This document shows, piece by piece, positions 1 to 34,832 of a DNA stretch of 34,832 nucleotides. The translations under genes were made by a program, and so were the position numbers. The notes beneath the pieces were generated by a model. The model saw only the letters and a list, made by a program, of their open reading frames with translations, was not told where the DNA came from and searched no databases. How positions within the stretch are numbered: position 1 is the first letter of the stretch; every line of letters begins with the position of its first letter. The stretch covers positions 1-34,832 of the forward strand of contig CAMYNX010000007.1 in NCBI GenBank assembly GCA_947259875.1, given 5' to 3'. This DNA is from an uncultured Gammaproteobacteria bacterium (GTDB taxonomy: Bacteria > Pseudomonadota > Gammaproteobacteria > Arenicellales > JAANXG01).

Positions 1-326
1 CCCTGTTACATGCGTTATGCGGCAAGCCGGTGGGAGGCCAAAACGAATCAACCATGAGCGCAGCCACAATCCAAGCATAAGGTGATATGGGCCGGGTATC
101 CGGGTATTAGGTATCGTATACCGAGCCATTGAGACGCATCTGATCCATGAGGCGGGTGTGACGCGCACAACGGTAAAGACCAGCGCCGTGACCGTGGTCC
201 AGCTTTTCGGCGCGGTGTGGTATTAAGGATATATCGGGAAAGCGGACCTTCAAAACGTAAGTTTTCTCGCGTGTCGAAGGTCGGGTTAAGGCCGGAAGGC
301 CGACGCCCACGATGTCGACAACATCG
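1..326. other. left edge, no recognisable gene
   Basis: Short reading frames occur on both strands (for example 107..310 minus), but none has family-like composition, a convincing ribosome binding site or a motif I recognise. A frame ending near base 81 on the plus strand could be the tail of a gene that starts outside the window. It is too short to judge. Confidence 0.5.
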
Positions 327-818
327 TTACGTTGCGAAGTTGCTCTTGGTTGCCTGCCACGCGTCGAGGTTCGCTCTCGCGCCGTTCTTCGCCGGGTTCA
401 TCGCCTCGTCGTGATTGTCCCGCTTGGCTGTCAGTTCGATGACGTATCCGTTCGGGTCGCGAAAGTAGACCGAGTCGATGAACTGGTGGTCGGCGATGCC
501 GCGCGTCTCGATTCCAGCCTGCTTGCCCTTGTCGAGCCAGCCCGCAAGGTCTTCGGGCGGCACTTCCAACGCGATGTGCAAGTCGAAGTCGTGCTGGTCC
601 TTGAACTCAAAGGGTAAGTCGAACGTCTCGAAGAACGCGAGGCACGACCCGTCGTCCATCGCATAGAACGAGTGCAGCGTGTGTGTGCTGCGACCGCTCT
701 TGGTCTCCTCGATCTCAAACGCGTTAACCAACGGCAACCCGAGGAATTCCTCGTAGAACTTGCGGGTCTGTTCCGAGTCGCGGCAACGATAGGCGTTGTG
801 GTGCAGCCCCTTGATCAT
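327..818 (-). CDS. VOC (glyoxalase/bleomycin resistance) family protein
   Basis: A single VOC-fold protein of 163 residues. The start chosen is the ATG at 818 (MIKGLHHNAYRC), not the ORF-track start at 1025, because family homology begins there and the ATG overlaps the GST stop codon as ATGA. Visible family features are the opening 'LHHNAYRC' strand with its metal-type His, 'DLHIALEV' in the second half, 'YFRDPNGYVIEL' near the C-terminus with the terminal metal-type Glu, and paired beta-alpha-beta modules. VOC enzymes include glyoxalase I, extradiol dioxygenases and thiol-transfer resistance proteins. Coupling to a GST suggests a glutathione-linked detoxification or dioxygenase-like reaction, but the substrate cannot be read from the sequence. 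The C-terminal 25 residues are a polar extension beyond the fold. Confidence 0.85.
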   Translation of the reverse strand: MIKGLHHNAYRCRDSEQTRKFYEEFLGLPLVNAFEIEETKSGRSTHTLHSFYAMDDGSCLAFFETFDLPFEFKDQHDFDLHIALEVPPEDLAGWLDKGKQAGIETRGIADHQFIDSVYFRDPNGYVIELTAKRDNHDEAMNPAKNGARANLDAWQATKSNFAT

Positions 819-1495
819 GCGCCAATGGCCTCGAACGGTTGGTCCTTGAGCTGGTCGACGAGCCCATAGAGCGCCTCGTTGACCTCGTTCCAACTCTTGA
901 GTTGCTTCATGTTGGCGATCCAGCGCGAGACGTTCGGATATACGGAGAAGTCGCAGCGCGTGATCTCGCCCAAAGTGATTAGGCACACCCCCAAGTAATC
1001 GGCGATCGTAATCTCGTCGCCGCACAGGTATTGCTGGTTGGGCCCGATCAAGTGCTTGTCCAGGACCTCGAGCCAGCCCTCGGCCCGCTCTTTACCCCAA
1101 GCAAGTGTCGCCTTCTGAACTTCATCGGTGGGGCGCTTGTGGTGTGGAAACAGCTGCGGGTAGTTCAGGCCGTAACCGAACTCGCGATAGAACTGCGTGT
1201 TGAACCAGTCCATGCGCTCGTTGACCCGCGCCCGCTTCTGCAGATCCTTCGGGTAGCTGGGTAAATCGAACTTGTCGGCGAGGTACTTGAGAATGGCCGA
1301 ACTTTCGGTGAGCCGAAAGTCACCGTCCTCGAGAACGGGAACCAGCTTGTTCGGGTTGATGGCAGCGTACTCGTCCTGGGTGTGCTCGCCGGTGAACAGG
1401 TCGACCAACTGCTCTTCGACGTCGAGGTTGTTCTCGGCGATCAACAAACGCACGGGACGACTGGTCATTGATACGGGGTGCATGTAGAGCTTCAC
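815..1495 (-). CDS. glutathione S-transferase family protein
   Basis: A 226-residue protein of normal GST length. The N-terminal thioredoxin-like domain (about residues 1-80) has the cis-Pro loop 'NKLVPVLEDG' and the glutathione gamma-Glu site 'LTESSAILKYLADKF'. The C-terminal all-alpha domain (about 90-210) carries 'DEITIADYLGVCLI', the conserved N-capping Asp motif. The start is a GTG preceded by AGGAGA at proper spacing. An in-frame ATG four codons later is less well placed. The stop overlaps the start of the VOC gene by four bases, so the two are almost certainly co-transcribed and translationally coupled. Likely role: cytosolic conjugation or isomerisation using glutathione. Class resembles theta/delta-type GSTs; the substrate is unknown. 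Confidence 0.9.
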   Translation of the reverse strand: MKLYMHPVSMTSRPVRLLIAENNLDVEEQLVDLFTGEHTQDEYAAINPNKLVPVLEDGDFRLTESSAILKYLADKFDLPSYPKDLQKRARVNERMDWFNTQFYREFGYGLNYPQLFPHHKRPTDEVQKATLAWGKERAEGWLEVLDKHLIGPNQQYLCGDEITIADYLGVCLITLGEITRCDFSVYPNVSRWIANMKQLKSWNEVNEALYGLVDQLKDQPFEAIGA

Positions 1496-1843
1496 GGTTG
1501 TTTCTCCTGTCTATCGGCAACGGCCGGCTCGGACGACTCCCGTATCGATGTGATCGCAGGAGTATTAGAAATAATAAACTGCGACCTGTATCTTAGGGAA
1601 TTAAAGTCGATCGCCACCGTTCAGCCGGTGGTAATCGAGCTCATCGAGGGCGGCCAGCCAGGCAATTATGAGCTACAACGCGCGCAGATTCAAAAAGTGG
1701 ACGTTGTCAACGCCGCCATAATCGGCCGGAAAACCGCGCAGCGGTTTGAAGGTTCAGCCAACTGCGGGAAACTTTGTCTGTGACAAACCGGGATTGAGAG
1801 AGTACTTATATATTCTAATGTTTCACCCTACGCGGCGCGCCAA
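1496..1843. other. intergenic stretch with one weak ORF
   Basis: This holds the GST ribosome binding site and promoter region on the minus strand. A plus-strand frame (track 1478..1783, or from a GTG at 1550) has fairly natural composition (for example 'ELKSIATVQPVVIELIEGG') but no ribosome binding site and no family I recognise. It could be a small or decayed gene. It is not called as a CDS. Confidence 0.3.
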
Positions 1844-3559
1844 TCAACCCCCGGCCTCCACCGGTGTGCGGCCGGGTTGAGAAGTCAGACTTTCTAAACG
1901 GAACACGGCATCAGCCCGTACCGATTTGTCCGCGTCACTGCGGGCAATCTTGGCCAAAATGACATCGTCGACAAGCCGCGCTACCGCAGCGCAGCGAACT
2001 CGAGCGTCTTCGTCCCACTGCGCGCGGTTTGCCAGCAGCGTTTGATCGGTCAGCTTCTGGACCGCTACACGGCGCACGCCCCAGTCTTCGTCATTTTTTG
2101 CACGGTTGGCAAGGACCGTCTGATCGTCGAGCATCTTGAGGGCAGCCTTTCGCACCTGCCACGTCTTATCCCACTTGGCCCGGTTTACCAGCGTCACACG
2201 ATCGTCGATGCGCCCAACCGCCACCGCACGGACCTGCCAGTTGTCATCATTTTTGGCGTGCTCGCATAACTCTTCTGTATTCTTGATACGCTCGACGGCT
2301 GCGCGCCGGACACGCCAGTCTCCGTCAATACGGGCAATTGCACATAGCAGTTCTTGATTATCGATCTTACAAACTGCAGCTTTGCGCACTTGTGGATCAG
2401 CGTCACCCGTTGCGATGGAGGCCATGTGAGTCCTATCTTTCAGCTTGCGCACGGCGATGGCGCGTGCGTCTCCGTGCCGGCCGTTCTCGGCGATGTCGGT
2501 AAGCATCCCACGATTACGCACTCTGTGGGCGGCAGAGCACCGGACCAGCGGGTCCGCATCGGTCTTCGCGACCTCGGTAAGCACTCCGCGGTCGTGGATA
2601 CGGCGGATCGCGGCCAACCGGGTGTCGTCATGCGCGCTCTCGGTCGCGAGCCGGATCAGCGTCGCCTGTTGCTCGATCCGGCTAGTAGCCGTCAGGCGCA
2701 ATTCGGACTCTGAGTCGTTTGCCGCCACCTCGAACAAAGCCTGCTCGTCCGCGAGCCGCACGACCGCCGCATGCCGAATCTCGGTGTCCGTGTTTGTCGC
2801 TGCAACCGTCGCCAGTGAGGATTGATCGTGCAGCTTCGCGGCTGCGCGCCGCCGCACATCGATCGAGCTGTTATGGCGCACGATATCGATCAGGAAATTA
2901 TCATCTCGCAGTCTCTTTACCGCCGTCCGGCAGACGATCTCGTCGGTTGCCGAGCCAGCGATTTCGAGCAATATCCGCTGGTCGGAAATCTTCTTGACCG
3001 CCGCCTTGGCCACGCTCCGATCGCCGGCGCCGATGGCAACATCCTTGAGCAAGTCCTGGTCCTTGATGACGGCAACGGCCTGCTGGGCTACAGCTCGAAG
3101 GCCCGCGCCGCGGGCAACATCGGCGAGCAGGGTCGTCGCCCCAAGGCGGCGGACCGCGGTTTTTCCTAAACCGATATCACCAGTGGTCAAGGCGATTCCA
3201 ACAAGACATTCAGGGCTTTCCATGCGCTTGACCGCGCGCTGGCGCACACCTGGGTCGGAGTCGGAATTGGCGATGCGCACCAGCATTTCGTCGTCGTTCA
3301 ATCGATCTATCGCGGCTTTCCTGACCGCTGCGAGGGCGGCCGAACCCGCGATGCGGGCGAGAGATTCCTGGTCGACGACGTCCGCAAGCGTGCTAAGCGC
3401 ACGCTTTGCGTCGCGCTCCGCGGCCAAGGCATCTGCGGGCGTGGGTTCACTAGCGTTCGCCGGAGAGACAGGGACAGCAGACTCCTGCTCGGTGGCCGCT
3501 GGCGTTTGCGCAACATCCGCGACGCGTCGCCGCCCCTTCAACCAGTCTCGGATTCCCAT
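1844..3559 (-). CDS. protein of 19 tandem 26-residue HEAT-like repeats
   Basis: A 571-residue cytosolic protein with no signal peptide. The ATG at 3559 is preceded by GAGG seven bases upstream. Residues 1-62 are a basic start (MGIRDWLKGRRR) followed by an Ala/Pro/Glu-rich linker. Residues 63-556 split, with no gap or insertion by my hand count, into 19 units of 26 residues with pattern D(Q/D)xxLxxIAxxDxDxxVRxxAVxRL. A 15-residue tail follows. Each unit is two short helices, as in HEAT/armadillo-type solenoids and the repeat region of some gammaproteobacterial DUF349 proteins. The later units become richer in Trp and charge ('DDNWQVRAVAV'). No catalytic domain is present, so a scaffold or binding role is inferred. 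It is transcribed alone as far as I can see. 26 residues is shorter than classic HEAT units and close to the LRV family. Confidence 0.85.
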   Translation of the reverse strand: MGIRDWLKGRRRVADVAQTPAATEQESAVPVSPANASEPTPADALAAERDAKRALSTLADVVDQESLARIAGSAALAAVRKAAIDRLNDDEMLVRIANSDSDPGVRQRAVKRMESPECLVGIALTTGDIGLGKTAVRRLGATTLLADVARGAGLRAVAQQAVAVIKDQDLLKDVAIGAGDRSVAKAAVKKISDQRILLEIAGSATDEIVCRTAVKRLRDDNFLIDIVRHNSSIDVRRRAAAKLHDQSSLATVAATNTDTEIRHAAVVRLADEQALFEVAANDSESELRLTATSRIEQQATLIRLATESAHDDTRLAAIRRIHDRGVLTEVAKTDADPLVRCSAAHRVRNRGMLTDIAENGRHGDARAIAVRKLKDRTHMASIATGDADPQVRKAAVCKIDNQELLCAIARIDGDWRVRRAAVERIKNTEELCEHAKNDDNWQVRAVAVGRIDDRVTLVNRAKWDKTWQVRKAALKMLDDQTVLANRAKNDEDWGVRRVAVQKLTDQTLLANRAQWDEDARVRCAAVARLVDDVILAKIARSDADKSVRADAVFRLESLTSQPGRTPVEAGG

Positions 3560-3910
3560 GCGTCTGCCTCAAATAGAGAGTCGCTGACGGTTCCATTTTA
3601 AGCAAATGACACCCGGTTAAGATAGAGAGATAAAGAGGACATAACCCCATCGAGGAACAACATGTGGCAGTGGACAACGAGGCGCCATAGAAGCAAATTC
3701 TTCTCCTTTGGACGTCCGCGTGTCTTCCAGACACACCCTTTCGTCCCCTCAAGCTGGCCGTTCGTACGTAATATCCTAAACTTAATGGAGGTATTCGTTG
3801 TGGCCGAGCCGCTTGTCCTCGATGGCACCCGTCGAGAGAAGTTTGTTTCCGCGAGGGCTTACCGTCCCCGCAGGCTACGCGATGTACTAAATCGGTGAGG
3901 AGTGCACATC
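3560..3910. other. intergenic region between divergent genes
   Basis: This separates the minus-strand repeat protein from the plus-strand hemerythrin. ORFs 3598..3828 (minus) and 3662..3898 (plus) are mutual shadows with no family signature. The GAGGAG ribosome binding site of the hemerythrin lies at 3897..3902. No operator or terminator was recognised. Confidence 0.45.
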
Positions 3911-4318
3911 ATGTTTACCGAATGGAAACCCGAGTTCTCAGTTGGCGAGCCGATCTTAGACGCAGACCACCGCCACCTTATCGAACTCCTGAATCGTCTT
4001 TCCGACCACGTTGGACCGAGTTGTTCCAAAGCCACTATCATCGATAATCTCGTGCAGTTATACAGTAGTGCCAACGAGCACTTTGCGCGCGAGGAGACGA
4101 TAATGCAGGCGCATGGTTATAGCAACGAGTATATAAAACATTACGCCGACCATCAAAGACTGCTTAATGAGGTCATCCTCATGATATACGAGCACCAATA
4201 CGGGTCGGCGAACGATAACGGCGCAAGTACTGAGTGGATACATAACTGGTTTCACGAACACCATACAACCCATGACGCGCGTCTCCAACTGTCGATTCAG
4301 GAAGCGCATGGCACGTAG
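3911..4318 (+). CDS. bacteriohemerythrin
   Basis: A 135-residue single-domain protein that binds O2 at a non-haem di-iron centre in a four-helix bundle. All seven expected ligands are visible: His20 (DADHRH), His57 and Glu61 (HFARE), His77 and His81 (HYADH), His107 and Asp112 (the WFHEH...HD region). The conserved Trp before the last His is also present. I start at the ATG at 3911 because GAGGAG (3897..3902) sits eight bases upstream. The GTG at 3902 used by the ORF track overlaps that site. No signal peptide or fused sensory domain is present, so it is a soluble oxygen carrier, buffer or sensor. The downstream neighbours on the same strand are redox-repair genes, but a promoter and about 500 bases separate them. 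Confidence 0.92.
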   Translation: MFTEWKPEFSVGEPILDADHRHLIELLNRLSDHVGPSCSKATIIDNLVQLYSSANEHFAREETIMQAHGYSNEYIKHYADHQRLLNEVILMIYEHQYGSANDNGASTEWIHNWFHEHHTTHDARLQLSIQEAHGT

Positions 4319-4403
4319 TATCCCGATTGTCCTGGGCGTAATGGGGACTGCGTAACGGAGGGCAGGTTTTTACATCGGAAGATTAATCCGATACACAACA
4401 ACG

Positions 4404-4520
4404 ACGTTGACGATTGACGGATCACACGGAGAGGGTGGCGGGCAGATCCTCAGGACATCACTCAGCCCGTTGATGTGCCGGCACCGACCGGTTCCGTATC
4501 ATCAACATCCGTGCGGCACG
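4404..4520 (+). pseudogene. decayed 5' fragment of rtcA
   Basis: About 117 bases match the first 116 bases of the intact rtcA at 30165..30280, with roughly 11 mismatches and one inserted base. The start codon has become ACG (ATG in the intact copy). The reading frame begins 'LTIDGSHGEGGGQILRTS' as in RtcA and is thrown out of frame by the extra base near 4490. Similarity stops at about 4520, exactly where a short TACTGTCCCC repeat begins. Upstream flanks of the two copies do not match. This is a non-functional relic of a duplication or rearrangement. The ORF-track entry 4407..4664 starting at TTG is this relic running into unrelated pyrimidine-rich DNA. Confidence 0.88.
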
Positions 4521-4548
4521 GACAATCAATTAAGGGTACTGTCCCCTT
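4521..4548 (+). repeat. short TACTGTCCC-type dispersed repeat, partial copy
   Basis: The stretch AATCAATTAAGGGTACTGTCCCC resembles the core of the longer repeats at 9716..9786 and 26001..26070. The GGGTAC/GTCCC arms can pair imperfectly. It lies exactly at the end of rtcA homology. The form recalls REP-like elements mobilised by Y1 (RAYT) transposases, but no such gene is in the window. Confidence 0.55.
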
Positions 4549-4571
4549 TTCTCTCTTCTTTTTCTCCCTTT
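4542..4571 (+). other. 30-base polypyrimidine tract
   Basis: Thirty consecutive C/T bases, followed by a further C/T-rich stretch to about 4606. It lies in the non-coding gap between the rtcA relic and the Met-rich gene. No function can be assigned. It could be slippage-derived low-complexity DNA. Confidence 0.6.
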
Positions 4572-4830
4572 GCCTCTTTTCTAGACCCCATTTTCTTTAC
4601 GCGATTCCCAATCCATTATTTCTCCCTGTTATACATTTGTAATCTTTGTGTGATCAACACGTGATCCGCATCGGCTTGAATCTCTACCTGCAACTCGAAC
4701 GTGAACGCTCGAGTGCGTTGGGATTGCCAGTTTCAAGATTCAGATTATTCAGTCGATAGAACTGGTTCCAGCCAAAACAGTCTCCCGGATCGAACGCCGG
4801 GGTTAATGAAAATTTTCGGAGGACATATAG

Positions 4831-5226
4831 ATGTCAAAACAATTGTCAGTGCTAACGAATGTGGGTGTGCTGCTCGGCGCAATGGTGCTAGGTATTTCCG
4901 TTGCTATGGCCGACACCACAAAGTCGGGTTCCAGCATGCCAATGGGAGAAAAGATGGGGATGGAAAAAAAGGCCGGTATGACAGAGGAAAAAATGGAGAT
5001 GAAGGATAAGATGGCGATGGAGAAAAAGACCGATATGAAAGAGGAAAAAATGGAGATGAAGAATAAGATGGGTATGGAAAAAAAGGCCGGTATGACAGAG
5101 GAAAAAATGGAGATGAAGGATAAGATGGGTATGCAGAAAACCGAGTCAATGACAGAGAAAGGGCACATGAAAATGGACCAGGACAAGATGACGGGAACTA
5201 TGCCAATGAAGGACATGAAGCGTTAG
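4831..5226 (+). CDS. secreted methionine-rich repeat protein
   Basis: A 131-residue protein with a clear Sec signal peptide (hydrophobic stretch 11-24, likely cleavage AMA|DT after residue 27). The mature chain of 104 residues has 26 methionines by my count, is otherwise mostly Lys, Glu, Asp and Gly, and has no Cys, Trp, Tyr or Phe. Residues 43-99 are three tandem 19-residue units built on 'GMEKKAGMTEEKMEMKDKM'. GGAGGA lies seven bases before the ATG. The composition fits either a periplasmic metal (Cu/Ag) chelator or a sacrificial methionine oxidant sink like MrpX, the Met-rich periplasmic peptide of hypochlorite-resistant bacteria. The following genes (two-component system, DUF1223, MsrA-MsrB) favour the second, but that is inference. 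No homologue name is assigned. Confidence 0.85.
   Translation: MSKQLSVLTNVGVLLGAMVLGISVAMADTTKSGSSMPMGEKMGMEKKAGMTEEKMEMKDKMAMEKKTDMKEEKMEMKNKMGMEKKAGMTEEKMEMKDKMGMQKTESMTEKGHMKMDQDKMTGTMPMKDMKR
4957..5127 (+). repeat. three tandem 57-bp coding repeats
   Basis: Units 4957..5013, 5014..5070 and 5071..5127 encode 19 residues each. Units 1 and 3 differ at a single base (ggg versus ggt in the first codon). Unit 2 differs at several positions. The pattern suggests recent duplication or conversion within the gene. Confidence 0.9.
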
Positions 5227-5258
5227 TCGCGGACTTCGTGTTATAGCCACTCATCCGA

Positions 5259-5299
5259 CTACCCCTCCAGGCGTATGCGGGAGGGGTAGATCTCATTTT
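5259..5299 (+). terminator. stem-loop after the Met-rich gene
   Basis: A perfect 10-bp stem, CTACCCCTCC (5259..5268) with GGAGGGGTAG (5280..5289), closes an 11-base loop and is followed by atctcatttt. It is GC-rich with a modest T tract. It probably terminates or attenuates transcription of the Met-rich gene before the response regulator. Confidence 0.65.
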
Positions 5300-5359
5300 C
5301 AACGGCAACGGGGTTCGCTATGTACTAAGGTACTTGCGACGGCATAATATGACCTAGCC

Positions 5360-6064
5360 ATGACACGCAACGTCCTGATCATTGAAGACGACCCCGATAT
5401 CTCACGCTTGATCAAGATTAACCTGCAGGATCTCGATTGCGCATCGGTGATCGCAGGGGACGGACGTGAAGGCCTTGACGTCTTTAAGCATGAGCACTTT
5501 GATCTGGTGGTATTGGACCTGATGTTGCCGGGGATGGATGGGTTGTCGGTCTGTCGTGAGATGCGAAAGGGTGGGGCTTATGTCCCGATTTTGATGCTCA
5601 CCGCCAAGTCTACCGAGTTAGACCGTGTGGTCGGGTTAGAGATGGGGGCGGATGATTATCTGACAAAACCATTCAGCATCCCCGAGTTAATGGCGCGGAT
5701 CAAAGCGTTATTTCGACGAGTGGATGCCCTTAGCCACAAAACCCCGGAGAAGGAAGCGGAGAAACAGTTAATCGAACATGTCGGCATGAGGATAGATGTC
5801 GAGCGGCGCCAGGTTTCGATCGATGACCTATCAGTGGAGCTGACTGCTCGCGAGTTTGACTTACTGGTTCACTTTGCGCGCCACCCAGGACGGGTGTTCA
5901 GTCGGGTTCAGCTGCTCGACGCTGTATGGGGTTACAGCCACGAAGGCTACGAGCACACGGTCAACACTCACATCAATCGGCTGCGGGCAAAGATTGAAGA
6001 AGATCCATCAAAACCTCGCCACATTCAGACGGTGTGGGGTGTCGGCTACAAATTTGCAGAGTGA
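5360..6064 (+). CDS. OmpR/PhoB-family response regulator
   Basis: 234 residues. The receiver domain (about 3-120) has acidic residues Asp10/Asp11, phospho-acceptor Asp53 (VVLDLMLPGMDG), switch Thr81 (LMLTAKS) and Lys103 (LTKPF). The C-terminal winged helix (about 140-232) has 'LTAREFDLLVHFARHPGRVFSR' split over helix 1-2, and the recognition region 'HINRLRAKIEEDP' followed by 'IQTVWGVGYKF'. It should bind direct repeats of 11-bp period after phosphorylation by the next gene's product. The start at ATG 5360 begins the canonical 'NVLIIEDD' strand. No Shine-Dalgarno is evident, and TAATAT lies only nine bases upstream, so a very short leader is possible. The kinase gene follows after three bases. 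Confidence 0.95.
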   Translation: MTRNVLIIEDDPDISRLIKINLQDLDCASVIAGDGREGLDVFKHEHFDLVVLDLMLPGMDGLSVCREMRKGGAYVPILMLTAKSTELDRVVGLEMGADDYLTKPFSIPELMARIKALFRRVDALSHKTPEKEAEKQLIEHVGMRIDVERRQVSIDDLSVELTAREFDLLVHFARHPGRVFSRVQLLDAVWGYSHEGYEHTVNTHINRLRAKIEEDPSKPRHIQTVWGVGYKFAE

Positions 6065-6067
6065 GCA

Positions 6068-7540
6068 GTGCTCAATACCCTATACGCAAAATTGTCTTTG
6101 GGCCTGGTCATACTGTTGATCGTGATCGGGCTGCTTTACGCCTCTATCAGTAGCACCATCACGCGCAATTACCTGCAAGAAGTCAACCAGCAGTTCAACC
6201 GTAACCTTGCGCGTGATTTAGTGGCCGATCGCAATCTGGTAGCGGAGGGACGCATCGACCAACAGGCCTTGGCGGAAACCTTTCGCCAATACATGGTGAT
6301 CAATCCCAGCATTGAAATTTATTTGATCGATCTTGAGGGCAGCATCCTCTCTTACTCTGCCGACCCCGGAAAGGTTAAGCGAAAACGGGTATCGTTAGCA
6401 CCAATCAAATCGTTTTTAGCGATGGACGAGCGCTACCCACTGCTGGGTGATGACCCACGCAGCCACGATGGGAAAAAAGCATTTTCGGTTACCCCGGTAC
6501 CCAATCAACAGCGGCCTGAGGGTTATCTTTACGTAGTGTTGCGGGGCGAACAGGTTGATCGGGTGGAGCAGATGATACGCGAGAGCTACTTCCTACGCAT
6601 GAGTGGGTGGGCGGTCGCGGCGAGCCTCGGCTTCGGTCTGGTGGTAGGGCTGGTGGCGTTTCGTCTATTGACTCGACGGCTGCAGCGTCTATCGGCGCTA
6701 ATGGAGGAGTTCGAGCACAGCAAGTTTGACTCCGAGCGCACCTACGGCGTCGATGACGGCCGCTCGGCTGACGAGGTGGATCGGCTCGGCATCACCTTCG
6801 ACCGCATGGCCCACCGAATCCGCGAGCAAATCGAGCAACTACGGGAACAAGATGCGCTGCGCCGTCAACTGGTTGCCCAGGTGTCCCATGATCTGCGTAC
6901 CCCCCTCGCCTCAATTCAGGGTTATCTCGAGACCCTACAGATTAAGGGGCAAGAACTGGCCGAGGAGCAACGCGCGGATTTTCTCAGCACGGCTCTCAAA
7001 CAGGGGCAGCGGCTCAGCCGTATGGTTGAGGAGTTGTTTGAGCTGGCCAGCCTAGATGCGCGCGAGAAAGCGCCGGTGTTGGAGCCTTTTAACCCGGCCG
7101 AGTTGGTGCAGGATGTGGTGCAGAAATATCGGTTGCGGGCGGAACAAAGAGAGATTGCCCTGGAGTTGGTTACTGCGGCTGATTTACCCTTTGCGCAAGG
7201 GGATATCGGTATGACCGAACGGGTTCTAGATAATCTCTTGGACAACGCCTTCGCCCATACGCCCGATGGTGGTCGCATCGTCGTCAAACTCAACGTGGAT
7301 GAGAGGAGGCTCTCGGTGGCCGTGACAGACAGTGGGAAGGGTATCGCCAAAGACGATCTGCTCGCAGTGTTCGAACCTTTCTTTCGCGCCGATGCAGCAC
7401 CTGCCGACGGATCTCATGCCGGACTCGGTCTGGCGATAGCCAAACGCATCATGACATTGCAACACGGTGTAATTTTTGCTGCGAACGCCCCGCGGGACGG
7501 TGCTACCTTTACCTTTGAGCTGCCCTTGGCTCCTACCTGA
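6068..7540 (+). CDS. membrane sensor histidine kinase, HAMP type
   Basis: 490 residues, GTG start three bases after the regulator's stop. TM1 is at about 8-28, followed by a periplasmic domain of about 150 residues with no recognised fold, TM2 at about 180-200 and HAMP at about 200-255. The HisKA domain has phospho-acceptor His274 (VSHDLRTPLAS). The HATPase has N-box Asn389/Asn393 (NLLDNAFAH), a G1 box DSGKGI (421-426) and GLGLAI (452-457). It phosphorylates the preceding OmpR-type regulator. The stimulus is unknown. Position directly before periplasmic thiol and methionine-sulfoxide enzymes suggests sensing of envelope oxidative stress, as HprS does in E. coli. That is an analogy, not a homology claim. 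Confidence 0.95.
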   Translation: MLNTLYAKLSLGLVILLIVIGLLYASISSTITRNYLQEVNQQFNRNLARDLVADRNLVAEGRIDQQALAETFRQYMVINPSIEIYLIDLEGSILSYSADPGKVKRKRVSLAPIKSFLAMDERYPLLGDDPRSHDGKKAFSVTPVPNQQRPEGYLYVVLRGEQVDRVEQMIRESYFLRMSGWAVAASLGFGLVVGLVAFRLLTRRLQRLSALMEEFEHSKFDSERTYGVDDGRSADEVDRLGITFDRMAHRIREQIEQLREQDALRRQLVAQVSHDLRTPLASIQGYLETLQIKGQELAEEQRADFLSTALKQGQRLSRMVEELFELASLDAREKAPVLEPFNPAELVQDVVQKYRLRAEQREIALELVTAADLPFAQGDIGMTERVLDNLLDNAFAHTPDGGRIVVKLNVDERRLSVAVTDSGKGIAKDDLLAVFEPFFRADAAPADGSHAGLGLAIAKRIMTLQHGVIFAANAPRDGATFTFELPLAPT

Positions 7541-7579
7541 TATCCGCGGACTTAGCTCAATCCGGCTTCTGTTAGCAAA

Positions 7580-7624
7580 TTGTGAATATTTTGTGACGTC
7601 GCTGTAATTACTCTGCCCGATACT
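7580..7624 (+). promoter_or_regulatory. candidate OmpR-type operator with 11-bp phased half-sites and -10
   Basis: TTGTGA at 7580..7585 and TTGTGA at 7591..7596 are exact copies 11 bases apart. A weaker CTGTAA follows at 7602..7607, again 11 bases on. Eleven bases after it lies GATACT (7619..7624), a plausible -10. This spacing is typical of activator sites of OmpR/PhoB winged-helix regulators, and the regulator gene is immediately upstream. The likely controlled genes are DUF1223 and msrAB. Confidence 0.6.
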
Positions 7625-7673
7625 TGTTATTTCAGGCACAAAGTTCGTGCACATGCATTGCGAGGCAATGACA

Positions 7674-8468
7674 ATGGTACAAAACTTTAAATCTATTTGT
7701 CCGTTATATCGGCGCCGTGTCACCCAGAGAGTCGGTAGCGCCGTTGTGGCTGGCGTCGCTTTGCTGGCGTCTTATGGCGCCATGGCCGAGAACTTCAGCT
7801 TCAATAGCGGCGACCGCCGCGTCGCACTGTACGAGCTTTTTACCTCCGAGGGCTGTAGCAGTTGCCCACCGGCAGAGGCATGGTTGGCTCGGCTCAAACA
7901 GGACCCGCGGCTATGGAAGGAGATCGTACCGCTGGCATTTCACGTGGACTACTGGGACTACCTGGGGTGGAAGGACAAGTTTGCCCAGCGGGAGTACTCA
8001 GCTCGACAGTACCGCTACCAGGCAATGGGCAATATCCGCACCGTCTACACGCCAGGCTTTGTGGTCAATGGCCGCGAGTGGCGGGGTTGGTTTCAAAAGC
8101 GAAACCCCGAAGTGACGGACGCAGCAGCCGGTAATTTGACCGTCAAACTGGAAGGTGAGCGGGTGACGGCGCAGTATCAGAGAACTGACAACAATCAACA
8201 ACCGCTGGTGCTCAACCTCGCCCTGCTCGGGTCGGGCCTGCAATCGAGGATCGCCGGCGGGGAGAATCGGGGGCGAACGTTAAAACAGGATTTCGTGGTG
8301 CTAAAGCACGTCACCGTGCAGTCGCCGGGCGCCCACTGGCAGATCCCGCTTCCATCTGCGGAAAAGGTGAACGCTGATCGGTTGGCTCTAGCCGCGTGGG
8401 TGAGCCGAGTGGGGGACCAAGTGCCGCTGCAGGCCACCGGCGGGTGGATCTCGAGCGCGATGAGATAG
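7674..8468 (+). CDS. DUF1223 family, secreted thioredoxin-like protein
   Basis: 264 residues from the ATG at 7674. I prefer this start to 7647 because GAGG at 7662..7665 is correctly spaced for it. A twin hydrophobic signal region ends in 'ASYGAMA', with likely cleavage after residue 38. The mature start contains 'LYELFTSEGCSSCPPAE', the DUF1223 hallmark, a CxxC (Cys61/Cys64) at the position of a thioredoxin active site. A conserved 'HVDYWDYLGWKDKFA' region and 'TPGFVVNG' with cis-Pro also fit a thioredoxin fold. The rest is a beta-rich C-terminal domain. The biochemical role of DUF1223 is not established. Placed just before a secreted MsrAB, it could supply reducing equivalents to the sulfoxide reductase. 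The gap to msrAB is 51 bases. Confidence 0.88.
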   Translation: MVQNFKSICPLYRRRVTQRVGSAVVAGVALLASYGAMAENFSFNSGDRRVALYELFTSEGCSSCPPAEAWLARLKQDPRLWKEIVPLAFHVDYWDYLGWKDKFAQREYSARQYRYQAMGNIRTVYTPGFVVNGREWRGWFQKRNPEVTDAAAGNLTVKLEGERVTAQYQRTDNNQQPLVLNLALLGSGLQSRIAGGENRGRTLKQDFVVLKHVTVQSPGAHWQIPLPSAEKVNADRLALAAWVSRVGDQVPLQATGGWISSAMR

Positions 8469-8519
8469 GGTCTCCTACCTCGGCGCGCGTTTTGAATCAA
8501 ATTTCGTGAGGACAAGTTT

Positions 8520-9629
8520 ATGAAAACAGTAGGTATTTTTGCTCTGGTGGCATTAGCTGCTTTGGGTCTGTTGCGGGTAGTCGCGGGCGACGCGATGGAG
8601 AAAGAGGTAACAACCAATGAGGCTGAATACGCAGTGGCCACATTTGCCGGTGGTTGTTTCTGGTGTGTGGAAGCGGACTTTGAAAAGCTTCCGGGTGTGG
8701 TTGAGGTGATTTCCGGATACAGCGGGGGGCGTGTGCCAAATCCAACCTACAAGCAGGTCTCCGCCGGCGGGACAGGACATACCGAAGCCGTACAGGTCCA
8801 CTATGATCCCGAGCAAATTTCCTATGAAGGATTGTTGGAATCGTTGTGGCGGCAGGTCGACCCGACCGATGCCGAGGGACAATATGTTGATCGCGGGCGT
8901 CAATACCGCCCGGCCGTCTTTTATCACGACGAGGCACAGAAACGGGCGGCCGAGCATTCGCTAGCGAAACTCGATAAATCGGGTCGCTACAGCCGGCCGG
9001 TCGCGCTCGAGATCGTACCGTTCGAGCGCTTCTATAAAGCCGAGGCGTATCATCAGGACTATTACAAAAACAATCCACTTCGTTACAAGTTCTATCGTTC
9101 GCGGTCAGGACGGGATCAATATCTGGAAAAAACCTGGGGCAGCGAACTGCACATTGATCTAAGCAAATATAAAAAGCAGGAAAACATGTCTCAGTACTCG
9201 AAGCCGTCAGATGAAGAGTTGAAAAAGAAGCTCACACCTCTGCAGTACGAGGTGACTCAGCAAGAGGGTACCGAGCGCCCGTTCAAAAACGAGTACTGGG
9301 ACAACGAGGGCGAAGGGATCTATGTGGATGTTGTTTCGGGAGAGCCGCTGTTCTCATCGACCGATAAGTATAAATCCGGAACCGGTTGGCCCAGCTTCAC
9401 CAAGCCGATTGATGAGGCGTATGTCAAATCAAGAACTGATTACAAGCTCATCTTCCCGCGGACCGAGGTCAGGAGTAAATTTGGCGACTCGCACCTTGGG
9501 CACGTATTCAAAGACGGTCCCAAGCCTACCGGTCTGCGGTACTGCGTAAATTCCGCGGCATTACGTTTTATTCCAAAGCAGAACCTGGCCGGAACAAAGT
9601 ATGCGGCGTATGTTTCAATGTTTGAGTAA
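8520..9629 (+). CDS. msrAB: secreted bifunctional methionine sulfoxide reductase MsrA-MsrB
   Basis: 369 residues. An N-terminal hydrophobic segment (about 5-22) acts as a signal peptide or anchor. The MsrA domain (about 37-200) has catalytic Cys46 in 'GGCFWC' and 'GYSGG', and reduces Met-S-sulfoxide. The MsrB domain (about 223-355) starts at an internal '[14 protein letters not shown]', has '[11 protein letters not shown]' and catalytic Cys342 in 'RYCVNS', and reduces Met-R-sulfoxide. The two CxxC pairs that bind zinc in many MsrB proteins are absent: '[13 protein letters not shown]' has Asp and Ser where zinc-type enzymes have Cys. It resembles the periplasmic PilB-type fusion minus the N-terminal thioredoxin domain, which the adjacent DUF1223 protein might replace. 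GAGG precedes the ATG. It is last in the plus-strand block. Confidence 0.95.
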
Positions 9630-9715
9630 GCACAAACGGCGAGCCCAATAACAGGCCGGATTCCTCGCTTCGCTTGCAAGAATTCGGGCCCACAATACGT
9701 AATCTGAACGACGCA

Positions 9716-9786
9716 GCCGGGATCTTAGCCAACGCAGCCGCGGGCTCAAGCGCAAATCAAATCGCGTATCCTGTCCCCCGGATTCA
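9716..9786 (+). repeat. dispersed repeat copy, TATCCTGTCCC core
   Basis: It aligns over about 70 bases with 26001..26070: GGATCT, AACGCA, AGCGCAAATC, GTAT.CTGTCCC and CG.ATT are shared, and the last 39 bases match at about 30. Its end overlaps the stop codon of the SGNH hydrolase. It is non-coding and probably a relic of a small non-autonomous element. Confidence 0.6.
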
Positions 9787-10845
9787 CAAATCGCGAGCGG
9801 ACTTAAACAGGATTCGGTACAGCAGTTCCGCGGCGCGCTCGGCGCCGAGCGCAGAGAAGTGGTATCCAGATCGGAAGAACAGGTCCGTGGCTGGCCCGGG
9901 ATATTCATCGAGAAGCTGCCGCCCGTCGATGACCGTTGCCCCCAGCTCCCGGGCAAGGCCTGCCCCCGCCTTGGAGTAAGCGACGCGGACCGCGTTGCTC
10001 GTATAGCGGCCGTCATGGCTTTGTATGAAGAATGCCGGCACGCCGCCGTAAGCGCGCACTAGCGCGACAAACCGCCGCAGGACCTCGAGGTAATTGTGCA
10101 CCACCGCGGGATCAGCGGGCTGGTCGTAGTGTTCCAATAATACGCCACCGGTCCGTCGCCACGGGACGAGATTCCATCGATACAGTTGTGGCAACACCTG
10201 ATAATCGAACACACGCACCAACAAGACGTTGCGTTTAAACCAGCGATTCTGGTCCAGATTGGTGGCGAACGCCCCGTACTCTCCCCGCCTCACCCGAGAG
10301 CTTAGATCGATGCCCTGCGCGGCGAGTTGTACCGCGTTTCGGATCTCGTTCACTCCGGAGTGGATGATCACAAGATCGGGTCTGAGCATCGGAATATCTT
10401 TTTGCGCGCGCGCAAACGCATGCCCGAGCGACCACACAATCGCACCCGCGTTCAGCACCTGGTCTGCAGGGTGGCGCGTGCTTCGCAGCAACTGCTCCAG
10501 TTTCGCCGGCCAAGTCTCGGTGTCCGACAGGTTATAACAGAACGTCGTCGATCCGCCGTAGACGATGACCCGCACGGCACCGGCGGGTTTGGGATCGATG
10601 ACCCCCTCGACATTGCGGAAACCATAGTCGTTAGTCTGAGCCCGGGTGTTGTAGGCGTTCTCTTGGTGCTGGGCACCGAGCACGTTGTCATAACGCCACA
10701 ACCCGTAGGTCTTACCGGGGACCCCGTGTCGCACGTGGATGAACAATCTCAGCCCACCTTCCAAGATTGCCGTACCTGCGAGGATCAAAATCGCAAAGTA
10801 GGCGATCCAAAACAGCTTCGTCTTTGGTCCGGGGCGGTTACCCAT
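9784..10845 (-). CDS. membrane-anchored SGNH/GDSL-type hydrolase
   Basis: 353 residues. The N-terminal TM (about 12-30) is followed by a short linker and an SGNH hydrolase domain. Block I is the 'VIVYGGSTTF' strand with the nucleophile Ser in GGST. The block II Gly lies in 'NAGAIVWSLGH', block III Asn in 'HSGVNEI', and the C-terminal His in 'RSGYHFSALG'. Such proteins are esterases or acetyl-transfer partners acting on envelope or exopolysaccharide substrates. The active site would face the periplasm given one N-terminal TM. GGAG lies just before the ATG at 10845. It has no operon partner: the 3' side abuts a dispersed repeat, and about 340 non-coding bases lie upstream. Confidence 0.88.
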   Translation of the reverse strand: MGNRPGPKTKLFWIAYFAILILAGTAILEGGLRLFIHVRHGVPGKTYGLWRYDNVLGAQHQENAYNTRAQTNDYGFRNVEGVIDPKPAGAVRVIVYGGSTTFCYNLSDTETWPAKLEQLLRSTRHPADQVLNAGAIVWSLGHAFARAQKDIPMLRPDLVIIHSGVNEIRNAVQLAAQGIDLSSRVRRGEYGAFATNLDQNRWFKRNVLLVRVFDYQVLPQLYRWNLVPWRRTGGVLLEHYDQPADPAVVHNYLEVLRRFVALVRAYGGVPAFFIQSHDGRYTSNAVRVAYSKAGAGLARELGATVIDGRQLLDEYPGPATDLFFRSGYHFSALGAERAAELLYRILFKSARDL

Positions 10846-11186
10846 ACGGCTCCATCGAGCAGTGCAGCAACTTGGTCGAGAATATCCACATCACTGAAAC
10901 TATGCGCCCAAAATCCGTGATCTACCGACCCATCGGCCCATGCGCGTTCATGGTTTGGGTGAGGCGGTAGAAACATTCTTTGCGTGACACCGCAATAACC
11001 CCCGTTCCAACTCGATGGCGCGCACAAACCCTCGCCATTCTAATGCTTTTCCTCTTCGACTTACCAAATCAATCAACCATCAACGCGACAAGATGATCGA
11101 CCCATCCGGTGTCCCGTGGCGACGTTTACGAACAGTTTAATTGGCGTTTATTCTTTCAAGGACGCGGACCCCTTGAAGTTATGAAC
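10846..11186. other. intergenic region
   Basis: This lies between the SGNH hydrolase start and the end of the Pds kinase. Minus ORF 10785..11027 overlaps the hydrolase start in another frame. Its middle is fairly protein-like but matches no family I know. No clear terminator for the kinase was found. Confidence 0.4.
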
Positions 11187-13241
11187 TCAGGCGCGCGTGG
11201 TGAGCGGGACGCGCAGGGTGACGTCGACGCCGGACACGCCCTCGCGGTTGGCGACCCGCAGCTGGCCGCCGTGATGCACCGCAATGCGGTTGGCAATAAA
11301 CAGTCCGATGCCAAGATGCGGCTTGCCCTCGGTGTTGGGCCGGTGCGACGCCATGCCCACGAACAGGGCCTGCAGCACGTGCTCGGGAACACACGGCCCC
11401 TCGTTGCGCACACTGAGCTTTACCCAGTCGCGGTTCTGATTGAGGACGAACTGAATCTGGCTGCCATCCGGGGCAAAATCCAGAGCGTTGTCTTTCACCT
11501 TGTCCAGCAGCTGTGCGATGCGCACGTCGCTGCCGCGGGTGTGCACGCCGGCCGGCGGCCCGTTGTAGACCAGATTCGAGCCCGGATTCAACTGTGCGGA
11601 ATTGGCTACGTACTCACGCACCAGCACCGCCAGATCGAATACCTCGGGCGGCTCCTGTTTCAGGGCATCCTCGATGTGCGCGGCCTCGGTCAGGCTGTTG
11701 ACAATCAGTTCCAGCTGGCGCGTCGCCTGCTGCGCGTTTTTGACCAGCGCCGCGCTGTCTTCTCTGGGCGCCTGCTGGGCCAGCTTCTGTAGCGTCATGC
11801 TGATCGTATTGACCGGATTCAGGATTTCGTGGCGCAGGGTGCGCGGCACGGTTTCCAGAAATCCGGTGTAGCGTTGCAGACGCCCAAGCAGACCGGAGAT
11901 ACCGCGCGACAGATCGCCCAGATCGTCGCCCGCCGCCTGATCGATCTGCAGCGCGCCCTTCACGATCCGGCCGTTAGTATCGATGGCGGCGCCGGCCTCG
12001 CGCCGCAGGCGTCGAATGCGAACTGCCAACCAGGTCCCGAACAACAGCAGGCCGGCCACCACCAGCATCAGCACCGCAAAGGTCGCCAGCGCCACCTGAC
12101 TCAGCGTGTCGCGCTGCAGATCGAGGATGCGCGCGCTGTTCTTCTCCAACAACACGGTGCCCATCACCTGGTCGCCGGCGTAGATAGGATGCGCAGCAAC
12201 AATCAGATCGTCACCGCTGCGCGCGTCACGGCGATGCAGTACATTCTGCCGGCCGGCCAGCGCGTCCTGCAGCAGGTCGTGACTGATGCGGTCGGTGTCC
12301 GCGCACAAATCCCCGGCAATATCCTGGCCGCCCAGCACCGCGCGCACCCGCCCGTAACGGTCCACCACACAGATGCGCGCGTCGGACCGGCCCAGGCCCT
12401 GGATAATGCGTTCGAGTTCCGGGGACCGCACAATCAGACGGTTCAGGTCCTCGGACCAGGCCTTGGGCACAGTCGCCACCACCGCCTCAATCGGCCGCTC
12501 GTTGGCGTCGTCCACGTCCACCACGCTCAGGCCGAGGCGCTTGGGATAGCCCAACCACGCGGCGGGAAAACGGAATTCAACATCGTAGCTATGGCCGCGC
12601 TCGTGCCATTCGCTGCGCACCGGCAGCGCCTGGCCGGTAGTCGGATACCGCCAGTTGGGCTCGACTTCATAGGCGCTCACGGTGCCGGGCCCTTCGGTGA
12701 CCATCACGATGCGACGAATCTCACCGTCGTCGCCAAACAACGACAGGCGCACGTGATCGCTGCGGTCCAGGCTGCGGTAACGCGGGTGCCGGTACACGCG
12801 CTGCGCATCGGTGACGTTCACGAAGCCATAAATAAATTCACCGCGCTCGCCCAACGCCAAGTTGAACGCGAGCGACGCCGCGAGTTCGCCGGTACGTGTG
12901 TACACCGTGCTCTCCGGCCCGTACCGCTTTCTCCGCTCCAGCACCTTGCCCCACTCGGTGGCGTAGCCGTCGATCTGGATCGAGCTCTTGATCGGGTACG
13001 CGTACAGCGCATTCTGCTCCAGCCAGTTGTTGTCCGGACTGCCAGACAGATCGAACCATTCGGGGCGATCGTGCAGCACCGTGGCCACCGCGCGCACCGC
13101 CAGCGACTGCGCTTCCTCCTGACCCTTGAGCAGGAACTCCTTCATCTCCTCGATGTAGCGATAGCCCAACCATGGTATCGCCAGCAACACCGAACTGAAC
13201 AGCAGCAGGCGGCCACCGAGACTCAATCGACGCCGCTTCAT
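11187..13241 (-). CDS. pdsS: proteobacterial dedicated sortase system histidine kinase
   Basis: 684 residues from the ATG at 13241, which overlaps the regulator's stop as ATGA. A GTG two codons earlier is possible. TM1 (about 10-27) and a large periplasmic domain (about 30-390) come first. The periplasmic domain includes a beta-sandwich-like part with 'VRLSLFGDDGEIRR' and 'DVEFRFPAAWLGYPKRLGLS'. TM2 (about 397-420) and a HAMP-like linker follow. The HisKA region has phospho-acceptor His471 in 'LRHEILNPVNTIS', a noncanonical sequence in place of SHELRTP. The HATPase has 'KVKDNALDF', NEGPCVPE and GIGLFIANR. Length, architecture and gene neighbours match the kinase dedicated to Gram-negative class GN sortase loci. 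It should control the divergent target and sortase genes through the partner regulator. Confidence 0.9.
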   Translation of the reverse strand: MKRRRLSLGGRLLLFSSVLLAIPWLGYRYIEEMKEFLLKGQEEAQSLAVRAVATVLHDRPEWFDLSGSPDNNWLEQNALYAYPIKSSIQIDGYATEWGKVLERRKRYGPESTVYTRTGELAASLAFNLALGERGEFIYGFVNVTDAQRVYRHPRYRSLDRSDHVRLSLFGDDGEIRRIVMVTEGPGTVSAYEVEPNWRYPTTGQALPVRSEWHERGHSYDVEFRFPAAWLGYPKRLGLSVVDVDDANERPIEAVVATVPKAWSEDLNRLIVRSPELERIIQGLGRSDARICVVDRYGRVRAVLGGQDIAGDLCADTDRISHDLLQDALAGRQNVLHRRDARSGDDLIVAAHPIYAGDQVMGTVLLEKNSARILDLQRDTLSQVALATFAVLMLVVAGLLLFGTWLAVRIRRLRREAGAAIDTNGRIVKGALQIDQAAGDDLGDLSRGISGLLGRLQRYTGFLETVPRTLRHEILNPVNTISMTLQKLAQQAPREDSAALVKNAQQATRQLELIVNSLTEAAHIEDALKQEPPEVFDLAVLVREYVANSAQLNPGSNLVYNGPPAGVHTRGSDVRIAQLLDKVKDNALDFAPDGSQIQFVLNQNRDWVKLSVRNEGPCVPEHVLQALFVGMASHRPNTEGKPHLGIGLFIANRIAVHHGGQLRVANREGVSGVDVTLRVPLTTRA

Positions 13242-13927
13242 CGGCACACCCAGTGGTATCCGTACCCGTATTTGGTCCGGATGCAGTCGAACCGCGGGTC
13301 GACGTCTTTGAATTTTTTTCGCAGATGCACGATATGCGTGTTGATGGTGTTGTTCTCCACCACGCCTTGCTTGGTGGCGTCGGCCAGATCGTCGTAGCTG
13401 GCGCCGTTCGCGCGCTCGACCAGAATATTCAACAGGTCAAACTCGGTGGGCGTCAGCTCCAGCGCGTGCCCGCCCCAACACACGCGCATCGATGCAGTGT
13501 CCAGTTCCAGCTTACCCAGTGTGCGCAGCTCGCCGCGCTCGGCGCGCCGGTTCTTGCGGTCCTGGATGCGGAACAACGAAACGATGCGCGCAAGCAGATA
13601 CTCGAACGTGACCGGTTTGGTCTGATAATCCCAGGCGCCCAACTGCAGCCCGTAGATCTTGTCGATCTCGTTGCCGCGGCTGGTGAGAAAGATCACCGGC
13701 AGGCGCGGATCGCGTTCCTGCAGGTAGCGGCAGATCTCGAAACCGCCGCCGATCTCCTGACCAAGGATGATATCCAGGATCGCCAGGTCCGGCAGCGCAC
13801 GCCCGAACGCGTGCAGCGCCCGCTCGCGATCCTCGAAGTCCTGCACCCGGTAGCCTTGCTCGCGCAGCGCCTGCGCATAGTGCGCGCGCTGCTGTGGATC
13901 GTCTTCCACGATGGCGATGGTTTTCAT
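13238..13927 (-). CDS. pdsR: proteobacterial dedicated sortase system response regulator
   Basis: 229 residues. The start chosen is ATG 13927 (MKTIAIVEDDPQQ), where GGAG lies about seven bases upstream. The ORF-track extension to 14047 reads through a structured non-coding region. The receiver domain has 'IVEDD', a phospho-acceptor Asp in 'LAILDIILG', switch Thr/Ser in 'IFLTSRG' and Lys in 'YQTKPVTFEYL'. The C-terminal OmpR-type winged helix has 'LTPTEFDLLNILVERANG', 'NTINTHIVHLRKKFKD' and 'IRTKYGYGYHW'. The gene overlaps the kinase by four bases, so the pair is translationally coupled. It likely binds 11-bp direct repeats. One such repeat lies in the divergent region at 14280. Confidence 0.92.
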   Translation of the reverse strand: MKTIAIVEDDPQQRAHYAQALREQGYRVQDFEDRERALHAFGRALPDLAILDIILGQEIGGGFEICRYLQERDPRLPVIFLTSRGNEIDKIYGLQLGAWDYQTKPVTFEYLLARIVSLFRIQDRKNRRAERGELRTLGKLELDTASMRVCWGGHALELTPTEFDLLNILVERANGASYDDLADATKQGVVENNTINTHIVHLRKKFKDVDPRFDCIRTKYGYGYHWVCR

Positions 13928-14029
13928 TGGGCACTCCAAACCGGCACTAGCCCGCGTATTGCACCAGTATCCGGGAAGCTGGCGCAGGACTGGGGCGGCT
14001 GAACCCCCTGCTGTGCGGGGACAAGCGCC

Positions 14030-14100
14030 GGCTGGAGCGAAAGCCATAGCCGTAGCTATGGCTTAAGTGAAGGCCAAGTTCAGGCGTGCCTGAACCAGCC
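14030..14100. other. foldable three-way-junction element
   Basis: GGCTG (14030..14034) pairs with CAGCC (14096..14100) and encloses two perfect hairpins. AAGCCATAGC/GCTATGGCTT (14041..14064) has a 4-base loop, and GTTCAGGC/GCCTGAAC (14078..14095) has a 2-base tip. It lies between the divergent pdsR and sortase-target genes. It has no T tract, so it is not an ordinary terminator. It could be a leader RNA, a REP-like unit or a protein-binding cruciform. Confidence 0.55.
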
Positions 14101-14279
14101 AGAGCCCGGATAGGACACCGGCCGTATACAAAACGTACCCCGGCCAACAGCGGTGACTCCGATTGGTATAAACAGTTCTTCAATCAACGACCTCAAGGCC
14201 GGTGGCCGACTGGTGCAATATGCGGGCTATAGACTGTACCTGAGCGCCGCACGCTTGTTGAGCCGGTAACGAACATCTC

Positions 14280-14308
14280 CATGATTTCTCCATGATTTCT
14301 CCATCTCC
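14280..14308 (+). promoter_or_regulatory. 11-bp tandem repeat, candidate PdsR operator
   Basis: CATGATTTCTC occurs at 14280..14290 and again at 14291..14301, followed by the partial CATCTCC and preceded by another CATCTC. The exact 11-bp period is that of OmpR-family operators. It lies about 130 bases upstream of the sortase target start and on the far side of pdsR. Binding by PdsR is inferred. Confidence 0.45.
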
Positions 14309-14427
14309 GCACCAAGATTGGCCGGCGTTGCGCTGGTTGAATGGGCTTCCCAACAACAAACCGGCGCGGCCAGGAGGAAGATCCTGCCAGGGACGGCGGC
14401 GCTGGTCCCGTCAAAAAAGGGACGCGT

Positions 14428-16575
14428 ATGAAAAAAAATCTCGCGATTGCTTCCGGCGCACACACCCGTGTCGCTAACCCGGCCCGAACACCCACCAAGC
14501 GAAACGTCACGACCGGCTTGCACCAGTGTGCGCAGGCCATGCTGCTCAGCCTCGGGTTACTGGCCCCGGTGTTTGCGGTCCCGCCTATCGACGTGCGGCC
14601 GCAGGACGCCACCCAGGGCAGTCTGTGGCTGCGCGAGGACAGCGCAGCGCGCTATGCACCAGCACCGACCCTGGACACCGACGTCAGCATGGACATCACC
14701 GGTATGCTCGCTCGCGTGCACGTGCGCCAGCGTTTCACTAATCCAGGCCAGTCGTGGGCCGAAGGCATCTATGTGTTTCCGTTGCCGGAACTCTCGGCGG
14801 TCGATCACATGCGACTGCACATCGGCGAGCGCGTGATCGAGGGCCAGATCAAGGAGCGCGCCGCGGCCAAGCGCACTTATGAACGCGCCAAGCAGGCCGG
14901 CAAGAAGACTTCACTGGTTGAACAAGAACGCCCCAACATCTTCACCACATCGCTGGCCAACATCGCGCCCGGCGAGTCGATCACCGTGGAAATCGAATAT
15001 CAGCAGACAGTCCGTTACCTCGACGGCGCATTCCGGTTGCGATTCCCGATGGTGGTCGGGCCGCGCTACATACCGGGCATGCCGGTGGGCGCGGCAGAAC
15101 AGGTGCCCGCGTTCGCCGGCACCGGCTGGGCGCAGGCCACCACCGAGGTGCCGGACGCGGCGCGCATCACGCCGCCGGTCCAGCATCCCAAACACGGGCC
15201 GATCAATCCGCTGTCGCTGGACATCCGGCTCAACGCCGGCGTACCGCTGGGTGAGGTGAGCAGCCCGTATCACGCCATCACCCACACCAACGAAGCCACG
15301 GGTATCCATCGTGTGCGGCTGGCCCAGGACACGGTACCCGCCGACCGTGACTTCGAACTGGTGTGGCGCCCGCAGACCGGCTCGGCACCGAACGCCGCGT
15401 GGTTCGTGAAACGAGTAGACAATCATCAGTACGGCCTGCTGATGGTGGTGCCGCCGCAGCAGCAGAGCGAGGCGGCCCGCGTCGCCCGCGAGGTGGTGCT
15501 GGTGATCGACAACTCGGGATCCATGCACGGCGACTCCATCGCCCAGGCGCGCGATGCGTTATTGCTGGCGCTGGAACGGCTCACCGATGCCGACCGCTTC
15601 AACGTGATTCGCTTCAACCACACCACCAACAGCCTGTTCACGCACCCGCGTCCGGCCAACGCCCACAACCTGGCCCTGGCCAAACACTTCGTCAACAATC
15701 TGCGCGCCAGGGGCGGCACCGTAATGCTGCCAGCGTTGCAACTGGCGTTGACCGGCCAAACCGAACAGCGCACCACCAGCCAGGTCATCTTTCTCACCGA
15801 CGGCAGCGTCGGCAATGAAAAACAACTGTTCCGGGTGATCCGTAAACAACTGGGCAACCGCCGCCTGTTCACCATCGGCATCGGCTCGGCGCCCAACAGC
15901 TACTTCATGCGCAAGGCAGCCGAATATGGGCGCGGCACGTTCACCTACATCGGCAAGACCAGCGAAGTGATGGAAAAGATGGCCGGGCTGTTCCGTAAAC
16001 TGGAACAGCTCGCGCTCACCGATCTGCGCATCGAACTGCCGCCCGACATGCAACTCGAGATGCTGCCCAGGCAGATCCCCGACCTGTACCTGGGCGAACC
16101 GCTGCTGCTCGCGTTTCACAGCCAGCAGTTGCCGCCGTGGATCACGCTGCACGGACGCTTCGGCAACCAGCCGTGGCAGACCCAGGTGATGCTCGAGGGC
16201 GGTGGCCGGGACGCGGCACTGGCGCCTGAGTGGGGACGCCGCAAGATCGCGCAGCTGATGACCAAGCTGCACGCCGCGCAGACGGTCACTGCGCGCCAGG
16301 CGCTGCGCAGCGAGGTCATCAACACCGCGCTGTCCCACCACCTGGTCAGCCAATACACCAGCCTGGTCGCGGTCGACGTGACCCGGGTTCGCGAGCGCAA
16401 TGCGTTACTCACCCGGCACGCACTGCAGACCAACCTGCCCAAGGGCTGGTCATACGAGCACGTGTTCGGCGTCCCGCAGACTGCGACCCCGGCCCAGCTG
16501 CAGCTCCTCCTCGGCATGGCCCTGTTGCTGCTGGCGGCGGGCACGCACTATCGGTGGCGCCGAACACGATGCTGA
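14428..16575 (+). CDS. sortase target protein with VIT and vWA domains
   Basis: 715 residues from ATG 14428 (AAGGGA about six bases upstream); the ORF-track start 29 codons earlier lacks a site. A long signal peptide has its hydrophobic core at about 38-52. The VIT domain (about 80-200) is the inter-alpha-trypsin inhibitor type, with 'VFPLPELSAVDHM'. The vWA domain (about 355-540) has MIDAS 'DNSGSMHG' from Asp361 and 'FLTDGSVGNE'. The C-terminal sorting signal is 'VPQTATPAQ' (from residue 682), then a hydrophobic helix, then RWRRTRC. This is the architecture of the proteobacterial sortase target, where the motif is usually LPQTA; here Leu is replaced by Val. The protein is expected in the envelope or at the surface after sortase processing. 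It overlaps the sortase gene by seven bases. Confidence 0.93.
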   Translation: MKKNLAIASGAHTRVANPARTPTKRNVTTGLHQCAQAMLLSLGLLAPVFAVPPIDVRPQDATQGSLWLREDSAARYAPAPTLDTDVSMDITGMLARVHVRQRFTNPGQSWAEGIYVFPLPELSAVDHMRLHIGERVIEGQIKERAAAKRTYERAKQAGKKTSLVEQERPNIFTTSLANIAPGESITVEIEYQQTVRYLDGAFRLRFPMVVGPRYIPGMPVGAAEQVPAFAGTGWAQATTEVPDAARITPPVQHPKHGPINPLSLDIRLNAGVPLGEVSSPYHAITHTNEATGIHRVRLAQDTVPADRDFELVWRPQTGSAPNAAWFVKRVDNHQYGLLMVVPPQQQSEAARVAREVVLVIDNSGSMHGDSIAQARDALLLALERLTDADRFNVIRFNHTTNSLFTHPRPANAHNLALAKHFVNNLRARGGTVMLPALQLALTGQTEQRTTSQVIFLTDGSVGNEKQLFRVIRKQLGNRRLFTIGIGSAPNSYFMRKAAEYGRGTFTYIGKTSEVMEKMAGLFRKLEQLALTDLRIELPPDMQLEMLPRQIPDLYLGEPLLLAFHSQQLPPWITLHGRFGNQPWQTQVMLEGGGRDAALAPEWGRRKIAQLMTKLHAAQTVTARQALRSEVINTALSHHLVSQYTSLVAVDVTRVRERNALLTRHALQTNLPKGWSYEHVFGVPQTATPAQLQLLLGMALLLLAAGTHYRWRRTRC

Positions 16576-17180
16576 AACCGAGATCGAAAACGATGCTGGC
16601 CGCGGCGCTGGCCGGCGTCGGTGTCTGGCAACTGGGCGCCGGGGCCTGGATCCACGTCAAGGCGCAGCTCGCGCAGCTGCTTGTGGCGCGGGCGTGGGCG
16701 CAGACCGTGGCCGGCGACACGAACGTCCGGCCGTGGCCATGGGCCGACACCTGGCCGGTGGCGCGCCTGCGCATTTTGTCACGGGGGCTGGATGTCATCG
16801 TGTTGCACGGGCACAGCGGACGCAGCCTCGCGTTTGCACCCGGCCTGGCGCCCGGCAGTTTGCCGCCTGGCCAACCCGGCACCACCGTGATCAGCGCTCA
16901 TCGCGACACGCATTTTTCTGCGCTCGCCGGGCTTAAGGTGGGCGCGGTGATCGAGCTGCAGACCGCCACTGGACACTGGCGCTACCGCACTGTTTCGACA
17001 AAGGTGATAGACACGCGCTCGGATCGGATCGTCAACGATCCGCTGAATGATGAACTGGTGCTGGTGACCTGCTACCCGTTTGACGCGCTGCTACCGGGCG
17101 GCCCGCTGCGCTACGTCATTTATGCAACTGTTGATATGGAGACCGATATGAAATCTGCCCCCCGTGTCGATGCTGAATAA
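16569..17180 (+). CDS. class GN sortase
   Basis: 203 residues. The start at ATG 16569 overlaps the end of the target gene; the 113-residue ORF-track extension is the target read in another frame. One N-terminal TM (about 9-28) is followed by the sortase barrel, with catalytic His111 ('ISAHRDTHF'), Cys168 ('LVLVTCYPF') and Arg181 ('GGPLRYVIYA'). 'GRSLAFAPG' corresponds to the GRxLAFGPG motif of this Gram-negative class. Such sortases are usually dedicated to the single adjacent VIT/vWA target. The usual third partner, an OmpA-like PdsO, is not present in this locus. The gene ends seven bases before the convergent cassette gene. Confidence 0.95.
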   Translation: MLKPRSKTMLAAALAGVGVWQLGAGAWIHVKAQLAQLLVARAWAQTVAGDTNVRPWPWADTWPVARLRILSRGLDVIVLHGHSGRSLAFAPGLAPGSLPPGQPGTTVISAHRDTHFSALAGLKVGAVIELQTATGHWRYRTVSTKVIDTRSDRIVNDPLNDELVLVTCYPFDALLPGGPLRYVIYATVDMETDMKSAPRVDAE

Positions 17181-17187
17181 TGACTTA

Positions 17188-17193
17188 TTATGC
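17188..17193 (-). other. R'' remnant of the Imm50 cassette's own attC
   Basis: On the minus strand the gene ends GCATAA and is followed at once by TAAGTC from the sortase side. GCATAA(C) is the exact complement of the (G)TTATGC that precedes the gene. The match stops at the position where IntI cuts (RYYYAA|C). The rest of this cassette's attC is missing. Confidence 0.5.
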
Positions 17194-17619
17194 GGCGCCT
17201 TCATGATCTGCGATCCGTTCGACTGAGGCCCTGAAACACTTGAAAGAAAGCTCAAACTCCCAAGCGGGTAAGAAATGTACAATCATATAAGGAGTCATCG
17301 GCGTTCCATCTTTCAATTGCCCGCGTTCCTCAACACCAAATACCAAATCCATGATGGGGTTTTGGTTATTAAATCCTGCCATCTTGATGTTTGCACAATC
17401 TTCAAACCTGAAGAGCACAGCGAACGGATTCCTAACAGCACATAATTTCAGCTGGACCGTGATTTGAGGCCCGATGTAAATACCATCTTCAGGTCGTACG
17501 TCACCGCGCCAAATCTTAAAATCTTTTATTTCTGCATCGTGAAAATTTGGCCAAGCGCCTTGTTCATCCAAAATTAGTTCGCTTCCCGTGATTAGCAATT
17601 TTGGATCGGTTTCATTCAT
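17188..17619 (-). CDS. Imm50-like immunity-type protein (integron cassette gene)
   Basis: 143 residues, cytosolic, with no TM. The N-terminal 'WPNFHDAEIKDFKIWRGD' and a later 'VRNPFAVLFRFEDCANIKMAGF' segment fit the Imm50-type fold, in which a WPSFHDAEI-like motif is usual. Homology is judged by eye only. The ATG at 17619 lies three bases after attC site 17623..17697, and no Shine-Dalgarno is visible, as is common for promoterless cassette genes. The stop codon lies in GCATAA, the complement of TTATGC at the gene's 5' side, which is the expected R''/R' pairing of one cassette. The base composition is AT-richer than the flanking Pds locus. Imm50 proteins protect against polymorphic toxins, but orphan copies occur, and no toxin is seen here. 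Confidence 0.7.
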   Translation of the reverse strand: MNETDPKLLITGSELILDEQGAWPNFHDAEIKDFKIWRGDVRPEDGIYIGPQITVQLKLCAVRNPFAVLFRFEDCANIKMAGFNNQNPIMDLVFGVEERGQLKDGTPMTPYMIVHFLPAWEFELSFKCFRASVERIADHEGAA

Positions 17620-17622
17620 AAC

Positions 17623-17697
17623 GCATAACGTTCGCCGTGAGGCGCCAGAAAAGACGCGCCAGCGGCCTGCTGGTCGTACCCCAAGGTGTTGTTAGAC
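17623..17697 (-). other. integron attC recombination site
   Basis: A 75-base site read on the minus strand: R'' GTCTAAC (17697..17691) and R' GTTATGC (17629..17623). The two halves pair imperfectly as CC.TG.GG near the ends and as CGaCCAG against CTGGCG, with one extrahelical A, the asymmetry expected of attC folding. A gene ends just upstream and another starts three bases downstream. Recognised by eye; covariance-model scoring was not possible. Confidence 0.8.
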
Positions 17698-17704
17698 ACC
17701 ATAC

Positions 17705-17878
17705 TCAACCTACATTGTAAATAGTATAAAGCACGATCGCGGCAATACTGAGCAATACAATAGATTGAAACAACCCGAACCATTTTCTGACTTTGGTCTT
17801 TGATAGATAACCCCCAACAGTAAATAACAGAACATCGCAGAAGGGTCTGACCCCGTTTTTACAATACACAACGGCCAT
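17705..17878 (-). pseudogene. C-terminal remnant of a small membrane protein from the preceding cassette
   Basis: A frame of 57 codons, too short for the ORF track, ending TGA at 17705, seven bases before the attC R'' site. Its last 45 residues look natural: 'VLLFTVGGYLSKTKVRKW' followed by a hydrophobic helix 'FQSIVLLSIAAIVLYTIY'. The first 13 codons are formed by a GGGGTCAGACCC palindrome and do not look like family sequence. I infer the true N-terminus was lost there. An intact 57-residue protein starting at ATG 17878 is possible but has no ribosome binding site. Confidence 0.55.
17843..17853. repeat. GGGTCTGACCC palindrome (REP-like)
   Basis: A perfect 5+1+5 palindrome followed by C and a T5 tract. 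It marks the upstream breakpoint of the cassette membrane-protein remnant. Similar short palindromes are common relics of REP/RAYT systems; that identity is inferred. Confidence 0.45.
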
Positions 17879-18038
17879 TTAAAGGAACAGTTGCCAATAA
17901 CAGTTTAAAGAGTCCCGGTCCGAATCGTAAACGGCACCACAATTGTGATCGTTGATTCGTCTCGCAAAAAATACAAACCGGATTTTTAAACTACGCTCTG
18001 CGAACCGGAAGGAACATCAACCGCGCATATCAGAGTTG

Positions 18039-19178
18039 TCAGGTCAACGCGTTGCTTTGCCGTTGCGGGGATGAGTCGAATCGGTCGATTCGAAATGGAC
18101 CAATAGGATACTCGGTTACACCGGTCGTCACCAAGTCGGCAATAATACTCCCGACTATCGGACCCAATTGAAATCCATGAGCAGAAAATCCAAACGCGTG
18201 GAAAGCACCTTCCTGTTGACTTGGTCCGATAACCGGTATTCCATCCGGCATGTACCCCTCAATTCCCCCCCAGCAACGAACGATCCTTGCACCGCGCATG
18301 GTTGGTAAGATTTGTGCCGCCGTCCGCGCATTTCCCGCAAGCCCCCCAAGTTCGAGGCTTGCGGTGTTGGTGTTTCTAACTGCGTTCCCCCTAACGCCAC
18401 CACCAATCAATACTGTTCCGTTCGCGAACTGCTTGAGGGACAGCGTGCGTCCCTGCGCACCGACCACCGGTTTCACAAAAAACGGCATGCGAGCGGTGAT
18501 CATCAGCATTGGGGCATAGGCCCGCAACGGAACCGGCTCTCCAAGCATTGCCGCGATGTGGTCACCCCACGCCCCGGCGCAATTGATCAGTACCGGCGTC
18601 TGCAGCGGATCGGCCGATGTTTCTATCCGCCAAGTTCCTTGACGCCTGTCAATCCCGAGAACACACACCTGTTCCAGGATGCGAACGCCGAGCAATTCAG
18701 CCTTGCGTTTGAAGGCCATGGTGGTGCGGTACGGGTTGGCGTGGCCATCGTCTGACACCACCATCCCGCCCACGCAGTGCGGCGACACAGCCGGCAGCAG
18801 TTCGCGCAGCTCCTCTGGTCCAATGACGACTTCGTGGTCGAATCCCGCGTCGCGAACGAGACGCACCCGTTCCTCGAGCGCCCTGGCCTCATCTTCATTT
18901 TCAGCGACCCGCACCTGAGCGCTCGGTACGAACTCGCAGTCATCGTCTACCAGTTCTCCGATATTATGCCAAAGCCCCATGGCCGCTACCGACAACGGGA
19001 TCTCCGGTAAAGCACGTCCCAATCTGCGAACGCCACCGGCATTGACTCCCGATGCATGACGAGCCACGTAGTCTTTTTCTACGACGACAACACTGATGCC
19101 GCGACGGGCTAAATGGACGGCACACGAACAACCATGTATGCCGCCACCGATGACCACGGCATCAGCAGTACGGACCAT
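18039..19178 (-). CDS. FAD-dependent oxidoreductase, DAO/SoxB/HcnC-type subunit
   Basis: 379 residues of the D-amino-acid-oxidase superfamily. The N-terminal Rossmann motif is 'AVVIGGGIHGCSCAVHLARRG' (dinucleotide-binding GxGxxG), then 'VVVVEKDYVARHASGVNAGGV' around the FAD. The C-terminal FAD motif region is 'GGIEGYMPDGIPVIGPS', with 'FHAFGFSAHGFQLGPIVG'. Such enzymes oxidise amines or secondary amino acids such as sarcosine, glycine, proline derivatives and opines, passing electrons to oxygen or a quinone. It is the last gene of the operon, 29 bases after the HcnB/OoxA-like gene, and AGGAG lies before the ATG. It resembles the beta subunit of multi-subunit opine or hydroxyproline dehydrogenases. 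A second DAO protein in the same operon (20915..22018) is clearly distinct. Confidence 0.88.
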   Translation of the reverse strand: MVRTADAVVIGGGIHGCSCAVHLARRGISVVVVEKDYVARHASGVNAGGVRRLGRALPEIPLSVAAMGLWHNIGELVDDDCEFVPSAQVRVAENEDEARALEERVRLVRDAGFDHEVVIGPEELRELLPAVSPHCVGGMVVSDDGHANPYRTTMAFKRKAELLGVRILEQVCVLGIDRRQGTWRIETSADPLQTPVLINCAGAWGDHIAAMLGEPVPLRAYAPMLMITARMPFFVKPVVGAQGRTLSLKQFANGTVLIGGGVRGNAVRNTNTASLELGGLAGNARTAAQILPTMRGARIVRCWGGIEGYMPDGIPVIGPSQQEGAFHAFGFSAHGFQLGPIVGSIIADLVTTGVTEYPIGPFRIDRFDSSPQRQSNALT

Positions 19179-19207
19179 GTCCGTCTCCTCTCGACATCAT
19201 GCATTCC

Positions 19208-20602
19208 CTATTCCATTGCCGCGGGGGCTTGGAGTTCAGCTAACTCCTCCAACAATAAGGGTTTAATGGGGGGTCGCAAACGATAATAGCCGATCTCTGA
19301 TACCGGCAGGTCGGTTAAATCCGCAATGAGTTCCGACACTGTCAATCCGCACAAGCGACCCTGGCAAGGTCCCATGCCGCAGCGGCTGAAACTTTTCAGC
19401 TGATTGGGACCCACACATCCCACCGCGACTGCCTTGCGGATCGCGGTCACATTGACTTCCTCACATCTGCATACGACGGTCTCGTCATGGGGTGGAACGC
19501 GGAAACACTTCACCGGCCGGTACAGCGTTTCAAGAAACGGCCGGATGCGCCGTTCGGCGGTGAGACCGGCGCGCGCCGGGGCGGCGCGTCGATCCCGCTC
19601 GTGGGCACCGATCGTACCGATCCGATACAAGGCGCCCAGGCCCGCAATGCGTCCCTGATGTTCCGCAGCCAGGGCGCCGTTGATGCCGGCTCCATCCCCA
19701 GCAATAGCGATCCCCTCTACCGTGCTCTCACCCCACAAATCGGTGATCGCCTGCCAACAGAGTTGGGCTTCGTTCCACGTGTGCCCACAGCCGATTGAGT
19801 AAGAGAGGTTGACGTTGGGTACCACCCCTTGATGCAAAAAAACCTGATCGGCCTCGATGCGCTGCCAGTCGCCGCCTCGCTGATACTCGACGGCGGACAC
19901 CGCATCTTCGCCCAGCATGCGTAAATCCGTAACCCCACGGATCAACGGCACACCCGCCTTGTTAATACCGCGCAGCAATTGGATGCCCTTTATCAGATAT
20001 TGCGGCGCCCGCAGCGCGCCGGCAAGATGGCGGGCGGCACGAAAATAGTTAGACCTTGGGGTTGTGTCGAGCACTGCCTTCACCGCTACACCGGCTTGCA
20101 GATATTGCCACACAACGAGATACAGCAACGGTCCGGTACCGGCAAACACCGCACCGTCGGCCGCCAATGCAGCGGACTTTAAAAGAACCTGCGCGCTGCC
20201 TGCAGTCATCACCGACGGCAGTGTCCAACCGGGGACCGGGAACGGGCGTTCGAGCGCACCGGTGGCGACAATCACTTGATCTGCAGTGAGCAACATGGCG
20301 CTCCCGTCGACGGTTACGCCGATCTCTCTGGTTGGCGAAACCTGCCATACGGTTGCGCCCGGGACATAATCAGCGCCGCTATCCCGCAAGGTCTTGGTCA
20401 GTTTTGAACCGTGCCAGTAGTCCGGCCCGAAAACAGCGCGATCCACCGCCGCCGGGGTCTCGACGGCACGGTAGATCTGCCCGCCTGGCGCCGGCTGCTC
20501 ATCGAACACGACGCTCGCGGCGCCAAACGCGGCGGCCTCCGCCGCCGCCGCCATTCCCGCCGGACCGGCACCGATGATCGCCAGCTGGTAATGGCTTTTC
20601 AT
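19208..20602 (-). CDS. NAD(P)/FAD-dependent oxidoreductase with C-terminal BFD-like Fe-S domain (HcnB/OoxA-like)
   Basis: 464 residues. The start is ATG 20602, which overlaps the 2Fe-2S subunit's stop as ATGA; the ORF-track extension is discarded. The N-terminal FAD motif is 'AIIGAGPAGMAAAAEAA', and a second dinucleotide site lies mid-protein ('GAVFAGTGPLLYLVVWQY'). 'GIAIAGDGAGINGALAAEHQG' is the pyridine-nucleotide oxidoreductase C-terminal FAD motif. The last 100 residues carry 'VVCRCEEV' and 'CGMGPCQGRLCG', four Cys typical of BFD-like [2Fe-2S] domains. This is the alpha-subunit architecture of octopine/nopaline oxidases, D-hydroxyproline dehydrogenase and hydrogen cyanide synthase B. It would relay electrons between a DAO subunit and the Fe-S subunit encoded upstream. 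Confidence 0.9.
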   Translation of the reverse strand: MKSHYQLAIIGAGPAGMAAAAEAAAFGAASVVFDEQPAPGGQIYRAVETPAAVDRAVFGPDYWHGSKLTKTLRDSGADYVPGATVWQVSPTREIGVTVDGSAMLLTADQVIVATGALERPFPVPGWTLPSVMTAGSAQVLLKSAALAADGAVFAGTGPLLYLVVWQYLQAGVAVKAVLDTTPRSNYFRAARHLAGALRAPQYLIKGIQLLRGINKAGVPLIRGVTDLRMLGEDAVSAVEYQRGGDWQRIEADQVFLHQGVVPNVNLSYSIGCGHTWNEAQLCWQAITDLWGESTVEGIAIAGDGAGINGALAAEHQGRIAGLGALYRIGTIGAHERDRRAAPARAGLTAERRIRPFLETLYRPVKCFRVPPHDETVVCRCEEVNVTAIRKAVAVGCVGPNQLKSFSRCGMGPCQGRLCGLTVSELIADLTDLPVSEIGYYRLRPPIKPLLLEELAELQAPAAME

Positions 20603-20925
20603 TCTGCCGGGTCCGATTCCGCTTTTGCATCCGGGCCGATCTGGGCCACACCATGCTGGCGTTTGATCAACATACCTTCGCGGACAGTCCGCATACACGC
20701 TTGCTGATTGGGCTCACCATCGATCACCACCAGACACTCGAAGCATATTCCCATCATGCAATAGGGACCGCGGGGCTCTCCGGATACCGGCGTCTCGCGG
20801 CAACTCCTAATGCCCTCAGCGAGCAGCACCGCGGCGACGGATTGCCCCGGCGGCGCCATGATTTCCTTATCCTCGAAGATCACCTTAACGAGGTCGCGGT
20901 CACCGTCGCCGACCTTAGTGAACAT
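20599..20925 (-). CDS. (2Fe-2S)-binding subunit, HcnA-like
   Basis: 108 residues. The start is ATG 20925, preceded by a strong AGGAGG; the ORF-track start at 21090 lies inside the upstream DAO gene. Ferredoxin-like, with cluster ligands in 'GPYCMMGICFECLV' (C-x4-C-x2-C) and a fourth Cys in 'QQACMRTV'. Small Fe-S subunits of this kind partner HcnB/OoxA-type flavoproteins. It overlaps the upstream DAO gene by 11 bases and the downstream gene by four, so the three are translationally coupled. An upstream Cys in 'RSCRETP' is extra. Confidence 0.88.
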   Translation of the reverse strand: MFTKVGDGDRDLVKVIFEDKEIMAPPGQSVAAVLLAEGIRSCRETPVSGEPRGPYCMMGICFECLVVIDGEPNQQACMRTVREGMLIKRQHGVAQIGPDAKAESDPAE

Positions 20926-22018
20926 CAAACCTCCTCGCGCTGAATGCATCAAATTCCGGCGGCAGCGCTCCCTCGGCGATCCACCGCGGCAAGTCAAAGG
21001 CATGGGTTGCGGCAAGCGTGATGCCGCTGTGCGCGGCCGCGCAAAAGGCGCCGGGACAGGATTCGGATTGATCGTATATCGGTATGCCATCAGGGGTCAT
21101 CACCCGCAGCGCGCCCCAGGCCCGCACGATCCGCGCACTGCGCAGAAACGGAAAGGCTCGCGTGGCGCGGCGGGCAATCTCCGCCATAATGTCCGGCCGC
21201 GTACCATCGTCAAACCCAACATCTTCATGCGAATCGCCCATCAGCACACTGCCCTCGGTTGTCTGACGCACGTGCAGGGTCGGGATACGCAGAAAAGAAC
21301 GTACCTTCTCCGAGACCAGGATCTGCCCGCGCAGTGGGTGAACCGGCACTCGGAGACCAACGTCGGACGCTAGTTTCGCGTTTGCGAGACCCGCCGCCAG
21401 CACAAGCTTTTGCGCACGAACAGTTTCGTTTCCGGCTTCCACATCAAACGCCCCAGCAAGCGGACGGATCCTGTGCACCGGTGCGTTGATGAGGGCGCGC
21501 CCGGCGCGATTGCGAAACCCCGCATGGAGTCCGCGCAAAAGAAAAAGCGGATTGGCGTGACCGTCCAACGGTGAATAGGAGCCGCCGGTGACATCCGGGC
21601 CCAGCCCCGGGAGCATTTCCGAAAGCATCCGGTGGTCCAGCATTTCATATTGGAAACGCCCTTCGGTCTGCGCCTCGAGCTGCTTCATAACAGCAGCGCG
21701 GTCCGTGAATTCCTGTTCTCCCAGACAAAGGTGAACGCCGCCGGGTCGACTGTAAGCGATGTCAACACCAGTGACCTGTTTGACCTCCTCGGCCAATCTC
21801 AGCCAGTTGTCCGCAGACCGCCGCGTCAGGCTTGAATACGGCGGACAACCGATACCCTTGCTTTGCACCCACACCAGACCGAAGTTTCCACGCGCCGCGC
21901 GAAACGCCACATCTCCTTCGTCTATAAGAACCGTATCGAGCTTCAGTTCAGCAAGACCATAGGCGATCGCCGCGCCGACCACACCCCCACCGACGACTGC
22001 TGCGTCGCAATTTAGCAT
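20915..22018 (-). CDS. second FAD-dependent oxidoreductase, DAO family
   Basis: 367 residues. The N-terminal FAD motif is 'AAVVGGGVVGAAIAYGLAEL', then 'RAARGNFGLVWVQSKG'. The mid-region 'GGSYSPLDGHANPLFLLRGL' and the C-terminal 'GALRVMTPDGIPIYDQS' with 'FCAAAHSGITLAATHA' are typical of HcnC/OoxB-like and glycine or sarcosine oxidase proteins. It directly follows the permease gene with a six-base gap and overlaps the Fe-S subunit. Two different DAO subunits flanking one HcnA/HcnB pair suggest either alternative substrates or a heteromeric complex. The substrate is presumably what the upstream ABC system imports. Confidence 0.88.
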   Translation of the reverse strand: MLNCDAAVVGGGVVGAAIAYGLAELKLDTVLIDEGDVAFRAARGNFGLVWVQSKGIGCPPYSSLTRRSADNWLRLAEEVKQVTGVDIAYSRPGGVHLCLGEQEFTDRAAVMKQLEAQTEGRFQYEMLDHRMLSEMLPGLGPDVTGGSYSPLDGHANPLFLLRGLHAGFRNRAGRALINAPVHRIRPLAGAFDVEAGNETVRAQKLVLAAGLANAKLASDVGLRVPVHPLRGQILVSEKVRSFLRIPTLHVRQTTEGSVLMGDSHEDVGFDDGTRPDIMAEIARRATRAFPFLRSARIVRAWGALRVMTPDGIPIYDQSESCPGAFCAAAHSGITLAATHAFDLPRWIAEGALPPEFDAFSARRFDVH

Positions 22019-22024
22019 GATGGA

Positions 22025-22822
22025 TTAACGCCCTTGGCCGACCAGTATCTTATCCAGACCGTAGAGACGATCGAGCAACAGCATAAATATAACGGTGATA
22101 AAGATAATCACCGCCGACAGTGATGAGATGAGGGGATCAATCGTCTCGGTTATGTGCTGAAACATACGCACCGGTAGTGTCGTCGTGCTGGGTGAGGCAA
22201 CAAAAATCGTCATCGTAAGTTCATCGAAGCTAGTGATGAAAGCGAGCACCCAACCACCAGCGATGCCGGGAAGGATCAGGGGCAGCGTGATGCGCCGGAA
22301 TGTCACCCACGGTGATGCGCCGAGGGAGACGGCGGCCGTCTCCGCAGACCGATCCATGCCGGTGACCGACGCCAACACCAGACGAAGACTGTAGGGCATG
22401 ATGATGATGACGTGGCAGAGAACGAGTCCAATGAAGGTACCGTTCCATCCGACCGCGGTGAGAAAACGCAAAAACGACACCCCGAGCACGATATGGGGCA
22501 CCATCAAGGGCGACAGGAAAAATGCGGTCAGCCCTCCTCGTCCGGGGAAGCGGTATCTGGCCAGTGCAAGGGAAGCCGGAACCGAGAGACCGAGCGCAAT
22601 CGTTGCCGAAGCCAGTCCAATGTAGATGCTGAGCCAGAAGGCATCGATGAAATCGGGATTGTCCAAAATGGCGCGGAACCACCGCAGCGAAAAGCCATCG
22701 GTGGGCAGCGACAGATACCCTTTAGAGGTAAACGCGACCAGACACACGATCACCAGCGGCGCCAGTATGAAAATGATGAACAGCGTATGAAAAGCGAGCG
22801 CGATCGGACCGTTTTTACTCAT
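22025..22822 (-). CDS. ABC transporter permease, PotC-like
   Basis: 265 residues with six predicted TM segments. The binding-protein-dependent transport (EAA) loop is 'AETAAVSLGASPWVTFRRITLP', which contacts the ATPase. TM1 is at about 8-30 and the last TM near 235-255. It is the second of two inner-membrane permeases for spermidine/putrescine-type or opine-type uptake. The ATG overlaps the stop of the upstream permease as ATGA. Family placement rests on the EAA loop and on pairing with a PotA-like ATPase and a PotD-like binding protein. Confidence 0.9.
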   Translation of the reverse strand: MSKNGPIALAFHTLFIIFILAPLVIVCLVAFTSKGYLSLPTDGFSLRWFRAILDNPDFIDAFWLSIYIGLASATIALGLSVPASLALARYRFPGRGGLTAFFLSPLMVPHIVLGVSFLRFLTAVGWNGTFIGLVLCHVIIIMPYSLRLVLASVTGMDRSAETAAVSLGASPWVTFRRITLPLILPGIAGGWVLAFITSFDELTMTIFVASPSTTTLPVRMFQHITETIDPLISSLSAVIIFITVIFMLLLDRLYGLDKILVGQGR

Positions 22823-23691
22823 TGGAATGCCTGCGCATATTTCTTTTCAATCACTTTGTTGTAAGTGGCGATGATGATCACATTCGCGATCAGCAACAGC
22901 ACCGCGATGGCTGCGCCAAGCGGCCAGTTCAGCGTATTGAGGTACTCATCGTAGGCGGTGGTCGCGACCACCTTGAGGCGCCGGCCGCCCAGGATGGCGG
23001 GGGTTGCGAAAGCGCTCGCCGTCAGGGCAAAAACGATCAAGCAACCCGATAAGATCCCCGGCATAACCTGGGGAACGACGATGCGTCGTAACACAGTGAA
23101 CTGCGATGCACCCAACGACAAGCCGGCCTGCTCGACGGCCGGATCCAATTTCTGTAATGAAGCCCACACCGACAGCACCATGAATGGGATCAACACGTGC
23201 ACCAACGCGATAATGACGCCGGTGGTGGTAAATATCAGATGAATCGGTTTGTCGATGAGTCCAGCGCCCAACAACAACTCGTTCATGACCCCGCTGTCAC
23301 CGATCAACAGCGCCCACCCCAGCGTGCGCACCACCACCGAGATCAACAACGGTCCGAGGATGGCCAGCATGAACAGGGACTTCCACGGATTGCGCATGCG
23401 GTGAAGGATGTAGGCCTCCGGCGTACCGAGTATCGCGCACAGCAGCGTCACGGCGAGGGAGATACCGAACGTCCTGAGAAAGACTTCGTGGAAGTACTCG
23501 TCGGTAACGACCTCCAGATAATTGCCGAAACCAAACCCCGGCAAGATCCCTTTATAGAAGTCGAAGCTGTTAAAGCTCAGCATCAACGTCATCACCAGCG
23601 GCGCCATGAACAACCCCAGGTACAGAAGTAACGCGGGGGCGCTGAGTAGATACGGAGGAAGGACCCGGGTTCTCGCGGTATCCGCAGCCAT
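22819..23691 (-). CDS. ABC transporter permease, PotB-like
   Basis: 290 residues from ATG 23691 (MAADTARTR); the ORF-track extension overlaps the ATPase gene and is dropped. About six TM helices. The EAA loop is 'VEQAGLSLGASQFTVLRRIVVP'. The long N-terminal periplasmic loop after TM1 ('SFDFYKGILPGFGFGNYLEV') is typical of PotB/HisQ-like permeases of the polyamine/opine/iron family. It starts four bases after the ATPase stop and overlaps the next permease. Together they form the heterodimeric membrane channel. Confidence 0.9.
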   Translation of the reverse strand: MAADTARTRVLPPYLLSAPALLLYLGLFMAPLVMTLMLSFNSFDFYKGILPGFGFGNYLEVVTDEYFHEVFLRTFGISLAVTLLCAILGTPEAYILHRMRNPWKSLFMLAILGPLLISVVVRTLGWALLIGDSGVMNELLLGAGLIDKPIHLIFTTTGVIIALVHVLIPFMVLSVWASLQKLDPAVEQAGLSLGASQFTVLRRIVVPQVMPGILSGCLIVFALTASAFATPAILGGRRLKVVATTAYDEYLNTLNWPLGAAIAVLLLIANVIIIATYNKVIEKKYAQAFQ

Positions 23692-23695
23692 GGCC

Positions 23696-24751
23696 TTACT
23701 CCCCGACCAGCACCCTGATGCCGTCCACCGACCAGGAAATACCGACCTCCTCACCCTCCCTTGCGCTTTCCTGACCGGTGTTTTGCTGCGTCACCAATAA
23801 CTGCCCGATTGAACTCTGAACCTGATACACCCAGTGGTTGCCGAGGAAAATTCTTGTCAGCACCTGACCTTTCAGCCTGCCATCTTCCGCGGCGGTCAAA
23901 TGCAGTTTTTCGGGTCGCACCGACACGTTCACGCGTTCATCGACCGCCACACTACTATCTCGCGCTTCCAGTTCCGCTTCCCCGATCTGCACTGTGATCT
24001 TGTCCCCGTTGCGGGCCGTGACCTTGCCTTCCAGGAGGTTAGTTTTTCCGAGAAAATTGGAGACAAACAGATCTTCTGGAAACTCGTATGCGTCGTACGG
24101 GGCGCCGACCTGAACCAAACGGCCCTCGTTCATGACCGCCACGCGGTCGCTCATAGACATCGCTTCCGACTGGTCGTGAGTAACCAGGATCGTGGTCGTC
24201 CCCACCTTCTGCTGGATGGACCGCAACTCGATTTGCATGTCCTCACGAATCTTGGCATCCAGCGCCGACAACGGTTCATCGAGCAGCAGCACCTCGGGCT
24301 CAATGACCAGGGCACGGGCCAGGGCAACGCGTTGTCGCTGCCCGCCCGAGAGTTCTCGCGGAAAACGTTGTGCGAAATCCTGCAGGTGCACCAACTCCAA
24401 TGTCTCCATGACCCGCCGCTTTCGCTCGTCTTTAGATACTTTACGCATCTCCAACCCAAAACTCACGTTGCCGGCCACCGGCATATGCGGGAACAACGCG
24501 TAACTTTGAAATACGATGCCGATGCCCCGCTGACTCGCCTTGACGTCTGTCATGTCTTTACCATCGATGACCACTCGTCCCCGCGTCGGCTCTTCGAAAC
24601 CGGCGATCATTTGCAGCGTGGTCGTTTTGCCGCACCCGGAAGGGCCCAGCAACGAGACGAATTCTCCTTTCTCTACACTCAGTTCGATATCATCGACGGC
24701 GGCAAAGTCTCCATAACGCTTTACCAGGCCTTCGAGACGTAGAAATGACAT
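23696..24751 (-). CDS. ABC transporter ATP-binding protein, PotA-like
   Basis: 351 residues from ATG 24751, with AGGAGG six to seven bases upstream; the ORF-track extension is not used. Walker A is 'GPSGCGKT' (36-43), the signature is 'LSGGQRQRVALARAL', Walker B is 'LLLDEPLSALD' and the switch is 'ILVTHDQSEAM'. The C-terminal region (about 235-351) is a TOBE-type regulatory domain. It energises import by the two permeases encoded just downstream. The class (spermidine/putrescine, Fe3+ or opine) cannot be split further from sequence alone. Confidence 0.94.
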   Translation of the reverse strand: MSFLRLEGLVKRYGDFAAVDDIELSVEKGEFVSLLGPSGCGKTTTLQMIAGFEEPTRGRVVIDGKDMTDVKASQRGIGIVFQSYALFPHMPVAGNVSFGLEMRKVSKDERKRRVMETLELVHLQDFAQRFPRELSGGQRQRVALARALVIEPEVLLLDEPLSALDAKIREDMQIELRSIQQKVGTTTILVTHDQSEAMSMSDRVAVMNEGRLVQVGAPYDAYEFPEDLFVSNFLGKTNLLEGKVTARNGDKITVQIGEAELEARDSSVAVDERVNVSVRPEKLHLTAAEDGRLKGQVLTRIFLGNHWVYQVQSSIGQLLVTQQNTGQESAREGEEVGISWSVDGIRVLVGE

Positions 24752-24774
24752 GGTTGACCTCCTGAAAACCAAAC

Positions 24775-24814
24775 AATCAGGCGGGGTCGCGACGATTTCG
24801 CGCCCCGCCTGATT
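24775..24814 (-). promoter_or_regulatory. strong intercistronic stem-loop between binding protein and ATPase genes
   Basis: A perfect 12-bp stem, AATCAGGCGGGG (24775..24786) with CCCCGCCTGATT (24803..24814), is extended by five more pairs inside after a one-base bulge. On the transcribed strand it is followed by GTTTGGTTTT and then the ATPase ribosome binding site. It is likely a partial terminator or 3' mRNA stabiliser that keeps binding-protein levels above permease levels. Confidence 0.75.
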
Positions 24815-24819
24815 CGCGC

Positions 24820-25857
24820 TTATCGTTCGACCTGCCGGGTCCAGCGCTTGGTCCATTCGGACCGGCTTGGGTTGATGGTGTCCCAGTCTACAGCGACGAG
24901 GTTGTTGATCTTCTGCGGTCCGTACGGAAGTTTCTCACCCAGTTCCTTGCTGAGAGTTACCTTCTTGTTGGTTGGTCCCCAACCCTTTACTTCCGCGATT
25001 TGTTTCTGAACGTCTGCCGACAAAATATATTGTATGAGTTTCTGCGCCAGATCCGGCACATCACTGCCAACCACCGGACACGTACCGATCATCAAAGCGA
25101 TACCGCCTTCCTTTGGATAGACGAACTCAACGGGGAATCCGGTGTCGGCCAGTGACTTCACGCGTCCACTACCCCACACGGAGAGCGCAATTTCGTTGCT
25201 TTGAAACAACTCGGACATCTTGCCGGAGGACGGTTCATAGGTAAGCACGTTCGGCCCGACCTCTTCGACAAATGATTTGATACCCGGGTCGATCGCCTTT
25301 TCTCCACCTCCGCGAAGGCGGGCCATCATAATCAGTGCGTGCAAGCCGTAGGTGTTGGTAATGGGCGGCACCACGACCTTGCCCTTCAACTTGGAATTGG
25401 TAAGCGCTTCCCAGGAGGTCGGAGTGGCCCATCCATTCTTGGAAAACATATCCTTGTTGTAGGCGAGGCCGGTGACGACGAACCCAACACCGACCGCCTT
25501 TGTGGTTCCCATCTTCGCGATGTCGTAGATGTCAGTGAAGATAGCGGCGTCTTTGATTTCGTCACAGAACCCAAGCGCCACCGCCTGGTACATCGGGCCG
25601 TCATCCAAGAACACGACATCCAGTTCTTGATTGCCTTTTTGAGCCTGGAGCTTTGCCAGTGTCGTCGTGGAATTCCCTGGCACGTACACCACCTTGACAT
25701 TGTTTGCTTTCTCGAACGGCGGAAGGATCTTTTCCTTCATAAGTTTCTCCGTGGAACCGCCGTAAGCACCAAAATAAAGCGTCTGCTGAGCCACAGAGGC
25801 AGCAGACAGGCTAAGACCAATTAGGAAGCAGCCGCCAAGTAGCGCGGTCTTTTTCAT
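24820..25857 (-). CDS. ABC transporter periplasmic substrate-binding protein, PotD-like
   Basis: 345 residues from ATG 25857; the ORF track counts one extra TTG codon. AGGAGAG lies about six bases upstream. The signal peptide 'KKTALLGGCFLIGLSLSAAS' ends near VAQ|Q. The mature start 'TLYFGAYGGSTEKLMKEKI' and 'LDVVFLDDGPMYQAVALGF' are typical of the extracellular solute-binding family that includes PotD and opine or iron binders. 'TNTYGLHALIMMARLRGG' and 'FQSNEIALSVWGSGRVKSLADTG' continue the two-lobed fold. It is first in the operon and probably the most highly expressed gene. Ligand unknown; acidic residues suited to a cationic or amino ligand cannot be assigned without a model. Confidence 0.9.
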   Translation of the reverse strand: MKKTALLGGCFLIGLSLSAASVAQQTLYFGAYGGSTEKLMKEKILPPFEKANNVKVVYVPGNSTTTLAKLQAQKGNQELDVVFLDDGPMYQAVALGFCDEIKDAAIFTDIYDIAKMGTTKAVGVGFVVTGLAYNKDMFSKNGWATPTSWEALTNSKLKGKVVVPPITNTYGLHALIMMARLRGGGEKAIDPGIKSFVEEVGPNVLTYEPSSGKMSELFQSNEIALSVWGSGRVKSLADTGFPVEFVYPKEGGIALMIGTCPVVGSDVPDLAQKLIQYILSADVQKQIAEVKGWGPTNKKVTLSKELGEKLPYGPQKINNLVAVDWDTINPSRSEWTKRWTRQVER

Positions 25858-26163
25858 CAAAATCTCTCCTTTGGTTGTTAGATAAGTGTCGCTTTGTAGC
25901 TACGACTTTTGACGAACACATGGAACGCTAACACATCAACAATTTGACTTCTAACACTTTCTGAATTGACGGAGACAGCATACCTAATTCGAGCGAATTG
26001 GCCTGGATCTGTGCAAACGCAACCTCGGACCGAGCGCAAATCCAATTGAGTATACTGTCCCTCGAATTGGAATAATAAATCCGGAATTGAGATTGTCAGG
26101 TGTTAATTTCTTTTTGCATAAGAACGAACCCACATATGACGGTGCCAATGGGACGATCCAAAT
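25858..26163. other. divergent intergenic region between the ABC operon and the SpeE-like gene
   Basis: This must hold the ABC operon promoter on the minus strand. CTAACAC occurs at 25928..25934 and 25951..25957 (GTGTTAG on the minus strand), 23 bases apart, and could be an operator pair; this is weak. The right half holds a dispersed repeat copy. I could not place a confident -35/-10. Confidence 0.4.
26001..26070 (+). repeat. dispersed repeat copy, TATACTGTCCC core
   Basis: Second copy of the repeat at 9716..9786. Its right half is itself an inverted repeat: CCAATT.GAG (26042..26050) pairs with CTC.AATTGG (26061..26070). It is non-coding. Confidence 0.6.
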
Positions 26164-28983
26164 TTGGCGCGACAAAACAAGTTTCGTCAGCTTTTGCGTG
26201 AAATAACGCTAATCGGCTGTTTTTTCTTATCGGGATCCGCCGCACTCATCTACGAGATCTGCTGGATTCGGCAGGCCTCTTTAGTCTTCGGATCCACAGT
26301 CTATGCGGTGACGACGGTGCTCGCGGTCTTCTTCCTCGGACTGGCCCTGGGCAGTGAAGTCGCTGGCCGTGTTGCTCGCCGCCATGGTCATCCTCTGCGC
26401 TTGTTCGCGGTCCTCGAAATCCTGCTCGGGATGGTCGCGCTGCTAAGTCCGTACGGATTCCAGCTAGCGGACGATATCCAACGTTCCCTCTATCCCACGC
26501 TGTCGGTTGCTACATCACCGATGGTCGTAATGCGGTTGGCGTTGCTTGCGCTGTTGTTGTTGCCGCCGACGCTGATCATGGGCACCAGCTTGCCATTGTT
26601 CGTCCGGCAGTTCACTCAAAGTGAGTCCAGAATCGAACGATCCGTCGGATTTTTGTACGGCATCAATACCCTCGGTGCCGCTGCAGGTTGTGCCACCGCA
26701 GGCTTTATCCTGATCCCTGCCATCGGGATCGCCGCCGCCATCCAACTGGGAGCTGCGATCAATATAGTCGTTGGCATCATCGTAGGCTTAATCTCCGTGC
26801 CGGCGGCTCTCGTCCCCCCTGTTGGGGTCCGTCGCTCCCCGCGGCTGGATTATACCCAGACCCTGGTGGCAGTCCTCGTATTCGCGTCTGGAATGGTGGC
26901 CTTGGGGAACGAGGTCCTGTGGATACGTCATCTCTCGCTCTTGATCCGGAATAGCGTCTACACCTACACCATCACGTTATCCGTCGTGCTGTGCGGCATC
27001 GTCATTGGCAGTTTGCTCGTGTCGAAGTTCTGTACTCGGGTGTCGAGGAGAGCACTATTATTTGGTGCCATTCATATCCTACTTGCGATCATAGTGACAG
27101 CAGTGATGCGGCTGTCACCGCAGTCATGGCACTGGCTGGGAGGCGAGTTGTATGTGTACGTTGTTCTGCTTCTGCCCCCAGCAATACTTTCCGGGGCCGC
27201 CTTCCCCCTCGCAGTGCGTCTAATGGTGGACGACCCTGTAGAGTCGAGTTTCGGCGTCGGCCGTCTGTACGCAGCCAATACACTTGGCGGTATCGCTGGG
27301 TCGCTAATCGTCGGCTTTTTAGCATTGCCCTATCTGGGCCTGGCCATCAGCATAACGCTTACCACTGGGTTGAGCCTCGCCACGGGCCTTGCGGCCTGGT
27401 TGTTCTTGGAGCAGGACAGTGCGCGCGGGAGACGACGCGTGTTGGGTGCGACCGCCTTCGGGGCCGCCTGGTTGGCGATCCCGCTAGTGGTAGACACGCG
27501 GATTCCAGCTGACTTTCTTGCCGATCGCGGCAAACTCGTCGACTACCGGGAAGGGCTCAACGCCAACGTCGCAGTCGTGCGCGACAAAGGCGTACACCAC
27601 CTCGAACTCGACCGCTGGTGGCAGGGTTCGAACGCCAAGAATCACCAAGCCGTCGCTGCCCACATACCTATGCTGCTACATCCGAATCCGCGAAGCGTAC
27701 TGGTAGTCGGAGCTGGAACCGGCCAAACACCGAGCCGGTTTCTGATGTACAACATCGCTCGCCTGGATTGCGTGGACATTGAGCCGCAGGTGTTCGAGGT
27801 GATTCGTAATCACTTCGACAACAACTGGATGCAGGACCCGCGGGTGACTCTGCTACGCGACGACGGTCGTAATTACCTTAGCCTCACCGATGCAACCTAT
27901 GACATCATCTCGCTCGAGGTCGGGCAGATCTTCCGGCCGGGGGTCGCAAGCTTCTACACGACGGAGTTCTACCAGCGGGCAAGAGCGCGTCTCCGGCCCG
28001 ACGGACTCATTGCCCAGTTTGTGCCGTTGCCGTTTTTTACGCTAAAAGAATTTCAGATGGTGGTGCGCACATTTATGCATACCTTTCCCGCCAGCGTGCT
28101 GTGGTACAACACGTCAGAGCTTCTGCTGATCGGCGTCAACGGGGACCAGCTGTCTGTGCATCCAGACCGGCTCGAACTGCTGACTGACAACCGGCGGGTG
28201 AACGAGGACTTGCGCTACAGCCACTGGGGTGGCCCGACGCACTGGTTGCATCGACGTGACGCGTTTCTCGCAGGGTTCCTCACGGGCCCGGACACTCTGG
28301 CCGCATGGACAAAGGGTGCGCCGGTGTACCGGGACGACCGTCCAATCCTTGAATACGCGGCGAGCTTGGCGAGCGATTTACGCGCGAGCGAGATTTCGAT
28401 TGTGGAACAATTGCGCCATCGACTGGATGAGGTCGACCAAGTGCTGGGGCTCGCTCTTGACGAGGCAACGAAGTCCTCCATTGAAGCGTTACGCAAAGCA
28501 AATCTAGGAGACATTGTCGCCAGTGCCCGCATCCGCCAGGCCACAGCCATTGAGCGGACCGGCGATTACACGACGATCGCGGCGTTGCTCACCGACGCAC
28601 TGGACGCGAGCCCTGATCACGTGGTGGCCAACCGCATGATGGGAGACGTCCAGGTGCCGTTGGGCCGGGTGTCGGAGGCACTGCGTTACTACCATAAGGC
28701 CTACGCGCTGCGCCCGGACGATCCACTCGTCCGTCGCGGCCTAGGATATGCATTGCACCGCTTGGGCCGGGTCGATGAGGCAATCGCGCACTATCGTTTC
28801 GCGCTCCAAGCCTGGCCCGATGACGCCGACAGCCACAACAATCTCGGCGCGGCACTGGCAAGCCGGGGCGATTCCGGTGAGGCTCGTGAACACTTTGAAA
28901 CCGCGCTCAGTTTGCGTCCAGACTTTTCCGATGCGAGACGCAATCTCACCCGCGCCCGGAAAGGACGCGGACAGTCACAGTAA
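26164..28983 (+). CDS. membrane transporter-like / spermidine-synthase-like / TPR fusion protein
   Basis: 939 residues. Residues about 10-440 hold around 12 hydrophobic helices, beginning 'GCFFLSGSAALIYEICWIR'; this N-terminal type is found in fused MFS/spermidine synthase proteins. Residues about 465-660 are a SAM-type Rossmann domain with motif I 'VLVVGAGTGQTPS' (near 510), 'LDCVDIEPQVFEVI', 'LRDDGRNYL' and 'VASFYTTEFYQRARARLRPDG', as in SpeE-like proteins. Residues about 800-930 are three to four TPR units ('GYALHRLGRVDEAIAHYR'). The frame is open only after a TGA at 26137 and the first start codon is TTG 26164. No strong ribosome binding site is seen, so the start is uncertain. True polyamine synthesis is not assured; many such fusions have unknown substrates. 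Confidence 0.85.
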   Translation: MARQNKFRQLLREITLIGCFFLSGSAALIYEICWIRQASLVFGSTVYAVTTVLAVFFLGLALGSEVAGRVARRHGHPLRLFAVLEILLGMVALLSPYGFQLADDIQRSLYPTLSVATSPMVVMRLALLALLLLPPTLIMGTSLPLFVRQFTQSESRIERSVGFLYGINTLGAAAGCATAGFILIPAIGIAAAIQLGAAINIVVGIIVGLISVPAALVPPVGVRRSPRLDYTQTLVAVLVFASGMVALGNEVLWIRHLSLLIRNSVYTYTITLSVVLCGIVIGSLLVSKFCTRVSRRALLFGAIHILLAIIVTAVMRLSPQSWHWLGGELYVYVVLLLPPAILSGAAFPLAVRLMVDDPVESSFGVGRLYAANTLGGIAGSLIVGFLALPYLGLAISITLTTGLSLATGLAAWLFLEQDSARGRRRVLGATAFGAAWLAIPLVVDTRIPADFLADRGKLVDYREGLNANVAVVRDKGVHHLELDRWWQGSNAKNHQAVAAHIPMLLHPNPRSVLVVGAGTGQTPSRFLMYNIARLDCVDIEPQVFEVIRNHFDNNWMQDPRVTLLRDDGRNYLSLTDATYDIISLEVGQIFRPGVASFYTTEFYQRARARLRPDGLIAQFVPLPFFTLKEFQMVVRTFMHTFPASVLWYNTSELLLIGVNGDQLSVHPDRLELLTDNRRVNEDLRYSHWGGPTHWLHRRDAFLAGFLTGPDTLAAWTKGAPVYRDDRPILEYAASLASDLRASEISIVEQLRHRLDEVDQVLGLALDEATKSSIEALRKANLGDIVASARIRQATAIERTGDYTTIAALLTDALDASPDHVVANRMMGDVQVPLGRVSEALRYYHKAYALRPDDPLVRRGLGYALHRLGRVDEAIAHYRFALQAWPDDADSHNNLGAALASRGDSGEAREHFETALSLRPDFSDARRNLTRARKGRGQSQ

Positions 28984-29074
28984 TAATGTCCGCGGATTAA
29001 GCTCGAGATAAGCACCACCACCGCTGCACAGGTGCCCGTCGGAGCACCGCCGCAGTTGCCGCACCAGTCATCGA

Positions 29075-29590
29075 TCAGCCCTTGCGTAAACGCAGCGCCC
29101 CGAGACCAACAAGACCCATCAGGAAGATGAGTACGGTGGCCGGTTCCGGTGCGGTGACCTGACCGCGAATTTCTCCCCCTGGGAAGGTAGTTGAATGGAT
29201 GTTGACGTACCAGCGGTCGTTCAGGAGATCGACCCCCTGGAGGGCGGTGATCGTTGTTGAGCCGATGGAGGGGTTGCCCGGGGCGATCCCTAAGAAGTTG
29301 ACCTGAACCCCTGCGTTCTGGCTGGGAAGTGCCGGGCCGTGAAAGTGCGCCACCGTGATCGTGCCCGACAAGCCCGACCAGGCGATGTCCCAGCTCAATA
29401 AGTTGGTCACGTCGTCGAACATGACGGCGGCGGTACCCGTTCCCGTGCCCCCGGCGGCGCAGGTCCCTGCCCCGGCGTTGGCCTGCGTGCAATCCATGAA
29501 GGCGTCCAGGTTGATAATGGTCGCACCCACCGGCAGCGTCAGCAGGACGCCCAGCAGGAATGCCACGATAGATGTGCCGATGTTTTTCAT
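29075..29590 (-). CDS. CHRD domain protein with PEP-CTERM sorting signal
   Basis: 171 residues from ATG 29590 (MKNIGTSIVAF), with GGGAGC upstream; the 50-residue ORF-track extension is not supported. A signal peptide (about 5-24) comes first. The CHRD (chordin-type) domain (about 30-140) ends with the hallmark 'RWYVNIHSTTFPGGEIRGQV'. The C-terminus 'APEPATVLIFLMGLVGLGAL' plus RLRKG is a PEP-CTERM signal (APEP in place of the usual VPEP), processed by exosortase EpsH/XrtA-type enzymes not present in this window. Likely an extracellular or biofilm-matrix protein. It is convergent with the SpeE-like gene. Confidence 0.9.
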   Translation of the reverse strand: MKNIGTSIVAFLLGVLLTLPVGATIINLDAFMDCTQANAGAGTCAAGGTGTGTAAVMFDDVTNLLSWDIAWSGLSGTITVAHFHGPALPSQNAGVQVNFLGIAPGNPSIGSTTITALQGVDLLNDRWYVNIHSTTFPGGEIRGQVTAPEPATVLIFLMGLVGLGALRLRKG

Positions 29591-30164
29591 CGCTTGCTCC
29601 CGTGTACCCATTAAAGCGTAGTGGGCCACCCCTGTCGGGCGGCTTCTCGATCGTCCGATTGGCGCCACGTCGAGCGAATGTCCAATTGGACACCTCAGGC
29701 GTGTCGGAACGCCCTTCGTTACACTGAAAGAGCCAAGCATAATTCACGCCATGTCTTCCAATGTCAGCAAAAACAAAGGGTAATAGATCGACGCCGGGGA
29801 ACGGCTTGCCAAGATTGTAAAATTTTTCGACACTTAATCGGGAGGTATGCAACGGATACAAGCCCGGCCTCGACCCGTTTTTGGCCGGTTCACGAATCAG
29901 ACGAGTCCACTTAGGTGCTCGATCTCACCGCTAATTCCGTTGCGCGTTATCGCCGCGGCATTTATTAAGTAGCACATGGACTTGGTCTTAGGCGCTTAGC
30001 TAGATGTCTGATTGTAAGTTAACAGGGAGACACACCACGATTCCTTTAGCTTATACCTCTCGCAATGCGAGTAGAATTTAATGGCCGTAGTTGGCCGCAT
30101 CTACAACACGGTGGAATTTCGATCAACCTGGAAGGAATCATTCGCGACGGAACACCAATCAAAC
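29591..30164. other. intergenic region upstream of CHRD gene and rtcA
   Basis: A divergent promoter region of about 570 bases. It contains the perfect palindrome at 29679. ORF 29621..29914 (plus) is not convincing. A sigma-54 -24/-12 pair was looked for upstream of the PEP-CTERM gene and not found with correct spacing. Confidence 0.45.
29679..29692. promoter_or_regulatory. 14-bp perfect palindrome, candidate operator
   Basis: TGTCCAATTGGACA reads the same on both strands. It lies about 90 bases upstream of the CHRD/PEP-CTERM start. A dimeric regulator site is plausible; no regulator can be named. Confidence 0.4.
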
Positions 30165-31190
30165 ATGTTGACGATTGACGGATCACACAGAGAGGGTGGC
30201 GGGCAGATCCTCAGAACCTCGCTCAGCCTGTCGATGTGCCGGCACCAGCCGTTTCGTATCATCAACATCCGTGCGGCGCGCAGACAACCGGGGCTGCGGC
30301 CGCAGCACTTGGCGGCGGTAAGGGCGGCCGCCACGATCGCCGGCGCCAAAGTCGACGGGGATACGATCGGTTCGCGCGCACTCACCTTTGCGCCCGGCGA
30401 GATACAATCCGGCGCGTATCGCTTCGATATTGGCACCGCCGGAAGTACCACGCTGGTGCTGCAGACAGTGCTGCCGGCACTGCTCACGGCGGCGGGTTCA
30501 TCTCATCTGACCCTGACAGGCGGCACCCACAACCCGCTGGCACCGCCCTTCGAATTCCTGCAACGCGCCTTCGTCCCGCTGATCAATCGCATGGGCGCGA
30601 AGTTAGCCGTGCGTCTTGACCGGCCGGGTTATTTTCCCGCCGGCGGTGGATTACTCGACGTCCGGATTGAGCCGGCCGCACAGCTGGCGCCGCTGCACCT
30701 GCCCGAACGGGGAGCGGTGCACGCGATACGCGCCTGGGCCACCGTCGCCAACCTGCCGGAGCACATCGCCCGGCGCGAGCTCGCGGTGTTGAAAGAGCGG
30801 CTGGATCTGGCCAGCGATGATCTTCGTGCCCATATCGAACAAGAGGCAGCAGGCCCCGGTAACGTGGTCACCGTAGAGGCCGCATGTGAACACATCACCG
30901 AGGTGTTCACCGGGTTCGGTGAACGTGGTGTGCGTGCAGAGACCGTCTCAGAACGACTCGCACACCGGGTGCAGCGCTACTTAGCGGCCGAGGTGGCGGT
31001 GGGCGAGCATCTCGCCGATCAGCTGTTGGTGCCGATGGCGCTGGCGGGTGAGGGCGCTTTTCTGACCTTGAAACTCAGCCGGCACGCATTGACCAACATC
31101 GACGTGATACGAAGCTTCATGGACATCGGCATCGAGCAGCACGAAGTGGCACCGGACCGGTGGCGAGTGGTGCTTCAAAGCCTCAGGTGA
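30165..31190 (+). CDS. rtcA: RNA 3'-terminal phosphate cyclase
   Basis: 341 residues from ATG 30165 (MLTIDGSHREGGGQILRTS), matching the roughly 338-residue length of the family; the ORF-track start 28 codons earlier is not needed. RtcA converts RNA 3'-phosphate to a 2',3'-cyclic phosphate through enzyme-AMP and RNA-adenylate intermediates. The opening GxGGGQ-type loop, 'AGSTTLVLQTVLPALL', 'GYFPAGGG' and the nucleophile His307 in 'LSRHALTNIDVI' are all present, so it should be active. RtcB or an RtcR-type sigma-54 activator is not in the window. A decayed 5' fragment of the same gene lies at 4404..4520. In this copy His at residue 27 is followed by QPFRI in frame. Confidence 0.95.
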   Translation: MLTIDGSHREGGGQILRTSLSLSMCRHQPFRIINIRAARRQPGLRPQHLAAVRAAATIAGAKVDGDTIGSRALTFAPGEIQSGAYRFDIGTAGSTTLVLQTVLPALLTAAGSSHLTLTGGTHNPLAPPFEFLQRAFVPLINRMGAKLAVRLDRPGYFPAGGGLLDVRIEPAAQLAPLHLPERGAVHAIRAWATVANLPEHIARRELAVLKERLDLASDDLRAHIEQEAAGPGNVVTVEAACEHITEVFTGFGERGVRAETVSERLAHRVQRYLAAEVAVGEHLADQLLVPMALAGEGAFLTLKLSRHALTNIDVIRSFMDIGIEQHEVAPDRWRVVLQSLR

Positions 31191-31299
31191 GCTTCGCCGT
31201 TAGGTGTCCGCTGTGGGCCGGGTCCTGCCGGATCGCTCGGCGTCGACCAACAAGCACTTTCAGCTAGTAAAGCTGATGTGGGTGCTCCCCGCGAAGAGA

Positions 31300-31332
31300 T
31301 CGCGCGCTTGCGCGACTGGTCACGTGGGTGAC
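31300..31332. terminator. paired short hairpins between convergent genes
   Basis: TCGCGC-GCTT-GCGCGA (31300..31315) and GTCAC-GTGG-GTGAC (31319..31332) lie just after the stop of the SDR gene on the minus strand and downstream of rtcA. No T tract is present. They may reduce read-through between the two convergent genes. Confidence 0.35.
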
Positions 31333-31336
31333 TAAT

Positions 31337-32266
31337 TTATCGGTAATCGGTGTCAACAACAGTCTTGATACCTTGCAGATACGGAGTGGGCTCAAAGTTG
31401 AAGCGCTTGTTGAACTTATCGCTGACAAAATCATATTCGCGGTCATACTGATAGGCCATTTCCTTCAGCTCTCTCAAGGCTGGAACAAAGAGGCCCATCA
31501 CGGTCATCAAGGACTTGGTCGCGATTTGAACCCTGGCGTCGATACCGAATTCTTTGGCGATAGCTTCAATCCACTGTCTGCCTGTCATCGGATCTGAAGC
31601 GGTTGGCAACTGCCACACCTCACCATATGCATCGTTGGTATTGCCCAACATCGCGGTGCCGCGCGAGGCATCGGGTGTATAGGTGAATGAGTGTTTGTGG
31701 TCAACGGAAAGTAGCCATTGGGCGGATTTGCCCGCGTTGAGGCGATCGAATACCGTTTGCGTGAGCACAGAGTTCTTCTGTCTTCCGGGTCCGTAAAAGT
31801 CTGCGCACCGTGCAATGAGCGCGTCGATCTCGCCCTTTTCAACGGCATGCATGAGCATTTGCGCCACTTCGGCTCGAACCACTCCCTTTTTGCTCGTCGG
31901 GCGAATCGGCGTATTCTCGTCCATAGGGCAAAGGTGATCACGATCGTACATATAGACATTGTCGAAAAAGACCAATTTGCAGCCATGGGTCTTGCATGCG
32001 TCGATTGTATTGCGCATTAGGACAGGCCATCGCTCACGCCACACTTTTGTCTTGTAAGGCAGCCCGGCGACCAGATACACCACTTCTGCACCCTCCACAG
32101 CACTCATCACCTCGCTCTGATTCAACAGGTCAGCAGCGAACAAATCGTTTGAGGGAATAACCTTTTTCGGGTTGCGACTGACCAATCGAACTTTATCGGT
32201 GTATTCAGGCAGAATTCGGGCCAAATCACGGCCGATGATTCCCCCGGCGCCAAGGATTGTTTGCAT
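31337..32266 (-). CDS. NAD(P)-dependent epimerase/dehydratase-like SDR
   Basis: 309 residues from ATG 32266; the ORF track starts three codons earlier at TTG. An atypical or extended short-chain dehydrogenase. The nucleotide-binding 'ILGAGGIIGRDLARIL' is at residues 4-19, followed by 'VRLVSRNPKKV', suggesting NADP preference, then 'EVVYLVAGLPYKTKVW', 'LVFFDNVYMYDRD' and 'ARCADFYGPGRQKNS'. The usual YxxxK pair is not obvious: 'SKKGVVRAEVA' replaces it, so catalysis could differ. Similar proteins are annotated as NAD-dependent epimerases of unknown substrate. It stands alone, 224 bases downstream of the carbonic anhydrase, and no ribosome binding site of note is visible. Confidence 0.82.
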   Translation of the reverse strand: MQTILGAGGIIGRDLARILPEYTDKVRLVSRNPKKVIPSNDLFAADLLNQSEVMSAVEGAEVVYLVAGLPYKTKVWRERWPVLMRNTIDACKTHGCKLVFFDNVYMYDRDHLCPMDENTPIRPTSKKGVVRAEVAQMLMHAVEKGEIDALIARCADFYGPGRQKNSVLTQTVFDRLNAGKSAQWLLSVDHKHSFTYTPDASRGTAMLGNTNDAYGEVWQLPTASDPMTGRQWIEAIAKEFGIDARVQIATKSLMTVMGLFVPALRELKEMAYQYDREYDFVSDKFNKRFNFEPTPYLQGIKTVVDTDYR

Positions 32267-32330
32267 AGTGAGCAATGATAGAGATTGGCCGCAAGTTCTC
32301 GAGGAGGCTTATCGAAGTCAGTCTAACTCG

Positions 32331-32369
32331 TTAAGTGTCGAAAGTCAGCGGGGCGCAATCGACACTCAA
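32331..32369 (-). terminator. inverted repeat between carbonic anhydrase and SDR genes
   Basis: TTAAGTGTCG (32331..32340) pairs with CGACACTCAA (32360..32369) at nine of ten positions, with a loop of 19 bases. It lies downstream of the carbonic anhydrase on the minus strand. No clear T run follows. It could be a weak terminator or operator. Confidence 0.35.
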
Positions 32370-32490
32370 ACCACCAACGTGCGCTGGGCTTTTGCTAATA
32401 GGCAATTACGGCCAAAAGCGGCTGTAGAGTTGTTTGAAACTTTGAGAGTTTTACGTCCGATGAATACTCATTGATATACATACGTACCGC

Positions 32491-33135
32491 TTAATCAATT
32501 TCTGGCCGCTTAAATTCACCGCTCTCGGCATCCATCACCCAAAGTTCACCGGTTGAAATATCAAACCAGGCGCCATGTAAATAGAGTTTTCCTCGATCAG
32601 ACAAGATCCTTATGCATGGGAAAGTGAGCAGATTAGCGATTGAATTCCGAATGGAAATTCGTTCAAGGGCGGTTTGATGCTCGGATTCTCTCAGCGCAGG
32701 AGAGGTTTGCATCTGCTTAATCAAGGGTGCCAGCATGCTCATCCAGCTGCCTATAAAATCTCCAGGCGACAATGGTTCAGCCGCCGAATCCAGGGCAGCC
32801 TGAATGCCACCGCACTGTCCATGCCCCATCACTACGATGTGCCTGATACGTAACGACTGCACCGCGTATTCGAGTGCCGCAGAGGTGGCATGATAGGCAC
32901 CATCTGGCGCATAGGGTGGAACCAGGTTGGCAACATTTCGCATAACGAATAGTTCTCCTGGTCCACAGTCGAAGATCATTTCAGGCGCTGCCCTCGAATC
33001 GCAGCAGGCGACCACGAGAATTGTTGGTCTCTGGCCGGAGGTTGCGAGTTCAGTATATCTCTCACGCTCAGCCAGGTACCGGCCTTTCATGAAATTACGG
33101 TAGCCACGCAATAAATTATCTGGAAACCCACTCAT
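32491..33135 (-). CDS. beta-class carbonic anhydrase
   Basis: 214 residues from ATG 33135; the ORF track includes one extra TTG codon. It interconverts CO2 and bicarbonate. Zinc ligands are Cys44 in 'ACCDSR' and the His105/Cys108 pair in 'VMGHGQCGG'. The Asp46/Arg48 dyad is present, as is 'MRNVANLVPPY'. The C-terminal 'LYLHGAWFDISTGELWVMD' is typical. No signal peptide, so cytosolic. Length is normal. Flanking genes give no functional context such as carboxysome or sulfate transporter. Confidence 0.94.
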   Translation of the reverse strand: MSGFPDNLLRGYRNFMKGRYLAERERYTELATSGQRPTILVVACCDSRAAPEMIFDCGPGELFVMRNVANLVPPYAPDGAYHATSAALEYAVQSLRIRHIVVMGHGQCGGIQAALDSAAEPLSPGDFIGSWMSMLAPLIKQMQTSPALRESEHQTALERISIRNSIANLLTFPCIRILSDRGKLYLHGAWFDISTGELWVMDAESGEFKRPEID

Positions 33136-33343
33136 CAAACACTAAGAAAAGTCATTGAGTACCTGAACTATAGTCGCAAAGCAGCCGCGATGGCCGGTTA
33201 GGGCACACTCCGGCGGAATAGGCGTCATACTTAAATTGCCTACTTTGGGTCGACTCGGGACAAAGTAATGTTTTCGTTCTAAAACAATCGGTTTGGTATT
33301 GTCTTCGTCTCTGACCGGCCAGTGCTGACACTCCTAACTGCGC

Positions 33344-33967
33344 CTATGCAGCCTGCTTCGCCACAATAAACACCGCTTTGCCTTTTCCCGGTTGCCATAG
33401 GTAGTCAATCTGAAAACCGGCATCGCTTAAATTGTCTCGTAGTTCTTTCGTCGTAAAGACCTTGACCAATGGCATTAAACCCAAGAACTTTCCAATCGGC
33501 GCGATCAACTTAATATACTTCATCGTATCTCCGAGACACGCCGTACTGGTTACGAAAATGCCACCTGGTTTGAGCATTCTATGAGCCTTGGCGATTACCT
33601 CTTCCTTGTTCTGTAGTAAGTGCAAAATACTGAGCGCCAACACCGCGTCTAGGGATTGATCGGAGATACTAAACTCCTCGATGGTCGATCGTTCAAAAGT
33701 AACATTTGTGACTTTTTCTGCGCACGCTTTGCCTTGCGCGATTTTGATCATTTCCGATGAGATATCGATTGCGTGAATGTGTTTCACATAAGGCGCATGA
33801 GTGATGGCGGTCGAGCCTGTCCCACAGCCAAATTCCAATACCTCCATATCCGGTTGAAAATATTCGCGAGTGACCTGCAGTTTTTTCTGGTAGGCCGCTT
33901 CATCAGCAATGGGTTGTTTCGAATAACGTTTTGCGATCTTGTCCCAAAATTTAGTTGACCGATCCAT
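33344..33967 (-). CDS. class I SAM-dependent methyltransferase
   Basis: 207 residues from ATG 33967 (MDRSTKFWDKIAKRYSKQP); the ORF-track start 14 codons earlier lacks support. The SAM-binding motif I is 'VLEFGCGTGSTA', motif II acidic 'IHAIDISSEMIKIA', motif IV 'LDAVLALSILHLL' and 'RMLKPGGIFVTS' follows, as in UbiE/Methyltransf_11 enzymes. 'FWDKIAKRYSK' at the N-terminus is common in this group. The methyl acceptor cannot be told. No operon partner is evident: about 200 non-coding bases lie on each side. Confidence 0.9.
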   Translation of the reverse strand: MDRSTKFWDKIAKRYSKQPIADEAAYQKKLQVTREYFQPDMEVLEFGCGTGSTAITHAPYVKHIHAIDISSEMIKIAQGKACAEKVTNVTFERSTIEEFSISDQSLDAVLALSILHLLQNKEEVIAKAHRMLKPGGIFVTSTACLGDTMKYIKLIAPIGKFLGLMPLVKVFTTKELRDNLSDAGFQIDYLWQPGKGKAVFIVAKQAA

Positions 33968-34171
33968 CTTGCCCACCGATTGAATTACTTGCCCCAATAG
34001 TCGCATCACAGACCGATATGGTTATTGGCAACACATCGATAGTCAACCGGCAATTACAACGGCCCCTTATAGACCGCCAGGGTTTGTTGTGGGTCGTTTT
34101 TCCTCCGTGATGATGAATCGACTCTAGTCGGCCCACAGGAGTCAATCGAGATTTAAGAAAGCAGACGTATG

Positions 34172-34256
34172 TATTAACTCTCCACGTCATCGGCAGCAGA
34201 AAGCAGGGCGACGAGGAACGCCGCTTCGTGCTGTCCACAGGATACGTTTGTTAGGC
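34172..34256 (-). other. second integron attC site
   Basis: Read on the minus strand, R'' GCCTAAC (34256..34250) contains the stop codon of the upstream gene and the site ends near GTTAATA (34178..34172). The two halves fold together: ACGTATC with GAT(g)ACGT, GGaCAGCA with TGCTGCC (extrahelical A), GAAGC with GCTTTC, and GGCG with CGCC around an apical loop. This paired-with-bulges form is the hallmark of attC. The R' heptamer departs from GTTRRRY, so that boundary is less sure. Confidence 0.7.
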
Positions 34257-34832
34257 TATGATGCCTTTTGAATCTAAAAACCCATCAGGAACATCTGAAT
34301 TCTTCCAGCCTGCAATGGCAAAGTAGTACAGTGGTTCTCCCTCAATTGATAACCTATGTCGATAGCGTTCAATGTAATAGACATCAAGATATTTCGAGAA
34401 TATTAGTTCCCGAATCATTTTAGAGAACCCTGATTCATCACTTATATCAAAGAAGGTGTCCTTGATATTAAACGCCACCCACGCCTCGCTTTTGATTATA
34501 TTGAACGCCTCTATAAATGCCTTTGCCGGGATGTCACCGAAACCAAGTGCGGCAACCGTTACCATGCAATCACATTGCCATGAGATTATTTCTTCTTTTT
34601 TGTCATCGTTTAGCTTCGTGAAATCCTCAACGTAATATGCATCATATAGTCCAGGCCTGTCTCGGATTGTTGCATCATAAGCTTCGGGAATTATGTCTAC
34701 CCCTATTAAGCGCGAAACGCCGTGTTTTTTTAACTCCTCCCCCATCATGCCATTGCCTGCACCTAAATCTAATATTCTTAGCTCACTAAAATTATCTTGA
34801 TACTGTTTTACCGCTGATTCGAGTATTGAGGC
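34251..34832 (-). CDS. SAM-dependent methyltransferase, partial (cassette gene)
   Basis: The gene runs off the right edge; 193 codons are visible, and the ORF-track start at 34748 is an internal Met. The frame continues upstream as 'LRILDLGAGNGMMGEELKKH', which contains SAM motif I, then 'RLIGVDIIPEA'. 'MVTVAALGFGDIPAKAFIEA' and 'EAWVAFNIKDTF' fit motifs IV to VI of Methyltransf-type proteins. The stop TAA lies inside the attC R'' box, the same layout as the Imm50 cassette. Base composition is clearly AT-richer than the central operons, consistent with a transferred cassette. The 5' end, start codon and substrate are unknown. Confidence 0.8.
   Translation of the reverse strand, partial: ASILESAVKQYQDNFSELRILDLGAGNGMMGEELKKHGVSRLIGVDIIPEAYDATIRDRPGLYDAYYVEDFTKLNDDKKEEIISWQCDCMVTVAALGFGDIPAKAFIEAFNIIKSEAWVAFNIKDTFFDISDESGFSKMIRELIFSKYLDVYYIERYRHRLSIEGEPLYYFAIAGWKNSDVPDGFLDSKGIIA

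Follow-up and report, generated by a model that had tools for sequence, protein, structure and literature searches.

The DNA at about 17155-17855 is probably a small, decaying block of two cassettes from the integron of the lineage, lodged between a sortase gene and an oxidoreductase gene. The window that was analysed is all of one contig (C7, 34,832 nucleotides) from a gammaproteobacterial genome that is divided into 390 contigs. An independent attC model and a comparison with four homologous cassettes support the proposal in the initial annotation that a cassette relic lies at the 3' end of the sortase locus. The features of the locus are the following.

14341-16575 (+): sortase target protein gene, host locus (TIGR03788, 783.2 bits, cut-off 551.65)
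16569-17180 (+): class GN sortase gene, host locus, convergent with the Imm50 gene (TIGR03784, 199.8 bits, cut-off 158.25)
17155-17187 (no strand): 33 nt between the clear sortase homology and the cassette, with the sortase C-terminal tail codons and stop inside
17188-17619 (-): Imm50-family gene, body of the second cassette; its 5' end is the TTATGC of R' and its 3' end overlaps R'' (GCATAA)
17623-17697 (-): attC of the first cassette, 75 nt (R'' GTCTAAC, R' GTTATGC), in which the arms keep their sequence but the hairpin has decayed
17705-17836 (-): 3' stub of a putative membrane-type protein gene, body of the first cassette; 43 codons (17708-17836) and a stop (17705-17707), open frame DVLLFTVGGYLSKTKVRKWFGLFQSIVLLSIAAIVLYTIYNVG
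17843-17854 (no strand): GGGTCTGACCCC, a palindrome-like element that lies just past the stub and recurs dispersed over the genome, with 12 exact copies against none of the reversed control pattern
18039-19178 (-): FAD-dependent oxidoreductase gene, host locus, other flank of the insertion (PF01266, 230.9 bits)

The sortase gene and the gene of its dedicated target protein adjoin and both score above their TIGR cut-offs, which makes this a class GN sortase system. A response regulator that adjoins the system matches TIGR03787 under its cut-off. The GC content of the 17-18 kb bin is 46%, versus 68% in the kilobase before it. As first described, the truncated membrane-type reading frame, the attC, and the Imm50 gene all have one orientation. 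Read on the minus strand toward the sortase gene, the order is the GGGTCTGACCCC repeat, the stub, seven bases, the attC, three bases, and the Imm50 gene, so the start of Imm50 three nucleotides past R' is confirmed. The stub, the attC, and the Imm50 cassette, which begins at G|TTATGC, thus stand in the order and orientation of an integron array.

The attC site and the first cassette

The R'' box of the site at 17623-17697 matches RYYYAAC, and R' departs from GTTRRRY at one position (T for R). The same type of departure is found in array sites, for example L108:1378-1444. The layout is close to that of intact sites, with GTCTAACAACACCTTGGGGTACGACC...CGCCTCACGGCGAACGTTATGC in the window versus GCCTAACAAACGCTTGCAGTCCGACG...CGGCTGAAGCGAAACGTTATGC on contig C286. 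A generic descriptor of R and L boxes and stem gave the site no better than fourth place in the window; this descriptor is not specific, and scoring was therefore passed to a trained profile and a covariance model. The covariance model, for which 23 array sites were used and the window site was left out, placed the attC at the top of the window with 27.1 bits and an E value of 7.1e-5 (0.009 at the scale of the whole genome), and the second best match had 12.2 bits. In this own-trained model, scoring of the site as had been suggested puts it far above background. The arm profile was trained on 28 array attC, again with the window site left out, and gave the site 35.0 versus 20.8 for the next independent site in the window; its training sites came from the integron arrays of the genome and its relatives and were picked by eye among descriptor hits, and are therefore a curated and not an independent set. 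None of 60 simulated sequences of 34.8 kb reached 35.0 (maximum 23.7). Real array sites score 22.9-49.5 when their own homologues are excluded, apart from a single value of 2.9, from what is perhaps a poor site. An Rfam scan of the region gave nothing relevant.

The canonical fold of the site, however, has been lost. Neither strand folds better than shuffled sequences (z -0.75, with an MFE of -12.4, and z -0.52), and there is almost no pairing of the R and L boxes. R pairing is 0.05 and the L measure is 0.10, versus about 1.3-1.7 for the L measure in most array sites. Constraining the R boxes to pair gave no canonical fold. Because the fold is no better than that of shuffles and the arms are unpaired, the site is a decayed attC that has kept its arms and lost its hairpin, and it is predicted not to work. 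The site had been described as a foldable attC; the attC is real, but it is not foldable.

It is hardly conceivable that the attC is a chance look-alike and the Imm50 gene an ordinary neighbour of the sortase. The rank given by the generic descriptor and the lack of a fold would suit such a reading, but two array-trained scorers place the site far above background, its R' falls exactly on the cassette boundary that is set independently by homologous copies (G017, C206, and G006), and relatives have no Imm50 gene beside the sortase. The look-alike was rejected on the agreement of the two scorers and on the position of R'.

The stub is judged to be membrane-type from a hydrophobic stretch only, and a search of 60 relatives gave no credible homologue of its peptide. 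Since the stub is without a known homologue, its putative cassette status is taken from its position before the attC. The cassette was cut near the GGGTCTGACCCC repeat, which left the 43 codons. No other copies of the DNA of this attC and stub were found in the genome or in 30 relatives. In G003, a related palindrome-like element, GGGGTCTGTCCCC, lies directly after the sortase stop (L032, contig C132).

The Imm50 gene and its cassette

The second cassette carries a gene that matches the Imm50 family (PF15594) with 32.5 bits, over the cut-off of 27.1. Four homologues that are 80-87% identical in amino acids are found on contig C206 of the same genome and in G006, G012, and G017. The 5' boundary reads GTTATGC-GTT-ATG in the window, GTTATCC-ACC-ATG in C206 and G012, GTTGTGC-ACT-ATG in G006, and GTTATGC-GGTA-ATG in G017. 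The distance from the box to the ATG is thus 3-4 nt in all five copies, as at the start of a cassette. At the 3' end the relatives read GCATAAC, or GCATAGC in the case of G017, and then continue into attC-like DNA that has TTGAACCGG...GGTTAA among its L boxes. By the covariance model, Imm50's own attC in G006, G012, and C206 scores 14.6-16.5 bits, which are weak scores. The initial annotation had pointed out that the window gene ends in GCATAA, the complement of TTATGC. These are real cassette boxes; because the homologues share these cassette ends, the complementarity is that of the cassette's own R''/R' pair.

Upstream of the Imm50 boundary the window, G017, and the group of C206, G006, and G012 are not mutually alignable, with a weak z of 2.1 for the pair of window and G017. 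The 5' boundary of the gene in G017 coincides exactly with the end of another, different attC-like site, which scores 17.2 bits. Judged by these conserved ends in three different upstream contexts, Imm50 is a genuine cassette gene. It is under purifying selection, with a dN/dS of 0.08-0.16 in pairs with the window copy. The coding sequence probably still encodes an immunity-like protein. Imm50 is a predicted immunity protein of polymorphic toxin systems, and the window gene is like the family in that it passes the Pfam cut-off. It differs in that it travels as a cassette gene, and in the loci that were read no partner toxin was noticed beside it; here the immunity role is the family annotation only.

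A small membrane-protein gene, the same in C206, G006, and G012, comes after Imm50, so that a two-cassette unit is kept across genera. The DNA of C206 (L012, 6048-7950) and that of G012 contig C518 (L042, 1-1903), with the Imm50 cassette and its neighbour included, are 99.4% identical over 1.9 kb. Such identity between different genera points to a recent transfer or to a mis-binned contig.

The sortase locus and its junction with the cassettes

Comparison of the sortase 3' flank among relatives had been proposed as a check. In three relatives with sortases that are 78-85% identical (G003, G004, and G007) there is no Imm50 gene beside the sortase, and the two of the same genus, G003 and G004, have no cassette at the sortase 3' end. 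A conserved partnership of Imm50 and sortase was rejected for this reason. The flank is different DNA in each relative examined. In G007 one different gene sits between the sortase and the oxidoreductase, and about 1.2 kb past the sortase there is a match to the window that begins at 18011 and takes in part of the oxidoreductase gene. That G007 keeps the order from sortase to oxidoreductase with a different gene between indicates that both flanks in the window belong to one locus, of which the interval varies.

The shared order of the flanks also bears on whether an array fragment was wrongly joined to the sortase contig during assembly. The genome is in 390 contigs, and contigs of the genus frequently break off at or close to an attC array, a sign that repeats do interfere with assembly. 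However, the flanks keep the G007 order and thus form one locus, the window attC lies outside the near-identical 102-bp attC repeats of the genome, and the 251-bp region that holds it occurs only once in the genome. A chimera is very improbable.

Clear host homology stops at about 17133-17154. The initial annotation had sortase-locus DNA begin precisely at the IntI cleavage position, which is not confirmed since the next 33 nt are ambiguous. In unanchored tests 17155-17187 had no significant match to the sortase tails of relatives (p 0.17-0.64) or to the G006 attC (p 0.21). When the comparison is anchored at GCATAA, the next 20 nt resemble the attC of G006 (p 0.009) and not those of G017, C206, or G012. 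Two alignment forms and several homologues were compared and only the anchored G006 comparison reached p of about 0.01; the similarity to the G006 attC past the supposed junction is suggestive only. From these alignments the junction of host and cassette is placeable only within about 33 nt and not to the base.

No recognisable attC of its own follows the GCATAA of the window Imm50 gene. It had been proposed that this attC was lost at or by a recombination event. The lack of a recognisable attC is confirmed, but its loss in an IntI event is unsupported. IntI crosses over between the first two bases of R' (G|TT) on the bottom strand (PMC12901181). Because the crossover is at R' but the loss is at R'', and because the junction is uncertain by 33 nt, the aligned DNA does not support an exact coincidence of the sortase junction with an IntI cut. 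GCATAA would be kept by selection anyway, because the stop codon forms part of R''.

It is improbable that IntI itself made the sortase junction by cutting the Imm50 cassette at R'' (GCATAA|C). This would require top-strand cleavage, for example if the folded top strand recombined, or mirror-image cleavage, and loss of the attC would be the direct product of an irreversible fusion. The last certain cassette base is exactly the last A of RYYYAA, and the relatives go on with C and attC at that point, which fits a cut there. However, the accepted crossover lies in R' on the bottom strand (PMC12901181), selection for the stop codon within GCATAA is enough to keep the box, the host side is uncertain by 33 nt, and some similarity to the G006 attC continues past the supposed junction. 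Moreover, a one-gene circle inserted by its top strand would put Imm50's own attC upstream. A single insertion of this kind was rejected because the sequence of the upstream attC differs from that of Imm50's own. If it were true, IntI action at R'' would fix an immunity-like gene in the chromosome.

The integron of the genome and the origin of the block

A search of the genome for an integrase and for other attC, another of the proposed checks, found both. A full-length integron integrase (480.7 bits) lies on contig C164, with at least four attC between it and the contig end, and the covariance model gives 26 attC matches in the genome, with arrays on other contigs. The earlier statement that there is no integrase nearby is correct for contig C7, where neither an integrase nor an integrase remnant was found, but the genome does encode IntI. 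Absence of the integrase from a contig is not absence of the integron from the genome. IntI matches were found in all six members of the genus that were examined, own genome included, though that of G004 is incomplete and interrupted by a stop. The genome has 10 matches to a 102-bp attC family, none of them on C7, and the 75-nt attC of the window is not a member.

Many attC arrays stop at contig ends, namely those on C164, C65, C85, C111, C286, and C288 of this genome (G000) and arrays in G001 and G005. Its repeated attC have probably caused the integron to be broken up among many contigs. Contig C28 carries on the minus strand a strong attC of 45 bits and, about 500 nt off, a weak second one of 12.3 bits (L112, 2911-3012 and 3507-3578); it is without an integrase match and may hold another stranded cassette.

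A second attC-like relic is present on C7 at 34171-34256 (-), with 12.2 bits and an E value of 0.45 in the window. It starts at the stop of a methyltransferase-like gene (ORF 34251-34832, -), the TAA of which lies inside GCCTAAC. Five relatives, namely G006 and four of the genus, carry this gene with 92-96% identity, and three of the five have an attC of 14.6-22.6 bits at the same locus. From this conservation the gene and the relic look like an old cassette fixed in the genus.

Loose attC clusters without an integrase are commonly read as degraded integrons (PMC9024848). An array or integron could likewise have stood at the sortase locus and shrunk, so that the block would be a remnant in place and not an insertion; the second relic on C7, in the same orientation, would agree with this. 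Such an origin is unlikely. Contig C7 is without an integrase or a remnant of one, G003 and G004 are without a cassette at the sortase 3' end, G007 has only one other gene between the sortase and the oxidoreductase, and the two attC of C7 are 16 kb apart with ordinary genes between.

The preferred explanation is that the block left the integron of the lineage and settled between the sortase and oxidoreductase genes. The source was most likely the genome's own integron. This source is assumed, because contigs break at arrays and no copy of Imm50 or of the stub was found in the C164 array. For the entry, IntI may have joined an attC to a non-integron target, as in an insertion of the attG type, or a piece of array may have been carried by another kind of recombination. 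The left end of the block is truncated near the repeat and the right end is ambiguous over 33 nt, with no intact junction of cassette and host at an attG target. Neither side retains an intact insertion junction by which the two modes of entry could be told apart. Decay would have followed, in which the first cassette lost its 5' part near the repeat element, the attC hairpin became unpaired, and the attC of Imm50 was removed or eroded beyond its R'' box. The Imm50 coding sequence would have stayed under purifying selection across its copies.

The block can be compared with known arrangements. A CALIN is an attC cluster that lacks a nearby integrase, and by default IntegronFinder requires at least two attC (PMC9024848). 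The block is similar in that its attC and cassette genes are on a contig that lacks an integrase, and the same genome has an integron elsewhere. It falls outside this class, however, as it has one scoring attC, below the default of two, and the other relic is 16 kb off; its hairpin is also decayed and no attC is recognisable for its last cassette. Insertion of cassettes into the chromosome through attG sites is reported by Loot et al. (2024, Nat Microbiol 9:228). The block resembles such insertions in that its cassettes occupy an ordinary chromosomal locus and the genome encodes IntI. It differs in having no intact insertion junction, and the use of attG would be conjectural here. The genus has IntI and the 102-bp attC family, like a sedentary chromosomal integron with repeated attC, and the window attC has the same arm layout, but the block is not part of the arrays, nor does its 75-nt attC belong to the 102-bp family.

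Cassettes away from their integron are a known phenomenon, and the present case is sound but ordinary. It is a clear case of integron cassettes in an ordinary chromosomal locus that have lost their mobility while one gene is still selected. With three distinct upstream contexts across genera, the Imm50 cassette is a good case for studying how cassette genes become permanent.
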